DNA of 64,000 nt from a bacterium (lineage in GTDB: Bacteria; Bacteroidota; Bacteroidia; Chitinophagales; Saprospiraceae). Shown in pieces: positions 1-64,000 of this stretch; within the stretch, counting starts at the first letter, position 1; each line of letters opens with the position of its first letter. Position numbers and translations under genes: made by a program. The notes beneath the pieces were generated by a model, which had not been told where the DNA came from, did not search any database, and was given only the letters and a program-made list of their open reading frames with translations. The DNA lies in the NCBI GenBank assembly GCA_024742755.1, contig JANSXW010000014.1, positions 1 to 64,000 on the forward strand, given 5' to 3'.

Positions 1-1031
1 CAATAAAATTGAGGTTGGGTGCACCGGAAAGTGGCGCGTTTATTACTGTTGCCGTTTCTCTAATCAAACTTAAGTTGAAACCATTTAAAACACCCCCACT
101 CAAAGCGGCAGCATTGACCATCCGCCAGGATTTGAACCCGCTGGGGTAAACATCATTCAAGATGGCATTTCTGATCCCTATTTGATCAAGCGTGGTCACT
201 CCGTTGCTTAGATTGAAGTCCGCAGCAACAAACTCCCAGGGATTCGTAAATGGAAACGAGCCTAGGATATGCCCGGAAATCCGGACAATATCGGCATCAT
301 CCAGGCCACAGTCTGGTTCGGAAAGATCATACTCAGGGCTTACCAGATAGTCTTCTCCATCGAGTACGGTACCGGAATAATCCCCTGCCACATCTGTTTG
401 AACAATTAAAGGGGTAAGGCCCGGCGCACTTGTGCTCGAGATGGTTACCGTAGCATCGGCTAAGCTTTGGTTGATAGAGCCCATGCAATTTTGAATAGCA
501 GTAATCTTCCCGGAGAGGGTGCTTCCTCCACTGAAGGTGCAAGAGGCACTAGGATTGAGGAATGTGGGTGCGCACTCATCTCCAATAATCTCAACAGGAT
601 CGAAAAAAATTATCATTGCTGAGTTATCTATCGTTACGTCAACGGTAGCTCCAAAGTCTCCTAAAAAACTAAAGGTAAACAGTGTCAATCCAGTACCTGA
701 AAATGACGGCAGCTGAAAGCCAGAAAAGTTTGTTTGATTTACTGTAATTAAATTGGTTGGCGAAACAGTCAGGTTATACCCCCCTGCTGCGGCAAGCTCA
801 CTTCCAAGTGTGGCATTAAGGTTGCTGCCATTGGAGGATACAACAACTGTCACGTTGAGACGAACTAAATCATCAGTAGGCGGACTAAACATTCTCACCT
901 CATAGCTATCGCAGTCGCTGCCCGTCTGTATCAAAGCGATAACTGGATCAGTACAAGTCTGAGCGAATATCATAACACTAGAGAGGAGAAGAGAAGAGAA
1001 GAGAAGAGAAGAGAAGAGAGAATTTCTTCAT
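1..1031 (-). CDS. Secreted dockerin-like protein, 5' part only, currently out of frame (phase-variable candidate)
   Basis: The gene runs off the left edge. The ATG at 1031-1029 begins MKKFSLLFSS, but its frame meets TAG at 980-978 after 17 codons. The frame that stays open from 985 to base 1 (about 328 codons, no stop) continues as SSVMIFA-QTCTD, an ideal signal-peptide end. The two frames are separated only by a GAGAA repeat tract (981-1020): 7 or 4 units would join them, and the 6 present do not. The mature part is rich in T, S, N and G. Near its visible end it has a dockerin/EF-hand-like segment (AADFNLSNGVTTLDQ, about 215-170), as in Saprospiria extracellular proteins. A T9SS sorting domain would lie off-window. 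A shorter start at the in-frame ATG 973-971 would lack a proper signal peptide. Function unknown; export is inferred. Confidence 0.72.
981..1020. repeat. Pentanucleotide simple-sequence repeat in a signal-peptide coding region
   Basis: Six perfect GAGAA units (986-1015) are flanked by one variant GAGAG unit on each side; on the coding (minus) strand this reads (TTCTC)n. The unit is not a multiple of three, so gain or loss of a unit changes frame. Translation of the tract gives alternating L, F and S, which suits a hydrophobic signal-peptide core in any frame. This is the classical design of a slipped-strand contingency locus. Confidence 0.85.
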
Positions 1032-1051
1032 GGCGTTTGAATTTATACGCA

Positions 1052-1072
1052 CTTCGAAAGTGCTTTCCGAAG
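1052..1072 (-). other. Short inverted repeat in the leader of the phase-variable gene
   Basis: CTTCGAAAG and CTTTCCGAAG are complementary apart from one bulged base and lie about 20 nt upstream of the ATG at 1031. The hairpin would form in the 5' leader of the minus-strand mRNA. Its role is unknown; it could be an operator or a translational control element. Confidence 0.3.
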
Positions 1073-1188
1073 TATGGCATGTTAAGTAAAAAAGATTACA
1101 AAAGAGCATGCTGTTGACCAGCACTGTAAAAGTACCAAATCCCAGAACATTGTTGAAGCAGAAACGCCCTTTTTAACAGTGACTTTTG

Positions 1189-2148
1189 TCACCGCGCCCC
1201 CCCCTGCCGCAACAACCGTTCAATCGCCTCCTTCTTCAAACCTTTCCCAATCACAACCAAAGTGGAAGGGCTATCGGTTGAAAGCGGTGCAGCGGCCGGC
1301 GTGATTTGCAACGCCTTGCCCGTGGACTGCAGCAAATAGCTTTGGCCATCTTCCTTACTCTTTACCACACCCTTAATGCGGTAAATCTGCTTAGCGTAGA
1401 GCATCAGGCTTACGGTCAGTACGTGCCGGAGCTGATTGAGGTCGAAGGGTTGGTCGAAAGTATGAGTAGTCGAGGAAATATCAGACTGCTGAAGATGCCC
1501 CGTTGCTTTAGGTGTTGCAGCCGCCGCAACACTCCCCGGTAGTTGGAAAGCCATACGGGAACGCCGGGTTTCGAGCCAGGATACGGGGATGTTGCCATCT
1601 TCACTGGGCACTACCGGTGCGAAGGGATTGAGCTGGCGGAGCAAATCGCGGGCTTCTGCAATCTGCTCCTCTGTGGCTTCCTGCATTTTATTCAGCACCA
1701 GAAGATCGGCGGCGATGATTTGACGGCTGACTTCTCCGGCTTCCTCAAGGCGCTCGGCGACATTGGTCGCATCCACTACCCCGATAATCTGTGCCAGCTC
1801 GTAGCGCTGGCTGATATCCCGGCGCAAAAAGACGCCCGCCAGGTTGCCGCTATCGGCTACGCCCGTGGCTTCGATAAAGAGGTGGTCTGGCACCGGGTCT
1901 TCGTGGACAAGCTCGGTGAGCACATCAAACAGCTCATCGTCAAGCGAGCAACAAATGCAGCCGTTGCTGATCTCATAGACATCGCTGGAATACTGCCGGA
2001 CCAATCCGCCATCAATGGACACCTGCCCGAACTCATTCTCAATGACCACATTATTCTGACCTTTCAGCTGGTGCAGCAGGGCGTTGAGCAAAGTCGTCTT
2101 GCCTGCGCCCAAAAAGCCGGTGAGAATGGTTACCTGTATCTTTTTCAT
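1189..2148 (-). CDS. COG0523/CobW-family GTPase (G3E, putative metallochaperone)
   Basis: 319 residues. The P-loop GFLGAGKTT is at residues 11-19, and the metal-binding CxCC motif (C64-I-C66-C67) follows in GCICCSL, as in YjiA/CobW/ZNG1 proteins. A LNK sequence near residue 152 fits the guanine-specificity loop, and a divergent CobW C-terminal domain follows. Such proteins use GTP hydrolysis to deliver metals, often zinc, to client enzymes; the client cannot be told here. The last codons contain a run of eight G on the coding strand just before the stop. The gene stands alone between the repeat-bearing gene and the S41 protease, on the same strand as both. Confidence 0.9.
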   Translation of the reverse strand: MKKIQVTILTGFLGAGKTTLLNALLHQLKGQNNVVIENEFGQVSIDGGLVRQYSSDVYEISNGCICCSLDDELFDVLTELVHEDPVPDHLFIEATGVADSGNLAGVFLRRDISQRYELAQIIGVVDATNVAERLEEAGEVSRQIIAADLLVLNKMQEATEEQIAEARDLLRQLNPFAPVVPSEDGNIPVSWLETRRSRMAFQLPGSVAAAATPKATGHLQQSDISSTTHTFDQPFDLNQLRHVLTVSLMLYAKQIYRIKGVVKSKEDGQSYLLQSTGKALQITPAAAPLSTDSPSTLVVIGKGLKKEAIERLLRQGGAR

Positions 2149-2315
2149 GCGCTTAAGGTATTAAATCCGCATAGACTCCGGAAAGTGGAACGGCCTTTTC
2201 ACAGAGGCTATGGCCTATACAATATTCTAAGAGCCACTTTCGGGCCTACCTGAAATAGAAGCGGGCAAGCGCATGATGAATTGCACTTGCCCACTCTGTT
2301 CTTAAACCGGCTGGC

Positions 2316-3965
2316 CTACTGACCACTCAAAATCGAGTTGTACCGTGCCGTATCATTGAGCAGCGCTATGGCTTCCTCTATTTCCTTATCGTTGCGCAGC
2401 CCCATTTTGATTTTGCCTTTCTGATAGTAAAAGCGGCTGGCCACATCTTTCTCTATGAGGTCGATAATAACCTCCTCGTTCTTTTGCAGCGCATCTTTTT
2501 TGCTGGCTTTGATATCCTGCTGCAGGGCGGCGATCTCCTCTGTCAGGTCATACCCCTCATCCTCACTGGCCTTCTGAAGTTTTTTGAGCAATTTCTCGCT
2601 CTCTGTATCGTATTGGAAAGCCTGCGCATCAAGGTAGTCAACAAAAGCCTGGAAGTCATCGAAGCGATAATCTTCTACCGCCTCAATGCTGTCTACCCCT
2701 GAAAAATAGGACGTGACAAAGTCAAAAATCAGATGTTGATCGATCAGGCTCTTGACGATGGAGGCATCGGTGAATTTATCCACGACCACATCCGGCTTCA
2801 CCCCACCGCCATCAAGTACGGTACGCCCGTTGCGGGTGGTAAATGGGGTACGGCGGTCATCGGGGATATCCACAGGCTCGCCATCTTCGTATTCCACACT
2901 CTGAATGCAGCGGCCACTTGGGATGTAGTACTTAGCCGTGGTGAGCTTGAGCTTGGAGTTGTAGCCGATATCGCGGGTATTCTGCACCAGCCCCTTTCCG
3001 TAACTCCGCTGTCCCATGAGCACGCCCCGGTCATAATCCTGCAGCACACCGCTCACAATTTCTGAAGCAGAAGCAGAGCGGTCATTGATCAGGACTACCA
3101 CAGGGATTTCTTCATCGGTAGGATTGCCCATTGTGCTGAAGGAGCGGTCCCACTCCTTAACTTTACCCTTGGTGGTCACGACCACTTCTCCCCGGGGGAT
3201 GAACACGTTGGAGACGTCGACCGCCTCGGTCAGCAAGCCGCCACCGTTGCCGCGCAGGTCAAAGACCACGCCTTTCATATTCGGGTTTTCCGCTTCGAGG
3301 GCTTTGAGGGCGCTGCCCACGTTCTTTCCGGCATTCCGGGTGAAAGTTGTCAGGGCCACATAACCGATTTCATCATTGAGCATACCATAATAAGGCACGT
3401 TCTCGACTTCTACCTCCGAGCGTGTAATGCTCACCTTGAAGTCCTGCGGCTCGCCGGGGCGGCGGATTTCCAATTCCACCTCCGTGCCCGGGAAACCGCG
3501 CAGGATGTTGTTGACCTGCTCCGGCGTTTTGCCCACCGCATCTTTGCCATCAATGGAAATAATGCGGTCACCGGGTTTCAGCCCCGCCTTATCTGCAGCC
3601 TGATCTTCGTACAATTCAACAATGGTGACAAAGCTGTCGATTTGCTGACTGATGGCGCCAATACCGTTGTACTTGCCTTCTGTCATAAACCGGTACCCCT
3701 CGATTTCCGACTCCGATATGTAGTTGGTGAAGGGGTCGAGCGACTCCATCATAGCGTCGATGCCGGTACGCATAAGCTGCCCCGGGTCCACATCGTCTAC
3801 GTAGTAAGTATTGATTTCTTTGTAGAGATTGGTAAAAATCTCCAGGTTTTTCAGGATCTCAAAGTACTTGTTTCGGGGCGACATCGTAGCCGACATACCG
3901 ATAACGACGATCCCAACTATAGCACTAATTTTTAGAATACGTTTCATATGCATGATTTTGTCCAT
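2316..3965 (-). CDS. S41 family C-terminal processing peptidase (CtpA/Prc-like)
   Basis: 549 residues, with an N-terminal hydrophobic segment (about 8-28) that anchors or exports it. The PDZ domain lies at about 95-170 (GIGA, AGLKPGDRI, GFPGTEVEL). In the S41 catalytic domain the serine is in SASASEI (Ser299) and the general-base lysine in YGKG (Lys324), 25 residues apart as in E. coli Prc. The protease would trim or degrade envelope proteins in the periplasm. Three in-frame ATGs lie within the first seven codons; the third (MKRILK) also gives a good signal anchor. A CACCTTTG sequence at 4055-4062 on the minus strand is one base off the Bacteroidota -7 consensus. Confidence 0.93.
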   Translation of the reverse strand: MDKIMHMKRILKISAIVGIVVIGMSATMSPRNKYFEILKNLEIFTNLYKEINTYYVDDVDPGQLMRTGIDAMMESLDPFTNYISESEIEGYRFMTEGKYNGIGAISQQIDSFVTIVELYEDQAADKAGLKPGDRIISIDGKDAVGKTPEQVNNILRGFPGTEVELEIRRPGEPQDFKVSITRSEVEVENVPYYGMLNDEIGYVALTTFTRNAGKNVGSALKALEAENPNMKGVVFDLRGNGGGLLTEAVDVSNVFIPRGEVVVTTKGKVKEWDRSFSTMGNPTDEEIPVVVLINDRSASASEIVSGVLQDYDRGVLMGQRSYGKGLVQNTRDIGYNSKLKLTTAKYYIPSGRCIQSVEYEDGEPVDIPDDRRTPFTTRNGRTVLDGGGVKPDVVVDKFTDASIVKSLIDQHLIFDFVTSYFSGVDSIEAVEDYRFDDFQAFVDYLDAQAFQYDTESEKLLKKLQKASEDEGYDLTEEIAALQQDIKASKKDALQKNEEVIIDLIEKDVASRFYYQKGKIKMGLRNDKEIEEAIALLNDTARYNSILSGQ

Positions 3966-4223
3966 CCCTGAGGGGGAACCGGGTGTTGTAAGCTTACCGG
4001 TGTGGCCGGGCTGAAGGATTTGAATTTTGTTCCAATACCAGAGCCTTTAACAATCAAAGGTGTACGGCTGAACGCACCAGGTAAGCAATGTATGTTTTCA
4101 ATAACGTTATTTGATGCCAATCGTATGCGGTAAAAACCCGCTTTTTTGTTAAAAAGCCAATAAAACCGAATGTAGAACGTGTTTTAGGCGACCAGCTGTT
4201 AAAAAAGCGACGAACTTTAATAA

Positions 4224-5999
4224 ATGTTTAAGAACCTCCTTTTGCTGTTAATCCTGTTGGGGCCCGTGTTGGCGCACGCGCAGTACCGCCTGCAATGGCT
4301 GGCCACGGACACTACGCAGGCATTTGTGGAGGAGGTTTTCTCTGAAACCGTGTCCACCTGGCCTGATACGGCTGCCCTGAAAGCAGGCCTTGCCGGGCAA
4401 GTCCGCACCCTGCACAATATGGCATTCGCAGAAGCCTCGGTAGACCGGCTTTCGCGTAAAGACAGCACTTTTTTCGCTGCGCTGCACGTTGGCCCGCATT
4501 ACCGGTGGGTTACGCTGTCGAATGGCAACATCTCTCCGGCGATACTTGATGGGGCCGGGTTCCGGGAGCGGCTTTACCGCAATAAGCCTTTTCGCTACGA
4601 TCAACTGCGCAAGCTGCAGGAGAAGCTGCTCGACTATGCCGAAAACCACGGCTACCCCTTTGCCAAAGTGTGGCTCGACAGCATTGTGATCGATCAAGGG
4701 CGGGTAGCGGCTCAGCTCATGATGGACCGGGGCCCGCTCATTCTTGTGAAGGAGATGGACCTGCGCGGCAATGCAAAAATTAGTCAGGTTTACATGGAGA
4801 ACTACCTGGGGATTGCCCCCGGCCGCCCCTACAACAATCAGCAAGTCCGCCAAATTCGCAACCGCATACAGGAACTGCCCTTTCTTACCCTGGCAGCGGA
4901 CCCTACGGTCACCTTCATCGAACGGGAAGCGACGATACAGCTGCCTTTGGAGAAAAAGCGGGCGAGCCGGTTCGACTTTGTCCTCGGCGTGCTGCCTCAG
5001 AACGAAGCGGGCCGGCAACTCAATGACCGTACCGTACTTGTAACGGGCACCTTCAAAGGGGAACTGCAAAATCAGTTTGGCCGGGGCGAGCGCATCTATG
5101 CTTCCTTCGAGCAGCTCAGGCCGGAGACGCAGGAACTGGAGCTGGAATTCAACTACCCCTTCGTGCTGGGGCTGCCCTTTGGGGTAGACTTTAGTTTTGA
5201 TTTATACAAACGCGACACTTCTTACCTCGACCTGGAGTCGGACCTGGGCATACAGTACCTGTTTGAAGGCGGCAACTACCTGAAGGTATTTTGGAACAAC
5301 CGCTCTTCCACCCTGCTTACCGTAGATGAAGCACGGCTCCAACTGCAGGAGCGCCTGCCCCAAAACCTGGATGTCAGCAATGCCTACTTCGGGCTGGAAT
5401 ACGCGCTGCAGGAGCTCGACTACCGCTTCAATCCCCGAAAGGGATGGGCTGTAAGGCTGAGAGGAGGCGCAGGGGTAAAGCGCATTGAACGCAATAACCG
5501 CATTCTGGAACTGGGCTACGGAGAGTTGTACGACACCCTGGAGCTGCGCAGTTTTCAGTACAAGCTTAGTGGCCAGATAGAAGGCTATCTGCCCTTGTTC
5601 AACCGCAGCACTTTGCTCGGGCGGCTGCGCGGCGGGGCGATTTTCTCAGAAGCGCCGGTATACTTCAATGAGCAATTCCGCATTGGGGGCAACCAAATCC
5701 TGCGCGGCTTTGATGAGGAATCCATTTTCGCGACCCGCTATGCGCTATCTACGTTGGAATACCGCCTGCTGATCGGGCAAAACTCTTACCTCTATGCCTT
5801 TGGTGATGTGGCTTATGTGGAGGATGTGACGCCCGTCAGGGACGTGACCGACTGGCCCTATGGCTTTGGGGCGGGTATTTCTTTTGAGACCAGCGCGGGC
5901 GTTTTCGGCGTCAGCCTGGCGTATGGCAGGCAACTCGGCAACCCCATCGACTTCAGCGCGCCCAAGGTGCATTTTGGGTATGTGAGCCTGTTCAATTAA
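4224..5999 (+). CDS. Omp85/BamA-TamA family outer-membrane barrel protein
   Basis: 591 residues with a clear signal peptide (MFKNLLLLLILLGPVLAHAQ). POTRA-like repeats occupy roughly 110-250 (DLRGNAKISQVYMENYLGI). A C-terminal 16-strand-type barrel contains the conserved Omp85 loop motif GNQILRGF near residue 490 and ends in a terminal aromatic residue (F590, before N591). It is shorter than true BamA (usually over 750 residues in this phylum), so a TamA-like or accessory Omp85 role in inserting or exporting outer-membrane proteins is more likely. It is preceded by a 258-bp intergenic region and ends in a 4-bp convergent overlap with the rhomboid gene. Confidence 0.85.
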   Translation: MFKNLLLLLILLGPVLAHAQYRLQWLATDTTQAFVEEVFSETVSTWPDTAALKAGLAGQVRTLHNMAFAEASVDRLSRKDSTFFAALHVGPHYRWVTLSNGNISPAILDGAGFRERLYRNKPFRYDQLRKLQEKLLDYAENHGYPFAKVWLDSIVIDQGRVAAQLMMDRGPLILVKEMDLRGNAKISQVYMENYLGIAPGRPYNNQQVRQIRNRIQELPFLTLAADPTVTFIEREATIQLPLEKKRASRFDFVLGVLPQNEAGRQLNDRTVLVTGTFKGELQNQFGRGERIYASFEQLRPETQELELEFNYPFVLGLPFGVDFSFDLYKRDTSYLDLESDLGIQYLFEGGNYLKVFWNNRSSTLLTVDEARLQLQERLPQNLDVSNAYFGLEYALQELDYRFNPRKGWAVRLRGGAGVKRIERNNRILELGYGELYDTLELRSFQYKLSGQIEGYLPLFNRSTLLGRLRGGAIFSEAPVYFNEQFRIGGNQILRGFDEESIFATRYALSTLEYRLLIGQNSYLYAFGDVAYVEDVTPVRDVTDWPYGFGAGISFETSAGVFGVSLAYGRQLGNPIDFSAPKVHFGYVSLFN

Positions 6000-6664
6000 G
6001 CATATGTTTCATCGGCCTCCTTCACCCGCTCCATAGGGTAAGCGAGGCGGAAGTACAGGCCAGCCGCAAAACCAAAAACAAAGCCGCCAATGTGCGCCCA
6101 CCATGCCGTGCCGCCACCCTCGGCCCCTACCTGCAGGGATGCCCAGCCACTGCTCCACTGCATCCAAATCCATATCCCCAAAAACAGGAAAGCCGGAACC
6201 CGGAAAATCAGAAAGAAGAACCAAAGCTTCACCCGGGAGGCGGGGAACATGACCATGTAGGCACCCATCACTGCGGAGATGGCCCCACTCGCGCCTACCG
6301 TTGGCACTACGCTGCCCGGATTAAAATAGATGTGGGCGGCATGAGCGGCCATTCCTCCCAGCAGGTAGAACAGCACAAACCGGACGTTTCCAATCGTTGC
6401 CTCGATATTGTCCGCAAAGACCCAAAGGAAAAGCATATTGCCCAGGATGTGCCCGAAACCGCCGTGCATGAACATACTCGTCAGCAAGGTGAACAGGTTA
6501 CGCCCCGACTCAATCTCTGCCGGCACCGCTGCGTATTGATCGATCAGCATGCCCGGGCTCGTGAGCTGAAAATAAAAGGCTACAATATTCAGGACGATAA
6601 ACAAGTAACTGAACAACGGGAAGTGCCCGCCTTTCACCTGATCATCGCCAATGGGAAAAAGCAT
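5996..6664 (-). CDS. Rhomboid-family intramembrane serine protease
   Basis: 222 residues with about six membrane segments. The catalytic serine is in GASGAIS (Ser126) and the histidine in WWAHIGGFVFGF (His191), the GxSG...H dyad of rhomboids. The HGGFGHILGNMLFL segment in the second membrane region is also typical of the family. It cleaves membrane-spanning substrates in the inner membrane; substrates are not predictable. The stop codon interlocks with that of the convergent Omp85 gene (TTAA at 5996-5999). Confidence 0.93.
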   Translation of the reverse strand: MLFPIGDDQVKGGHFPLFSYLFIVLNIVAFYFQLTSPGMLIDQYAAVPAEIESGRNLFTLLTSMFMHGGFGHILGNMLFLWVFADNIEATIGNVRFVLFYLLGGMAAHAAHIYFNPGSVVPTVGASGAISAVMGAYMVMFPASRVKLWFFFLIFRVPAFLFLGIWIWMQWSSGWASLQVGAEGGGTAWWAHIGGFVFGFAAGLYFRLAYPMERVKEADETYA

Positions 6665-6700
6665 AAATTATGGTTTGTTATGCGGCTGACGGCTGAGGGT

Positions 6701-7105
6701 TTAGATGGCCTCCACAATAAAGGTCACCACGTATTCCTCCGGCTGTATGGACTGCCCAGCCACCGGGTAAGGCGTAACTTCCGACAAGCGGTAAATGTAC
6801 CCGCCCATGCTTTTGCTGGCCAGCTCCGGCTTGCCTTCCCTCAGGGTCAGGTCAAGCGTTTGCCGGTCTCCATTGCCGAGTGCCAGTTGCACAACAGCCT
6901 GCCCCTCCCACACACAATTGGTGTATTCCGGGCAGCGGGAGTCTTCCTTCACCGCAATTAATTGAATAGGGGTGTCCTGGCATTCCACAGTGCCCCCAAT
7001 TTGAAGCTTGATGGGTTCGCCCATTGGGCAGCCCGTCAGATCGTCGCTGCATTTGGCAGCTGCCAGCGCTATAGCCAGCAGTGGCAATAGGTATTTGATT
7101 TTCAT
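6701..7105 (-). CDS. Small exported protein, probable lipoprotein, unknown function
   Basis: 134 residues from the preferred ATG at 7105, which starts MKIKYLLPLLAIALAAAKC. The hydrophobic segment ends in Cys19, but the residue before it is Lys, so lipidation is uncertain. Another ATG-initiated reading from 7156 would add 17 polar residues and overlap the upstream gene, so I reject it. The mature part has six cysteines, including CPEYTNCVW, and several beta-strand-like stretches. It lies 17 bp after the TPR gene and is probably co-transcribed. I do not recognise a family. Confidence 0.7.
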   Translation of the reverse strand: MKIKYLLPLLAIALAAAKCSDDLTGCPMGEPIKLQIGGTVECQDTPIQLIAVKEDSRCPEYTNCVWEGQAVVQLALGNGDRQTLDLTLREGKPELASKSMGGYIYRLSEVTPYPVAGQSIQPEEYVVTFIVEAI

Positions 7106-7122
7106 GCTTCCTGTTTTCAAAA

Positions 7123-9381
7123 TTAACGATTGGCGTAAGCCCTGAAGTACAGGCACTCTTCGATTATCTGCTGATAAAAATCTGTGCCGGCGTAGTTTTG
7201 TACCAATAGCTCAAAGTTTTCAAAGCTTTGCACGGCATCCGGCCGCCACCGGTTGACGTAGTACTCGTTGCGCTCACACTTGGCCGCCATAAAGGTAGCC
7301 TTCGCAGCCAACTCAAGGCTATCGGTAGCCAGCCGCGCCCTTTCAAAGTAAAGCCGGGCTCTGGAACAGTCAAAATTTTCCTGATTACCGTACGGAAAAA
7401 TCGGATGAGGGGTCACATTATCGCCATCCCGGAGGTAAGCGGTTTCCAGGCTCGCTCCACTGCGGTAAAAATCCATGGCCTTCCAGGCTTGCCCAAAGTA
7501 GGACATATTATAAAGCGCCAAACCGATCTCATAGTTCAGTACGCCGACGTTGCCAGTGCCTGCTTTGGCCTCATATTCCTTGGTCAGCAGCTCTTCAATG
7601 AGCTCTCCTTTGTTGTAGAGGGGGACGTTGGACGGCAGCGGGCACCGTATACAGTCCCGGATGCGTTCCACAAAGGGGTTGTAGAGCCCGTAATTGTCCC
7701 ACTCTACCCGCTCCATGCGCTTGAGGGTCTCGATTGCTGCCTCAAATTTGTATTCCGACATGAGGTAGCTGGCCTTGATGTTCAGAAGCATCTGCTGAAT
7801 GGTGCTGTCGCCATCGGCAATGATTTGCTCTTCCAGCCTGGAGGGTTTGGCTTTGCGGGTGACGGCCAACAGGTTTTCGATCAGCTCGGGCTTGATGTTG
7901 GGCTTCAGGTGCTGAGGCGGGTGCTGCATCAGGAAGGCCTTGCCGGGCTGCCCGTTCTCTTCGTATAATTCAGTGAGGCGGTCGCGGAAGAAGTCCGGGA
8001 AATCCTCAAAAACCTTGTAGGCTTCGTTTGTATTCTGCAGGTCTACGATTTTGTTCTCAATTTCGTGATTGATGTCGTCCAGTGCGTTGATGTACAGGGC
8101 CAGTTCAAAGGCATCGAGCTGCTGCTGCAAAATGGGCGGCAGGTCCATGTCCCGGGCTTCGTCAAAGGACTTGCGGGCATCGTAAAAACTGCCGGCGAGC
8201 ATGGACAGATAGCCTTGGGCAATTTTCCAAAGCCCGGGCTTGGTGATCACGCCTTCTTTGAGCACCTGCGTCACGAATTGCTCCAACCGGATGATCCGCT
8301 GCCCGGCATCGGCAACCGGAACGCCGTAGTAGAATTTGTTCTGCCGCCGCTGATTGTTGAAGGACAGCCCGAGGAGGTTGCGCTCCAGTTTCAGCATTTC
8401 CTGTATGAGGAACATGGGCAGGTAGGGGCTGTCGGGATCGCGCTGATAGATCTCCTGCATTTCTACCTGTAGTTTGCTGTTCGGGAAGCTGGCGCGGATG
8501 GCGAAAAGCGTCGCCTCTTCCTCAGGCGTCTTACATTTTGCCAGAATAGCCGACCATTCCTCGTCGTTTTTCACGGAGAAGCTGCGGTAGGCGGATTCGC
8601 GTTTGCTAGGGCAGCGGTCGAACAAGCGGGAATAGATATACGCCGCCTCCACGCGCTGTCCCAAAGCCAGCAATGCGCCCGCCCGGTGGCCTTCTATCCA
8701 GTCCTCGATAATGCTGGGGTCGTTATCGATTTTGGGCATCAGGTCATCGTAGAGCGACAGGACTTTCTCGTACTGCCTGCTGTAATGCGCCAGGCGGATG
8801 ACCTGATAGGCGTACCGGAGGCGGATGTAGTGCGACTTCGTTTGCAAGAGCTGATCCACCCCGTAAGCAATCCAGTCGTCCATTTCCTGATAACGCAACT
8901 GCGGGTTTTCCCATGGGCTGCGGCGGGTGGCGTAGTACTCGCAATTTTTGGCGAAAGCCAGGTAGGTGGCCGTCTCCTCGCACTGATGGCTCTTGAGGTA
9001 TTTTGCAAAGGCGTTGTTGGTCAGCCTGTAGGGCAATGGCGCCCGCTTGCTTTTCACGGCCGTGACCAGGCTTTCAAAATCCGAACGGGAAGATTGGTAG
9101 ATCACATCGCCAATATCCTGCACGGTATGCAAGTCGCAAAAGCGCTCCTGCCATTCCTCGAGGTTCCCTTTGACCTGCGGGTTGCCCTGCTGACGGGCGT
9201 AGTCCTCCAGTTCCCTGAGGCTGACAAACAGGCGGGCGCCCGGCACGGCTGGGCTGATGAGGTTGGTATTGATAAAACTGTATCCCTGAAAAGGCGGCCG
9301 GTTGTCGCTGCAGCGCTGTCCGTTGAGCAACTCCGGGGGGCATAAAACCACCAAAATAAGTAGAAATACAAGCTGCCGCAT
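7123..9381 (-). CDS. Exported TPR-like solenoid protein, unknown function
   Basis: 752 residues with a signal peptide (MRQLVFLLILVVLCPPELLNG) followed by RCSDN. Most of the protein is helix-rich with paired-helix repeats (for example GALLALGQRVEAAYIYSRLF and LSMLAGSFYDARKSFDEA), as in tetratricopeptide solenoids. No catalytic motif is seen. Large periplasmic TPR proteins of this build are common in Bacteroidota, where some serve as scaffolds for surface complexes; no such link can be drawn here. It is divergent from the AraC-type gene across a 95-bp spacer and heads a two-gene unit with the small protein downstream. Confidence 0.75.
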   Translation of the reverse strand: MRQLVFLLILVVLCPPELLNGQRCSDNRPPFQGYSFINTNLISPAVPGARLFVSLRELEDYARQQGNPQVKGNLEEWQERFCDLHTVQDIGDVIYQSSRSDFESLVTAVKSKRAPLPYRLTNNAFAKYLKSHQCEETATYLAFAKNCEYYATRRSPWENPQLRYQEMDDWIAYGVDQLLQTKSHYIRLRYAYQVIRLAHYSRQYEKVLSLYDDLMPKIDNDPSIIEDWIEGHRAGALLALGQRVEAAYIYSRLFDRCPSKRESAYRSFSVKNDEEWSAILAKCKTPEEEATLFAIRASFPNSKLQVEMQEIYQRDPDSPYLPMFLIQEMLKLERNLLGLSFNNQRRQNKFYYGVPVADAGQRIIRLEQFVTQVLKEGVITKPGLWKIAQGYLSMLAGSFYDARKSFDEARDMDLPPILQQQLDAFELALYINALDDINHEIENKIVDLQNTNEAYKVFEDFPDFFRDRLTELYEENGQPGKAFLMQHPPQHLKPNIKPELIENLLAVTRKAKPSRLEEQIIADGDSTIQQMLLNIKASYLMSEYKFEAAIETLKRMERVEWDNYGLYNPFVERIRDCIRCPLPSNVPLYNKGELIEELLTKEYEAKAGTGNVGVLNYEIGLALYNMSYFGQAWKAMDFYRSGASLETAYLRDGDNVTPHPIFPYGNQENFDCSRARLYFERARLATDSLELAAKATFMAAKCERNEYYVNRWRPDAVQSFENFELLVQNYAGTDFYQQIIEECLYFRAYANR

Positions 9382-9476
9382 ATCGAGAAATTCTTTGGTC
9401 TGTGGTAAAGCCTGAACAGCACATTAACAAGAAATGAAAAAAATGCTTACATTCTTCCAATATCTTCCGTAAAACT

Positions 9477-10565
9477 ATGCCTACCGACCAACTTTACAAT
9501 TATTCCATTACGCTACTGGTTATCCTGATTACCGGAGGGACAGCGCTGTTGCTCTCCCGGCAACGTATACAAGCCTACCGGGCCAGCCGTTTGCTGACTT
9601 TATTATTGCTCTGTGTTTTGCTGCAGGCGGTTCTGCCGCTGGCCAAAGCCCCCGTTGCCCAATCGCTTATGGACGGGCTGCTCCTCGCGGTTGCCCCGCT
9701 TTTCCTGCTGCACCTGCGCAGCCTGCTTGGGGACCGGCTTAGCAAAGGGCGGGATGGTTATCACTTCGCGGCTTTTGCGGTTTGGAGCGTACTGAGCCTT
9801 TTCCCTGCCCAACCGGCTGTCCTTCCAACCTCTTGGCATGCGCTGTTTCCGGAGGTCTTTCTGCTCATCTACCTGGCAGGCAGCTACCTGTATCTGCAAA
9901 GCCGGGCCGAGCGCCTGATGCAAATTCGAAGCCGTATCCCGATGGGCAAAATTCGCTGGGCTAAAGTATCCCTGGCCCTCCTGGGGCTTTTCGCCTTATG
10001 CAGCGCGGCAGCAGATGTAAGGACCATTCAGGCGGTTGCCGATAGCAGCACGCTGTTTTTTGCCCTGGCTCAAGCCATGACCGTACTGGTGGCCCTGGGG
10101 CTTGCCGGGATTGGGCTGACCCCTGAGCGCCCGGTAATCCCGGTGGGCCTTAAGGAGGAAGCTTTTCTTCAGCTCATTGCAGACCGCAGTGACCCCGAAC
10201 CCGAGGATATCCGGGAAAATGCCACGCTTTTCAAGACGCTCGATGCCACCATGCAGTCCGAGAAGTACTTTTTTGACGATGACCTGCGCCTGAATCAGCT
10301 CGCAGACCTCATGCACCAACCGCCCCGTGCTATATCCCGGGCGATCCATCATGTCGGCGGGCAAACGTTTTTCGACTATGTCAATGGCTACCGGGCACTA
10401 AGTGCACAGGTGCTTATCGATGATCCGGAAAAGCAGCTTACCCTGGATGAGGTACACAGAGCCAGCAATATTGAATCCCGCATGGTCTTCAATAAAACCT
10501 TTAAGCGGCTGACCGGGTCGGCACCAACCGCTTACTACAAGCTCAATAACGGCACAAAGTCTTAG
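9477..10565 (+). CDS. AraC-family transcriptional regulator with membrane-embedded N-terminal sensor
   Basis: 362 residues. The N-terminal half (about 8-210) contains around six to seven hydrophobic helices. The C-terminal 110 residues form an AraC-type double helix-turn-helix domain (LNQLADLMHQPPRAISRAIH for the first helix pair, SNIESRMVFNKTFKRLTGSAP for the second). This layout is common in Bacteroidota and suggests a membrane sensor that acts directly on DNA. Targets are not evident; the divergent TPR gene is one candidate. The end interlocks with the convergent SCP2 gene (10562-10565). Confidence 0.85.
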   Translation: MPTDQLYNYSITLLVILITGGTALLLSRQRIQAYRASRLLTLLLLCVLLQAVLPLAKAPVAQSLMDGLLLAVAPLFLLHLRSLLGDRLSKGRDGYHFAAFAVWSVLSLFPAQPAVLPTSWHALFPEVFLLIYLAGSYLYLQSRAERLMQIRSRIPMGKIRWAKVSLALLGLFALCSAAADVRTIQAVADSSTLFFALAQAMTVLVALGLAGIGLTPERPVIPVGLKEEAFLQLIADRSDPEPEDIRENATLFKTLDATMQSEKYFFDDDLRLNQLADLMHQPPRAISRAIHHVGGQTFFDYVNGYRALSAQVLIDDPEKQLTLDEVHRASNIESRMVFNKTFKRLTGSAPTAYYKLNNGTKS

Positions 10566-10858
10566 GCAATCAGCGAAGGCAGCTTCATGGCCAGCCCCAT
10601 ATCGCCTTTGATTTTCACTTTGCCGGTCATCACGGCAGACATGGCGTTGATGTCCCCCTTCCGGATCCCGTCGAGCGTCTCGATGCTGGTGGTAATCACA
10701 CAATCGGCTTCCTTGTCCTCATTCGTCACCTGGGCCTGGTCGCCGGTCAGGTCAATGTGGACGATACCCTGGTCAAAGACAAATTTGATGGATTTGCCCA
10801 GGCTGGGCGCTTTGGCAGCTGTTTTGCTGAACTGTTCTGTAATGGCTTCTAGTGTCAT
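10562..10858 (-). CDS. SCP2 sterol-binding domain protein
   Basis: 98 residues from the ATG at 10858 (MTLEAITEQF). The upstream ATG at 10891 overlaps the deaminase stop by 4 bp (ATGA) and would add MNSLYCPQNQV; translational coupling makes it possible, but family members usually begin close to the MTLE position. The whole protein is one SCP2 fold with the typical DCVITTSIETLDGIRKGDIN and GKVKIKGDMGLAMKL segments, which form a hydrophobic lipid-binding tunnel. The ligand in bacteria is unknown. It is last in an operon with the deaminase and S9 peptidase. Confidence 0.87.
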   Translation of the reverse strand: MTLEAITEQFSKTAAKAPSLGKSIKFVFDQGIVHIDLTGDQAQVTNEDKEADCVITTSIETLDGIRKGDINAMSAVMTGKVKIKGDMGLAMKLPSLIA

Positions 10859-10887
10859 AACCTGATTTTGGGGGCAATATAGTGAAT

Positions 10888-11316
10888 TCATTGGTGGAAA
10901 AGTGCCACACAGTCTTCCTGCAGCACACCACCTTCCACCTTAATATCGTACCAGGCCTTTTCTGCGATCTCCCGGCAGTAGATTTTCACCTGATGGCCGT
11001 GGGCAGCGGCATCGTCAATGGTGGCGCCAAAGTAAACCCTGGAGACTCCGGCCCAAACGGCAGCCATCGCACACATAGGGCAAGGCTCACAGGTGGAAAA
11101 CAGGATACTGCCGGCAGTTGGGAAGCCCGACTTCCGTGCCTGCCGAATGGCATTGACTTCTGCATGAGCGGTTGGGTCCCCATCCGCTTTCACACTGTTG
11201 GCGACTATGACCTTTTGCCCGGTTTCCGGTTGCAGCAGCACAGCGCCGTAGGGCGTGCCCGCAGCTTTGGCTTTCCGGATAGCAGCCTGCATGTAGTAAG
11301 CCTTCAGGTCTTTCAT
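10888..11316 (-). CDS. Nucleoside/guanine deaminase, cytidine-deaminase-like zinc enzyme
   Basis: 142 residues. Zinc and catalytic motifs are HAE (His51, Glu53) and PCxxC (Cys79, Cys82) in STCEPCPMC. The size and the order of motifs fit the tRNA-adenosine/guanine deaminase family; lack of a longer tRNA-binding tail and the ending EDCVALFHQ favour a guanine- or nucleoside-deaminase role over TadA. Its ATG shares one base with the stop of the S9 peptidase (TAATG), so the two are translationally coupled. Confidence 0.88.
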   Translation of the reverse strand: MKDLKAYYMQAAIRKAKAAGTPYGAVLLQPETGQKVIVANSVKADGDPTAHAEVNAIRQARKSGFPTAGSILFSTCEPCPMCAMAAVWAGVSRVYFGATIDDAAAHGHQVKIYCREIAEKAWYDIKVEGGVLQEDCVALFHQ

Positions 11317-13238
11317 TACTTCATGTGTTTCGCCAGGAAGCCCAGCATGGCTTTGTAGAACTCAAAGCGGTTTTCTTCATTAGAGAAGCCGTGCCCCTCG
11401 TTGTACTTCACCATGTACGGCACATCAATGCCGCGCTCCCGCAGGGATTGGACAATCTGGTCCGATTCGTCAATATTTACGCGGGGGTCATTAGCGCCCT
11501 GCACCACGAAAAGCGGGGTTTTGATCTGATCGATATGGAACACCGGGGAGCCGGCATGCAGAAGGTCTTTGTCTTCTTCAGGGTGGCCCACCATTTCGTA
11601 CAGCATATCCAGGTAAGGCTTCCAGTAAGGCGGAATGGTTTCCATAAAGGTGAAGAGGTTTGAAACCCCGACATAGTCTACGGCACAGGCGTAGAGGCCC
11701 GGCGTAAAAGCAATGCCGGCCAGGGTAGCGTAGCCCCCGTAGCTTGCACCGTAAATAGCCACCCGTTTGGCGTCTGCCACACCAGAATCGATCAACCACT
11801 TTACCCCATCGGTAATATCATTTTGCATATCGTGGCCCCACTGCTTGAAGCCCTTCATCCAGAAAGCTTTGCCGTAGCCGGTGCTGCCGCGGTAGTTGGG
11901 CTGGAATACCGCATAGCCCCGGCTGGCCAGCAGTTGCACCTCCGGGTTGTACCCCCAGCTGTCGCGCACCCATGGCCCGCCATGCGGATTGATGACTACC
12001 GGCATTTTCTCGCCTTCCTTGTTTTTGGGCACCGTCAGGTAACCGTGTACATCTTCTCCGTCCCGGGTTTTGTAGGACACCGGCTTCATGGGTGCCATAT
12101 CCTCTTCGTTCAGCCACGGGCTGACCTCCGTTATTTTCCGGATGCTGTCCTGCTGCAAGTCGTAAAAGTAGTAAGCGCCCAGTGACCGGTCGCTAAAGGT
12201 ACGGATCATGTATTTGTCTTCCGCGCGGTTGCTGCTTACGGCCACCACTTCGTAGCCCGGGAGCAGGCTTTCCAGGCGCTTTTGCATTTGCCTGCGCTGC
12301 TCGTCAAAAAACTCAATCTGCCGCTTCCAGGTGGTGTACACCGCCCCAAGCAATACCTTGCGTTTTCGGGAATACAAAAGGCTTCCGGCATCTACTTCGG
12401 GGTGAGCGAAGACCGGTGGCCCCACTTCTTCTCCCTTTTCAAAATCAAAACGGATAATCTCGCTGCGGTCCCGGCCAATGTCGCTAACACAATAGACCAC
12501 GTGGCCATCATCAAAGTCAAAGAACAATGGGCTGAGGCTCTCCTTGAAATTGGTTTTTACGACTGTGCGGAAAGGCTCCTCTTCCGTGGCCCGGTACATG
12601 ATGTGCTGGTTGACGCCATTGAGGGTTTTAATGGCGATGCGCAAACGGCCGGCGTGATCGGTCATCCAACCGGTAATGGGCTCCTCCGGGTTGTCATTAG
12701 GCGCGAGGCGCTGGTAGGCTCCGGTCTGGACATTAAGCCGGTAGGGCTCAAACAGCATGGGGTTTTCCTTATTCATGCCGATAATCAGTTCATCTTCCTG
12801 GTCTTCCAGGTCGTCGATGAACTCGATTTTCACATTCTGAAAAGGCGTCAGGTCGCGGGGATTGCCCCCGTCCCGGTCTACGGCAAAGAGCTGAAAGTTC
12901 TCATCCCCGCCGCTATCCTTGACGTAGACGATGCGGTTGTTATTGGCCCAGAAAAAGCCGCCAATATCGCGTTCCGTTTCCTGGGTGATCCGCACCGGTT
13001 CGCCACCCTCTGTTGGACAGACGAAAACGTTTTGCCGACGTTCGTAGGGGCCGGCATAGGCCAGGTAGTCTCCGTTGGGGGACAGCTGAAACCCGGTTTG
13101 CTCGGGGTTGCGGAAAAAATCTTCGACCGAATATTTATAATCGCCTTCCTCCCTTCCAATCAGGCGCAGCAGGTCCTCAGCTGAGCTGGGCAATGAAGGG
13201 TTGCCCGGCAGTTCGTGTTCTTGTTCGAGGTTTGACAT
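11316..13238 (-). CDS. S9-family prolyl oligopeptidase/acylaminoacyl-peptidase
   Basis: 640 residues without a signal peptide. The N-terminal part (about 50-380) is a WD/PD40-type beta-propeller. The C-terminal alpha/beta hydrolase carries GASYGGY (Ser499), NDPRV (Asp584) and EGHGF (His616), the S9 triad. Such enzymes remove short or acylated N-terminal peptides in the cytoplasm. It is first in an operon of three genes (peptidase, deaminase, SCP2). A perfect TACCTTTG box lies 25-32 nt upstream of the ATG. Confidence 0.92.
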   Translation of the reverse strand: MSNLEQEHELPGNPSLPSSAEDLLRLIGREEGDYKYSVEDFFRNPEQTGFQLSPNGDYLAYAGPYERRQNVFVCPTEGGEPVRITQETERDIGGFFWANNNRIVYVKDSGGDENFQLFAVDRDGGNPRDLTPFQNVKIEFIDDLEDQEDELIIGMNKENPMLFEPYRLNVQTGAYQRLAPNDNPEEPITGWMTDHAGRLRIAIKTLNGVNQHIMYRATEEEPFRTVVKTNFKESLSPLFFDFDDGHVVYCVSDIGRDRSEIIRFDFEKGEEVGPPVFAHPEVDAGSLLYSRKRKVLLGAVYTTWKRQIEFFDEQRRQMQKRLESLLPGYEVVAVSSNRAEDKYMIRTFSDRSLGAYYFYDLQQDSIRKITEVSPWLNEEDMAPMKPVSYKTRDGEDVHGYLTVPKNKEGEKMPVVINPHGGPWVRDSWGYNPEVQLLASRGYAVFQPNYRGSTGYGKAFWMKGFKQWGHDMQNDITDGVKWLIDSGVADAKRVAIYGASYGGYATLAGIAFTPGLYACAVDYVGVSNLFTFMETIPPYWKPYLDMLYEMVGHPEEDKDLLHAGSPVFHIDQIKTPLFVVQGANDPRVNIDESDQIVQSLRERGIDVPYMVKYNEGHGFSNEENRFEFYKAMLGFLAKHMK

Positions 13239-13262
13239 AGGTATACAGGGGTAGATTCCTCA

Positions 13263-13270
13263 CAAAGGTA
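13263..13270 (-). promoter_or_regulatory. -7 box (TACCTTTG) of the S9 peptidase operon
   Basis: A perfect match to the Bacteroidota sigma-A consensus TAnnTTTG on the minus strand. It would place the transcript start about 18 nt before the ATG at 13238. A convincing -33 TTTG is not visible at the usual spacing. Confidence 0.5.
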
Positions 13271-13324
13271 AGAAAAGGTAGCAGAGCGCTGGAAGGCAGC
13301 AAAAAAATCTACTGAATCAGTAGG

Positions 13325-13750
13325 CTATTCCGGGTCCGGGTACTTTGCCTTCATATAAGCTACAGATTCCGCAATTAATTCCCTGAGGGCCAGGGTATCT
13401 ATATCCGAAAGGCGCCTGACGTACAGACAGGATTTGCCGGTTTTGTATTTGCCCAGCTTGTCCATTAAACTTTCATAACGACTAAAACCTGACATAATAT
13501 AGATGGAAAACTGCCGCTTGCGTGGCGAAAAACCGGTGAGGAAGGAAAAGCCCTCGTGCCCGCTATCATAGCGGTAGTGGTAACGGCCAAAGCCAATGAG
13601 GCTGCTGCCCCACATTACGGCTGCTTCGCCGGTAACTTCCTGCATGATTTTAAGCAGCTCGTAACTGTCCGCTTTTTTCTGTTCGTCATCCAACTGATTG
13701 AGGTACTCCTGTACGCTCTGATCCGTGGGCAGTGTTTTTTGTTGTGCCAT
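13325..13750 (-). CDS. DUF1801 (YdhG-like) domain protein
   Basis: 141 residues, cytoplasmic. The recognisable DUF1801 core includes EYLNQLDDEQKKADSYELL, AVMWGSSLIGFGRYHYRY and the late CLYVRRLSDIDTLALRELI segment. Proteins of this fold resemble the frataxin-like YdhG/YdeI group and have no firmly established reaction. It stands alone; the neighbours on both sides have their own promoters. Confidence 0.82.
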   Translation of the reverse strand: MAQQKTLPTDQSVQEYLNQLDDEQKKADSYELLKIMQEVTGEAAVMWGSSLIGFGRYHYRYDSGHEGFSFLTGFSPRKRQFSIYIMSGFSRYESLMDKLGKYKTGKSCLYVRRLSDIDTLALRELIAESVAYMKAKYPDPE

Positions 13751-13817
13751 ACTCAGGTGATTTCATCCAAAAAATACGGAAAAGGTTAAGAATCCCCCCT
13801 CTGAAAGCGTATAAATT

Positions 13818-13825
13818 TATTTTTG
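13818..13825 (+). promoter_or_regulatory. -7 box (TATTTTTG) upstream of the Nfu gene
   Basis: A perfect TAnnTTTG match, 65 nt before the ATG at 13890. No good -33 element is seen, so this is a moderate call. Confidence 0.4.
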
Positions 13826-13889
13826 TCAAAACCAGCCTTGGCATTATGTGTTATTGTTCGTAGAATAGGTCTAAATAAAGAAAATTACA

Positions 13890-14504
13890 ATGAGCAATCC
13901 CGTTACAAAGAGCCCTGTAATGCTATATACCGAGCAGACCCCTAACCCGGAGTCGCTCAAATTCGTCACCAACCGGATGATTTACAAAGGCACTGCCGAC
14001 TTCCGGGAAGAAGCCCTGGCGAAGGAATGGTCCCCGCTGGCTACAGAGTTGTTTGAGATGCCTTTTGTGAAAGGGGTGTACATCTGCAACAACTTTGTGA
14101 CCATCACCAAGGAGTTCAATTACGACTGGGCAGACATCATGCTTAAAGTCAAAGAATACCTCAAAGGCTACATTGGCGACGAGAAGCCCATCATCAGGGA
14201 TGGCTTTGAAGCAGCAATGGCTAAGATTGAGGAGGAGCGTGGCGCCAGCTATGACTATACCGAAAACGAGGCTGAAATTGTCAAGAAAATCAAAGATTTG
14301 ATCGATACCCACGTAAAACCTGCCGTAGAAATGGACGGCGGCAATATCGAATTCAAATCCTGGGATCAGGGTAAGGTTACGTTGGTCATGCAGGGCGCCT
14401 GCAGCGGCTGCCCTTCTTCTACGGTAACCCTGAAGCAGGGCATTGAAGGCATGCTGCAGCGGATGATCCCTGAAGTGAAGGAAGTTGTAGCAGAAATGGG
14501 CTAG
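13890..14504 (+). CDS. Nfu/NifU-type Fe-S cluster carrier
   Basis: 204 residues. The N-terminal Nfu_N domain (about 10-95; YTEQTPNPESLKFVTNRM) is followed by a C-terminal NifU domain (about 125-204) carrying the cluster-binding GACSGCPSS motif (Cys171, Cys174). It receives Fe-S clusters from the scaffold and hands them to client enzymes. It forms a single-gene unit ended by a strong terminator at 14532-14571. Confidence 0.93.
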   Translation: MSNPVTKSPVMLYTEQTPNPESLKFVTNRMIYKGTADFREEALAKEWSPLATELFEMPFVKGVYICNNFVTITKEFNYDWADIMLKVKEYLKGYIGDEKPIIRDGFEAAMAKIEEERGASYDYTENEAEIVKKIKDLIDTHVKPAVEMDGGNIEFKSWDQGKVTLVMQGACSGCPSSTVTLKQGIEGMLQRMIPEVKEVVAEMG

Positions 14505-14531
14505 TGCGTTTACAGCGAGCCCCGCTACGCC

Positions 14532-14571
14532 AAAGCGCCCCTATGGAAAGGTTTCCGTAGAGGCGCTTTTT
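14532..14571. terminator. Intrinsic terminator after the Nfu gene, probably shared
   Basis: AAAGCGCC and GGCGCTTT pair, with further pairing of CTATGGAAA with TTTCCGTAG inside, followed on the plus strand by TTTT. The A-run on the left would serve as a T-run for the convergent barrel gene ending at 14588. Confidence 0.8.
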
Positions 14572-14587
14572 ACTTTTTCTCCGTGAA

Positions 14588-15466
14588 TTACAAGGTGAAA
14601 CCTACGGATACCTGAATGTTCAGGTTTCGGTCGTCATCATCCCGGGTAGCGAACTCACTCGGGCTGTTTACCACCTGACGGGAAATGTCCCGGCTCATAT
14701 TTGTGATATCGCTAAGCCCGTAATTCAGGCGCACTCCCAAGAAAAGCCCTCGGTTGAGGTAGTAGGATAAACCGCCGACCAGACCAAGGTCTAAGGTACG
14801 GTAAAGGTTCTCATCCGAGTCCTCTTCCTGGTAGTACGCTCCAAGTGTCTGAGGGATCTCAACGGGCTGATTGTCAATATCCCGCATAAACACAGCTGTA
14901 TTTTCTTCCTGCCGGAAAGGCTTGTTAAAGTAGTTATGGTCAAGGGTCAACACAAAGGGCGTAATAATGTCCCCTTGTGCTGAAGTCCCGGCGAAACGGG
15001 TTTCTCCTGCAGCCCGGGATGCGACCAGAAACCCAAGGCTCATACCAGCACTGATTTCAAACTTATTGAAGCGGGCCACGCCCGTTATGGGAATATCAAT
15101 ATAGGAGTTGGTGACTTCCAGGGTGGTTTGCCGGTTACCGGTGGTTACAAATGACTCGCTACCGGTCGTTGGTGTGAATATCCAGTACGAATCTCCATTG
15201 TAGTTGTATACGCCCCCTTTCTGAGAATAGAGCAACTCTGCCCGCAAACTGAAAATATCTGTAAACCGAAGCGTACCCATAGCCCCCACGTGAAAGCCAT
15301 TGGAATACTCAAAAGCCTCCAGTGTGGTCCCATCTGCGCCACTCTCCAGCGGGCCATCAATCGTTGTAAAATTGAGCCCGGCCCGAAAACCACCCGAAAA
15401 CTCCTGAGCGTTCAACAGCATGGTGCTCAACAGCGCGAACACAAAAACTAAGCTAAAGCGAAGCAT
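14588..15466 (-). CDS. Outer-membrane beta-barrel protein (porin-like, PorT-type family)
   Basis: 292 residues with a signal peptide (MLRFSLVFVFALLSTMLLNAQ). The rest consists of alternating amphipathic strands (GGFRAGLNFTTIDG, SLRAELLYSQKGG, FLGVRLNYGLSDI) and ends NIQVSVGFTL, typical of the 8-10-strand barrels of Bacteroidota. The cargo or ligand is unknown. It stands alone and converges on the Nfu gene. Confidence 0.82.
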   Translation of the reverse strand: MLRFSLVFVFALLSTMLLNAQEFSGGFRAGLNFTTIDGPLESGADGTTLEAFEYSNGFHVGAMGTLRFTDIFSLRAELLYSQKGGVYNYNGDSYWIFTPTTGSESFVTTGNRQTTLEVTNSYIDIPITGVARFNKFEISAGMSLGFLVASRAAGETRFAGTSAQGDIITPFVLTLDHNYFNKPFRQEENTAVFMRDIDNQPVEIPQTLGAYYQEEDSDENLYRTLDLGLVGGLSYYLNRGLFLGVRLNYGLSDITNMSRDISRQVVNSPSEFATRDDDDRNLNIQVSVGFTL

Positions 15467-15589
15467 ATCTTTTCAATTTGATGGGCACCGTTTTGCAGCG
15501 ATTCAGGCAACCTGCCTCTATCCGCCACCGCGGCCCGCCCTAATTAACGAATCAGCTTTCCTGAACTAAATAGTTTGACAGGGAATGAC

Positions 15590-16033
15590 TTATTTTGTTC
15601 CCGTCTCTAAGACCTTTTCCAGCCATATTCGGTTGGATAGCGGAGCTGCTCTTTTTTCAACAGCTGTAATATAAAAACCATTGTTCAGCGCAAATATAAG
15701 CATCGGCTTCAGGTAGTTGCGGGTTTTAAAGCGGATATGCCGGTACCCGTGCGCTTTTGCCCAGTTTTCCTGCTCCCGGGCCAGTGCCTGAGCCACACCC
15801 TGCCGCCGATACGCAGGCCGCACACCGCCCATCCACGAATAAAAAGCGCCGTCGCGCTCATAACCGGCTTTGAAGCCAGCCATATTTCCGTCTGACTCTG
15901 CCAGCAGCAGCAAGTGGGGCACGCCAGACAGCCGCTGCTCGTATTCAGCGGCCGGATAAGAGTCTTTTAATTCCGGAATTTGCCTTGAACAGGCTACCGC
16001 TTCTTCAACCGTGCAGCTTCTGATTTGCAGCAT
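15590..16033 (-). CDS. GNAT-family N-acetyltransferase
   Basis: 147 residues from the ATG at 16033 (MLQIRSCTVEEAVA), which overlaps the stop of the exonuclease gene by one base (TAATG); a longer reading from 16102 would lie inside that gene. The acetyl-CoA-binding motif A is visible as VRPAYRRQGVAQALAREQENWA, then the HIRFKTRNYLKPML strand. The substrate is unknown. It is coupled to exonuclease III, though no functional link is implied. Confidence 0.85.
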   Translation of the reverse strand: MLQIRSCTVEEAVACSRQIPELKDSYPAAEYEQRLSGVPHLLLLAESDGNMAGFKAGYERDGAFYSWMGGVRPAYRRQGVAQALAREQENWAKAHGYRHIRFKTRNYLKPMLIFALNNGFYITAVEKRAAPLSNRIWLEKVLETGTK

Positions 16034-16815
16034 TACTGTATATTGTACGTCGCTACTACAGGGCAGTGGTCGGAGTGCACGGCATCCGTCATTTGATAGC
16101 AAGCCTCAAGTTTGGGAGCGAAAGCCTTGCTTACGGAATGATAGTCGAGCCGCCAGCCTTTGTTATTGGCGCGGGCGTTAGCGCGGTAGGTCCACCAGCT
16201 GTATTCTTCTTTATCGGGGTTCAGGTGGCGGAATGCATCTACAAAACCACTCTCAAACCATTGATCCATCCAGGCCCGCTCCTCAGGCAGGAAGCCGGAA
16301 GTCTTTTTGTTCCGTACCGGGTCGTGGATATCCATTTCACGGTGCGCAATATTGTAATCTCCCACGATGACCAGGTTGGGCCGCTCTTTACGCAGCTCCT
16401 GCACCCACTTAAAAAAATCATCGAGGAACTCCATTTTGAAAGCCTGACGGACATCCCCGGTGGTGCCCGAAGGGAAATAGCAGTTCAGCAAGGTCAGCTC
16501 GCCAAAGTCGGTCCGTAATATCCGGCCTTCGGCGTCGTACTTTTCGATTCCACACCCCTCGGATACCAAATCAGCCGGGCGCCGGGACAGCGTTGCTACC
16601 CCGCTGTACCCTTTTTTTTCGGCTGAGTGCCAGTAGGCATGGCTAAAACCATTTTCCCGGAGCTCGGCTTCTTCCTTTTTCACCTGATCAGGCTGCGCCT
16701 TGGTCTCCTGCAGGCAAAGTACCTCAACCGGGTGTTCAGCAAACCAGCCGGCCATGCCTTTGCGCATCGCCGCTCTGATACCATTTACATTATAGGAAGC
16801 AATTGTTAAAGACAT
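16033..16815 (-). CDS. xth: Exodeoxyribonuclease III
   Basis: 260 residues, the standard length. Motifs of the AP-endonuclease/exonuclease III family are in order: ASYNVNGIRA (about 6-15), LCLQETKAQ with the metal-binding Glu, VGDYNIAHREMD, WWTYR, and the final SDHCPV with the catalytic Asp-His. The enzyme cleaves abasic sites and removes 3' blocks in base excision repair. A perfect TATATTTG box is 17-24 nt upstream of the start. Confidence 0.96.
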   Translation of the reverse strand: MSLTIASYNVNGIRAAMRKGMAGWFAEHPVEVLCLQETKAQPDQVKKEEAELRENGFSHAYWHSAEKKGYSGVATLSRRPADLVSEGCGIEKYDAEGRILRTDFGELTLLNCYFPSGTTGDVRQAFKMEFLDDFFKWVQELRKERPNLVIVGDYNIAHREMDIHDPVRNKKTSGFLPEERAWMDQWFESGFVDAFRHLNPDKEEYSWWTYRANARANNKGWRLDYHSVSKAFAPKLEACYQMTDAVHSDHCPVVATYNIQ

Positions 16816-16831
16816 ATTGGATCATTTAGCG

Positions 16832-16839
16832 CAAATATA
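16832..16839 (-). promoter_or_regulatory. -7 box (TATATTTG) of the xth-GNAT operon
   Basis: A perfect TAnnTTTG match on the minus strand; the transcript would start about 10 nt before the ATG at 16815. The -33 element is not clear. Confidence 0.5.
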
Positions 16840-17099
16840 AAAATTGGCACTGTTTTTGGTCTTTTTTAACCCCACTCGATCTGTTTTTCCCTCTCCTCAA
16901 CAACATCCCCACACTTTTTTTAATTTTTTTTCTCGATTTACGCATAACAAAACAAGGTCAAAAAACACAAAAAGCAACATAACAAAACACTACAAAAAAC
17001 TGACAATCAATTATTTGAATAAAGTATTGACACCCTATAAACCACAGTAACCATACAGAATGTACTTACAATGCAGGCAGTTATGTAGCACCTTTGTAT

Positions 17100-17310
17100 T
17101 GTCAGCAGGGAAGAACAGATACAGAGGACGATTGGAAAAGAAGCTGACGAACCCTGTCACAAGCGGCAGGAAAAAGGTTGAATCCCACGAATGCAATTAT
17201 AATCTCATGAAGATTTTGAGACATCAAAGGATGTTTCAATTTGGTATGTAGATAGCCTCTCAAAGCTCTTTTGGAAACCGGTCCCTCACAGGACCGGTTT
17301 TTCTTTTTCT
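17100..17310 (+). ncRNA. Candidate small RNA in a gene-free stretch (16816-17393)
   Basis: This stretch of about 580 bp has no convincing gene. A plus-strand terminator at 17275-17310 has no plus-strand coding sequence in front of it. A CACCTTTG sequence (17089-17096, one base off the -7 consensus) would start a transcript near 17103. Inside are possible helices GTCAGC (17101-17106) with GCTGAC (17143-17148), or alternatively CAGGG (17106-17110) with CCCTG (17152-17156). A 63-codon reading at 17060-17251 has no protein-like features. The first 230 bp of the gap are A/T-rich and otherwise blank. Confidence 0.35.
17275..17310 (+). terminator. Strong orphan intrinsic terminator
   Basis: Perfect 10-bp stem AAACCGGTCC / GGACCGGTTT with a 6-nt loop, followed by TTCTTTTTCT. 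The T-rich tail is only on the plus side, so it ends a plus-strand transcript. Confidence 0.75.
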
Positions 17311-17393
17311 CCTACATTCTACGTGCTTTCCCTACTTAGGTTGCACGTCGCCTTAACAAATTTCACTTTTCCTTTATATTTATTTTTTTCAGG

Positions 17394-19448
17394 CTACTTT
17401 TCAATAATCGCCACCTCTGTGCGCCGGTTCCGGGCATGCATGCTTTCTGTACAAGGCACAGTCCCTGCTTTCCCGTCACAATCACAGTCTACTAAAGGGT
17501 TGAGCTCGCCGTAGCCAAATGCCAGCACCCGGTCTCTTCTTATGCCCTCCTGCACTAAAAAATCACGCGCGGCTTCTGCCCGCCTGAGCGAAAGCTTTCG
17601 GTTGTACTCTTGTCCACCGACACAGTCTGTGAACGCCCTTAATTCGACTTTCATTCCAGGGTTTTCTTTCATCAACCTGCCCAGGTGCCGCAGGTCTTTT
17701 GCGGCTTCGGCCAGAATCTCTGCTGAGGCAAATTCAAATTGCAGGTTGTCCAGCAAAAACCGGCTGCCTACCTCGACAGCGCTTCGGTCGCCAAGGCTTG
17801 GGGCCCGGGTATCGTTGTAGGAGCCTGCCTGCGGGTAGCGGCCGCTTCGGGGCATAGCCGGCAAAGGCTTTAGGGTAAGGGAAGCACCCAGAGAGCGGTT
17901 GCCACGGCGGTTGGCCGTTTTCAGGTAGGTAGTGTCATTCTCAAATCCTACGTGGCTGCCTACTATGATGAAATGGGAACCATCGGGCAGACAGTATTTA
18001 AAAACACCTCTTTCGTCCGAACTGATCGTCACCCGGCGCTGCTCTTCCTGATTGAAAATAAGGAGTGTCGCTTTTGAGACCGGAGCCCCCGTCTGCGCAT
18101 TGCTGACCACGCCTTCCAGCGTAATGCAATCATCTCTCTTCAAGGGGATGCCCACCGGCCGGTTAAACCGGTTATCTGATGGCATGTAGTATTCTTCCAC
18201 TGCGAAAAAGCCGCGCTTCTCGACTTTGATCCTGTACTCTTTGGATAAATCAAGCATGATATAGGCTTTGCCTTCGCTGTTGGTCACTTCGTCCGGTTCT
18301 TCCAGGTCTTCGCTGCGCTGATCAATCTGAGCCTGCCCATCTCTGCCTGTGCCTACGCTTGCACGGGGCAGCCGCAAATATTGGATATTGCCTGTACTGC
18401 CGATGACCCGTTGGTAAATTTTTATTTCTGCCCCGGTTACCGGGCGCCCGCCCTCCTCCGTAAAGACTTCAATAGTAGTGGTTTTAAAGTCGGGGAACAC
18501 CACCCCTTGTATGCCTTCGGGAGCATCAAAGCTGTAAATATCATCCCTGCCTACTCCACCTTCACGATTAGAAGAAAAGTATCCGCTTTTGCCTTCTTTA
18601 TCCAGAATCAGGCCAAAGTCATCCGCATCCGTGTTAAAAGGCGCTCCCAAATTGACTACTTCTGCCCAGGAACCATCGCCTTTGCCTTCAACCATATAAA
18701 GATCATATCCTCCATAACCCTTTTTGTAGCCATCTGAGGTAAAAAATAGGGTCCCGGACTGATGCAAGAAAGGGAAAAACTCGTGCCCGGGCGTATTGAT
18801 CCGTCCTCCCAGGTTCAAGGGAGGCGACCAACCTCCGTCCATTTTTAGAGAAACGTAGAGGTCATACCCCCCCTTGCCTCCCGGCCGGTTGGAGGAGAAA
18901 ATCATAAAAGTGCCGTCATGCGAAAGCGTGGGATGCATGCAGTTGTAGGCATCGCTGTTGAATGGAAGGGGCCTGATCTGCTCCCAGTCCAGAAACCCAA
19001 AAGTCGCTTCGTATATCTTCATCCGGATTTTGCCATCAGCTGCTACGGGCTCAACCCCATTGGTGGTGTTGTTGCGCGTAAAGTAAACCTTGTTGGCTTT
19101 CAGATCGAACGTAGACTGCCCTTCGTGTTGCGCGGAATTGAGATTGATGGAAAAAGGCTTTGGAGAACGGAGGCTACCGTTTGGCCCAATAGGCGCAAAG
19201 TAGAAATCAAAGAACGATTCGCCTGTGGCAGGGTCTTTAGGGCCTGCGTGGCGGGCAGAGCAAAAAACAAGTGTATCGCCGTAGTAAGAAGGTGAAAAAT
19301 CAGACGCGGTGGAATTGATAGCGGTCTCGTTGTAAATACGCACCTTTTGATTGGGTTGCGCAACCGGTTGTATGCTCGAAGCTACAGGGTTCTGAGCTTG
19401 CAGGCTAAATGCAAAGCCAAGCAGCAATAAAAGCAGATAAAATCTCAT
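17394..19448 (-). CDS. OmpA-family protein with PD40 repeats and CarboxypepD-like domain (T9SS-associated, PorE-like)
   Basis: 684 residues from the ATG at 19448 (MRFYLLLLLLGFAFSLQAQ); an upstream ATG at 19502 would put polar residues before the signal peptide. PD40/WD40-like propeller repeats fill about 60-310 (PTLSHDGTFMIFSSNRPGG, FSSNREGGVGRDDIYSF). Carboxypeptidase-regulatory-like domains follow (about 310-530), and an OmpA peptidoglycan-binding domain forms the C-terminus (ELRAFTDCVGGQEYNRKLSLRRAE). It is third in the adhesin-PorP/SprF-OmpA set that in this phylum tethers type IX-exported adhesins to the wall. True PorE has an N-terminal TPR, which is absent here. Confidence 0.88.
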   Translation of the reverse strand: MRFYLLLLLLGFAFSLQAQNPVASSIQPVAQPNQKVRIYNETAINSTASDFSPSYYGDTLVFCSARHAGPKDPATGESFFDFYFAPIGPNGSLRSPKPFSINLNSAQHEGQSTFDLKANKVYFTRNNTTNGVEPVAADGKIRMKIYEATFGFLDWEQIRPLPFNSDAYNCMHPTLSHDGTFMIFSSNRPGGKGGYDLYVSLKMDGGWSPPLNLGGRINTPGHEFFPFLHQSGTLFFTSDGYKKGYGGYDLYMVEGKGDGSWAEVVNLGAPFNTDADDFGLILDKEGKSGYFSSNREGGVGRDDIYSFDAPEGIQGVVFPDFKTTTIEVFTEEGGRPVTGAEIKIYQRVIGSTGNIQYLRLPRASVGTGRDGQAQIDQRSEDLEEPDEVTNSEGKAYIMLDLSKEYRIKVEKRGFFAVEEYYMPSDNRFNRPVGIPLKRDDCITLEGVVSNAQTGAPVSKATLLIFNQEEQRRVTISSDERGVFKYCLPDGSHFIIVGSHVGFENDTTYLKTANRRGNRSLGASLTLKPLPAMPRSGRYPQAGSYNDTRAPSLGDRSAVEVGSRFLLDNLQFEFASAEILAEAAKDLRHLGRLMKENPGMKVELRAFTDCVGGQEYNRKLSLRRAEAARDFLVQEGIRRDRVLAFGYGELNPLVDCDCDGKAGTVPCTESMHARNRRTEVAIIEK

Positions 19449-19692
19449 TTTAGGGCGTCTTGTGTTTAAGGAACCAGCCCCTGATGCATTTTGAAGGCAC
19501 ACCGGCGGGCGTTCCTAAAATATTAAAGTCCGGTAAGGTATCAGTATTCTTATCAAAAAGCCAGAAGGCCAGTCAGGGTACTTGTCTAAAAATGCCTCAA
19601 CAGTGCCTCTAACATTAACACAAGTTAGCCATTATCCACAACAAATTAAACCTCCCACCAGAATCCCTGAGGTGAGCAGCCTGCCTCAACGA

Positions 19693-20679
19693 TCAGTAAA
19701 ACCGCTTATTGCTGCCATTGCTGTTAAAAAAGCGTGGATTATCATAAGTGGCGCCTTTGCCGCTTTTCCCTCCAAAAAAGTGGTGGATGAAGAGCTCCGC
19801 GCTGCCATCATTATAATCCTGCAGGTCAGAAAGCGTAAAATCATAGGAGGCGCCGATCATCCATTTGTCGCCGATCCGGCTGGAAATAAGGCCGGACACG
19901 GATTCTCCAATGCTGTTTTCTTTATTGCCGCCTGTGCGGTAAGAAGCGCCTGCGGTAAACTGCTCGAAAAAGGTAAAGGAGAGGTTGATGTCTGCATCAA
20001 AGGGGGCGCCATCCACATATTTCAACAGGAAGTTGGGCTGCATGACGATATCATTATCCATTAGCCGCACATTGAAGCCGGTCATCAAGTACCAATGCCG
20101 GTCTTCTTTGGAGATCGTGCCCTCGTCATCTGACAGGTCAATGCTCGACTTCAGGAAGCGGGGTATGGAAAACCCAACGTAAAAATCGTTGCTGTTGTAG
20201 TAAATCCCTCCTCCAAAATTAGGGGTCACCCGGCTCTGAAAGCCTGTCGGGATGGCATTGTCAATCTCGATCGGCTGATTGGCCCGAAGCTCGCCCAGGC
20301 TAGCCTGTATCAAGCGGATAGAAGCCGAAACACCAATGCCAAAGTAACCATTCCCCAAACGGAAGCGGTACGCATAGTCCCCTTCCAGGGTATAGCGGTC
20401 CATAATGCCAATACTGCTGCGCACGAGGCTGCCCCCGATGCCAACTTTGGCGTTGAGCGCAGAATTGAAGGTGATCAATTGCGCCTCCGGAGCGCCTTCT
20501 ATCCCAATCCACTGCTGCCGGGCCATAGCGGTAAGGCGGGAGCTGCCGGTCGAGCCTGCATAGGCAGGGTTGAAGGCCAGCTTATTGTGCATGAATTGGG
20601 TAAAATGGTCTTCTTGCTGCGCCTCCGCCAAAACGGCCAGCAGCAGGAAAAGTATAGTGATCAGGTAGTAGTTTTTCAT
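19693..20679 (-). CDS. PorP/SprF family type IX secretion outer-membrane protein
   Basis: 328 residues with a signal peptide (MKNYYLITILFLLLAVLAEA). The family opening QQEDHFTQFMHNKLAFNPAY is followed by the AGSTG and RQQWIGIEGAP segments diagnostic of PorP/SprF. The rest is a predicted barrel. In Flavobacterium SprF is needed for secretion or display of the adjacent adhesin SprB, so this copy probably serves the giant adhesin encoded just upstream, 60 bp away. Confidence 0.93.
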   Translation of the reverse strand: MKNYYLITILFLLLAVLAEAQQEDHFTQFMHNKLAFNPAYAGSTGSSRLTAMARQQWIGIEGAPEAQLITFNSALNAKVGIGGSLVRSSIGIMDRYTLEGDYAYRFRLGNGYFGIGVSASIRLIQASLGELRANQPIEIDNAIPTGFQSRVTPNFGGGIYYNSNDFYVGFSIPRFLKSSIDLSDDEGTISKEDRHWYLMTGFNVRLMDNDIVMQPNFLLKYVDGAPFDADINLSFTFFEQFTAGASYRTGGNKENSIGESVSGLISSRIGDKWMIGASYDFTLSDLQDYNDGSAELFIHHFFGGKSGKGATYDNPRFFNSNGSNKRFY

Positions 20680-20695
20680 AAGTACTTATTTGGGA

Positions 20696-20722
20696 TTTTG
20701 CCCCGGCAGAGCCGGGGCAAAA
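20696..20722. other. Perfect intercistronic hairpin between adhesin and PorP/SprF genes
   Basis: TTTTGCCCCGGC / GCCGGGGCAAAA with a 3-nt loop (AGA). The stem ends in A-runs rather than T-runs on both strands, so it is not a standard terminator. In the minus-strand transcript it sits 17 nt before the porP/sprF ATG and could block read-through decay or tune the ratio of the two products. Confidence 0.6.
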
Positions 20723-20738
20723 AGATTCCTTGTTTGAA

Positions 20739-23700
20739 TTATTTCTGAAGCAAAAGGTATCCGGTAATTGGCCGGCTCCCATCTCCCAGGTCCAGGATGT
20801 AGAAGTAGGTGTCCACTGGCAGGTCTTCTCCATTGAAGGTTCCACGCCAGTTGTTCGGATAAGGACGGGGCGAATTGTACACCTCATCTCCCCAGCGGTT
20901 AAACACGGAGAGCTGGCTGTTTGGGTATACGCCTGTGTCCAGCAAGCACGGAATGATGAAGGCTTCATTGACCCCGTCGCCGTTTGGCGTAAAAATATTC
21001 GGGGGTTCGCAGTCCACCCCTTCACCGACGGTGAGCCTTAACACCGCATCAGCACAGGCACACCCTTCGCGGCATACCTGATAAACCAACTCGTCTGTCC
21101 CGGCAAAATCAGGATCGGGCGTATAGGCAATCCGGTTATCTGCTGTTACCCTGGCACGCCCGTTGAAGGGCTCCATAATGACTTCAAGGGTACTACCCTC
21201 CGGCACAGCGTCATTAGCCAGCACATCCACAATCGTCTCCACGGCAAATTCAATGGTCCGTTCATCATTCTGGGCTACCGGCGGCAGCTGATAGTCGATC
21301 AGGAGCGTGTCCCTGGAGTCATCGCCGCACAAGCCTCCGTCCAGCGTCCAGATGGCTATGTTATCGCCTACGGTAAGGTTGGCGACCTCCGTATCCGTAC
21401 TGTTCCGGTTGGAAAACACCAGTTGCTCATCCGGTGAGCTCCACCTGCCGGAGCTGCCATCTGCGGGCTCTCCTGCCGCCAGCATGGCCACACCGTTTTC
21501 CTCACAGACAATCACATCAAATCCGGCAAACGGATTGTTGTCCGCCAGCGTAACAAGTACGCTCGTGCTGTCCATTCCGCATTCGCTGACGACCGTCCAG
21601 GTAAACGCATAAGTATTGCCTGGCAGCAGTCCCGGACCGGAAATTCCGGTGCCAGGGTCTTCCGGGTTATCAATTTCCACATTGAAGTCGGCCTGTACAG
21701 CAGACTGTGACCAGCTGCCTTCTCCTGCCTCCGGGTTGGAAGCATTTAAGAAGATCGGATCGCCAGGGCAAAGCAAGGTATCCATCCCTGCCTCAGCAGG
21801 CTCAGGAACATTAACCTGGATTTGCAGGGTATCGGAGCTAAAGCTTTTACAGCCTCCATTGGATAATTCCCAGACCAATTGCCGGACCCCTTCCTCTTCA
21901 AAGCCCGAAACATTAGTTGTAGCGCTTCCGGGACTTTCAATAGTGAGCGCTCCACCATTGGCATTGAGCTCCAGCCAGATACCCACACTTTGGGACACCG
22001 GTGTAGCAGCAACGAGCAGCGCTGCTCCGGCACAGGTGGAGGTATCCGGTCCGACCATGGCTATCTCATCCGGTATAGTATCCAGCGCAACCGATATAGA
22101 AGGCGAAGGGTCAGAGATACAATCGCCGGTTTGCACTTCCGCCTCCAGGGTGAGGGTGCCCCCGAAGCCCGAGAAGTCCGTTAGGAACAAGTTGGGCGTA
22201 ACCGTAGTATCCAGTGGCGTCCCGGCATCATACCACAGATACTGAATGCCACCACCCGTTTGCCCGTCAGGAATGGAAACGGTGAGCGTAGCGCCGGGTT
22301 CATCCACGCATATGGGCCCGTTGCTAACAAGATTGGTAGGAGCCGGCAGCGTTTCGTTGATGACCACCGTGACGGTATCTGGCTCGGACTGGCAGCCGTT
22401 GCGCTGAGCGGTCACGATAAAGGCGCCGGCATGCAGGTCAGGATTAGCAGAAGGAATGTTGATATTCGCCCCGCTCGGCGCAGTGCCCATTGGCGTTTGC
22501 CAGGTATAAGTGGACCCTGCCGGCCCGTTTGCAAAGAGCTGCAATTGCGCACCTCCGCAAACAGGGCTATTGCTGGAAGCCTCCACTACCGGGTTGGCAT
22601 TCACCTGAATGGTACGAACGGGAGAGGGCACGGAGGGGCAGCCATCCTCAATAAGGGATACCTGATAGCTACCCGCGTCATTCGTAGTAAGATTAGAAAT
22701 TGTGATACTGTTGTCCGGCCCTGTATTTACGGGTCCGGATGGCGTATCCCAAATATAGGTTGCATTGGCCACCATTGGTGTGGTGAGGGTGAGCTCCTCC
22801 CCTTCGCAATAAGAGTACGTGGCAGATGGGCTCGTAGGGGTAGGCGCGCGCGGGGGGGCGTCTTTCACCTGCAGCGTTGTGCTTACTGGCAGGGAAGGGC
22901 AGCCTTCTTCTGTAAACACAACAAGGGAATAACTGCCTCCATTTAATGCTTCCGTTACATTCTCTATGATAGCGACCTCGTCAGTAGAGGTGTAGCCCGG
23001 GCCCGTCCACAAGAAATCATAGGTCCCGTCGTTAACAGGGAAAATGGTAGCCTGAAGCGTCACATCCGTAGCCCCATACAAACACTCCGGGGCACTGTTG
23101 CTGACCCCAATGATGTCGATGGCTTCGATGACCTCCACACTAACGGAAGCGGTATCGCTACACCCCTGCGCAGTGGTAACCGTCAGGGTATAGGTACCGG
23201 TCCGCAATGGCCCCACCTGATTGATCACCGGATCCTGCACCACTGAGAGATAACCGTTAGGGCCATTCCAGGTGTAGGATGCGCCGGGCAAGTTAGGGGT
23301 TCCAAAAAGCTGCAGGGCACTTCTCTCACAAAGCGGATCTTCCGGAGAAATACTGGTCGCTGCCATAGCATTAGGGCGTTCATTCACGATTACATTCGCA
23401 GGTGGCGAAACATCGGAAACACACGAAAACTGAACACCGCGTACAGTCCAGGCTCCATGGTGCGTCTCATTTGCATTATCGAGAATGAGCGTATTCGTAG
23501 TCGTCGTAATCTGGTTCAGGTCTGGCCCGGTCCAAATGTAGGAAGCCGCGCCGGATGGCTGTGCCTGAAGGGTTATTTTTTCTCCTTCGCAGAAAGGGTT
23601 GGTGAGTACGGCAATCTGGTAAGGGCCGGGCTTGGGGATCACGTTAATAATGGATAGCGCCGGCTCAGAAGGGCAGCCGTTTCGGAAGACAGTCAGGTTG

Positions 23701-26700
23701 TAAACCCCTGCATTTTCTTCTTCCAGTGGATTGATCGCCGCCGGATTCTGGTCGGTAGAGAAAAATCCATCCGGGCCCGTCCATTGATAGGTAATATTCG
23801 CTCCTGCCACAGAGGTGCCCAACGAGGCCGAGCCGCCCTCACACTCGGTTATAACGGCTGCGTTGACCGAGGCTACAGGCCTTGGAGTCAGCAAAACCGG
23901 CGCTGCTACCGAAGGCTCTGACTGGCAGCCGTTGGCTTCAATAATGAGGTAGTAAAACCGGGTTTCAGGCTGTAGAGGGTTATAGGCAGGCAGGGTAAGG
24001 CTCCCCTGATTCGTGGTGGTTATCAACGTACCGTTCGGGAACTGCCCTTCGTACCAGTAATAGGTCGCATTGCTGAGCACAACGGAGGAGCTCAATTCTA
24101 CCGGTTCATCGCCACACTGCTGGGCGTTTGCCTGCACGACCGGGGTCAGGGGCAACCCACTGACGGACACGTTGACCACGCCTTCTGCGGTACATCCGGA
24201 TAGCCCTTCAATGGTCACCACATAGGCTCCGGAGTCATCTTCGTCTACATTCGGGATAACCGGGTTTTGCTGGGTGGAAATGATATTCCCGTCCGGCCCA
24301 CGCCATACATAAGTATACACTACGCCACCCTCGGCTGCAGGCGGATTGGCAAAGAGGTTCAGCGTATCTCCGCCGCAAATACCGGAACTATAGGTGGGCA
24401 TAGGCGCTTCTGCCTCAATGCGGATCGGGCGGGTGCAGGTAGACACATTACCTACAACGTCCACAACGGTAAGCGTAGCCATTACTGTCGTGCCGGCCTC
24501 ATCACACGTAAATGTATTGGGGGAGAGGAACATCGTATCAATCGAACAGTTGTCAAAACTGCCAGCATCAAACTCATCCACACTCACGGTATCTGGCTCG
24601 ATGCCGGATGGATTTATCTCCACAACTGTAGGGCTACATAGGGCTACCGGGGGTTCATTGTCCAGGATATCGATGATGAAGCTGCAGGTATCCGGGTTGC
24701 CCACTTCATCTTGCGCAATGTAGTACACCGTGGTTTCGCCCACATTAAACTCATGGGTTGGCGACAAGGCCGGGACGGTCATTTGCGTATAGGGGATTTC
24801 GGTAGCGCCTTCTGCGTAATAGAAGGGCGTTACGGTTTGGTAAACCAGGCTTACAAAAGCATAACTAAGGCTGTCTGTTTCACCATCTCCGTCCACCACC
24901 ATGGCATCACAGGGGTTGATCCCATCGCCGGGCCCGCCCGGGGGCACCGGAATAAAGCTGGGCTGCAGCGTAAAGGTGACACTGCCATCAGTTGCCCAGA
25001 CGTTGAAATCCGCAGCAGGAATGCTCACGGCGTATTGCCCCGGATTGGCACAACTGGCAATGCCCTGCGGAGTAACATTTATGGTGTCTCCATTATCGCC
25101 AATGATGTGGAAGAATGCCCCTGAGGAGCTAAAGTCTCCCTGCAAATCAATGAGTAGATTGACATCATCAAAGGCATTGGCTGCCACTCCGTTAAAGGTA
25201 TAGGTCTTCGGGTTGGCAATGTAATCGTTGAGGTTGGGGTCAAAGGTGTAAGTAAGCCAGGCACTTGCGGTATCGCCAGGCATGGTTTGGCTGTAAGGGG
25301 ACTCCAGGCCACAGTTGTCCGTGATGTTGTCCGGGAGCGGCAGGGTCACTTCAGCGGAGCAGGTGCCTGGCTCCAGTGGCTGAGCGATATCAGAAGGACA
25401 GGTCAGTTGTGGCGGCTCCTGATCTTCCACCACCACCTGTTGCACGCAACTGTCTATATTGCCTGCACAGTCTGAAATATAGTAGGTGATGGTATTTTCG
25501 CCAATGGGCAGGGTCACCATAGCGGGGGCAATCGGGTCAACCAATACCCGTGGATTATTATTGGTCCGGTACTCGTAGCGCAGGTCGTTGAGCTCCGCTA
25601 TCGGGAAGATAAGATTAGCCTGAACAGTACCGGCAGGGTTGCATAGCGCATTAATCGCGAAGCTACCAGGCTGTGTGGTTGGAATATTGGGCTCAAGGCG
25701 GATTTCAATCACCCCGTCCACGGCCCAAAGGTCCAGCAGCGGCTTAGGCACGCTGAGCAAGGTGTCTGCATTTCCGCATTGCACCATCGCCCTTCCGGTA
25801 CGGCCAATTGGCGTGCCATCTTCACCGATAACGTTGAAGTACTCTGTAGTCCCTTCTGCATCTACATTCTGAAGCTGCAGGCTGAGCTGCCCCCCGGCTT
25901 GTGCATTGATGGGCAGTGGCTGGTTGACAGGGAAAGATAAGACGATAGGGTTCACAGGCACGCTCGCCTCCTGCCCCGGAGAAGCATTGGAGGTGATCGT
26001 TGCGTTATCAAATAGATTGACCACGGAGGAAGCACCGGCACACTCCTCCTGAATAAAGGGCACTTCTACCGTATAATTGGCAGAGCACTGCCCAAAGTTG
26101 GTCCCAATCACTTCATCTTCCGGGCACTCCACAAATGTTGGCGCCGTATTATCAATCACGATGAAGATTGCCTGCTCCAGGCTGAAGTTTCCACAGCCAT
26201 CATCCACCACAAAATCCACGGCCTGCACCAGGAGCGTATCACTACCCGAGGGGCAGATGATATTCGGAGTGCTGCTGACCGGTTGATTGGTTCCCGCCTC
26301 AAAGGCGTTCCAGGTCAGGCTATCTACCGGTGTACACGCATCACCTGCCTGAGCACCTCCGTAGCTTTCCAGCCAGTTGCTGTACAGGGTTTCAATATCC
26401 GTGCCCGCCATACAGGTGACCGTCAGATCTGAGGGCGCTGACAAAAAGACCGGTGCAATGGTATCAATGACGGTAACCTGCTGAATCTGAATGCTATCAT
26501 TCCCGCACTCATCCGTTACGCGCCAGGTACGCTCCAGCACATAGTCATTTTCACAACTGCCCGCTATGAATGTTTCGGAAAGGAGTTCTGTGGTCAGTTC
26601 GTTGGGCCCTGAGCAATTATCCGCTTGCATCGTGGGTTCCCCGGTGATGGAGAAATCATCCTCGTCACCGCAGTTCACAGTAGTGTCTGCCGGGACAAGG

Positions 26701-27920
26701 AAAGAGGGCGCAATGGTATCCTTAACAGTAATCAGCTGATTCACAGAAGTGGAGATACCACACACATCTTCCACTACCCATTGCCTTTCGATAAAGTAGC
26801 TGTTGTCGCAATTCCCCGGTGCTGTTTCATCAGAGAAAGTAACGGTGATCGGCCCGCCACAGGCATCCACCGTATCTGTGACCGTACCTGTAATACTAAG
26901 GTCAAGGGGGTCTGCATCGCAGGAAATAGTGATGTCTGGCGGGCGGGTGAAATCAGGGGCAGAAAAGTCACGCACCCGGATCACCTGAACGCCAGCAGTG
27001 AAGTTCCCGCAGGAATCCGTGACGAACCAACTGCGGCGGATGTCCAAATCATGCTCCGGGCAGGACTGCGGCCCGGGTATCGTATCCTGCTGGAAACCTA
27101 CTGTCAGGTTAGCCCGGCAATTGTCCGTAGCCGTTACCATGGAAGATGGGTTGTTCATCAGGTACTGCTGTATGGTATCACAGCTTACTTCTATGGTGTC
27201 CGGCACATTTTGCAGTACCGGTGCTACGGTATCTATGGTGATGAAGGAAGCTTCATAATTGCGAATATTCCCACAAAAGTCCTCAATCGTGAAAGTGACC
27301 TCAAGCGTATCACAAGGGCCCGGCACAAAAGAAGACGGTGGCATATTGGTATTCACAGAAAGAATCCCGGTACAATCTTCCAGGTTGCTGTTTACGGCAA
27401 ACAAACGGCTTTGCCTCCAGGAATCAAAGGTAGGCTCGCCTGATTCACAGGTGATAACGGTGTCCAGATTGATGGAGAAGTTGGAGACCGGAGGTTCTGT
27501 ATCCTCTATGATGATGATCCGTTGGATTGCTTCAGCCTCTGTCATATCGGCGAACGTACCCCGCCAGATCCGGTAAAGGGTGTCCGGGCCACCGCACACA
27601 GAAATGGCATTCAAAAGCGGGGTGCCTGGCAAAATAGTACCGTCGCTTGCCGTACTGTCCACCGGAAAAATGAAAATAGAGTCATTCATATCCATTGGGT
27701 TGAACAGCAACAGCGTATCTGCCATAGGAATGTGGCAGATACCATCCACTATGGTATCGTTGGGTGGGTTCAGTATCGGCGGCAGTTCTTCCATTCCCCG
27801 GAAAGTTGGTGACGGTTTCTCAGGGGGTGCAGGACCATCCGCGGCTTTAGACTGAAGCGGGGCTGAAAAGCTGATGAGCAGCACTCCCCAGACCAGTAAA
27901 GCGTGTAGTCGTCTCGTCAT
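20739..27920 (-). CDS. Giant surface adhesin with HYR and Ig-like repeats and type B T9SS sorting domain
   Basis: 2393 residues. Signal peptide at about 1-27 (LLVWGVLLISFSAPLQSKA). The first half is a chain of HYR-type modules recognisable by DTIAP/DNEPP starts and paired cysteines. From about 1190 to 2000 come Ig/PKD-like modules with recurrent YxWTGPDG or YTWNGPNG cores, about 80-90 residues each. Near 2210-2290 is a cadherin-like/Big_9 module (DVLANDAVPEG, FAGTDELVYQVC). The last about 90 residues are the gliding-motility-associated C-terminal domain (PPNIFTPNGDGVNEAF, VFNRWGDEVY, GYLLLQK), the type B T9SS signal. It probably mediates surface adhesion or gliding, working with the PorP/SprF and OmpA genes downstream. 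Confidence 0.93.
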   Translation of the reverse strand: MTRRLHALLVWGVLLISFSAPLQSKAADGPAPPEKPSPTFRGMEELPPILNPPNDTIVDGICHIPMADTLLLFNPMDMNDSIFIFPVDSTASDGTILPGTPLLNAISVCGGPDTLYRIWRGTFADMTEAEAIQRIIIIEDTEPPVSNFSINLDTVITCESGEPTFDSWRQSRLFAVNSNLEDCTGILSVNTNMPPSSFVPGPCDTLEVTFTIEDFCGNIRNYEASFITIDTVAPVLQNVPDTIEVSCDTIQQYLMNNPSSMVTATDNCRANLTVGFQQDTIPGPQSCPEHDLDIRRSWFVTDSCGNFTAGVQVIRVRDFSAPDFTRPPDITISCDADPLDLSITGTVTDTVDACGGPITVTFSDETAPGNCDNSYFIERQWVVEDVCGISTSVNQLITVKDTIAPSFLVPADTTVNCGDEDDFSITGEPTMQADNCSGPNELTTELLSETFIAGSCENDYVLERTWRVTDECGNDSIQIQQVTVIDTIAPVFLSAPSDLTVTCMAGTDIETLYSNWLESYGGAQAGDACTPVDSLTWNAFEAGTNQPVSSTPNIICPSGSDTLLVQAVDFVVDDGCGNFSLEQAIFIVIDNTAPTFVECPEDEVIGTNFGQCSANYTVEVPFIQEECAGASSVVNLFDNATITSNASPGQEASVPVNPIVLSFPVNQPLPINAQAGGQLSLQLQNVDAEGTTEYFNVIGEDGTPIGRTGRAMVQCGNADTLLSVPKPLLDLWAVDGVIEIRLEPNIPTTQPGSFAINALCNPAGTVQANLIFPIAELNDLRYEYRTNNNPRVLVDPIAPAMVTLPIGENTITYYISDCAGNIDSCVQQVVVEDQEPPQLTCPSDIAQPLEPGTCSAEVTLPLPDNITDNCGLESPYSQTMPGDTASAWLTYTFDPNLNDYIANPKTYTFNGVAANAFDDVNLLIDLQGDFSSSGAFFHIIGDNGDTINVTPQGIASCANPGQYAVSIPAADFNVWATDGSVTFTLQPSFIPVPPGGPGDGINPCDAMVVDGDGETDSLSYAFVSLVYQTVTPFYYAEGATEIPYTQMTVPALSPTHEFNVGETTVYYIAQDEVGNPDTCSFIIDILDNEPPVALCSPTVVEINPSGIEPDTVSVDEFDAGSFDNCSIDTMFLSPNTFTCDEAGTTVMATLTVVDVVGNVSTCTRPIRIEAEAPMPTYSSGICGGDTLNLFANPPAAEGGVVYTYVWRGPDGNIISTQQNPVIPNVDEDDSGAYVVTIEGLSGCTAEGVVNVSVSGLPLTPVVQANAQQCGDEPVELSSSVVLSNATYYWYEGQFPNGTLITTTNQGSLTLPAYNPLQPETRFYYLIIEANGCQSEPSVAAPVLLTPRPVASVNAAVITECEGGSASLGTSVAGANITYQWTGPDGFFSTDQNPAAINPLEEENAGVYNLTVFRNGCPSEPALSIINVIPKPGPYQIAVLTNPFCEGEKITLQAQPSGAASYIWTGPDLNQITTTTNTLILDNANETHHGAWTVRGVQFSCVSDVSPPANVIVNERPNAMAATSISPEDPLCERSALQLFGTPNLPGASYTWNGPNGYLSVVQDPVINQVGPLRTGTYTLTVTTAQGCSDTASVSVEVIEAIDIIGVSNSAPECLYGATDVTLQATIFPVNDGTYDFLWTGPGYTSTDEVAIIENVTEALNGGSYSLVVFTEEGCPSLPVSTTLQVKDAPPRAPTPTSPSATYSYCEGEELTLTTPMVANATYIWDTPSGPVNTGPDNSITISNLTTNDAGSYQVSLIEDGCPSVPSPVRTIQVNANPVVEASSNSPVCGGAQLQLFANGPAGSTYTWQTPMGTAPSGANINIPSANPDLHAGAFIVTAQRNGCQSEPDTVTVVINETLPAPTNLVSNGPICVDEPGATLTVSIPDGQTGGGIQYLWYDAGTPLDTTVTPNLFLTDFSGFGGTLTLEAEVQTGDCISDPSPSISVALDTIPDEIAMVGPDTSTCAGAALLVAATPVSQSVGIWLELNANGGALTIESPGSATTNVSGFEEEGVRQLVWELSNGGCKSFSSDTLQIQVNVPEPAEAGMDTLLCPGDPIFLNASNPEAGEGSWSQSAVQADFNVEIDNPEDPGTGISGPGLLPGNTYAFTWTVVSECGMDSTSVLVTLADNNPFAGFDVIVCEENGVAMLAAGEPADGSSGRWSSPDEQLVFSNRNSTDTEVANLTVGDNIAIWTLDGGLCGDDSRDTLLIDYQLPPVAQNDERTIEFAVETIVDVLANDAVPEGSTLEVIMEPFNGRARVTADNRIAYTPDPDFAGTDELVYQVCREGCACADAVLRLTVGEGVDCEPPNIFTPNGDGVNEAFIIPCLLDTGVYPNSQLSVFNRWGDEVYNSPRPYPNNWRGTFNGEDLPVDTYFYILDLGDGSRPITGYLLLQK

Positions 27921-28413
27921 GATTGTGTTAATTTATGGGATGATTCCATTGTAAAGGCCCTCAAATAGCGGGCCTGCCAAAGTATGTTTGGGTAATAAAA
28001 TTTTCCTGCTTGAATGACCAACACCAGCAGGCACAGGAATGCCCGGGGTTTGGCCTTAGGTTGCCTAAGAAGTGCATGTTCAATCGGTTTTGGTTTTATG
28101 CTCAAGCGGTTGTCATCGATAGACTAAACACCAGGGGAATACGCAAAAACTAGTCACAAAATATATAAAAGCTGGCAATCAAGCTCACAATTGACAGCTC
28201 TAATTGCCTAAGCAACACCTTATTATATTTCGTCCTGCATGGAAGAACGATAAACGGAAGGTGCTGTCAAACTTCAATAGCAGCCGGTCCAACCTGGAAT
28301 TCATAGCTGCCTGCTTTATACCTGGCTGTGCTGGGTTTAGGGCTATCCTGACTTTTGCCGGATAGCAGGTGAGTCCATGCTTTTGCTTTCGTTCAAAATC
28401 AGGCCAAAAGCGT
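27921..28413. other. Gene-free 5' region of the adhesin gene
   Basis: About 490 bp with no convincing gene; the only open frames are short and lack protein character. Two clear hairpins are present: CTTAGG-ttg-CCTAAG at 28055-28069 and GCTATCC/GGATAGC at 28342-28366. The latter may mark the 3' end of the gltX transcript, but it has no T-tail. No perfect TAnnTTTG box for the adhesin gene was found. Confidence 0.6.
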
Positions 28414-28614
28414 CTATTCTTCTTCGTCTTCAGGCTTTCGGTCCTTCAGTTTTTTATCTTCTACGTTCTTATCCAGAAATTGATTCAGTTTTTCGACATC
28501 AAGGTTTGAAGATATTTCTCCAAATTCATTGATTTTTATGTCAAAGCCTTTCAAATCCTTATGTACCCCGGGCTGCTCTTCTTTTTCTTCTTCTTTATTT
28601 TTTTTCCTGGACAT
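28414..28614 (-). CDS. Small highly charged protein, unknown function
   Basis: 66 residues. The ends are strongly charged (MSRKKNKEEEKEEQPG and a tail ending EDEEE), and between them is a conserved-looking core (FDIKINEFGEISSNLDVEKLNQFLDKNV). No signal peptide or membrane segment. It follows gltX by 12 bp on the same strand, so it is very probably co-transcribed. Small acidic proteins of this kind are widespread hypotheticals in Bacteroidota; no function is known to me. Confidence 0.72.
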   Translation of the reverse strand: MSRKKNKEEEKEEQPGVHKDLKGFDIKINEFGEISSNLDVEKLNQFLDKNVEDKKLKDRKPEDEEE

Positions 28615-28626
28615 CGGCTCACTATT

Positions 28627-30363
28627 TTAGGATTGTACAATGCGGTCAAACGCTTCAAACCCGATTTTCAACCGGGCTACGGCTTCCTCCTTCCCCAACA
28701 GTTCCATCATTTCGAAGATCGCCGGCCCTTTCATGGTGCCCGCCTGCGCCAGGCGCAACATTGGCAGCACATCCCCAAACTTGAGTTCGTACTTTTCCAT
28801 AAACCGCTCCGCAGCGGCTTTGATCTCATCCGCAGAGAAGTTGCTCAGCTGCTCCATATCCTTAACGAGTTCGGCAAACTGTTCGCTGCGTTCCGGCTGC
28901 CAGCGTTTTTGAATCATTTTCTCTTCGTAACTCCGGGGGCGCTCAAAGAAGTAGTAACCGTTTTCCCAAAATTCGGGCAGCGTCACAGCCCGCTCTTTCA
29001 TCAGGCCGACAAAGCCCTCCACGAAGGCATCAGAAGCCTCCTGACCATTGGCTTCCAGTATTGGACGGACGAGCCGGGCCAGGCGGGCGTCCTCCGCTTT
29101 GATCATGTACTGCTGATTAAACCACTTCGCTTTGTCGATATTGAAGCGGCTGCCCGATTTGTTGATCCGCTCGGGCGTAAAGGCGCCCACCAATTCTTCC
29201 AAAGTAAACATTTCCTGCTCATCACCAGGGTTCCAGCCCAGCAGCGCCAGGAAGTTGAGCACCGCTTCCGGCAGGAAACCGTACTCGCGGAAGCCCGTAA
29301 AGCTGTCTTCTGCCGTTGCACCCTTCCACGAGAGCGGGAATACCGGGAAGCCTAAACGGTCCCCGTCCCGCTTGCTGAGCTTGCCATACAGCGCACTTTT
29401 GAGAAAGGCTTTGAAGGCAGCCTTATCAGCTTGATCTTTTTCTTTTTCTTTCAGATTGGCAGGAATATTTTTCTTATCCTGGAAAGTTTGCAGGGCGAAG
29501 GCCTCCGCTTTATAACCCGCATGCTCCGGGTGCTTACGGGCAAACTCCTCTGCCATCCGGCTCGCCATCGCAGGAATTGCAGACTTGTCGAGGTAGCTTT
29601 CCGGCGCAGGCTTCAAGATGAGCGGCAGGTGGGCAAAAGCCGGCATTTGCTGTTCCCAGCCAAGGCTTCGGTAGAGCAGAACGTGGTGCGCCGTGCTCGA
29701 CAGCCACTCTTCGCCCCGCACCACATGAGTGATTTCCATCAAGCGGTCATCCACTACGTTTGCCATATGGTAAGTAGGCATGCCATCGGCTTTGAGCAAG
29801 ACTTTATCGTCCAGCTCAGTACTGTCAAAGGCAACTTCTCCCCGCACGATGTCTTCGAAGCGTATCGTCTCGTTGTCAGGCACTTTGAGGCGTACAACGT
29901 GCGGCACGCCTTTTTCCAGAGCCGCCTCTACTTCCTCCGCGCTCATGCTGATGCTGTTGCGCATGCGCATACGGGCAGTGGCATCGTATTTGAACGTCGG
30001 GTCTTTTTCCCGGGCCAAGTCCAGCTCTTCAGAAGTGTCGAACGCATAGTAGGCATGGCCTGAGTCGATCAGTTGCTGCGTGTACCTGAGGTAGATATCC
30101 TTTCGCTCCGACTGACGGTAAGGGCCAAAGTCGCCGCCAATGCCCGGCCCTTCGTCGGGCGTAATGCCCAACCACTCTAGTGCTTCAACAATGTACTGCT
30201 CTGCACCTTCAACATAACGGGTCTGATCGGTATCCTCGATACGGAGGATGAAGGTGCCGCCGTTTTTCCGGGCCAGCAGGTAGTTGTAAAGTGCGGTACG
30301 GACACCGCCAATGTGTAGTGCGCCGGTGGGGCTGGGGGCAAATCGAAGCCTCATATTTTCCAT
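28627..30363 (-). CDS. gltX: Glutamate--tRNA ligase with an unusual insertion
   Basis: 578 residues, longer than the usual 470-510. The class I signature is PSPTGALHIGG (His17) and the KMSKS-type loop is KLSKRDG (328-334). Between LPLILKPAP (about 246-254) and KLSKR lies an extra stretch of about 73 charged residues (AEEFARKHPEHAGYKAEAF, KEKEKDQADKAAFKAFLK) that standard enzymes lack, since they run directly from LKP to GKLSKRDG. The reading frame through the insert is clean. The enzyme charges tRNA-Glu (and tRNA-Gln if the cell uses the amidation route). It heads an operon with the small charged protein. Confidence 0.95.
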   Translation of the reverse strand: MENMRLRFAPSPTGALHIGGVRTALYNYLLARKNGGTFILRIEDTDQTRYVEGAEQYIVEALEWLGITPDEGPGIGGDFGPYRQSERKDIYLRYTQQLIDSGHAYYAFDTSEELDLAREKDPTFKYDATARMRMRNSISMSAEEVEAALEKGVPHVVRLKVPDNETIRFEDIVRGEVAFDSTELDDKVLLKADGMPTYHMANVVDDRLMEITHVVRGEEWLSSTAHHVLLYRSLGWEQQMPAFAHLPLILKPAPESYLDKSAIPAMASRMAEEFARKHPEHAGYKAEAFALQTFQDKKNIPANLKEKEKDQADKAAFKAFLKSALYGKLSKRDGDRLGFPVFPLSWKGATAEDSFTGFREYGFLPEAVLNFLALLGWNPGDEQEMFTLEELVGAFTPERINKSGSRFNIDKAKWFNQQYMIKAEDARLARLVRPILEANGQEASDAFVEGFVGLMKERAVTLPEFWENGYYFFERPRSYEEKMIQKRWQPERSEQFAELVKDMEQLSNFSADEIKAAAERFMEKYELKFGDVLPMLRLAQAGTMKGPAIFEMMELLGKEEAVARLKIGFEAFDRIVQS

Positions 30364-30690
30364 TGAATTTGAATACTTTTTGTCCTTTCAACGAGCCGAG
30401 CGGAATGGGTTGCGCCTTTTAGAAATTTTTTTTTAAAAAACCGGTGTTTTCAGGCAGCAAAAAAAGCACTTGATACGTTGTACTCTCTAAATGCCCAGTC
30501 TGACCAGTTATTCATCTACTTTCTTCGACACTAAGCCGATACCTCGGGAGGCACAAAGGTAAGCATTTTCGCAAAGCCTGCCAGCGTTAACCCGTTTTAC
30601 GGGGGAAAACCTCCTTATCCTGCGACATTGAACACGGCCGCTTCTGAAGGAGCGCCTTACTATACCATGAACATTTAATCAAAAGGAGTT
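30364..30690. other. Intergenic region between gltX and the deacetylase, with promoter sequences
   Basis: 327 bp between divergent genes, no gene seen. It contains the minus-strand -7 box at 30554-30561. A purine-rich AAAGGAG (30681-30687) sits only 2-3 nt before the deacetylase ATG, too close for normal Shine-Dalgarno use. Confidence 0.55.
30554..30561 (-). promoter_or_regulatory. -7 box (TACCTTTG) probably driving gltX
   Basis: A perfect TAnnTTTG match on the minus strand, about 190 nt upstream of the gltX start, implying a long leader if used. No -33 at normal spacing. Confidence 0.4.
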
Positions 30691-31341
30691 ATGTACCTCG
30701 TTAAGACACCTCAAATTATCCAAAACCTCTTCCCCAACTTTACGTGGAAGATCCCCACCGATGAGAAAGTCCTCTACCTGACTTTTGACGATGGGCCTGT
30801 GCCTGCAGTAACCCCCTGGGTGCTGGAGCAGCTCAAAAAATACGACGCCAAAGCGACGTTCTTCTGCGTAGGCGATAATGTCCGCAAATACCCGGATGTT
30901 TTCAAGCAAGTCCTCAGCGAAGGGCATGCAGTGGGCAACCACACCTTCAACCACCTGAATGGGTGGACAACAGAGAATATCCCCTACTTTCACAATGTGC
31001 GCCACTGTGCCAACCGGATGAACTCCGTGCTCTTCCGCCCGCCTTATGGCCGGTTGAAGCCTAAGCAGGCACAGTTCCTGCAGCGCCACTACCGCATCGT
31101 TATGTGGGATGTGCTCAGCGGCGATTTCGACCCGAAAATTTCCACCGGGCAATGCCTGTCCAATGTGATTGACAATGCAGAGCCTGGCTCCATCATCGTT
31201 TTCCACGATAGTGTGAAGGCCGAAGATAAGCTGCGTGAGGTGTTGCCTCAGGTCCTGGAGCACTTCACTGCTCAGGGGTACCACTTTGGCAAACTCAACG
31301 AACAGGAGCTCATTACTCAGCGAGTGAAGGTGAGCGCCTAA
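30691..31341 (+). CDS. Polysaccharide deacetylase family protein (NodB fold)
   Basis: 216 residues, no signal peptide visible. The NodB motifs are TFDDGP (Asp33, Asp34) and HTFNH (His84, His88), followed by RPPYG and the late VLSGDFDP and IIVFHDS segments. The enzyme family removes acetyl groups from N-acetylglucosamine-containing glycans such as peptidoglycan or exopolysaccharide in a metal-dependent way. It is a single-gene unit ended by the terminator at 31406-31443. Confidence 0.92.
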   Translation: MYLVKTPQIIQNLFPNFTWKIPTDEKVLYLTFDDGPVPAVTPWVLEQLKKYDAKATFFCVGDNVRKYPDVFKQVLSEGHAVGNHTFNHLNGWTTENIPYFHNVRHCANRMNSVLFRPPYGRLKPKQAQFLQRHYRIVMWDVLSGDFDPKISTGQCLSNVIDNAEPGSIIVFHDSVKAEDKLREVLPQVLEHFTAQGYHFGKLNEQELITQRVKVSA

Positions 31342-31405
31342 GAACGGACACTGCTTACCCCTTTTGGGGTTTAGCCGATTAATAAATTCTGCAATGCTTT
31401 AACGC

Positions 31406-31443
31406 AAAAGCTGCCCCCGGAAACGCCCGGGGGTGGCTTTTTC
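31406..31443. terminator. Bidirectional intrinsic terminator between the deacetylase and ExbD genes
   Basis: AAAAGC-TG-CCCCCGG paired with CCGGGGG-TG-GCTTTT around a short loop; A-run on the left and T-run on the right suit both convergent genes. Confidence 0.82.
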
Positions 31444-31447
31444 CGTA

Positions 31448-31981
31448 TTAGAACTCAACGGGTTCAGATTCAGAAATCACCAAAGGGAAAGCCTTGCGGA
31501 CCGCCCGCTGCTCTCCTTGCCTGAGTTGTTCATACGCCCTGCCGTACAACCGTTGGGCTTCTTCCTCCCATAGCCCCTGATAGCCTTTTAGCAGCTGATC
31601 ATAAACGGTAAGATAGGCCTCATAGCTGGTGCCTCTGTCGTGTTGCAGCGCCACCACCGCATGCCGGGGCGAGGAGGGCAGTTTCGGCGACCCCGCAGGG
31701 TTTTGGACAAAGGACCTGAGTTTTGCCGACAGCTGGTCAACGGGCAGCAGTTCCTGCTCTACCAGCAGCTGATTGCTGGCGTTAATCTTCACGCTGAGCA
31801 CATTTCGGTCTGGCAGAGGCTGTACGGGTGCAGGCAGATAGGCCGGCAAGCGCACCTGAAGCCCGCTTTCCTGAATGATGGTCGTGGTGACCAGAAAGAA
31901 AATCAGCAACAAAAAGGCGATGTCTGCCATAGCACCCGCTTCTACCTGATGAGCGGCGCGGCGTTTAGGTTTCGGAAACAT
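31448..31981 (-). CDS. ExbD/TolR-family biopolymer transport protein
   Basis: 177 residues. One N-terminal membrane helix carries the proton-relay aspartate in MADIAFLLLIFFLVTTTI (Asp19), followed by a periplasmic domain that departs from the family after about residue 110. It would couple proton flow through an ExbB-type partner to TonB- or Tol-dependent work. No ExbB gene is adjacent, so the partner must be elsewhere. It is divergent from the tocopherol cyclase-like gene. Confidence 0.85.
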   Translation of the reverse strand: MFPKPKRRAAHQVEAGAMADIAFLLLIFFLVTTTIIQESGLQVRLPAYLPAPVQPLPDRNVLSVKINASNQLLVEQELLPVDQLSAKLRSFVQNPAGSPKLPSSPRHAVVALQHDRGTSYEAYLTVYDQLLKGYQGLWEEEAQRLYGRAYEQLRQGEQRAVRKAFPLVISESEPVEF

Positions 31982-32076
31982 AATTTGTGGTTTTGATGGC
32001 CCTTTCTGGTAGTTTCCGACACCTTTTAAGATGCGCAGAAAGTGTATTTTGGTGGCTCACCAAGCCCGATGCTGCT

Positions 32077-33057
32077 ATGCAACACTTTGCCGCCCGCTGG
32101 AAAGCCCTTTGGAATCCTGACCGATACCATGGCTGGGGCAAATCCCGGAACTACTTTGAAGGCTGGTACTTCAAGATAGTCAGTCCCTGCGAACGCTATG
32201 CCTTTGCGCTCATTCCCGGCATTTCAATGGATGAGCGGGGGCAGCAACACGCATTTATTCAGCGGTTAGATGGCAAAGCCTGCACCTCAGCCTACCACGA
32301 ATTTACCGCTGCCGATTTCACGCCCCGCGCAGACCGCTTTGAAGTGCAGCTGGGCTCCAATCTTTTCGCAACAGACCAACTGGAAGTCGCACTACCGGAG
32401 CTATCGGGCAAACTTACCCTCAGGGGCACCACCCCCTGGCCATCCACCCTTGGCGCGCCCGGTATCATGGGATGGTACAGCTTTGTGCCGTTTATGGAAT
32501 GCTACCACGGTGTGGTCAGCCTTCACCACAGGCTGGAGGGGCAACTGAGCGTTTACGGTGAGCCCGTGGACTTCACAGGGGGTATAGGCTATATCGAAAA
32601 AGACTGGGGAAGGTCTTTCCCTTCCAGCTGGATATGGATGCAGACCAACCACCTTTCCCAAACGGAGGGCGCCTGCCTGATGGCTTCTGTAGCGCGTATC
32701 CCCTGGCTGGGCAGCCACTTCCCGGGCTTTCTTGCCGGGCTTCAGCTGGAGGGCAGGCTCTGGGCTTTTACCACCTACAATAATGCCCGGCTGAAAGTTG
32801 GCTTGGACGAATCTTCCCGCACTATACAGCTCATCCTCAAACGCAAGGGGGCTGTTTTGGAAATCGACGCGCAGCAAAGAGGGGGCACCGGCACCCTTGC
32901 CGCGCCAGTCTCAGGCGCTATGGCCGGCAAGGTGAACGAAAGCCTGCAATCGGTCGTGCAAATCCGTTTACGGGAAGGGCAGACTACAATTTACGAGGGC
33001 GAGGGGCGGCATGCCGGGCTGGAAGTTGCCGGCCCGGTGGCGAAAGAGCTGGTTTGA
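32077..33057 (+). CDS. Tocopherol cyclase-like family protein
   Basis: 326 residues from the ATG at 32077 (MQHFAARWKALWNPDRYHGW); earlier ATGs from 31987 give a poorly composed extension. The family signature WNPDRYHGWGKSRNYFEGWYFKI is near the start (about 12-34), with FTGGIGYIEKDWGRSFPSSWIWMQ in the middle. Plant and cyanobacterial homologues close the chromanol ring of tocopherol, but most bacterial members outside cyanobacteria have unproven roles and share the lipocalin-like fold. I infer lipid binding or modification only. Confidence 0.85.
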   Translation: MQHFAARWKALWNPDRYHGWGKSRNYFEGWYFKIVSPCERYAFALIPGISMDERGQQHAFIQRLDGKACTSAYHEFTAADFTPRADRFEVQLGSNLFATDQLEVALPELSGKLTLRGTTPWPSTLGAPGIMGWYSFVPFMECYHGVVSLHHRLEGQLSVYGEPVDFTGGIGYIEKDWGRSFPSSWIWMQTNHLSQTEGACLMASVARIPWLGSHFPGFLAGLQLEGRLWAFTTYNNARLKVGLDESSRTIQLILKRKGAVLEIDAQQRGGTGTLAAPVSGAMAGKVNESLQSVVQIRLREGQTTIYEGEGRHAGLEVAGPVAKELV

Positions 33058-33107
33058 GGTAAACCCTGTCCGGGCTCCGCTGTTGTGAACACCAAAACCC
33101 TGCGATC

Positions 33108-33560
33108 ATGCCGATCCGATTACTGTTCATATTGTCCGGGCTCTGCTGCCTTAGCCTGAGTTGCGGACAAGCACAAAACCCGCAAGCAACCATGACTACC
33201 GCAAAAAACGTACTTGGTGAACCGCTTCAGTCCTGCTGCACCGACCCGATGACCGGCTTCTACCGGGACGGCGTTTGCAATACCGGCCCCGACGACTTCG
33301 GAACGCATGTGGTCTGTGCCGAAATGACTGCCGAGTTCCTGTCCTTCACCAAGTCAAAGGGCAACGACCTCAGCACGCCCCGCCCGGAGTACCGTTTCCC
33401 CGGCCTTAAGCCCGGCGATGGCTGGTGCCTGTGCGCATTGCGCTGGCGAGAAGCTTATGAAGCTGGTGTTGCGCCTCCGGTGCGGCTGGCTTCCACCCAC
33501 GAAAAAGCCCTGGAATTTGTCGACCTGAAGGTGTTGAAAGCCCATCAAGTCACGCCCTAG
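33108..33560 (+). CDS. DUF2237 protein carrying a lipoprotein signal peptide
   Basis: 150 residues. The DUF2237 core (about 33-145) has the family's cysteine-rich motifs LQSCCTDPMTGFYRDGVCNTG, HVVCAEMTAEFL, KGNDLSTPRP, FPGLKPGDGWCLCALRW and LASTHEKALEFV. In front of it is a 20-residue signal peptide ending in LSLSC (Cys19), a good lipobox. DUF2237 proteins are usually short and cytoplasmic; an internal ATG (MTTAKNVLG, residue 29) would give that form, so two products are possible. Function unknown. Confidence 0.85.
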   Translation: MPIRLLFILSGLCCLSLSCGQAQNPQATMTTAKNVLGEPLQSCCTDPMTGFYRDGVCNTGPDDFGTHVVCAEMTAEFLSFTKSKGNDLSTPRPEYRFPGLKPGDGWCLCALRWREAYEAGVAPPVRLASTHEKALEFVDLKVLKAHQVTP

Positions 33561-33638
33561 CCCTGTTACAGGTCATCGGATACAAAAGTCCAACCCCGAC
33601 AAAGCGCAGATTCCCCCCGCTTTCACGGGCAGAATTAG

Positions 33639-33646
33639 TACATTTG
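33639..33646 (+). promoter_or_regulatory. -7 box (TACATTTG) of the conserved gene at 33686
   Basis: A perfect TAnnTTTG match, which decides the start of the next gene: the upstream ATG at 33644 lies inside the box, so translation must begin at 33686, with a leader of about 33 nt. Confidence 0.55.
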
Positions 33647-33685
33647 TTTCTGAACTGCAACTGTACAGACAAACTGCAACTGCCC

Positions 33686-35104
33686 ATGCGCCAACTACTC
33701 GAAACCGATCAGAAAGCCCTGGAAATCAATTTGGACCCTTCCATCTATGGCACTTTTGCCGAGATTGGAGCCGGTCAGGAAGTCGCCCGCTACTTTTTTC
33801 AGGTGGGCGCTGCGGCAGGCACGATTGCCAAGACGATGTCCGCTTATGACAAGACCTACTCCGACAAAATCTACGGAGAAGAAGTCTCCGGCCGTTATGT
33901 CTGCGAGGCGCGCCTGTACAAAATGCTCAACCACGAGTACGACCTGATGCGTTCCCGCCTGACCAATGAGCGGCCCGATACTCGCTTTTTTGTTTTTGCA
34001 GACACCGTAGCCGCCATCAACTACACCCGAACCATCAAAGGCAACGGCTGGCTGGGGATCCGCTTTCAACTGACACCGGGCGGGGGCACCAATGACCTCG
34101 TGCTGCATGTGCGCATGCTCGACAACGACAATCAGCTGCAACAACAGGCGATTGGCATCCTGGGCGTCAACCTCATTTACGGCTGCTACCGCTACCACGA
34201 TGACCCGGAAGCCATGCTGCAGTCGCTGATGGACGGGCTGCATGGCCGGGTGAAAGTTGATATGGTCCGCCTTACCGGGCCGGACTTTGAAGACCTCGAC
34301 AACCGCCTGCTCAGCCTTTGGATGGTCAAGAATAAACTGACTGATGTGGCTATGTTCGGGCCTGACCGGCAGAACGTGCATGCTTCTGAATTTCTGTACA
34401 AGCGGCATGTCATGGTTGTCCGGGGCAGTTTCCGGCCCGCTACGCTGGTCAATATGGATATGATACATGCTGCCTTCGCCCAATTCAGGAATGAGGCGGA
34501 AACCGATCCCCGGCGTACTTTTCTGCTTACGGAAATTACGATGGACAACCTCTGCAGCACCGGCGAACTGGACGAGCAGGATTTTCTGGACCGGGCGGAA
34601 CTCCTCAACACCATGGGGCAGACCGTGGTGGTCTCCGATTGCCAGCAACAGCAAAAGATGGTCGCCTACCTTTCCGATTTCAAAGTGCAGAAGCTCGGCT
34701 TTGTCCTGGGCGTACGGGAACTGCTGGAACTGATCAATGCCAAATACTACCAAAACCTGGATGGCCGGCTCCTTGCGGCATTCGGGCAGCTGTTTACCCG
34801 CAATGTGAAATTCTACGTGTACCCGGCCCTGCAGGAAGGAAGTGGCGAGATCATTAATGCGCAGAACGTGCCGATTCCGGAAGGCGTGAAGTTTTTATAT
34901 AAGCACCTGCTGGACAACCGCCAAATTGTGGACGTCGAGGGCTTCAACCCCGATGTGCTGCACATCTTCTCCAAGGAAGTCCTGCATATGCTCCATGCCG
35001 GCCACGAAGAGTGGGAAAGCATGGTGCCCACTCAAGTCGCCAACCTGATTAAAGAGCGCTACCTCTTTGGCTACCCCGTAGAACAAAAAACCTTTGAATT
35101 CTAA
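33686..35104 (+). CDS. Conserved cytoplasmic protein, often mis-labelled by transfer, function uncertain
   Basis: 472 residues beginning MRQLLETDQKALEINLDPSI. The sequence is highly conserved in style, with runs such as YGTFAEIGAGQEVARYFF, GAAAGTIAKTMSAYDKTYSD, FADTVAAINYTRTI and LDEQDFLDRAELLN. I know near-identical proteins from many Bacteroidota and cyanobacteria; databases variously call them nicotinate-nucleotide adenylyltransferase or even TonB-dependent receptor, without motifs for either (no HxGH nucleotidyl-transferase motif, no signal peptide or barrel). I therefore leave the function open. The next gene starts 8 bp after its stop. Confidence 0.85.
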   Translation: MRQLLETDQKALEINLDPSIYGTFAEIGAGQEVARYFFQVGAAAGTIAKTMSAYDKTYSDKIYGEEVSGRYVCEARLYKMLNHEYDLMRSRLTNERPDTRFFVFADTVAAINYTRTIKGNGWLGIRFQLTPGGGTNDLVLHVRMLDNDNQLQQQAIGILGVNLIYGCYRYHDDPEAMLQSLMDGLHGRVKVDMVRLTGPDFEDLDNRLLSLWMVKNKLTDVAMFGPDRQNVHASEFLYKRHVMVVRGSFRPATLVNMDMIHAAFAQFRNEAETDPRRTFLLTEITMDNLCSTGELDEQDFLDRAELLNTMGQTVVVSDCQQQQKMVAYLSDFKVQKLGFVLGVRELLELINAKYYQNLDGRLLAAFGQLFTRNVKFYVYPALQEGSGEIINAQNVPIPEGVKFLYKHLLDNRQIVDVEGFNPDVLHIFSKEVLHMLHAGHEEWESMVPTQVANLIKERYLFGYPVEQKTFEF

Positions 35105-35111
35105 GCACTTT

Positions 35112-35945
35112 ATGAAACACCTCATTTTTCTGATTTTCCCGCTTTGCCTGGCCTGCCAGCCTGCAGCGGATACGGCTCAACAAGGCACGCAAGCAGAGGC
35201 GCCTGCCCCCCCCGAACACCCTCAGACCGAAAAAAAGGACACCACAGTCCTGGAAAAAGCCCGTGCCATGGGCTTTGACACCCAATACCTGATGGGGCAA
35301 TTTGACCCCGCCGGGCACCCGGACTTTGTGCAGGTGCCCGCCCGGTACGCCGACCGCGAGGGCTTGTTGCTCCGCAAAGACACCTATGAAGCCTTCTTGG
35401 CCATGTATGAAGCCGCACAGGCAGATGGCATATCGCTCGTTATCCGGTCCGCTACCCGCAATTTCAATTACCAAAAAGGCATCTGGGAACGCAAATGGAC
35501 CGGGCAGCAGCAGCTCTCTTCAGGCGAGAACGCCGCTCAGGCCTTCCCGGACCACAGGGAGCGCGCCCTGGAAATCCTGAAATACAGCTCTATGCCAGGC
35601 ACTTCCAGGCACCACTGGGGCACAGATATTGATTTAAATGCCTTCAACAACCGTTACTTTGAGGAGGGCAAAGGGCAGAAAATCTACGCCTGGCTTACCG
35701 CCAACGCTCCTGCCTTCGGGTTTTGCCAGCCTTATTCCCCCAAGGGCCCCGAACGCCCCAATGGCTACAACGAAGAGAAGTGGCACTGGTCCTACCTCCC
35801 TGTTGCTCAGCCACTTACCGCTCTGGCCCGGGCAGAGCTTCAGGACGGGATGATCTCCGGATTCGAAGGCGCAACTACCGCAACAGATATTCAGGTTGTT
35901 GACAATTACGTTTTAGGAATCAGTGATTTATGTATAGAAAAATAA
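35112..35945 (+). CDS. M15-family D,D-carboxypeptidase-like lipoprotein (VanY type)
   Basis: 277 residues from the ATG at 35112 (MKHLIFLIFPLCLAC); Cys15 is in a good lipobox. An earlier ATG at 35094 overlaps the previous stop and adds six residues. A low-complexity A/P/E linker precedes the catalytic domain. VanY/M15B motifs are RSATRNFNYQKGIWERKW, the zinc site HHWGTDIDLN (SRHHWGTDID) and EKWHWSY. It would trim D-Ala from peptidoglycan stem peptides in the periplasm. It is 8 bp after the conserved gene and probably co-transcribed. Confidence 0.9.
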   Translation: MKHLIFLIFPLCLACQPAADTAQQGTQAEAPAPPEHPQTEKKDTTVLEKARAMGFDTQYLMGQFDPAGHPDFVQVPARYADREGLLLRKDTYEAFLAMYEAAQADGISLVIRSATRNFNYQKGIWERKWTGQQQLSSGENAAQAFPDHRERALEILKYSSMPGTSRHHWGTDIDLNAFNNRYFEEGKGQKIYAWLTANAPAFGFCQPYSPKGPERPNGYNEEKWHWSYLPVAQPLTALARAELQDGMISGFEGATTATDIQVVDNYVLGISDLCIEK

Positions 35946-36124
35946 AACAAACACTAACTTTCCATGTCACAAAAATTAATATTTTGAACAATGTGCCGGT
36001 ATCTTTTTCCGTTACTTGCACCTTATAATTAACATTACAACAGAAATACGGGGTTTAAACAGCGATTAAACTCAAACAAAAACACACACAAAAACTTTTT
36101 TATTTCTTTTGATTACTTGAGACA

Positions 36125-36378
36125 AGGGTTTCTGAATTGCTGAATTCTTCCAACTCCTTGCTTCCTCCGCATGAAACGGATATGCACAGTTATTTCGTTT
36201 TACCATTGATCTAAAGCTCGAAAAGAGTAAGAGGGAGTAGACAGAGAATCCTGAATTTCAGCTTGTGATGTCTAATTTTCCAGGAAGTACCAAAGTATTT
36301 TGGTACGCAGGCACTAACATCTAACGAGAATTTATTCTCAGATAGCTGACCTCTCTAACCCGGGGTCAGCTTTTTTTA
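36125..36378 (+). ncRNA. Candidate structured RNA in a gene-free stretch (35946-36453)
   Basis: About 500 bp without a gene. Several stacked helices fold 36139-36262 into one long hairpin with internal loops: GCTGAATTC (36139-36147) with GAATTTCAGC (36253-36262), ACTCC (36153-36157) with GGAGT (36234-36238), CTTCCTC (36161-36167) with GAGTAAG (36225-36231, one mismatch). Then come the perfect hairpins GTACCAAA/TTTGGTAC (36287-36306) and GAGAA/TTCTC (36326-36339), and the terminator. The shape is reminiscent of 6S RNA, but I cannot confirm that. It could instead be a leader/attenuator for the gene at 36454. 35946-36120 is A/T-rich and blank. Confidence 0.45.
36344..36378 (+). terminator. Strong intrinsic terminator ending the structured RNA
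   Basis: AGCTGACC / GGTCAGCT stem with an 11-12-nt loop, followed by seven T. The tail is on the plus side only. Confidence 0.78.
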
Positions 36379-36453
36379 TTCCTGCGCCGTACCTCCCGCA
36401 CGCTCCAAACAAAAGGGCGCTTCCCTGCCTTTTTATAACAAAGCAACCAATGT

Positions 36454-37011
36454 ATGGCACTTACTGAATCAAAAATGATGCAACTGGGGACTGTAGCGCC
36501 CAACTTCAGCCTGGAGGATACCATCACCGGAGAGACTGTTCAGCTTGGTGATGTGGAATCGCCCCATGGCACGGTCATCCTTTTCCTGTGCAACCACTGC
36601 CCGTATGTTATCCACGTCAACCCGGAATTGGTGCGCCTCGCCAATGCCTACAAGAAAAAAGGGATTGGCTTTGCCGCCATTAGCGCCAACGATGCGGTGC
36701 AGTACCCTCAGGATGGGCCGGAGGCGATGAAAAAGACAGCTGCTAAAGCAGGCTACCCCTTCCCTTACCTTTATGACCAAACGCAGGAAGTAGCAAAAGC
36801 CTACGATGCCGCCTGCACGCCGGATATATTTGTATTTGACGGACGGGGAAGGCTGTACTACCGGGGCCGCCTCGACGGCTCCCGCCCCAACAACGATGTG
36901 CCACTGACTGGCGAAGACCTCCGGGCGGCACTCGATCACCTCCTTGCGGGCGACCCGCCACCGGAGCAGCAGTACCCCAGTGCGGGTTGCAACATTAAAT
37001 GGAAAAACTAA
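36454..37011 (+). CDS. Thioredoxin-fold peroxiredoxin-like protein (AhpC/TSA type)
   Basis: 185 residues, cytoplasmic. It opens with the peroxiredoxin-like GTVAPNFSLEDTITGETVQL and has a CxxC motif in FLCNHCPYV (Cys46, Cys49), then GIGFAAISANDAVQYP and the TPDIFVFD cis-proline region. This is the resilience-type thioredoxin family common in Bacteroidota, expected to act as a thiol oxidoreductase or peroxidase. Its stop interlocks with that of the convergent T9SS cargo gene (37008-37011). A structured RNA ends 76 bp upstream. Confidence 0.9.
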   Translation: MALTESKMMQLGTVAPNFSLEDTITGETVQLGDVESPHGTVILFLCNHCPYVIHVNPELVRLANAYKKKGIGFAAISANDAVQYPQDGPEAMKKTAAKAGYPFPYLYDQTQEVAKAYDAACTPDIFVFDGRGRLYYRGRLDGSRPNNDVPLTGEDLRAALDHLLAGDPPPEQQYPSAGCNIKWKN

Positions 37012-38708
37012 TGTGGTTTGACGAAGGGCAGCGTCCCCCGCTGCTCCTCTGCTTCCACTGTCAGATAGTACACACCTGCCGGTACATCAAAAGGGGCCGT
37101 AAAGATATTCCGGCCCCGGCTGACTGAAACGGCACCTTCACGGACGATCTTCCCCAGTGCGTTATGGCATGACCATTGCACCGTGCCGGCACGGTCCGCA
37201 ACATAAGCCCATTGCAGCTCCGCACCAACGGGGTTGGGAAATACCGAAATGTTATCCAGCAACCGGGGAGCCACCTTCGGGTAAATCCGGTTGATCAGCA
37301 GCCGGTCTTCCGGGCTGAGGCCGGAATCATCGAGCGTCCCGCCGTTCATGTATACATTGAGCAAAATGCCGGTTTCCTGCACGCCAACGCGCTCCAGGCG
37401 GCTCAGGGGCCCAAATTCCAGGTGGTTGCCGGGCTGTAAATCAATATAAGTTTGATTATCGGGGGATACCTCATGGTTCCAAAGCACTACCCGGTTGTTG
37501 ATAAACAGGCGGCTATCTTTGCCCAGCACAATTTGACCGCCTTTGCCGAGCCCCAGCAAGCCATCTCCATCTGCACCGTAGTGAAGGTCTGTGCCCGGCT
37601 GCACCTCCAATTCTGACCCGTTCAGAAACATCAAACAGGCCGTCTCCCCGCCGAAATCCAGGTGCCCGCCACCGTAGACCAGATTTGTGGAGCCATCGAA
37701 AACCAGGTCGATAATCACGCCCAGGCACCAATCCATCCCTTCATTGATGATATTCAATTCGTGCCGGACCGTGTCGCTGCCTTCAACAAGTGCTCCCCGC
37801 ACCTGCGTAAAGGGCTGAAAGCGTAGGTTGCCAAAATCGCCGGTGTACAAATTCAATTCCTGCGGAGTCGCAGGATTAATCTCCGGTTGTGCTTCAATGA
37901 AAAAGGGATGATCTGTACTTGGGTAGGTGGTATCTGCGTAAATCCCGAGATAATTTGCCGCCCAGGGTTCCCCTTCCACCACATCCCCTATTGTGGCATC
38001 ATAGGAAGCACCTGTAAAGGACCATTCCGGAAATATCAGCTGCGAAAAGAGGTTAGCTTCGTCGTATGTTCCCTCGACGTCACTGTAAAACAAGCGCAAT
38101 ATCTGCCCACTCAGGTCCTCCTCATCAAAGGTGAATTTGACGACAAAGGCTTCCAGGAACTGATCCTCGAAACGTTCCGTGGTAATGCAGCTTTCGATGT
38201 AGTAGTTAAAATTATCGCTATCAATGCCCGCTTTATAGGTACGGTCTGAACGCTCACCTTCTGTTTCTGCGGGGATATTAATCCGCGTAATCAGCCCGGA
38301 GCAAAGCCCGCCCGGGCAGTCCGTGCCCAATTTCAAAATACTGCCGGTATTAGGCTGTACATTGGATGCCGACAAGTAAATATGATTAGGTACGAGCCAT
38401 GGGTTTTGGATGTCCGTGCTCCTGATAAAGAGGGGCTGCTCCGGGTCAATTTGGCCTAAATCAATGGTAGGGTTGAAGCCATCGGCCTCCACCGTGATAC
38501 AACGGGTGCTGTCTACGGGGCCGTCCCATAGCCCGTTGGCCGTCTGGTAAATTTCCCAGCCCACCGGCCAAAGCACCGTTTCTGATTCATCATAGGGGCA
38601 GGGGCGGCTTTCCAGGTCGTTGTAGTAAATATTCTCCAGAAGTGACTGAGCGTGTAGCGCACACAGCCCGAAACAACTGGCTAGCAGTAAGGAATAAAGC
38701 TTTTTCAT
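37008..38708 (-). CDS. Secreted protein with type A T9SS sorting domain, unknown function
   Basis: 566 residues with a signal peptide (MKKLYSLLLASCFGLCALHAQ). The central part is beta-rich, with paired cysteines (DCPGGLCSG) and right-handed-helix-like runs (GSELEVQPGTDLHYGADGDG, KGGQIVLGKDSRLFINN) suggesting a solenoid or lectin-like surface. The last about 75 residues are a type A T9SS C-terminal domain (ISVFPNPVGAELQW, ALGKIVREG, VPAGVYYLTVEAE). It should be exported and attached to the cell surface. Its role is unknown; no enzymatic motif is visible. Confidence 0.85.
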   Translation of the reverse strand: MKKLYSLLLASCFGLCALHAQSLLENIYYNDLESRPCPYDESETVLWPVGWEIYQTANGLWDGPVDSTRCITVEADGFNPTIDLGQIDPEQPLFIRSTDIQNPWLVPNHIYLSASNVQPNTGSILKLGTDCPGGLCSGLITRINIPAETEGERSDRTYKAGIDSDNFNYYIESCITTERFEDQFLEAFVVKFTFDEEDLSGQILRLFYSDVEGTYDEANLFSQLIFPEWSFTGASYDATIGDVVEGEPWAANYLGIYADTTYPSTDHPFFIEAQPEINPATPQELNLYTGDFGNLRFQPFTQVRGALVEGSDTVRHELNIINEGMDWCLGVIIDLVFDGSTNLVYGGGHLDFGGETACLMFLNGSELEVQPGTDLHYGADGDGLLGLGKGGQIVLGKDSRLFINNRVVLWNHEVSPDNQTYIDLQPGNHLEFGPLSRLERVGVQETGILLNVYMNGGTLDDSGLSPEDRLLINRIYPKVAPRLLDNISVFPNPVGAELQWAYVADRAGTVQWSCHNALGKIVREGAVSVSRGRNIFTAPFDVPAGVYYLTVEAEEQRGTLPFVKPH

Positions 38709-38842
38709 ACGAAGTGGGTTTAGTTCAATTCAAGTTAGCCCCAAAGGCACTGTACTTCAACCCCAACTTTGTCTTGCGGATTGCCAGAACGGCAGATTGA
38801 ACGAAAATCCGGGCTGTACTGTTGATTGTCAAGCGAATACCG

Positions 38843-38850
38843 TACTTTTG
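38843..38850 (+). promoter_or_regulatory. -7 box (TACTTTTG) of mnmG with a -33 TTG
   Basis: A perfect TAnnTTTG match with TTG at 38822-38824, 18 nt upstream. The predicted start near 38856 lies after the ATG at 38826, which excludes that start and supports 38883. Confidence 0.6.
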
Positions 38851-38882
38851 CAAGTCCGAAAATTACAAGACCGATAACAATT

Positions 38883-40748
38883 ATGTTTCCAGAATACGAT
38901 GTGATTGTAGTGGGTGCCGGGCACTCCGGATGCGAAGCCGCAGTAGCTGCCGCTAACCTGGGCTCCAAAGTGATGCTCGCCACTATGAATATGAATACCA
39001 TCGCACAGATGTCCTGCAACCCGGCAATGGGCGGTGTGGCTAAAGGGCAGATTGTACGGGAGATTGACGCCCTGGGCGGTTACTCCGGTATTGTGACCGA
39101 TCATACGATGGTGCAGTTCCGCATGCTCAACCGTTCCAAAGGGCCTGCCATGTGGAGCCCTCGTGCCCAAAGCGACCGCATGCTCTTTGCAGCCAAATGG
39201 CGGGAGTTGCTGGAGCAGCACCCCAATATCGACTTCTGGCAGGAAATGGTCACGGGTATTGTAGTGAAAGATGGCCGGGCCACCGGTGTGCGCACAAGCC
39301 TGGGGCTGGAAATTCCGGCAAAGGCAGTCATCCTGACCAACGGCACTTTCCTCAACGGCATTATCCACATCGGTGAAAAGCAATTCGGTGGTGGCCGGGC
39401 GGGCGAGCGCGCCTCCAAAGGCATCACGGAGCAACTGGTAGAGCTGGGCTTCGAAGCCGGCCGCATGAAAACCGGTACCCCGCCCCGCCTCGACGGCCGC
39501 TCTATCGACTGGTCGCAACTGGAAGAACAGCCGGGCGATGAAGACCCGGGCAAGTTTTCCTATACCAATACCCCAAGGCTGCAAAAGCAGCGCCCCTGCC
39601 ACATCGCCTACACGAGTCAGGAGGTGCACGACACGCTGAAGGAAGGCTTTGACCGCTCCCCTATGTTCAACGGGCGTATTCAGGGGCTGGGGCCACGCTA
39701 CTGCCCTTCCATCGAAGATAAAATTGACCGCTTCGCCGACCGCGACCGGCATCAGCTTTTTGTGGAGCCCGAGGGTTGGAATACCGTTGAGATTTACGTC
39801 AACGGCTTTTCGTCCTCCCTGCCGGAGGATGTGCAGTACAAAGCTCTCCGGAAAATCCGGGGTTTTGAAAATGCCAAGATGTTCCGCCCGGGCTATGCCA
39901 TTGAATACGACTTCTTCCAGCCTACGCAGCTGAAGCTGACGCTGGAAACCAAGCTCGTCGACCGCCTCTACTTCGCCGGGCAGATCAATGGCACCACGGG
40001 TTACGAAGAGGCCGGCTGTCAGGGGCTGATCGCCGGTATCAACGCCCACCTTTCCATCAGGGAGGAGGCGCCTTTTGTGCTGCGCCGCTCCGATGGCTAC
40101 ATCGGTGTGCTGATCGACGACCTGGTCAACAAAGGCACCAAAGAGCCCTACCGCATGTTTACTTCCCGGGCCGAGTACCGCATCCTGCTCCGGCAGGACA
40201 ATGCCGACCTGCGCCTGACACCAATGGCACAGGAACTTGGCATCCAAGGTGCGGAGGAGCGCATGCAGCGCGTACTGGCCAAGCAGGAAGCCGGGGAAGC
40301 CATCAGCAAGTTTGCCCGCAAGCTCAGTGTGGAGCCCGGCGAAGTCAACCGCTACCTGGACAGCCTGGGTTCGCAGCCGCTTTCCCAAAAAGTGAAGCTG
40401 CACAGCCTCCTCCTGCGCCCGCATGTTGATATTGCCGGGCTGCGAACCGTCCTGCCTGCCCTGGATGAGTTCCTCGGCAACTACGAGCCCGAGTTTATCG
40501 AAACTGCCGAGACGGACATGAAGTACGAAGGCTACATCGAGCGCGAGCGCGAGCGGGCCGACAAGATGAACCGCCTCGAAAATGTCCGCCTTTTCGATAA
40601 CCTGGACTACGAGCAGCTGACCTCCCTCTCAAAAGAGGCCCGCGAGAAGCTGTCGCAAATCCGCCCGGAAACGGTAGGTCAGGCGAGCCGGATCAGCGGG
40701 GTCTCTCCGGCGGATATTTCAGTGTTGCTGGTGCATATGGGGCGTTAA
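38883..40748 (+). CDS. mnmG: tRNA U34 carboxymethylaminomethyl modification enzyme MnmG (GidA)
   Basis: 621 residues from the ATG at 38883 ([20 protein letters not shown]), the usual length. FAD-binding [10 protein letters not shown] is at about 11-20, and the family signatures [30 protein letters not shown] and the late [17 protein letters not shown] are all present. With MnmE it installs the cmnm5 group at wobble uridine 34 of tRNAs using FAD and folate. It has its own promoter and is followed by a 12-bp-stem hairpin. It marks the left, core-genome edge of an accessory island. Confidence 0.97.
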
Positions 40749-40755
40749 CTGGAGA

Positions 40756-40792
40756 CAGATAGAAAGCGCTTTATAGCTGTGCTTTCTATCTG
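40756..40792 (+). other. Perfect 12-bp hairpin after mnmG
   Basis: CAGATAGAAAGC / GCTTTCTATCTG with a 13-nt loop, beginning 8 bp after the mnmG stop. There is no T-run, so it may protect the mRNA end or act as a weak terminator between mnmG and the convergent caspase gene. Confidence 0.55.
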
Positions 40793-40831
40793 GCCAATGC
40801 CCTCAACCTGGTGCCAACCTTCCATTTATGC

Positions 40832-42265
40832 TCACTTAAGAACCACTCTAAATTCCGTTTGCCCGGCAATGGGTATCTCCCGGCGTTTGTATCCTGTATA
40901 GCTAAATATTAAAATTTCTGCCGCAAGAGGCAAAGTAAGAGAAAAAGAACCATCAAGATCCGTAACCGTGCCTGTGTGTGACCCTTTGACTAATACATTG
41001 GCTCCAATCAATGGCTGCCCTTTCTTGTCTACGACTGTGCCCGAGACCACAATACGTTGATCAGGGTCAGGCTTGAGGACGACGTTATAGCTTTCCTGGT
41101 TTGATAAACGGACTACCTCTGTGAGATAATATTTTTTGCTTATTTCAATGGTCTTAGTTTTGTAGGGAAGCTCTAGTTCAAATGCTCCTCTATGATCCGT
41201 TTGAACTTCCAAATCCCCACCAGGCACATACAGGTAAGCTCTTATCAATGGATTGCCCCGATCATCTGTTACTTTGCCTCTTATTTTCCTGGGGCGTTTC
41301 TCTAATTCAAACTGATTGATCTTTGCCTGTGCCTGCGCCCGGTAGCGCCCGTTGGGGTACATCTGCAGGTAGAAAGCGTAGGCTTCCACGGTATTCAATT
41401 GTTGCGCCTGTGCCCAGAGTTGCACCTCTCCCCCATCTGTATTACTGCTGACAGCACCCCTACCCTGGCAAGCCGAGCGATGCACAAACACAAAGCCGCC
41501 ATCACCATGGCCGGTGAAGGAGCCGTCTTCAGGCTTCGGCGTTTCGATGCTGCCCATGTGGTAACGTAAATCACGCATACGCACTACCCCTTTTTCCTGC
41601 CCCTGCCGCAGCGCCGTCAGCCAGCGGCGGGCGAAGAGAGAGCGGGCTGGGGTTCGCTGCTCTTTACTGCCAGAGGTGAAGTAGAGTCGGGTAGGGTACG
41701 CCAGGGCACGTTCTACCTGATCAGCGCAGTCCGCATCGGCTTCCCAGGGCGTACCACCGGGCTCGCCCTTGAAGCGGTCGCCAAAGGCACCGGAGTAGCA
41801 GGCGTCAAGTGCCAGGAGTACGTGCTTGCTTCGGCACTTGGTCACCCGGCGGCCCAGCTCGGCGTAGCTCAGCCAGGTGTCGCCGTAGGTGTCCCGCAGC
41901 TTCCCATTGTGCGGCACGAGGAAACCTTCGTCAGCAGTGGCGTCGTAGTAGCCGTGGGTGGAGAAGAAGTAGAGCACCTGGTCGTTGGGGCGTACGCGGG
42001 CGTTCCACTTTGCGATTTCATTCTTAATGTCTGCCTTGCTGGGATTCTTGATGTAGTGGGGCTGGAAGCCGTAGTCCGACTGCAATAAAGCACCAATAGC
42101 TTTGACCTCCTCTTCGGTCTCCGGCAGGGCGGTCCAGCCATTGTCAAAGGAGGTGCAATAGAAGAAAATGGCGTAGTCTTTGCCATCCCGCAGGGCAGAC
42201 TGGGCAGAAAGGGTATAACTGCAAAACAGCACTAAAATGAAAGGCAGTATGTAGGGTTTAGTCAT
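40832..42265 (-). CDS. Exported caspase-like (C14) protein with two carboxypeptidase-regulatory-like domains
   Basis: 477 residues with a signal peptide (MTKPYILPFILVLFCSYTLSAQ). The caspase-fold domain (about 28-265) has the catalytic dyad His104 (YFFSTHGYY) and Cys156 (LALDACYSGAFGDR). A helical linker (QLWAQAQQLNTVEAYAFYLQ, YPNGRYRAQAQAK) follows and is shared with the caspase-FGE protein. Two CarboxypepD_reg-like beta-sandwiches finish it (KVTDDRGNPLIRAYLYVPGG and VVDKKGQPLIGANVLVKG). Cleavage after Arg/Lys is typical of metacaspase-like enzymes, but the substrate here is unknown. The signal peptide places it in the periplasm, unlike cytoplasmic defence caspases. It has its own promoter. 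Confidence 0.88.
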   Translation of the reverse strand: MTKPYILPFILVLFCSYTLSAQSALRDGKDYAIFFYCTSFDNGWTALPETEEEVKAIGALLQSDYGFQPHYIKNPSKADIKNEIAKWNARVRPNDQVLYFFSTHGYYDATADEGFLVPHNGKLRDTYGDTWLSYAELGRRVTKCRSKHVLLALDACYSGAFGDRFKGEPGGTPWEADADCADQVERALAYPTRLYFTSGSKEQRTPARSLFARRWLTALRQGQEKGVVRMRDLRYHMGSIETPKPEDGSFTGHGDGGFVFVHRSACQGRGAVSSNTDGGEVQLWAQAQQLNTVEAYAFYLQMYPNGRYRAQAQAKINQFELEKRPRKIRGKVTDDRGNPLIRAYLYVPGGDLEVQTDHRGAFELELPYKTKTIEISKKYYLTEVVRLSNQESYNVVLKPDPDQRIVVSGTVVDKKGQPLIGANVLVKGSHTGTVTDLDGSFSLTLPLAAEILIFSYTGYKRREIPIAGQTEFRVVLK

Positions 42266-42289
42266 AGCGCAGAAGGTTTAGGCACTGTG

Positions 42290-42297
42290 CAAAAGTA
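42290..42297 (-). promoter_or_regulatory. -7 box (TACTTTTG) of the caspase gene at 40832
   Basis: A perfect TAnnTTTG match on the minus strand, 24 nt upstream of the ATG. It separates this gene from the toxin-antitoxin pair. Confidence 0.5.
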
Positions 42298-42318
42298 CAC
42301 AAATCATGGGGGAAGTTC

Positions 42319-42819
42319 TTAGTCCTTATTCCCTATTACCTCTTCGCCATGCTTAGTCAAAATACTGTTCAGCAAGTTTAGACCGTAATACCTGTTGTGA
42401 TTCAGAAATCGTTCAAACAATGGCCTTAACTCCTCCACAAGCCCCTTATCCTTAGCTACAGAGAGGACGCCAATCGTTCCGATGCAATTGATCCCCAAGT
42501 TCTCAGCAATCCTTCGGGCCTTTTTGTCGTCGATCAAAAGGTAGTTAGCATTAATCTCCCTGTATAAAACGACGGACTCCGACTCGCCATAATCCATTAC
42601 AAAAGTCAATTCATTGAATCCGGATATTATTCTTACCCGGTCTTTGAAGAAGCCGGCTATTCGATCGTAATACTCCGTCTCTTTGTCTTTAGTGATTTCT
42701 TCCCAGACCGCTTTGGGAATCGCAATTTCATCAAAAACGACTTCTAAAATACTCAGTTTATCAATAACTGCTAGAGAGAAAATAGGACCGGAGTCCGAGA
42801 TGACCAAGCCTTCACTCAT
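42319..42819 (-). CDS. DUF3368 PIN-like toxin
   Basis: 166 residues. The N-terminus VISDSGPIFSLA carries the first PIN aspartate, and further acidic residues are in AVWEEITKD, MDYGESESVVLYRE and LLIDDKKARRIAENLG, the arrangement of DUF3368/VapC-like nucleases. The C-terminal helix pair (FERFLNHNRYYGLNLLNSIL) is also typical. Such proteins cut RNA when not held by their partner. The start is 2 bp after the antitoxin stop. Confidence 0.88.
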   Translation of the reverse strand: MSEGLVISDSGPIFSLAVIDKLSILEVVFDEIAIPKAVWEEITKDKETEYYDRIAGFFKDRVRIISGFNELTFVMDYGESESVVLYREINANYLLIDDKKARRIAENLGINCIGTIGVLSVAKDKGLVEELRPLFERFLNHNRYYGLNLLNSILTKHGEEVIGNKD

Positions 42820-42821
42820 AG

Positions 42822-43082
42822 TTATTTCAGCTTTTCTATATCTCCCAATATATCATCCAGTTCTAGAAGGGAAATAGGTATTTTATGCTCAGAGAGGAGT
42901 GTCTCAAACTGTAAACGGGATAATTCCGCAATTTGGGCCGCTTTACCGATCGTTACTTTTTGTTGAGCATATAGCTGAATCGCCAGCGATATTTTTATAC
43001 GTTTTTTCAGCTCTTCTTCAGATTCATTTAAAGTCAGCAGGATATCTGCCGGCAGGTCAATATTAATCGTGTGTAGCGTCAT
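42822..43082 (-). CDS. UPF0175-family antitoxin
   Basis: 86 residues. The family layout is INIDLPADILLTLN, a helical KKRIKISLAIQLYAQQKVTIGKAAQIAELS containing a helix-turn-helix-like segment, then FETLLSEHKIPISL. UPF0175 genes are regularly paired with DUF3368 genes as toxin-antitoxin modules, and the order here (antitoxin first, 2-bp spacing) fits. It probably also represses the operon. Confidence 0.88.
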   Translation of the reverse strand: MTLHTINIDLPADILLTLNESEEELKKRIKISLAIQLYAQQKVTIGKAAQIAELSRLQFETLLSEHKIPISLLELDDILGDIEKLK

Positions 43083-43190
43083 AACCCATTTTTTTTATCA
43101 AACAGCACTAAGTTAACAACTATTTTTGACCAGCCTGAGTTCCTTTTCCCATTGTTACAGGATAAGCCTTAGAGATGCTGAGCAACTGTA

Positions 43191-43198
43191 TATTTTTG
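43191..43198 (+). promoter_or_regulatory. Candidate -7 box (TATTTTTG) for the operon at 43311
   Basis: A perfect TAnnTTTG match, 113 nt before the first ATG. The spacing gives a leader of about 105 nt; no clear -33. Confidence 0.35.
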
Positions 43199-43310
43199 GT
43201 ATTAAGGTTGCGCTCACAGCACTGCATTCTTGCAAATCACCTTCGGCAAACAATGTTTTCCTTTCAAATTGATGACAGTTTTCCCTATTTTGGAGTCAAA
43301 ATCCGGCTAA

Positions 43311-44306
43311 ATGAAAAAACACTATGCCCTGTTGACATTCCTTTTTTTTGGCCTGCTGCAACTTCAAGCGCAGGTATTCCTGGGCGACGACACCGATTTC
43401 TTTAACAAAAAAGCCCGCCTTTACCAGCGCTGGCTTGATGCCAAAGGCTATGGCGAAGTACTCAAAGTAGACGAAGCCAAACTCGCGAAAAACGGCATGG
43501 AACTAGAGCTCTGGCTCAGCTTGCGCACGACCGACCCTGACAAAGGCGCTGCTCTCTGGCAAGAACTACAGCAACGCTTGACAGCGCAGGAAGGCGGGGA
43601 ATCGCTGGACGAAACCCTCTACTACACTTTCGTCCGCTTCATGGAAATCCCACCGGCGCAGGGCAACATACAGGTCTACCTGCCGGCAGCATCGGGCAGT
43701 GGCTACAACCCCTGCTTCTACTATTGGATTTGGGAAGCAGACAATGCCATACAGACCAAAAGCCGCATCAACGCCTGCAAAGCACAGACGCTCAATATCC
43801 CGGTAGAGCTGCCGAGGGTAGAGCAGGCGGTGGGCACATCCGAAGTCGCCATCGAACAAAGGCGCAGCCGACAAGATGTATTTGATGCTGTACTACGGTA
43901 CGCCCGGCAGCGGTACGAACAGCCAAAAGAGGGCTGTGATGGCAGGGAGCCCGAAGTAGAAGAAACCGATTTCAACAACAAGTACGTCCTCAAATTCCAC
44001 GTCTCCGACCTCTGCCGTGAAGTACTAACTGACGAAGAACAGTCGCTATGGTGCGACTTCGTAGAGCTATGGTGGGGCGACTGCAACGATATGCGCCGCG
44101 AGCGCCTGGAATTCACATTCCACTACACGCCTACCGATGAGGGCTACCTGCTGACGGGCAGCCTGACGGGCAAGTTTGGCTCCGGTGTGTACAAGCCCCG
44201 CACTAGCGGTTATATGGATATGGAGCCCGACTTTGAAGACGATTTCCTCATCCCCTACGTCAACCGCTTTCAGCAGGACCTGAAACGTTATCTGGAACGC
44301 CCCTAG
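43311..44306 (+). CDS. Exported protein of unknown function, first in operon with the EAD11-like gene
   Basis: 331 residues with a signal peptide (MKKHYALLTFLFFGLLQLQAQ) and no lipobox. The body is acidic and aromatic, with five cysteines after the signal peptide (for example PCFYYWIWEADNA and LWCDFVELWWGDCND) and a late FTFHYTPTDEGYLLTGSLTGKFG beta segment. I recognise no domain. It ends 3 bp before the next ATG, so the two are translated together. Its periplasmic location, next to an inner-membrane protein and exported caspases, suggests a sensing or accessory role, but that is inference. Confidence 0.75.
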   Translation: MKKHYALLTFLFFGLLQLQAQVFLGDDTDFFNKKARLYQRWLDAKGYGEVLKVDEAKLAKNGMELELWLSLRTTDPDKGAALWQELQQRLTAQEGGESLDETLYYTFVRFMEIPPAQGNIQVYLPAASGSGYNPCFYYWIWEADNAIQTKSRINACKAQTLNIPVELPRVEQAVGTSEVAIEQRRSRQDVFDAVLRYARQRYEQPKEGCDGREPEVEETDFNNKYVLKFHVSDLCREVLTDEEQSLWCDFVELWWGDCNDMRRERLEFTFHYTPTDEGYLLTGSLTGKFGSGVYKPRTSGYMDMEPDFEDDFLIPYVNRFQQDLKRYLERP

Positions 44307-44309
44307 ATC

Positions 44310-45011
44310 ATGAAGCACACCAAATCCTCCATCCGGCAACTCATCACGCAGGGAAAGCTCGAAGCCGCCAATGCCGCTGCTCTCGAATACGCCGAGTACT
44401 CCGGGCTAAGCGACATCGCCAATGCCCTCACCGTACTCGGAAGCCGTGCCCAAGACCACCACGAGAAGTGGAATGCCGGGCTGATCTCCTACGAGGCGTA
44501 CTCCCGCGCCCACGCCCAGATCACCCACAGCCTCACCGACTGGGTGAGCCGCCTGCCGGATGAGCCCACGCCGGGCAAAAAGCGCCGCCGCCTGCTTACC
44601 GAGGCGACTTTTAAGAAACGCCTGTTTTACCTGCTCTGCCTCATCAAGGTAGCCGTCATCCTGCGGCTGGCTTACCACTGGAGCACCGGCGGCTTCAGCA
44701 ATGATCAATTTCAGGGTACGGTGGCACTACTGGCCCCTGCCCTGGCCGCCTACATCTCCGTGATGGTGGCCGACTACCTGCGGCAGCACCACAAAGGGCC
44801 GGAGCCGCCCCGGTATATTTCGGGCCCGCTGGTTACCTTCTCCTATTTTTTGATGCCGATCTACGGGCTGCTGCTCTTGCTCTTCATTGAGCTGAAGGCC
44901 AAGTCTGCCTTCTCCTTCGCGGAGATGAATACCTGGCTGGCGCTGGTGGAAAGTGTGTTGGGGGCCTATGTGGGGCAGATTGTGTTTGCTTTTTTTCGGA
45001 AGGGGGGGTGA
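44310..45011 (+). CDS. EAD11-like effector-associated domain fused to four membrane helices
   Basis: 233 residues. Residues 1-83 match the pattern I know for effector-associated domain 11: SIRQLITQGKLEAANAAAL, a middle helix ending LGSRAQDHHEKW, then NAGLISYEAYSRAHAQITHS and LTDWVSRL. EADs are small death-domain-like adaptors that join sensors to effectors in bacterial conflict systems. A basic linker (GKKRRRLL) leads to four hydrophobic helices (about 103-123, 137-157, 171-194, 207-229). It could recruit a cytoplasmic EAD partner to the membrane or itself perturb it; no partner EAD gene is in the window. The 3' end has a G7 run. Confidence 0.72.
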   Translation: MKHTKSSIRQLITQGKLEAANAAALEYAEYSGLSDIANALTVLGSRAQDHHEKWNAGLISYEAYSRAHAQITHSLTDWVSRLPDEPTPGKKRRRLLTEATFKKRLFYLLCLIKVAVILRLAYHWSTGGFSNDQFQGTVALLAPALAAYISVMVADYLRQHHKGPEPPRYISGPLVTFSYFLMPIYGLLLLLFIELKAKSAFSFAEMNTWLALVESVLGAYVGQIVFAFFRKGG

Positions 45012-45073
45012 GAAATTTTTGTTATTTTTTTCAGGAACCGACCGAACGACCGAATCGACCCCATGCTGACTGC

Positions 45074-45268
45074 TCCTCCACCTAGCCCCCGCCAGAGAGG
45101 GAAAGTTGTTGCGCTTGGCGTTGAGGCGTTTGAGCTGTACCCAAGGTTTTTTACGCTTCATTCCTACTTCCCAGAGCAACGCCTCACCGGCTTAATACTC
45201 AAGAGCAGAGTACCAACTTATGCATCATCTCCCCCAACATCACGGGCAACGCGTCTCCCCCGTGCCCC
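45074..45268. repeat. MITE-like repeat, copy A (right end degenerate)
   Basis: The left end CCTCCACCTAGCCCCCGCC and internal blocks ACGCTTC, CAGAGCAACGC and ATCACGGGCAACGCGTCTCCCCC match copies B and C. The right terminal palindrome is lost (GTGCCCCAACG instead). No gene lies here. Confidence 0.75.
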
Positions 45269-45296
45269 AACGCTGTAGCCAGCTATGGCGCTATCT

Positions 45297-45507
45297 TCCA
45301 CCCCCTGAATCCCCCGCCAGCGGGGGACAGAGCGCTGCGCTTGAGGCAGGGGCGTTGGAGCTGAGCGCAGGGGTTCTACGCTTCATACACACCGTGCAGA
45401 GCAACGCACATAGCTAGATAGTTAGAAGCAAGGGGCCAAACTTACTCTCCATCCCCAGCATCACGGGCAACGCGTCTCCCCCGCTGGCGGGGGCAGGGGG
45501 GTGGACT
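45297..45507. repeat. MITE-like repeat, copy B (most complete)
   Basis: About 211 bp with near-perfect terminal inverted repeats. The left end is TCCACCCCCTG plus the palindrome CCCCCGCCAGCGGGGG; the right end is its reverse complement, ending CAGGGGGGTGGA. Each end can also fold alone as a hairpin. No transposase is encoded. The right 65 bp also encode the C-terminus of the DUF559 protein. Confidence 0.82.
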
Positions 45508-45894
45508 TTCCGCATTTTCTTCCACCCATTCCAAAATAACCCCCGAAACATCATCTATCCGGTTCAGCACCTCCCAGTTGGAGAAACGGAGCACACTAAA
45601 GCCCACTGCTTCAAGATCACGATCTTTTTGCCGATCCCGTTCGGCAGCTTCTTCCGTTTCATGAGTAATGCCATCTACCTCAATCACAAGGCGTAATTCC
45701 AGGCAAGCAAAATCTGCAATGTAATTCAGGATGGGACGCTGCCGCCGGAAGGGGTACCCTTTCATATTGCCGGCTCGGAGGACATACTTCCAGAGACAGG
45801 CTTCACCTTTGGTCATATTCTTGCGCAGGCGGTTGGCGAAGGGCTGGAGCCTTTTGTTGTAATGATAGTTGTTTTTTGGAGAGGCGGGTTCCAT
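45442..45894 (-). CDS. DUF559 endonuclease-like protein (Vsr/PD-(D/E)XK fold)
   Basis: 150 residues. The DUF559 core runs from about 17 to 125: RLRKNMTKGEACLWKYVLRA, GYPFRRQRPILNYIADFACL and LVIEVDGITHETEEAAERDR, then VLRFSNWEVLNR. The catalytic acids expected for the fold are in YIADF and LVIEVDG. The last about 22 residues (PPPCPRQRGRRVARDAGDGE) are simply the translated end of repeat copy B, so the gene has grown into the repeat. The gene sits between copies B and C. Chromosomal DUF559 proteins are presumed nucleases with unknown targets. Confidence 0.87.
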   Translation of the reverse strand: MEPASPKNNYHYNKRLQPFANRLRKNMTKGEACLWKYVLRAGNMKGYPFRRQRPILNYIADFACLELRLVIEVDGITHETEEAAERDRQKDRDLEAVGFSVLRFSNWEVLNRIDDVSGVILEWVEENAESPPPCPRQRGRRVARDAGDGE

Positions 45895-45977
45895 TTTGGG
45901 GTGTTTTTTGTCATCCTAAGATACTACTTGTTTATCACGATGTCAACTCATTACAGGTGTAAAAGTAAGGGACAACG

Positions 45978-46023
45978 TTTTTCAGGATTTCACCCGATAA
46001 TCTGTCAACTTATTTTAGGAATC
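45978..46023. repeat. 46-bp direct repeat, left copy (flanks the caspase-FGE segment)
   Basis: Begins TTTTTCAGGATTT and ends GTCAACTTATTTTAGGAATC. The same sequence with 3 mismatches is at 48446-48491, in the same orientation. Degenerate copies of its GTCAACT...AGGA part are at about 45951 and 46271. Confidence 0.8.
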
Positions 46024-46035
46024 AAACCTGATTTC

Positions 46036-46244
46036 CCTCCCCCTAGCCCCCTCAAGAGGGGGACAGGCGTTGCGCTGGGGGTTGGGGCGTTGAGAGCTGA
46101 ACACAGGGTTTTCACGCTTCCTACATATGGCACAGAGCAATGCCTCCCTGCCTTAATGACCAAAGGCAAAGTGCTAACTTCATCACCCATCTCCAGCATC
46201 AAGGGCAACGCGTCTTCCCCGCCGGCGGGGGCTGGAGGGTGGAC
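46036..46244. repeat. MITE-like repeat, copy C
   Basis: About 209 bp. The left end CCTCCCCCTAGCCCCC is followed by an A/G-rich hairpin arm; the right end is CCCCGCCGGCGGGGGCTGGAGGGTGGA. Internal blocks match copies A and B (CAGAGCAATGC, GCATCAAGGGCAACGCGTC). It starts 12 bp after the left 46-bp direct repeat. Confidence 0.78.
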
Positions 46245-46510
46245 TTCTTACAACTTCAACTCCCCTAAAGATGTCAACTTTTCTAAGGAAATCGATCTTT
46301 ATTAACCCCTCCTGTATCACCTCCCCTCCCACCACCGGCACACTAAACACCTTAATCTGCATTTCTATAATTTTTTTCGGGGGGCTGACGCCCCTTCCGT
46401 TTCCAATCTTACAGCGCTCCTCAGCAGCACGCCCTACGCCGGGGCGCTACCGCCGCCCCGCTCCGGTTGTTGCCGCTGTATCGCGTTTGCTCACCAAAGG
46501 CCCGGAAGGG
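46245..46510. other. Gene-free GC-rich region downstream of the caspase-FGE gene, with hairpins
   Basis: No gene seen. Hairpins include GCCC-GGAA-GGGC (46502-46513, immediately after the stop of the minus-strand gene) and GGGGCTGACGCCCC (about 46382-46395); GC-rich arms GGGGCGCTACCGCCGCCCC lie near 46441-46459. In DGR systems a GC-rich hairpin just after the variable region helps retrohoming, so this position is notable. No template repeat or reverse transcriptase is visible here. Confidence 0.5.
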
Positions 46511-46640
46511 CTAGCGTGAACTGAGGGCAAGGCGGAAGCCGAGGTTGAGGCCACGCAGCGACGGATACCAGCCGTAGCGATTAGAAGCGCGGCAGAGCTG
46601 GGAAGGGTTGTACCAACCGCCGCCGCGGCTCACGCGGTTA
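46511..46640 (-). other. Candidate DGR variable region at the 3' end of the caspase-FGE gene
   Basis: The final 42 codons encode the FGE/C-type-lectin end (SRGGGWYNPSQLCRASNRYG...GLNLGFRLAL). The usual germ-line version of this motif is full of Asn (AAC) codons, and here those places hold NNY codons (GGT, TAC, TCC, CTC, TCT, AAT, TAC, GGC, TAT, GGC, CTC), as left by adenine-specific mutagenic retrohoming. The framework positions (SRGG, CR, NR, LGFR) are intact. The template repeat and reverse transcriptase are not in the window. Confidence 0.5.
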
Positions 46641-48328
46641 GAGCCCGTACTAGGACCGCGGGGGTTCTGACTGGAGCTTTTTTGATAATAATCGCTGTCG
46701 TACCAGTCCCAACACCACTCCCATACATTACCGCTCATGTCTTTCAGCCCAAGATCATTCGGTCGGAAGGAGCCTACCGGAGCTGTTCTTTCATAGCCAT
46801 CCTCACTTCCACTACTATTTGCATAAGAAGAAAGGCTCGACGCCGAAGAAGTCCCCGCCCATTTATCGCTGCCGCCTCGGCTGCGCGCCGCATACTCCCA
46901 TTCTGCTTCCGTGGGCAGGCGGTAGCCATTCGCATTCCAATCCGCACTTATACTTGTTCCACTTATCCGGTAGACCTGCTGCAGCCCGTCTTCTTTGCTC
47001 TTCCAGTTGCAGTAGGCTACCGCACCGTACCAGCTTACCTCCATCACAGGGTGCCTGTCATAACCACTCTTCGCGTAGTAGCGCCCATTGCGTTTTTCAA
47101 TATTTGCATATTCGCTGTCTATCTCGTACCACTCTGTACCGCCCGTACTTTGGTTGCCTTCCGCATTAAGAAACGCCGCAAACTCCTCATTTGTCACCTC
47201 AAAACGGTGCATATAAAAATCATCCACCGTGACCGTATGCGGCGTTTCATCGCTGTCCGCATCGCTATCCGAGCTGCCCATCTGAAAAGTGCCCCCCTCC
47301 ACAAAGATCATATCCGGCAGGTCGCGGCGGCGGGTGGTCGAGGAAGAGGGTGTTGTGCTCCCACCCTGCTCAAGGGCTTTGATCTTGGCTTCGGCTTGTG
47401 CCCGGTAGCGGCCATTGGGGTATGCTTGACGATAAAAGGTGTAAGCTTCCTTGGTGTTTAGCCGCTGCGCTTGCGCCCAAAGCTGCTCTTCGGCGGCATC
47501 GGTATTGCTGCTCCCGCCCTGGCAGGCCGAGCGGTGCAAAAACACAAAGTCCCCGTTTGCCTCGTGCCGGCTGGTAAAGGAGCCGCCCTCGGGCGTAGGG
47601 TAAGTAATGCCCCCTAAGTAATAGCGCAGGTCGCGGGAGGTGACCAGGCCGGTACGGGCACCGCTGCGCAGGGCTTCCAGCCACTTTCTGGCAAAAAGGG
47701 AATTGGCTGGGGTACGCTCTTCCCGGCTGCCGGAGGAAAAGTATAGTCGGCTATCGTGCTTTAGAGCTAACTGCGCTTTTTGCTGGCAATCGCCTGCGCC
47801 TTCCCAGGGCAGGGCATCAGGCGCGCCCTTGTAGCGGTCACCGAAGGCGCCGGAGTAACAGGCATCAAGGGCCAGAAGGACGTGCTCGGCGGGATTTTTC
47901 GTGATGTAGCTGCCGAGGTCGTCGTAGCTGAGCCAGGTTTGTCCGTAGGGGTCAAGGCGGGGTATTTTCCCGTCTGCCGGCACGAGGTAGCCGCGGTCGG
48001 CCCCGGTGTCGAAGTGGCCGTGCATGGAGAAGAAGAACAGTATTTGGTCGTTCTTGCCGTAGCTGCGCTCGTTGATCTCGGCGATTTTATCGAGTATGTC
48101 CGCTTTTTTTACTTCCCGGTGGTATTGCACGGTGAAGTTGTAGTCGCTTTCCAGTATCTGCCCAATTTTCCGGGCTTCGCGCCCAGTCTCCGGCAGGTCT
48201 TCCCAGCCGGGCTGGAAGTCGGTGACGTAGAAGAAGTGGGCGTAGTTTTTGCCCAAAGCCTGGGCGTAAAGACTGCCGGACAAAACAGCTAGCAGAAGCG
48301 TCAGCAACAAAATTCTGAAGTGGGGCAT
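46511..48328 (-). CDS. Exported caspase-like protein fused to FGE-sulfatase (C-type lectin fold) domain
   Basis: 605 residues from the ATG at 48328 (MPHFRILLLTLLLAVLSGSL); a longer reading from 48415 would bury this signal peptide. The caspase domain has His103 (FFFSMHGHF) and Cys157 (LALDACYSGAFGDR). A helical linker (EQLWAQAQRLNTKEAYTFYR, YPNGRYRAQAEAK) is shared with the caspase at 40832, then an S/T hinge. The FGE-sulfatase domain (about 339-605) shows MIFVEGGTFQMGS, RLPTEAEWEYAARS, GNVWEWCWDWY and GFRLAL. The C-terminal CRxxNR segment has a single Cys, so a ligand-binding lectin role is likelier than formylglycine synthesis. It lies inside 46-bp direct repeats. An inverted repeat TACCAAT/ATTGGTA (48361-48393) may be an operator. 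Confidence 0.88.
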   Translation of the reverse strand: MPHFRILLLTLLLAVLSGSLYAQALGKNYAHFFYVTDFQPGWEDLPETGREARKIGQILESDYNFTVQYHREVKKADILDKIAEINERSYGKNDQILFFFSMHGHFDTGADRGYLVPADGKIPRLDPYGQTWLSYDDLGSYITKNPAEHVLLALDACYSGAFGDRYKGAPDALPWEGAGDCQQKAQLALKHDSRLYFSSGSREERTPANSLFARKWLEALRSGARTGLVTSRDLRYYLGGITYPTPEGGSFTSRHEANGDFVFLHRSACQGGSSNTDAAEEQLWAQAQRLNTKEAYTFYRQAYPNGRYRAQAEAKIKALEQGGSTTPSSSTTRRRDLPDMIFVEGGTFQMGSSDSDADSDETPHTVTVDDFYMHRFEVTNEEFAAFLNAEGNQSTGGTEWYEIDSEYANIEKRNGRYYAKSGYDRHPVMEVSWYGAVAYCNWKSKEDGLQQVYRISGTSISADWNANGYRLPTEAEWEYAARSRGGSDKWAGTSSASSLSSYANSSGSEDGYERTAPVGSFRPNDLGLKDMSGNVWEWCWDWYDSDYYQKSSSQNPRGPSTGSNRVSRGGGWYNPSQLCRASNRYGWYPSLRGLNLGFRLALSSR

Positions 48329-48445
48329 ATGATGGTGGATTGGTGCTTGGAGTGTAAATATACCAATCAGCATTGTTAATTTATAAATTGGTAGGCAGAT
48401 GATTATATGGCTCATTTGCTCTGGAGTAAATAATGGTTGTCACCC

Positions 48446-48491
48446 TTTTTCAGGATTTTATCCGATCATCTGTCAACTTATTTTAGGAATC
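48446..48491. repeat. 46-bp direct repeat, right copy
   Basis: 43 of 46 bases are identical to 45978-46023, same orientation. It ends 4 bp before the rnhB stop codon, at the right border of the accessory island. Confidence 0.8.
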
Positions 48492-48495
48492 GACC

Positions 48496-49101
48496 CTACC
48501 CCCAAAGCCGCCCCTGCTCTGCATTCGGTAAAAGGCGGAACGACTGCCGGTGGTGAGGCGTAGCCCCGTGCGCCTGTATGGCCGCCCGATGCGCTTTTGT
48601 AGGGTAGCCCTTGTTTTTGTGCCAGTCGTAATGGGGGTGCGTTTCGTGAATCTGCATCATATAATCGTCGCGGTAGGTTTTGGCCAGTACGGAGGCGGCG
48701 GCGATCGACAGGTACTTTCCATCTCCCTTGATGATACAGTGGTGGGGCAGGTCCTGATAGGGCTTGAACCGGTTGCCGTCAATGAGCAGGCATTCCGGTG
48801 GGGGGGCGAGTTGAGCGATGGCCCGGTGCATGGCCAGGAAGGAGGCGTTGAGGATATTCATCTCATCAATTTCCCTCGGGGACACTTGCGCCACCGCCCA
48901 GGCGATGGCTTCGGACTCGACGATTTTACGCGCTTCGTACCGCTGTTTTTCTGACAATTGTTTGGAGTCATTGAGCAAGGGGTGCTCAAAATCTGTTGGT
49001 AAAACCACAGCCGCTGCAAAGACGGGGCCGGCAAGGCAGCCGCGCCCGGCTTCATCGCAGCCTGCCTCAATCTGGTTTTTGTCGAAAAAGGGCAATAACA
49101 T
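48496..49101 (-). CDS. rnhB: Ribonuclease HII
   Basis: 201 residues from the ATG at 49101 ([21 protein letters not shown]). The longer reading from 49131 starts upstream of the predicted transcript start and is rejected. Catalytic acids are in [12 protein letters not shown] (Asp-Glu) and the later [29 protein letters not shown] is the conserved RNase HII block. It removes RNA from RNA-DNA hybrids and misincorporated ribonucleotides. It marks the right edge of the accessory island. Confidence 0.96.
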
Positions 49102-49128
49102 TATCGCGAACAGTTGAATTAGTGGCCA

Positions 49129-49136
49129 CAAAGATA
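49129..49136 (-). promoter_or_regulatory. -7 box (TATCTTTG) of rnhB
   Basis: A perfect TAnnTTTG match on the minus strand, 28 nt upstream of the chosen ATG; it overlaps the alternative start at 49131. Confidence 0.5.
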
Positions 49137-49153
49137 TAGCTTACGTCCAAGAG

Positions 49154-51667
49154 ATGATGAAAAGTCCAATATTTATCCTACTGCTACTGCTTACGGCCGC
49201 TCCACTCCTGGGGCAGGTGACGCTGCGTGGCAGGGTGACCGACCAGGATACCAAAGAGGGCGTGCCCTTTAGCAACGTGTTCTTCGAAGGCACCACCAAA
49301 GGCACCTCTGCTGATGTAGATGGTTACTACGAACTTACCGTTGAGGAATCCGGAGACAGCCTGAGCGCCAGCGCTATCGGCTATGGTGTTGTGCGTAAGC
49401 CTGTGCTGCCGGACCTGAGGGAGCAGGAGATCAACTTTTCCCTGGGCGGCTCCAGCCTGACCCTCAACGAGGTGGTGGTCATTGCCGGCGAAAACCCGGC
49501 CAATGCCATTGTAAAAGGCATTATTGACAACAAACGGGAAACCCGCATGAGCGCCCGGGAGTCCTACGCCTACGAAAGCTACGCTAAAATTGAGCTGGAC
49601 CTGGAAAACATAGACGCAGAGCTGCGCAACAAAAAACTCCTCAAGCCCTTCGAGTTTATCTTCGAGAACATCGACAGTACTTCGGATGAGAAGCCTTTCC
49701 TGCCGATTTACATCAATGAAGTCCTCTCCGATGTGCTGTATGTGAAGGATGCGGGCCAGCCCAAACGCATTATCAAAGCACAACGCGCTACCGGCACGGA
49801 CAATCAGACCGTCATCGAATACATCAAGCGCATCCACCTGGAGTACAGCATTTACGATGACTGGATTTATGTACTGGACAAGCCCTTCGCCAGCCCTTTT
49901 TCCAAATCGGGGCTCAACTACTACGAGTACTACATCATCGACAGCGCTATGGTCAATGGCCACTGGAGCCATCAGCTGAAGTTTAAGCCCAAGCGCAAGC
50001 AGGAGCCCACCTTCTACGGCGACTTTTGGGTGGCAGACTCCACCTTTGCGGTACAGCGTGCCAACATGCGGATGACGCCCGATGCCAACATCAACCTGGT
50101 CAGCCGCATCATCATACACGAAGAATATGAGCCGAGGGGGGAGGAGCCCAACTGGGTGCCCGTTAAGAAAAAGATGGTGGTCGACTTCTCCCCCGCCGAA
50201 AACGCGCCCGGGATGATCGCCCGGCGAACCGAGACCTTCAAAAACATGCGCCTCAATCAGGTCGGCACCAAACAGGATTACATTGAAAAGGAAGAATTTT
50301 ACCTGCTTGATGAAGTCAAGGTGGAGAACGACTCCTTCTGGCAGGCTGCCCGCCACGAGCCCCTTTCCAAAACGGAACAACAGGTCTACACCATGGTGGA
50401 CAGCATTCAGAATATGCCTTTGTTCAAAACCTATGTGGAAGTCCTGGAGACCGTCTTCGTAGGCTACCTGCAAATTGGCAAAGTGGAAATCGGCCCTTAC
50501 TCATCCCTCTACAGCTTCAATCCGGTGGAAGGCGACCGCTTCAGTATTGGCGGGCGCACTACCCGGCAGTTCAGTGAAAACCTCCGGCTCGGTGGCTTCC
50601 TCGCCTACGGGCTTCAGGATCAGGAATTCAAATACGGGGGCAATGTGGATTGGATTATGAACCGCAAGCCCAGGACCATGGCTGGCATAGCTTATGTGAA
50701 CGACATCAGCCTCAACAGCGAGAATAGTGAGGAATTTGTTCAGGGGGATTTGTTTTCCGGGCTTTTCCGCCGGGACCTGCTCATGAAGCTGATGCGCGTC
50801 AGGGAGGGCAAGGTCTATTACGAGCGCTTCTGGAAGAACGGCCTGTCTAACCGCGTCACCTTCCTGCACCGGGAGATGGACCCCTACGGCGGCATCTTTC
50901 CCGACGGCCGGGGCTTCAACTTTGCTTACTTATCGGACCCGGGCCGATTGACGGATATTGATACGACCATCCGCACAACGGAGATCATTTTCAAAACCCG
51001 GTACGTCAAGGATGAGATGATTGTGGACGGCGACTTCAGCCGCAACAGCTTTGGGTCCAAGCACCCCATCATTGAATTCCAGTATACGCTGGGCGTTGAT
51101 GGCCTGCTTGGCGGGCAGTACACCTACCATAAGCTCAACCTGAGTTACCGGCACTACTTTTATATGAACCCAATAGGCTGGATGTCCTACCGCATCCGGG
51201 CCGGCAAAGTTTTTGGCAACGTTCCTTTCCTCTTGATGGAAGTCCACCCCGGCAATGAAGGCTATCTGGTGGGGCGCAGTATTTTCAACATGATGACGCG
51301 CTATGAGTTTGCCAGCGATACCTACGCCAGCCTGATGCTGGAGCACCACTTTGATGGATTCTTCCTGAACCACGTCCCGCTTTTGCGCAAGCTTAAGTTC
51401 CGTTCCTATGCGACCTTCAAAGCAGTGATGGGGCGCCTCTCCAATGCCAACCGTGATGTCAACCGGCTCAACCTCTTCGAGCCTACCGATGTCAACACCT
51501 ATCCGGGCTTCCGGGCACCGAGCCAACATCCCTACATGGAAGCCAGTGTGGGCATTGAGAATATCCTGAAAGTCTTTCAAATTGAGGCCGTGTGGCGCCT
51601 GAATTACCTGGACAACCCACAGGCAAGGCGCTTCGGGCTAAGGGCCGGTGTGGCTTTTTACTTCTAA
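49154..51667 (+). CDS. DUF5686 outer-membrane protein with CarboxypepD-regulatory-like domain
   Basis: 837 residues with a signal peptide (MMKSPIFILLLLLTAAPLLGQ). An N-terminal carboxypeptidase-regulatory-like domain (about 22-115; LRGRVTDQDTKEGVPFSNVFF, TSADVDGYYELTV) is followed by the DUF5686 block (ANAIVKGIIDNKRETRMSA, SYAYESYAKIELDL) and a long C-terminal barrel ending LRAGVAFYF. The family is abundant in Bacteroidota, is often found with the envelope-assembly machinery, and has no defined reaction. Its start is 52 bp from the divergent rnhB. Confidence 0.88.
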   Translation: MMKSPIFILLLLLTAAPLLGQVTLRGRVTDQDTKEGVPFSNVFFEGTTKGTSADVDGYYELTVEESGDSLSASAIGYGVVRKPVLPDLREQEINFSLGGSSLTLNEVVVIAGENPANAIVKGIIDNKRETRMSARESYAYESYAKIELDLENIDAELRNKKLLKPFEFIFENIDSTSDEKPFLPIYINEVLSDVLYVKDAGQPKRIIKAQRATGTDNQTVIEYIKRIHLEYSIYDDWIYVLDKPFASPFSKSGLNYYEYYIIDSAMVNGHWSHQLKFKPKRKQEPTFYGDFWVADSTFAVQRANMRMTPDANINLVSRIIIHEEYEPRGEEPNWVPVKKKMVVDFSPAENAPGMIARRTETFKNMRLNQVGTKQDYIEKEEFYLLDEVKVENDSFWQAARHEPLSKTEQQVYTMVDSIQNMPLFKTYVEVLETVFVGYLQIGKVEIGPYSSLYSFNPVEGDRFSIGGRTTRQFSENLRLGGFLAYGLQDQEFKYGGNVDWIMNRKPRTMAGIAYVNDISLNSENSEEFVQGDLFSGLFRRDLLMKLMRVREGKVYYERFWKNGLSNRVTFLHREMDPYGGIFPDGRGFNFAYLSDPGRLTDIDTTIRTTEIIFKTRYVKDEMIVDGDFSRNSFGSKHPIIEFQYTLGVDGLLGGQYTYHKLNLSYRHYFYMNPIGWMSYRIRAGKVFGNVPFLLMEVHPGNEGYLVGRSIFNMMTRYEFASDTYASLMLEHHFDGFFLNHVPLLRKLKFRSYATFKAVMGRLSNANRDVNRLNLFEPTDVNTYPGFRAPSQHPYMEASVGIENILKVFQIEAVWRLNYLDNPQARRFGLRAGVAFYF

Positions 51668-52195
51668 CTACCGGTAAGCCCTGAAGACCATATCCAGTTG
51701 CGAAGCGTAGTTGGCGGGTGGGGAATAGGCAAAGAAGACGACAATTTCCAGCCGGACGCTCTCCCGGAATAAATCCCGTTTGGCATTCCGTAGCCCCGGC
51801 AGCAGGTCAATGCGGTCATCTTCGGGATAGCGTTGCAGCTGATCGATGTAGAAGACTTCATCGGCTGGGGTGCAATTCTCTGTGCCATCTTCGCATATGC
51901 GTACCGAAATGCCATCCAGAAAAACATAGTCAAACCCATCGAGGCACCGCAAAGTGGCCGAGTAGGCGCTAACCTCAGAAATCGCCGAGGTATCCGTATT
52001 GTTCTGGTTGAGGAAAAAGTTGATATTGGTGGCTACCCCACGAATAGCGTAGGCCCCGGGAAGTATAGGGCTTTCCCCGGCCTGAATGGTAAAGCGGAAG
52101 TTCGGGTAAGCCAGGTCAAACAACGGCTGCCGGTTGTCGCGGCGGCAGGCTGCGAAAATGAGCACTGTAAGTAGGATGTAAACCAATTGCTTCAT
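51668..52195 (-). CDS. Lipoprotein of unknown function
   Basis: 175 residues from the ATG at 52195 (MKQLVYILLTVLIFAAC); Cys17 sits in a good lipobox (FAAC). An ATG three codons upstream (52204) is equally possible; the one at 52243 is not. The mature part has paired cysteines (LRCLDGFDYVFL, RICEDGTENC) and reads like a small beta-rich domain. No family is recognised. Its stop lies 1 bp beyond the convergent DUF5686 stop. A CACATTTG sequence at 52213-52220 is one base off the -7 consensus. Confidence 0.75.
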   Translation of the reverse strand: MKQLVYILLTVLIFAACRRDNRQPLFDLAYPNFRFTIQAGESPILPGAYAIRGVATNINFFLNQNNTDTSAISEVSAYSATLRCLDGFDYVFLDGISVRICEDGTENCTPADEVFYIDQLQRYPEDDRIDLLPGLRNAKRDLFRESVRLEIVVFFAYSPPANYASQLDMVFRAYR

Positions 52196-52357
52196 AATGT
52201 TCATAACAACCAAATGTGCGGAAAGATTGTGCGCGCGGGACATCTTAAAGATTACTGTTTTTTAAAGGTCTCCACGAATGCGAAATTAAAAACTAAAATT
52301 ATGCCTGCCTTTCCAATTATCAACTATATTTAAGCAGCTGAACAAAACGACACACTT

Positions 52358-54292
52358 ATGGGCGAGCAAAGAGTCTCTCTGGTACAAGACGAAGTATCTA
52401 TGCAACAGTTTGTTAAGAATCTGCTGCGGGATGTACAGGCATTGGAATACATGCTGGACAACGACTGGTTTGAAAAGGACATCGTCCGCATCGGGGCGGA
52501 GCAGGAGATGTGCCTGGTGCACCGAAAGACCTACAAGCCGGCTACGATTGCCATGGAGGCCCTCGACCACATGAAAGAATATGACTGGGTGGAGACGGAG
52601 CTGGCGAAATTCAACCTGGAGACCAACCTCGACCCCCGGGAATTCACCGGGCACTGCCTGAGCGAACTGGAAAAAGAGAACGCCGGCAAGCTGGATAAAA
52701 TCAGTGCAAAGCTAAAGGACCTCAAGGCCCGGCTTATCCTTACCGGCATACTGCCCACACTCCGAAAGTATGACCTGGAGATGCACAACCTGACGCCAAA
52801 GAAGCGCTACTATGCACTCATGGAGGCCATCAATTCCCAACTTCAGGGCAGTGCCTATGAGCTTCGGCTTTCGGGGATTGACGAACTGCTGCTGCGGCAT
52901 AATTCTCCATTGCTGGAGGCTTGCAATACCAGCTTTCAGGTCCACCTGCAGGTCAGCCCCAATAACTTTGCACCGTTGTACAATATCTCGCAGGTCCTGG
53001 CCGCCCCCGTTATTGCAGTGGCTGCCAATTCGCCTATTGTCTTCGGCAAGCGCTTGTGGCATGAGAGCCGTATTGCGTTGTTCCAGCAGGCCCTGGATGT
53101 GCGTACCACCAATGAGCACATGCGGCAGCGCAGCCCAAGGGTCAGCTTCGGTACCAATTGGCTGAATGAGTCCATCATGGAGATTTATAAGGAGGACATT
53201 GCGCGTTTCCGGGTGCTGCTGAGCGCGGATGTGGAAGAAGATTCTATCAAGCTGCTTTCAGAAGGTAAGGTACCAAAGCTTCGGGCCCTGCAGGTACACA
53301 ACTCTACAGTGTACCGGTGGAACCGCCCGTGCTATGGTGTGAGCCCAAACGGACAGCCCCACCTCCGTATTGAAAACCGGGTCATCCCTGCCGGCCCAAC
53401 CGTGGTAGATGAAGTGGCCAATGCTGCTTTCTGGCTGGGAGCGATGGAAGGCATGCACGCTGCTTACCCCGATATCCGGGCTAAAATTGGCTGGGAAGAC
53501 GCACAGGACAACTTCATCAAGTCTGCCAAGTTTGGCATTGATACCAAGTTCACCTGGTTTGGCGACCAGAAAGTCACGGCCACCGACCTCCTGCAGCAGG
53601 AGCTCATCCCGCTGGCGCGGGAAGGCCTGAAGCGGCGCAATGTGGATAGTGGCGATATCGACCGGTATTTGGGCATCATTGAGGAGCGGGCCAGGCAGCA
53701 CATGAGCGGTTCGCGCTGGCAACTGCGGGCTTACACCAAACTGTCCAAAGAGGTGACCCGCGATGAAGCCCTCTGCGGGCTGACCGCCTCCATCATCAAA
53801 AATCAAAAAGCCAACAAACCGGTACACACCTGGGAGCTACCGAATGCAGAAGATATGCCCGATTACAAACCCGCCCGCCTGATGGTCGATGAATTTATGG
53901 AGACCGACCTGTTTACGGTGCAGAAAGATGACCTCATCGAACTGGTCGCGGAGCTCATGGATTGGCGCAAAATCCGCTACATGCCTGTCGAAGACTCCAA
54001 GGGCAAACTCGTAGGGCTCATAACCTCCAGGCTCCTGCTGCGGTACTACACGCAACAAAGCCGGCTCAATGGCAAGGCCGCAAGCTGTGTGAAGGACATT
54101 ATGATTAAAAGCCCGATCACTGTAGGGCCCAACGAGACCATCGTACAGGCTATGCGCACGATGCGCGACAAAAAAATCGGCTGCCTGCCTGTAGTGCAGA
54201 ACGATGAGCTGATCGGCATCATCACAGAAATGGAATTCCTGCGCATCACCGGACGCCTCATGGAACGGCTGGAGGCGGAGTTTGAGGATTAA
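52358..54292 (+). CDS. GCS2-like carboxylate-amine ligase fused to two CBS domains
   Basis: 644 residues. The N-terminal two-thirds is a glutamate-cysteine ligase 2-type domain (RIGAEQEMCLVHRKTY at about 45-60, NLETNLDPREFTG, LEACNTSFQVHLQVSP, PHLRIENRVIPAGPTVVDE). The last about 130 residues are a CBS pair (LVAELMDWRKIRYMPVEDSKGKLVGLI and MRTMRDKKIGCLPVVQNDELIGIIT). The enzyme part should join an amino acid to the gamma- or alpha-carboxylate of another; the CBS pair probably binds an adenine nucleotide and regulates it. The actual substrate is not established for this fused form. Convergent overlap of 4 bp with the next gene. Confidence 0.87.
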   Translation: MGEQRVSLVQDEVSMQQFVKNLLRDVQALEYMLDNDWFEKDIVRIGAEQEMCLVHRKTYKPATIAMEALDHMKEYDWVETELAKFNLETNLDPREFTGHCLSELEKENAGKLDKISAKLKDLKARLILTGILPTLRKYDLEMHNLTPKKRYYALMEAINSQLQGSAYELRLSGIDELLLRHNSPLLEACNTSFQVHLQVSPNNFAPLYNISQVLAAPVIAVAANSPIVFGKRLWHESRIALFQQALDVRTTNEHMRQRSPRVSFGTNWLNESIMEIYKEDIARFRVLLSADVEEDSIKLLSEGKVPKLRALQVHNSTVYRWNRPCYGVSPNGQPHLRIENRVIPAGPTVVDEVANAAFWLGAMEGMHAAYPDIRAKIGWEDAQDNFIKSAKFGIDTKFTWFGDQKVTATDLLQQELIPLAREGLKRRNVDSGDIDRYLGIIEERARQHMSGSRWQLRAYTKLSKEVTRDEALCGLTASIIKNQKANKPVHTWELPNAEDMPDYKPARLMVDEFMETDLFTVQKDDLIELVAELMDWRKIRYMPVEDSKGKLVGLITSRLLLRYYTQQSRLNGKAASCVKDIMIKSPITVGPNETIVQAMRTMRDKKIGCLPVVQNDELIGIITEMEFLRITGRLMERLEAEFED

Positions 54293-55161
54293 TCCAAAGA
54301 ACGCTTCAAATCGCGCAGCAGGCGGCGTTGCCCGAGCTCAATCCGAAACTCCATGCGCTCATTGAGCAGCCGGCCCTCTTCTGTCGAATTGGAGGCCCGG
54401 GGTGCAAAATCGCCCTTGCCTGCCACCGTCACCCGGCTCGTGCTCAGCTCGTATTTCCGGGTCAGCTCATTCACCAGGGTGGCAGCCCGCATGGCACTAA
54501 ACTCCCATTTGCTGTTGATGCTGTTGCGGCGCAAAGGCTCGTTATTGTTGTGGCCAATGACGGTGAGCTGCAGTGTGGGATAATCTGCCAGATACCGGCT
54601 GATGATTAGCAAGGTGGAGTCTGCCTCCGGTTCAAGGCGGGTGGTGCTGCCCGGATAAAACAGATAATCAGACTGCACGGATAATGACAAATAGCCTCCC
54701 GGCTCCACTTCGAGGGTAAAGGCAGCGGAGTCCCGCCTTTGCAAGGTATCCAGCAGCCGGGCGCCAAGGGTATCGAGCTCGGCATTGCGGGCGTCCAGCA
54801 AAGCCTGGAAAGCGGCAATTTTGGCATCTCTTTCGGCGATGAGGGCATCTCGTTCCCGCAGGCGGGCGTCCAGGTCCTGTACTTCATTGGAGCGCTTTTG
54901 CTGTAGCCGCTCAATTTCATCATCCAGGGCAATGATGCGGTCTTGCAAATTATTTTGACTGGCGAGCAGGGCGGTATTCTCCCCCCGGCGCTCCGCAGTA
55001 TCCAGTCGCAACTGGTAAACGAGATTTGAGGTGGAGTCCAACCGGTACGTTAAACTGTCGGCCACCGCATCAGCCGTAGCGATTGCAGCCAGGTGCTTTT
55101 TTTTGCTCACACAGGACACCAATAGCAGGGGAAGTACCCCCATCCAGATTATCTTCCTCAT
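54289..55161 (-). CDS. OmpA-family lipoprotein with a coiled coil
   Basis: 290 residues from the ATG at 55161 (MRKIIWMGVLPLLLVSC); Cys17 in LVSC is the lipidation site. The reading from 55182 begins within the promoter box and is rejected. A long coiled coil (about 40-145; IALDDEIERLQQKRSNEVQ and repeats of xxRDAxxAERDA) precedes an OmpA domain (YPTLQLTVIGHNNNEP, RAATLVNELTRKYELSTSRV). It would link the outer membrane to peptidoglycan, with the coiled coil as spacer. The stop interlocks with that of the GCS2-CBS gene. Confidence 0.88.
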   Translation of the reverse strand: MRKIIWMGVLPLLLVSCVSKKKHLAAIATADAVADSLTYRLDSTSNLVYQLRLDTAERRGENTALLASQNNLQDRIIALDDEIERLQQKRSNEVQDLDARLRERDALIAERDAKIAAFQALLDARNAELDTLGARLLDTLQRRDSAAFTLEVEPGGYLSLSVQSDYLFYPGSTTRLEPEADSTLLIISRYLADYPTLQLTVIGHNNNEPLRRNSINSKWEFSAMRAATLVNELTRKYELSTSRVTVAGKGDFAPRASNSTEEGRLLNERMEFRIELGQRRLLRDLKRSLD

Positions 55162-55181
55162 TTGCAGACGATTTAGCCACA

Positions 55182-55189
55182 CAAATATA
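55182..55189 (-). promoter_or_regulatory. -7 box (TATATTTG) of the OmpA lipoprotein gene
   Basis: A perfect TAnnTTTG match on the minus strand, 21 nt upstream of the chosen ATG; it decides the start at 55161. Confidence 0.5.
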
Positions 55190-55307
55190 GCCTTCCTGCG
55201 TTGCCCGCTAAAAAATACGTGCGCATTCCTGAAATCAGCGAGCCCCGGAAAGGCGCGAAGGCTTTCCCGGGGCTCGAAAAGTTATTTGGAATCTGATCCG
55301 GCCAGGT

Positions 55308-56219
55308 TTAACGCAGGCGTATGCTGGAAGAGCCCAACATGCCGATCTCAGTAAAGATAGACACGCGGTAAAATCCAGCGTCAAGCTTATCCTCCAGGTC
55401 ATAGACAAAGGACAAACGCTGGTTCTCAGCAATATCCACGTCTTTGGCTTTCACGGCGATAATGTCCATCTCCTGATTGTTGACAATGGTCTTTGCCTTT
55501 ACCGGATTCGTGGCCGCGATTGGCGTCCCCTTGTCGTCATTAATGGTCAGGTAGAGGGTGCGCAGCCCCTGCAGCTCGTCCGGCACGCCAGTCAGGTCGA
55601 AGCTGACCCGGATTGTCCGTACACGGCGGGCTTTGGAGGTGACTTTGTCATTGCCTTTTTCCAGTTCTACCTGGAAGGCAGAAGCCTTGAAGTTTTCCAG
55701 CGTCAGCCGGCTGTTTTCTTCTTCGATGGTGCGGCGGATGTTGTTCAGCTGCTCAATCTCTTCTTTTGAAGCGGTAAGCTCGCCTTCCATCACGCCCATG
55801 GCCTGACGCAGGGAGTCATTCTCGGCTACCAGCCCCTGAATATTGGACTGCAGCTCGTCTTTCAGGGACATAAGTTCCTGAATCTCGGCACGGAGGGCAT
55901 TGATCTCCGAGGAGCTTTTCGCACGGATATTCCGGATGGCAGCCTCTTTCTGCGCGATGGTTTCCTGCGCTTGAGCAATATCGCCCTGCAATTGGCCATT
56001 TTGCTCAGCGAGCATGGTATATTCGCCCTGCAGGCTATCCACTTCTGAAAGCAAATCTTCTCTGAGGCTTTCCAGGTCTTCAACCGTACCTTCCAGTTTA
56101 TCCCGGACGCCTTCCAGTTCCTTGCGTTGATTGCTTTGGTTGAGCCCCCAAATACCGGCGGCGATAAACAGGATGGCTAAGATAACGATAGCGGCAATCA
56201 TGCCTTTCTTCTGGTCCAT
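55308..56219 (-). CDS. Membrane-anchored coiled-coil protein, unknown function
   Basis: 303 residues from the ATG at 56219 (MDQKKGMIAAIVILAILFIAAGIWGL). An earlier ATG at 56267 overlaps a CACGTTTG -7-like box (56265-56272) and is rejected. One N-terminal membrane helix (about 6-26) is followed by a continuous coiled coil (about 30-165) and a C-terminal beta domain (RTIRVSFDLTGVPDEL, TLYLTINDDKGTPIAAT, AGFYRVSIFTEIGMLG). The architecture suggests a periplasmic spacer with a binding head. It lies 146 bp upstream of the OmpA gene on the same strand but has its own promoter. Confidence 0.78.
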   Translation of the reverse strand: MDQKKGMIAAIVILAILFIAAGIWGLNQSNQRKELEGVRDKLEGTVEDLESLREDLLSEVDSLQGEYTMLAEQNGQLQGDIAQAQETIAQKEAAIRNIRAKSSSEINALRAEIQELMSLKDELQSNIQGLVAENDSLRQAMGVMEGELTASKEEIEQLNNIRRTIEEENSRLTLENFKASAFQVELEKGNDKVTSKARRVRTIRVSFDLTGVPDELQGLRTLYLTINDDKGTPIAATNPVKAKTIVNNQEMDIIAVKAKDVDIAENQRLSFVYDLEDKLDAGFYRVSIFTEIGMLGSSSIRLR

Positions 56220-56343
56220 AGTTGTTACAGTTAGTTGGTTTTGATGATGAAACTTGTCTTTTTTCAAACGTGTTTCTTCCCCCCTAACGAAGACTAATGG
56301 CCAAATCGCATGATTGCCCCCATTTTTTTTAACATTTTTTTAA

Positions 56344-58776
56344 TTATTCCACAATGGTCATTCTCAGCGTGGTCCGGGACTGCCCCTGACTAAGCTGCAG
56401 GTTGTAAGTCCCTGCGGGCAAGCCTTCTACCGGCAACTGCAATTGTTGCCCTCCTGCCAGTATATCGGTTTGCCCGCTGCGCAGGCGCTGCCCGAATTGG
56501 TTGGTCAGGCTCCAGGCCATGACGCCTGCTTTGGGGCTACGAACGGACAACTGCGCCTGATTGACTACCGGGTTGGGGAATATCCGTGCCTTGAGCCCAC
56601 CGGTCTCCGCAAATGAAGCAGTGGTAGGGTCCAGGTCAAGCACTTCGATCAGGTCCAGGTAAATGAAGTTGCCATAGTCGCCAACATTTTCAAACTCTAT
56701 CGTCACGGCTTGTCCTGTGAAATCTGCCAGAGAAACGGTTTCCGTGCGCCATTCGTCACAACCTTCAGGCACAAATGGGCTGATTTCCGGGCTTGCGGTG
56801 GCCAGATCGCTGCCGAATGCTTCATACACCGTCGTCTTATTGCCCTCGCAGTCGATCAGGTTTACCCGCAGCCCATCGGCAATACCGGTTGTCTTTTGGG
56901 CGTGAGCCACATCAAAACGCAAGGTGGGGTCATCCAAACCGCTCAGGTCAAAGTTGGCACGCAGGTAGTCGCTCGTATTTCGGGTATCGACCAGGAAGTT
57001 GTTGATGCGCATGGCACCGGGGTCGCAGAAGTCAAAGTCGACCCGTTCCCAGGCAGCCAGATCGCCCTCGGGGTTCTCCACTGTCCATTTATCTGCCGGG
57101 AAGGCATCCTCGAAGGTCTCGAGGTAAGGCTGCTGCAGTTGCCGCACTTCCACATGGTTCGCTTGTGCCAGGGTATCCGCAATACTGCCTTTGTAGGCAA
57201 TAAGCTCTACAGCATAACTACCCCCCTCCGGATAAATGACTGTCGGCATCTCCGCCGTTGAGGTAGCCGGCTGACCACCCGGGAAATACCATCGGATGCT
57301 GTCATAGACTCCGGTGGTCAGGTTCTCAAATGCCACTGCCTCGCCCGGGCAAATCTCGCGGGCTTCCGGCCCAAAGGCAGGCTGCAGGGCATCCACTTTA
57401 AAGCGGAAATAGCCTTCCGGTGCCACGATAGGGCGCACCTGAGCTTTCCCGCTGTTGGCTTCGGCAGCCAGGTAATATTCCACTACTGTATTTTCCGGAT
57501 AGGGAGGGATGCTGCTTGTCCAGACTGACCCGGAGGTATCAGAAAGCAGCATATTTACGGTGGTATAATCCTCCTCCTCTGCCGTGCGGTAGTGCAGCGT
57601 AGCCTCCGCAATGCCGCTCCTGTGCTTGATGATCGCGCTGAGCGGGTAGGCATCTTCCGTGCTTTCCTGATCGCGCAGGCGGGCGTGGGCAATCCATAGC
57701 GGGTCGTTCACGCCTACCAGTTTTGTGATGCAGTGGATCGCCCCCAGGCTGGGGATGATCCCGTTGCAGTCGATGCCCACGATATTGTAGCCGGGCAGGG
57801 CCTCCTCATAAATGCGCAGGGCAGTCGTATCGTACTGCTCATCGTAGGTAGGCACAAGCACGGTGCCATTCACAAACAGGGAATTGGTGTACGTGCGGTA
57901 ATCCCCGTTTTGATCCGGATAGCGCCCCTGTGCATCCGGTGGCATGGGGATTCTTAAAATGCGGTAGGGGTTCCCGAATGGGGTCGGCACCTCATTGAGC
58001 AGGTACTCAATATTGGCTTCAATCTGCGGCCCATCAGACACCCCTTCCGGATACTCCCCAATAATGATGGTTTCTTCGTCAATGAAACGCATGTGCATAT
58101 CGAGGTGGTGGATCACATCGTAGGGCAAAGCAGGCAGCTTCACATAGCGGTCGACGCCAAAAAAGAGGTTGGCAATCTGGTCGATCTCAGCTTCGGTTTT
58201 AAAGGGGTTTTCCTCCAGGATCAGGTCAGAGGAAAAGATGGTGCCCATGCCATCCCGGAGGTTGTTCCCACCGCTGTGCACCCAATCGTAGGGCGGCTCA
58301 ATGGCTTCGTAAATGGGAAGCCCGAGGTGCTGGGCGATGAAGGCCGGAATTTTATCATCATTGGGGCGCCAGGGCCGGTTGTAGATGTAGTCCGCAATCA
58401 TCAGGCTGTCTACATCATTGTGGTAAATCGTCCAGGGGCCATAGTCGCGAATCCAGATGGAGTCGTACTCCGGGCTGAGTATCTCAACATTTTCCAGCGA
58501 AACATCCCCGGAACTGAGGTAATTCGAAACGGCAGAAGGATTATCTGCAAAGATAATGACTTTGCATTCGGCTGAGCCATGCCTGACAATCTCGCGCAGC
58601 AAAGCAGAATGCTGATTGCGCCAGCTTACCAGCAGTGCCTGTGATTCTTCCCACTCGGCCATCAGGCGTACCGGGGCCGGGGGTGGATCCGTGCTGGCTT
58701 CCTGCGCCCGGACCGGGGCAGCAGGCAGCAATAATAACCAAACAAAGCAGATAAGAAGTGTAGACCTTAGTTGCAT
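56344..58776 (-). CDS. Secreted agmatine/peptidyl-arginine deiminase-like T9SS cargo (PPAD-like)
   Basis: 810 residues. The signal peptide (LLICFVWLLLLPAAPVRAQ) precedes a deiminase domain (about 35-355): Asp111 in WIRDYGPW, the YNRPWRPND loop, His224/Asp226 in IHHLDMHMRF, Asn298 in TYTNSLF and nucleophile Cys349 in GAIHCITK, all in the order of the PPAD family. An Ig-like segment, a PKD-like domain (about 470-540), a jelly-roll-like module (about 560-720; SDYLRANFDLSG) and a type A T9SS domain (RIFPNPVVNQAQLSV) follow. The enzyme probably converts arginine (in peptides) to citrulline at the cell surface, as PPAD of Porphyromonas does; free agmatine is the alternative substrate. Confidence 0.88.
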   Translation of the reverse strand: MQLRSTLLICFVWLLLLPAAPVRAQEASTDPPPAPVRLMAEWEESQALLVSWRNQHSALLREIVRHGSAECKVIIFADNPSAVSNYLSSGDVSLENVEILSPEYDSIWIRDYGPWTIYHNDVDSLMIADYIYNRPWRPNDDKIPAFIAQHLGLPIYEAIEPPYDWVHSGGNNLRDGMGTIFSSDLILEENPFKTEAEIDQIANLFFGVDRYVKLPALPYDVIHHLDMHMRFIDEETIIIGEYPEGVSDGPQIEANIEYLLNEVPTPFGNPYRILRIPMPPDAQGRYPDQNGDYRTYTNSLFVNGTVLVPTYDEQYDTTALRIYEEALPGYNIVGIDCNGIIPSLGAIHCITKLVGVNDPLWIAHARLRDQESTEDAYPLSAIIKHRSGIAEATLHYRTAEEEDYTTVNMLLSDTSGSVWTSSIPPYPENTVVEYYLAAEANSGKAQVRPIVAPEGYFRFKVDALQPAFGPEAREICPGEAVAFENLTTGVYDSIRWYFPGGQPATSTAEMPTVIYPEGGSYAVELIAYKGSIADTLAQANHVEVRQLQQPYLETFEDAFPADKWTVENPEGDLAAWERVDFDFCDPGAMRINNFLVDTRNTSDYLRANFDLSGLDDPTLRFDVAHAQKTTGIADGLRVNLIDCEGNKTTVYEAFGSDLATASPEISPFVPEGCDEWRTETVSLADFTGQAVTIEFENVGDYGNFIYLDLIEVLDLDPTTASFAETGGLKARIFPNPVVNQAQLSVRSPKAGVMAWSLTNQFGQRLRSGQTDILAGGQQLQLPVEGLPAGTYNLQLSQGQSRTTLRMTIVE

Positions 58777-58916
58777 AGGATGAGTTTTATACCTCTTAAA
58801 GATACACCGATACCACTACTTTTTAAAAGGCAACTTTGGATTGCGTCGCCAAAATTGCCAGAACACTGCTATCTGCCTGCCTAAAAGGTTGTACCTTTTC
58901 ATAAACAAAACAGCGT

Positions 58917-59504
58917 ATGCCCGTTTTTGAAGAAAGTGGCCTGCAGTTTGGGTTCGATAACCGATGGACGGTACGGAAGTACGATGCCCACCGCTTCTTT
59001 CAGGGCTTCAGCGGTGCCGGGCTGAAGGGGGTGGACTTCATTGCCCTGTCAGGGAATACGCTGTTGCTGCTGGAAGTCAAAAACTACCGCCGGCGGCGGG
59101 CCTGGCAAACGGAAAACCCCTTCGACCGGATTTTGGAAGCGCCGGAGGCTTTCGCCGGGCATATGTCGGGCAAATTTCTCGACACCCTGCGGGCAATCCG
59201 GGCCATTGGCACCTACTACCGGCGCAAGTGGTTGTTCCGGCTGCTGCGCCCTGTCCTGATCCGACGCTCCGGGGCGCGCTCCGATTGGGCCTTCTGGGCT
59301 CAGGTGGATGCGCATTTGCAAGGCGGGAAACCGGTTATTGCAGTGCTTTGGCTGGAAACCGAACGGGATCAGGCTGCCTTTCGCGGGCGGCTTGAGCAGT
59401 CCCTGAAAAACCTGCTTGAAGATGCTGTTCAGGAAGTACAGGTGTGCCATCCCGGCACGGGCCAGCTACCAGAAGGCATTCAGGTGAGCCTTGCCCCAAA
59501 GTAA
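58917..59504 (+). CDS. Small nuclease-like protein (PD-(D/E)XK-type motif), convergent with the SMC operon
   Basis: 195 residues. The N-terminal half shows KGVDFIALSGNTLLLLEVKNYR: an Asp followed after a hairpin by E-x-K, the arrangement of PD-(D/E)XK nucleases (Asp40, Glu54, Lys56). An upstream RKYDAHRFFQGFSGAGL could give the first conserved acid. A basic helix-rich segment (RRRAW, YYRRKWLFRLLRPVLIRR) follows, then PVIAVLWLETERDQAAFRG. No domain name is certain. It ends 3 bp before the stop of the convergent KITE gene, with no room for anything between, which hints at a functional set. Confidence 0.72.
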   Translation: MPVFEESGLQFGFDNRWTVRKYDAHRFFQGFSGAGLKGVDFIALSGNTLLLLEVKNYRRRRAWQTENPFDRILEAPEAFAGHMSGKFLDTLRAIRAIGTYYRRKWLFRLLRPVLIRRSGARSDWAFWAQVDAHLQGGKPVIAVLWLETERDQAAFRGRLEQSLKNLLEDAVQEVQVCHPGTGQLPEGIQVSLAPK

Positions 59505-59507
59505 AAT

Positions 59508-60074
59508 CTACTCTTCCTCCTCCGCCAACCGCTGATTGTAGCGGGCCACCGAACGGGCGAATTCCAAAAAATACTTGTGCGCCGGGGTAAAGCGGAAGAG
59601 CTGATCGTCTAGTTTCTCAATAATGCGGCGGCGATGCAGGCGGTTGTAGAAATTGCGTCGGGCCTGTGCATCCTGCAGATTGGTGGTGGCATCAAGGACT
59701 TCCCGGAAGGAAGACATCTCAAACATCTGCTCCACCTGCTCAAACTCCAGGGTATGAAAAGAAAGCTGCTCCAGCAGGTTGTAGCCCTCCCGGTCGAGCT
59801 CATAGCACAGCACGCCCAGGAAGATGCACACATCACGCGAAAGCGGGTCACTGTCCCGCCCGCTTTGCAGAAAGGCGTACTCGCTATGGTATTCCAGGGA
59901 CAGCCCAAAGGACTCCCGGAAAAAAGCCTGGTAAAAATCAACATGCTGCTTAAGCGTCATGAAAGCCGGGTCGCCTTCCAGGAGAAAACGCCCGTCCACC
60001 AGCAAGGCTTCCACTACATCCTGATGGCCATCGGGGAAAGTGATGCGGCGTTCCGCAGTGGTGTCCGTATTCAT
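59508..60074 (-). CDS. MksE/JetB-like KITE subunit of an SMC complex
   Basis: 188 residues, helical, with paired winged-helix character: VEALLVDGRFLLEGDPAFMTLKQH, DPLSRDVCIFLGVLCYELDREG, then NFYNRLHRRRIIEKLDDQLFRFTPAHKYFLEFA. Length, order and neighbours fit MksE/MukE-type KITE proteins, which bind the kleisin and DNA. Its ATG overlaps the kleisin stop by 4 bp (ATGA), so the two are made together. It is last in a three-gene operon. Confidence 0.78.
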   Translation of the reverse strand: MNTDTTAERRITFPDGHQDVVEALLVDGRFLLEGDPAFMTLKQHVDFYQAFFRESFGLSLEYHSEYAFLQSGRDSDPLSRDVCIFLGVLCYELDREGYNLLEQLSFHTLEFEQVEQMFEMSSFREVLDATTNLQDAQARRNFYNRLHRRRIIEKLDDQLFRFTPAHKYFLEFARSVARYNQRLAEEEE

Positions 60075-61309
60075 ACAGCAGTCGGTTTTTGAGCCCCTGT
60101 TTGCTGCGCTTTTCGGCGTACCTCCATGACAGGCAGGTCGAAAACAGCGGACTCGATTTGTAATTGGATGCGGCCGGTGGCAAATTCGGCTTCATACTCG
60201 TCGGCTTCCTCAAAAAGCAGGCTGCCAATTTTAAGGAAGCGCTCCGTCGTCGGCATGGCTTCGTGTGCCTGCATCACCTCATAGCACCATTCAAAGTAGT
60301 TGCTCACCGGGGCTGCGGCTTTCAGTGCCTGCTGGTAATGCCGGCGGTTGAAGTAGACCTGACGGGTGTTCACCGGGGTCGTTTCCTCTTCCTTGAGGAC
60401 AATATCAGCCGGGCGGCGCTCGAACTGCTGCAGGAATAGTTCCAGCCCCACGCCTATATTGCTGCCCGTAAGCGTGAACAGGCGGCGGGCAGGCATCACC
60501 GGCACTTCGTGCAGAAATGGGCGTTCCAGAAAATAAAGCCACCCACTGAGGATTTCCGACTCGGTCTGCAGGCGCTCGATCAGTGGCAGCAGCTCGCGGG
60601 TCACCACATGGGATTGCCGCAGAATACGGGCCTCGCCTTCCCGAAGCAGCTCATGCAGGCGCTCAAACCGCTGCCGTATGCCGGTATGCGGATGGTTGAA
60701 GCGCTCCACATTGACGTAGGCAGATACCTGATTCAGCAGATTGGTAATGGACTGCTTTTTCTGGACATCAAGGATGCGGTTGAGCGGCTCAATGTAGTAC
60801 TCGATCAGATGGCGGGCGCGCCGGACCCGCTCACTGTAAGGGATTTCGCCCTTATTGGCTTTGAGGTATTGGCTGTTGCGGAGCAGCTGGCTCGTATTGC
60901 TTTCTATGTTTTCCAAAAACTCCTGCAGTTCCTGGTAAAAAGCATCGAGGCGTTCGGCCAGGATGAGAATGTCATCGTCCCGGAAAGCCTGTATGCGCTT
61001 GAACAGCTCCAGGAAAGCCTGCCGGTATTTGGTCAGCTCCTCGGGCAGCAGCGGCTTGAACTCGTTGAGCAGAAAAGCCAGAAAAGCCCGCACCGGCTCA
61101 TTGATGCGGAAGCCATTGGGCTGGCTGACCACCAATTTGTAGTCCAGCATCCGCTTAACGATAACATCCGCTTTCTCTTCCGTGGCTGCTTCAAACAAAT
61201 CCCGGCCGATGATGCTGTGCTCCAGTTGCAGGCGGTAGAGCGTGCGGAACAGCTCGAAGTTGTCTTCGAGAAAGCGGAGGGCCTTATCTGGTTCTGCTTT
61301 TAAAATCAT
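60071..61309 (-). CDS. MksF/JetA-like kleisin subunit of an SMC complex
   Basis: 412 residues, almost all helical. An N-terminal winged-helix region (DNFELFRTLYRLQLEHSIIGRDLF, KRMLDYKLVVSQPNGFRINEPV) is followed by a long helical middle (RIQAFRDDDILILAERLDAFYQ, QYLKANKGEIPYSERVRRAR) and a C-terminal domain, as in MukF/MksF/JetA. The kleisin would bridge the two SMC heads and carry the KITE dimer. It starts 1 bp after the SMC stop. Assignment rests on context plus the helical layout, not on a sharp motif. Confidence 0.76.
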   Translation of the reverse strand: MILKAEPDKALRFLEDNFELFRTLYRLQLEHSIIGRDLFEAATEEKADVIVKRMLDYKLVVSQPNGFRINEPVRAFLAFLLNEFKPLLPEELTKYRQAFLELFKRIQAFRDDDILILAERLDAFYQELQEFLENIESNTSQLLRNSQYLKANKGEIPYSERVRRARHLIEYYIEPLNRILDVQKKQSITNLLNQVSAYVNVERFNHPHTGIRQRFERLHELLREGEARILRQSHVVTRELLPLIERLQTESEILSGWLYFLERPFLHEVPVMPARRLFTLTGSNIGVGLELFLQQFERRPADIVLKEEETTPVNTRQVYFNRRHYQQALKAAAPVSNYFEWCYEVMQAHEAMPTTERFLKIGSLLFEEADEYEAEFATGRIQLQIESAVFDLPVMEVRRKAQQTGAQKPTAV

Positions 61310-61310
61310 G

Positions 61311-63986
61311 CTATACCGCTTGGGCTACCTGAATAACGTGTTTTTGCTCATCGACCACCAACTGCCCGCTGGGCTGCCGCTGAATAAGCAGGTACTGGTC
61401 AAAGCCGTCCACGATGTCCGGGGCGGCAAAAATGGGATAAAAGTGGTGCTCTTTGCAGAACTCAACGAGCTGCGGCCGGTTCTTCCCGTCGATGGTCGCA
61501 ATCTCATCGATAAACAGGACCACCCGGTTGTCCGGGCTGCGCTGCGACAGCCGGCTGATGACCGCCATGACGATGATGAGGCGCAGCATGCGGTCGGTAC
61601 CGTCCGATTCCACCTGCCGCCCGAGGTTGACCGAGCGGACTTTGCCATTGATGGAAAGCCGCAGTTGCAGGTTGAACAGGTCGCTAAAGGCGATGGCCTG
61701 CCCTTTCTCCAGGTACTCCCTCAGGATGTCGAGCCGCTTGGCAGTATGGTCGGGCATGCGGAACAACCCATCGGTGGTGAGGGACAGCTCCGCGATGGAC
61801 CGCAGGTCGTTCTGAAGGCGTTCATTGGGCTCAAGCAGCACATTGAGCGACTCCAGGTTGGAGATTTGGATCTCGCCCATCGTCCGGTTGAACTCATGGT
61901 GCACGAAAGCTTTGAACTCTTCATAAGCATCCAGAAAACGCTGAGCCGGGTTGGCAAACTGCACGGCGATGCTTTCCAGCAGGCTTTCGATACTCTGCTG
62001 CTTATCGGCAATGGAGAGCATTTCCTGCTCCAGCTGGATGACAAACTGTTGCTCGTCGGCCAGGTCAAACTGGGTTTTGTCTTTGAGCTGCTGGAAGAGG
62101 CGCTGCCGGGCTTCCCGCTTTTGGGCCACCTCTTTGCGCAGCTGCTTGATCTGATTGAACAATTGCCGGATGGCATCGGGCGTGCGCACCATCTCCTGCG
62201 CATCGGGCTCCATAACGGGGAGGTTCATTTCCTCCACCTCCCGCTGATCCCGCTCCATATCCCGGGTGGACTGCTCAATGCCCTGCACCTCTTCCTGCAG
62301 CTGTCTTACAGCACGCTGCCGGCGTTGCAGGTCTTCCTGCACGGTGCGGTATTCCTGTTCGAGGGTATTGAGCTGCTTTTCCAGCTTGCGGATGGCTTGC
62401 TGCTGGCTTTTCAGTTCGTTTTTGATTTCCGGCAGCCTGCGTACCTGCTGCAGGGACTCCTCGAGTTGCTGGCGTTCTGCCTTGGCGGCTTCGAGTTGTT
62501 TTTTGAGCTCAGCGCTGTTTTGAGCCGTGTCCATCAGCTGGGCGTAGCGGTCGCGTTCCTGCTGCAGCTCGGCTACTTCTTCCGCGAGCTGGGCGGGGTT
62601 GCTCACCTCCTGCATAGGGAAGTCTTCGGGCAGCTCAATCTGCCCGTCGAAGAGCTCAATGAGGCGGCTGGCCTTGCTGATGGGCTTCTTTATTTGTGCT
62701 TTTGGCAAACGGGCGATATCCGGATGCAGGATGCTGTTGAGCAGGCGGCGCTGTGCATCGTCTTCCGCGAGGTGGGCCACGAGCCAGTCATTGATATCGG
62801 CCTGCTGTGCCGCTTTGCGCTGTATTTGCTGGTCGAGGCGTTCGAGGCGGCGCTGCAACTGCTCTGGTGGCTGGGCGGCGTTGGCGGCATACTGCTGCAG
62901 CCGGAACCAAAGCTGCTCCACTTTCTCCTGCTGATTCTGCAACTGTTGTTCCAGCAGGCTTTCGGCGGGGAGTTCCAGAGCTTGCTGCTGCTGTCGCTCC
63001 AGCGTTTGGGCTTCACGCTTTAACTGCCGAAGTTCATAGTCTAGGCGGCCCTTTTGCTGATTAATGCGGTCGTTCTCCACACTTTTGGCCTGGAGTTCCC
63101 CCTCCAGTTGCTCTATCTCCTGCTTTTTGCGGTGGCGCTGCTCCATGAGCGTAGCCCGGCGCAGGTTGGCACTGGCGAAAAAGGTTGCTGCCTGCTGACA
63201 AAGCAGCTCGTAGTGGGCTTTCACCTCGCCTACCAGGCTTTTGAACTGGGTGAACTCCGCCTCAATATTTTTCAGTACCGACAGCTGCTGGCTTTGGTAA
63301 CGCAGGCGGTCAATCTGCTGGATATTCTGCCGGCTATAGCTCAGCTCATCCTGATCGCGGCTGTCGGCAATCAGCAGGATGTCCTTGAGCGCCCGGTTGT
63401 CGATGAGCTTGGAATTGATGAGGTAGCGATAGACTTTGTTGAAGCTGTTGTAGGTACCGCTGATTTTGCATTTATCGGTAAGCCAGACCACGGCATCGTT
63501 GCGGTCGCCCACCTGATAGATATGCTTGAGGATTTCCTGGACCTGATCGATTTTTTTGACCTTAGCGCCTGCGTTGACGGCGGTGCGAATGAGTTCCTTG
63601 TAGTTGCGCAGGTGTTGGCCATCTGCCTGTCCTTGAAAGAAATAACTTCGTTGATAAGGCTGATCGATGCGGGTGTAGAGCACCTCATTTTCAGCATTAC
63701 GGTGCACGAGCATGCAGTACCTGCGGTCCCGTTTTTTGACTTCGAAGAGGATGAAGCTCCGCTCCGGGCTTGGGAAATAGTGCGCCAGGGTTTCCTTGTC
63801 GGCCGTGCGTTGCCCGCTGAAGTTCATCAGGCGCTTATTGACCAGGAACAGGAAATTGAGGGCATAGATGAGGGAACTCTTGCCTACGTTATTGGGGCCT
63901 ACCAACTGCAGGGAGTGGCCGTGTTCGAATCCGACCTCCGCCATTTTGTAGGCACAGGAATTAATGAGTACGAGTTTGGTCAGCAT
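61311..63986 (-). CDS. SMC-like ATPase of the MksB/JetC type
   Basis: 891 residues from the ATG at 63986 (MLTKLVLINSCAYK); a TTG three codons upstream (63995) lies within a perfect -7 box and is unlikely. The Walker A motif is GPNNVGKSS, near residues 30-38. Long coiled coils run at about 215-420 and 480-640 around a hinge-like middle. The head's second half has ESDGTDRMLRLIIVM (signature region) and Walker B VVLFIDEIATIDG near residue 825. The order SMC-kleisin-KITE is the reverse of the usual mksFEB or jetABC. Such complexes extrude DNA loops; Wadjet forms restrict plasmids with a nuclease partner. Confidence 0.85.
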   Translation of the reverse strand: MLTKLVLINSCAYKMAEVGFEHGHSLQLVGPNNVGKSSLIYALNFLFLVNKRLMNFSGQRTADKETLAHYFPSPERSFILFEVKKRDRRYCMLVHRNAENEVLYTRIDQPYQRSYFFQGQADGQHLRNYKELIRTAVNAGAKVKKIDQVQEILKHIYQVGDRNDAVVWLTDKCKISGTYNSFNKVYRYLINSKLIDNRALKDILLIADSRDQDELSYSRQNIQQIDRLRYQSQQLSVLKNIEAEFTQFKSLVGEVKAHYELLCQQAATFFASANLRRATLMEQRHRKKQEIEQLEGELQAKSVENDRINQQKGRLDYELRQLKREAQTLERQQQQALELPAESLLEQQLQNQQEKVEQLWFRLQQYAANAAQPPEQLQRRLERLDQQIQRKAAQQADINDWLVAHLAEDDAQRRLLNSILHPDIARLPKAQIKKPISKASRLIELFDGQIELPEDFPMQEVSNPAQLAEEVAELQQERDRYAQLMDTAQNSAELKKQLEAAKAERQQLEESLQQVRRLPEIKNELKSQQQAIRKLEKQLNTLEQEYRTVQEDLQRRQRAVRQLQEEVQGIEQSTRDMERDQREVEEMNLPVMEPDAQEMVRTPDAIRQLFNQIKQLRKEVAQKREARQRLFQQLKDKTQFDLADEQQFVIQLEQEMLSIADKQQSIESLLESIAVQFANPAQRFLDAYEEFKAFVHHEFNRTMGEIQISNLESLNVLLEPNERLQNDLRSIAELSLTTDGLFRMPDHTAKRLDILREYLEKGQAIAFSDLFNLQLRLSINGKVRSVNLGRQVESDGTDRMLRLIIVMAVISRLSQRSPDNRVVLFIDEIATIDGKNRPQLVEFCKEHHFYPIFAAPDIVDGFDQYLLIQRQPSGQLVVDEQKHVIQVAQAV

Positions 63987-63992
63987 AGCCGA

Positions 63993-64000
63993 CAAAGATA
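63993..64000 (-). promoter_or_regulatory. -7 box-like TATCTTTG just upstream of the SMC operon
   Basis: A perfect TAnnTTTG match on the minus strand, ending 6 bp before the ATG at 63986. If used, the mRNA would be leaderless or nearly so. The window ends here, so the rest of the promoter cannot be checked. Confidence 0.35.

Follow-up and report, generated by a model that had tools for sequence, protein, structure and literature searches.

Here we describe a gene at the edge of a bacterial contig that is very probably an opa-type contingency locus working by strand slippage, in which a run of TTCTC pentamers in the signal-peptide coding region would set whether a predicted secreted protein is made. 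The window, i.e., the whole 64,000-nt stretch analysed, begins at base 1 of its contig (G000:C102); the gene lies on the minus strand there and is truncated by the assembly, with no stop at that point. Judging from the sequences compared, the anatomy of the locus is real, conserved, selected and switch-like, and the switching itself is what we infer from it. The features are as follows.

1029–1031, minus strand: start codon ATG of the putatively switched gene (MKKFSLLFSS...); the adjoining ATGAAGAAATT is also conserved in Phaeodactylibacter xiamenensis
981–1020, minus strand: array of eight units, the first and last being variants (CTCTC), encoding the predicted hydrophobic core of the signal peptide
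1020–1016 and 985–981, minus strand: the CTCTC end units of the array
986–1015, minus strand: candidate slippage tract of six perfect TTCTC units, defined by TRF and unit-count simulation
978–980, minus strand: TAG stop reached in the present six-unit (OFF) state
2–985, minus strand: ON frame, open for 328 codons past the tract up to the contig end (LSSVMIFA-QTCTDP...)
971–973, minus strand: internal ATG in the ON frame, whose product would have no signal peptide
1045–1074, minus strand: inverted repeat (hairpin) directly upstream of the start codon

Reading from the ATG at 1031 on the minus strand, the order is ATGAAGAAATT, CTCTC, six TTCTC, CTCTC and TAGTGTTATGATATTCGCTCAGACT, with the (TTCTC)6, flanked by CTCTC on either side, 16 nt after the ATG. 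A preliminary description of the same DNA had placed six perfect pentamers and two variant units between the ATG and a 328-codon open frame; the coordinates agree, and the frame is real, though cut off by the contig start. The present six-unit product is MKKFSLLFSSLLFSSPL, 17 codons in length, and codon 18 is indeed the stop (TAG 980–978). Since the unit is 5 nt, not divisible by three, the unit count sets the frame. When the number of perfect units was varied in silico, the gene was open at 1, 4, 7 and 10 units and closed at 0, 2, 3, 5, 6, 8, 9, 11 and 12, which bears out the prediction that one unit more (7) or two fewer (4) would open it. The opened ATG frame reads ...SSVMIFA-QTCTDP... and is stop-free until the contig end. 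The tract had also been described as lying in the signal peptide and as L/F/S-rich and tolerant of length change in every frame: its position checks out, and all three frames are stop-free. The internal ATG named there at 973 corresponds to minus-strand 973–971 and shares the ON frame, with the signal peptide absent. These results support the slipped-strand ON/OFF interpretation given in that description.

The repeat is perfect, short, tandem and within the 5′ coding region, and only OFF copies of this gene were seen. TRF reported it at 980–1019 (period 5, 8.0 copies) with a score of 73, the top of 29 rows in the window, and no other (TTCTC)≥4 occurs in either orientation in the 6.95 Mb draft assembly (92.5% complete, 436 contigs). 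The hydrophobic core of the ON-state leader has a best 12-residue Kyte-Doolittle mean of 2.12, and the predicted FA-QT cleavage site was read by eye. Two other low-complexity repeats of the window were rejected as ordinary: 28577–28606 codes for the first, K/E-rich part of a 66-codon minus-strand frame, and 29435–29451 lies within a 578-codon minus-strand frame.

Upstream of the start codon, the hairpin at 1045–1074 (minus strand) comprises an inverted repeat of ~10 bp (RNA −11.4 kcal/mol, z −3.1). P. xiamenensis has a hairpin at the corresponding place with paired base changes, as judged by eye (z −2.3), and a paralogue described below has a weaker one (z −2.0). Scanning of 900–1300 gave no match to a sigma-70-type promoter and one terminator-like site (1124–1108), against 0.5 expected.

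The proposed mechanism is that replication adds whole units to the TTCTC tract or removes them, slippage being the presumed source of length change. With a 5-nt unit, a gain or loss of one would shift the frame read from the ATG, and one count in three would join the signal peptide to the mature protein. Because the tract encodes L, F and S residues without a stop in every frame, every ON length would retain a hydrophobic export signal. ON cells would export the product by Sec and then, through the type IX secretion system (T9SS), deliver it to the surface or medium, as suggested by the C-terminal domain of the orthologue. The change would presumably be reversible, the product may be located at the surface, and a mixed population may benefit.

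The window copy is without its C-terminal part, so the sorting domain was read from the orthologue alone. In that full-length protein, the C-terminus matches the T9SS type A sorting domain TIGR04183 (42 bits against a cut-off of 23), in line with the T9SS assignment guessed earlier. The orthologue's C-terminal 235 residues had no close match in the window assembly (best E 4e-7, 35%); the end of the contig within the gene would be accounted for by a collapsed shared repeat. In its middle part, the window protein is similar to a domain widespread in the group, with 18 matches in its own genome (the protein itself counted) and matches in 32 of 59 genomes (again counting its own). AlphaFold2 modelling of the orthologue, from an alignment with just the window copy, reached a mean pLDDT of 34.5, and the fold was not usable for a search. 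A solved-structure search returned three weak matches only: two at the C-terminus, named Endonuclease I (E 0.019) and Por secretion sorting domain (E 0.15), and a third at E 0.91. No relative was found in viral contigs.

The orthologue, from the marine, alga-associated P. xiamenensis KD52 (L022; taken to be G001:C20, which is L052), is 89% identical and was the sole relative in the contig search. NCBI places KD52 in the Haliscomenobacteraceae, Saprospirales, and its source was a diatom culture according to the available part of the record (PMC4263839). Gene order is conserved: 7.4 kb upstream aligns with KD52 at 91% identity. The orthologue's leader consists of ATGAAGAAATT, seven perfect TTCTC units and TAGTGTTATG, such that the arrays differ by one unit overall (eight versus seven) and by base changes in the end units. 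It is also OFF, ending after 18 codons, in the other wrong frame.

Past the tract, comparison of the two genes over 323 codons gave dS 0.372, dN 0.070 and dN/dS 0.187 (bootstrap 0.108–0.297), with 68 synonymous and 49 non-synonymous differences and zero stops; constraint is weaker in one 60-codon stretch, codons 120–180 (ratio 0.485). Between two distant homologues, G004:C303 (ON, 5 units) and G002:C52 (OFF, 7 units), dN/dS is 0.128, with synonymous sites near saturation. Between species, the tract thus differs as six units plus two variants versus seven, and as five versus seven. As read from the substitution pattern, the frame past the tract is under purifying selection, though OFF in both Phaeodactylibacter genomes. 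Phase variation predicts that a gene is conserved by purifying selection even when both genomes have it OFF, which matches this observation.

P. xiamenensis also has a paralogue, G001:C3 (L053), with a repeat-free leader (MKKYAFLFSAFFFTGIIVSVQA) and 58% identity to the window protein. G001:C20 and G001:C3 show no difference over aligned codons 480–540, whereas their N-terminal windows are strongly diverged, and this pattern suggests gene conversion between the apparently switchable and the repeat-free gene.

We then surveyed 398 genomes of the family for (TTCTC)≥4 and found 13 sites in 11 genomes, with one or two loci per carrier genome. At 12 of the 13 sites, an ATG precedes the tract by 8–37 nt and the coding strand reads TTCTC; no gene is attached to the G290 tract (8 units), and G417 has the correct start and then a contig end after five units. 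The 13 sites are not all independent, as the genes of G000 and G001 are homologous, as are the two of G004 and that of G002. Among the 11 readable genes, four are ON (G004:C303, G004:C356, G020:C11, which has an additional, shorter open frame, and G388) and seven are OFF (G000, G001:C20, G002, G020:C80, G202, G221 and G401), a ratio compatible with a frame set at random (binomial test against 1/3, p = 1.0). At BLASTP E 0.001, the proteins of G000, G001, G002, G004 and G388 form one loose family, and those of G020:C11, G020:C80, G202, G221 and G401 match no other in the set; at least six gene families, mutually unrelated at this threshold, carry the tract. Its occurrence is lineage-specific: (TTCTC)≥4 is present in one of the 21 genomes from G401's genus and in one of the 14 from that of G388. 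As a control, we used TTTCC, the only other cyclic class of identical composition. The same 398 genomes contain a single (TTTCC)≥4 site (9 units), outside any open frame of >80 codons.

Several carrier products have predicted export features. The TIGR04183 cut-off was passed by four of the nine non-window carrier proteins scanned, namely the orthologue and three others, and the products of G202 and G221 appear lipoprotein-like, with a cysteine after the leader as judged by eye. Sub-threshold matches were to a dockerin in the related carrier G388 and to metallopeptidases in G401 and G020:C80. In a relative of the G401 protein (L173, G367; ATG at 1408), three copies of the octamer TTCATCGC follow directly after the ATG and may represent a further type of signal-peptide repeat.

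A sister repeat, (TTTTC)≥4, was found in the leaders of at least five genes, ON in G001:C18 and G020:C136 and OFF in G191, G080:C52 and G253; these sites came from an ATG-anchored search and hence give no independent word on position. We tabulated 18 tract genes with TTCTC or TTTTC, including two from another family (G661 and G461). Seven are ON, near the third that a frame set at random would give, and 11 are OFF, with OFF products ending after 15–31 codons. A one-unit change opens 11 of the 11 OFF genes, which is partly arithmetic (a 5-nt unit and one open frame); the absence of an intervening stop and the long frame that lies behind are not automatic.

TTTTC also occurs in the leaders of two G388 homologues from congeneric species, which are not among the 18. 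That of G317 (L182, minus strand 188–207) has (TTTTC)4 and is OFF from its ATGAAA start; that of G380 (L180, 1430–1464) has (TTTTC)7 and is OFF from ATGAAA and open from an alternative ATG 43 nt further upstream, its state depending on the start used. Since G388 itself has TTCTC in this leader, the repeat type changes within the gene family while its position stays. Among the homologues whose leaders were checked, G367:C86, G268 and G374:C291 (an imperfect TTTTC-like run) lack such a tract, and four (L175, L176, L181 and L192) were not confidently readable.

A search relaxed to three units (ATGAA, 0–30 nt, (TTYTC)3) returned 71 distinct sites in 55 of the 398 genomes, and the reversed-pattern control returned 20 matches in 19 genomes (tally by eye). 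Three units are therefore not specific, and the table admits arrays of four or more. We read 21 of the 71 sites (ten TTCTC sites, ten further regions and G001:C18), and others of at least four units are possible among the remaining 50. The four-unit rule excluded one OFF gene, G080:C117 (3 units), and five three-unit ON genes: G000:C42, G001:C26, G000:C435, G020:C100 and G020:C119. Two of these are counterparts, L163 (G000:C42) and L169 (G001:C26), with three TTYTC units, equal length and both in frame, L163 running off its contig end; such leaders are a possible short seed for a tract of this kind.

Across the phylum, six of 395 genomes have the TTCTC repeat, the window genome among them. G661 is a clear signal-peptide case and is OFF, and in G461 the tract is at a gene start with a doubtful signal peptide. 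In G665 (L122, minus strand 2179–2258), (TTCTC)16 lies in a 758-codon open frame, ~42 codons after the start and behind an apparently separate leader. G745 (L119, 2046–2240), from another Bacteroidota family, has satellite-like (TTCTC)25 and (TTCTC)13 adjoining a CATCA-type pentamer array, apparently non-coding, and the G556 tract is non-coding. The association with signal peptides is strong in the Saprospirales family surveyed and mixed elsewhere.

Could the gene simply be dead in Phaeodactylibacter, with a frameshifted leader that does not switch and a remainder that decays slowly? Both orthologues are OFF, and the paralogue with the repeat-free leader, 58% identical to the window protein, could have taken over. 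However, a dN/dS of 0.187 over 323 stop-free codons, with 68 synonymous against 49 non-synonymous changes, is at odds with decay, the orthologue's tract is perfect and of different length, and the design is retained in G004:C303 (ON) and G002:C52 (OFF) at dN/dS 0.128, with synonymous sites near saturation. We thus regard a dead gene as very unlikely. For an origin in sequencing or assembly error, the 436-contig draft and the contig end within the gene might argue. The separate P. xiamenensis genome has the tract with a different unit number, OFF states with the same anatomy recur in unrelated genes of other genomes, and an array of 30–40 nt is shorter than ordinary short reads, leaving only a minute chance of such an artefact.

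Alternatively, the ribosome or RNA polymerase might slip on the tract, so that protein would be made at any DNA length by programmed or transcriptional frameshifting. The tract is repetitive and pyrimidine, and the majority of tabulated carriers (11 of 18) are OFF. Yet a programmed shift of constant size does not account for two orthologues in different frames, and the four ON among 11 family TTCTC genes fit a random frame (p = 1.0); we consider frameshifting highly improbable. The preferred reading remains a change of unit number in the DNA.

Opa proteins are outer-membrane barrels, and their leaders contain LLFSS repeats, resembling the LLFSS leader of the window gene. According to the available text of PMC3960869, Neisseria opa genes phase-vary through CTCTT repeats located where the leader is encoded. 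Rotating CTCTT gives TTCTC; in both systems the repeat is in the leader-coding region, and the unit number sets the ON or OFF frame. In contrast to opa, the present genes belong to a different phylum, their proteins are unrelated by Pfam, with no Opa-type domain found in the window protein or the orthologue, and predicted export is by T9SS or as a lipoprotein rather than as an outer-membrane barrel. Locus number also differs, with one or two TTCTC loci per carrier genome versus 11 opa genes in a gonococcal strain (as given in the available part of PMC11868660). By these comparisons, the likeness is convergence of mechanism, not membership of the Opa family.

Two further systems are related more loosely, as far as the available parts of their sources describe them. 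Helicobacter pylori oipA has a CT dinucleotide repeat in its 5′ region (PMC10564699); as proposed for the present locus, it is a surface-protein gene with a 5′-region repeat and slipped-strand ON/OFF control, but its unit is a dinucleotide, and the protein and phylum are others. Phase variation in Bacteroides, the same phylum, also varies surface features, but it is driven by invertases through DNA inversion (PMC11868660, a 2025 review), whereas repeat-number frameshifting is proposed here. Literature searches, mostly without subscription journals, gave zero matches for Saprospiraceae with phase variation and zero for phase variation with T9SS, tandem repeat and frameshift; among the matches listed, none dealt with phase variation by repeats in Saprospirales or in T9SS cargo.

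Collectively, our results lead us to favour, with more reserve than for the single locus, a general and repeatedly re-invented phase switch in Saprospirales. TTYTC pentamers would have grown within signal peptides whose proteins, T9SS cargo and lipoproteins, are otherwise unrelated, and the convergence with opa of Neisseria would extend to the repeat unit itself. The repeat would preferentially settle in the signal-peptide core, where a change of length does no harm given that all frames encode L, F and S, and TTCTC and TTTTC would be swappable within a gene family. If so, gene callers can miss OFF genes or label them pseudogenes. As an isolate that has been cultured, P. xiamenensis KD52 allows a direct test of the switch. 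An opa-like switch on the T9SS cargo and lipoproteins of environmental Bacteroidota would mean convergence to the repeat unit, would provide stochastic surface variation in free-living or alga-associated bacteria, and would raise phage, grazer or surface-attachment pressure as possible drivers.
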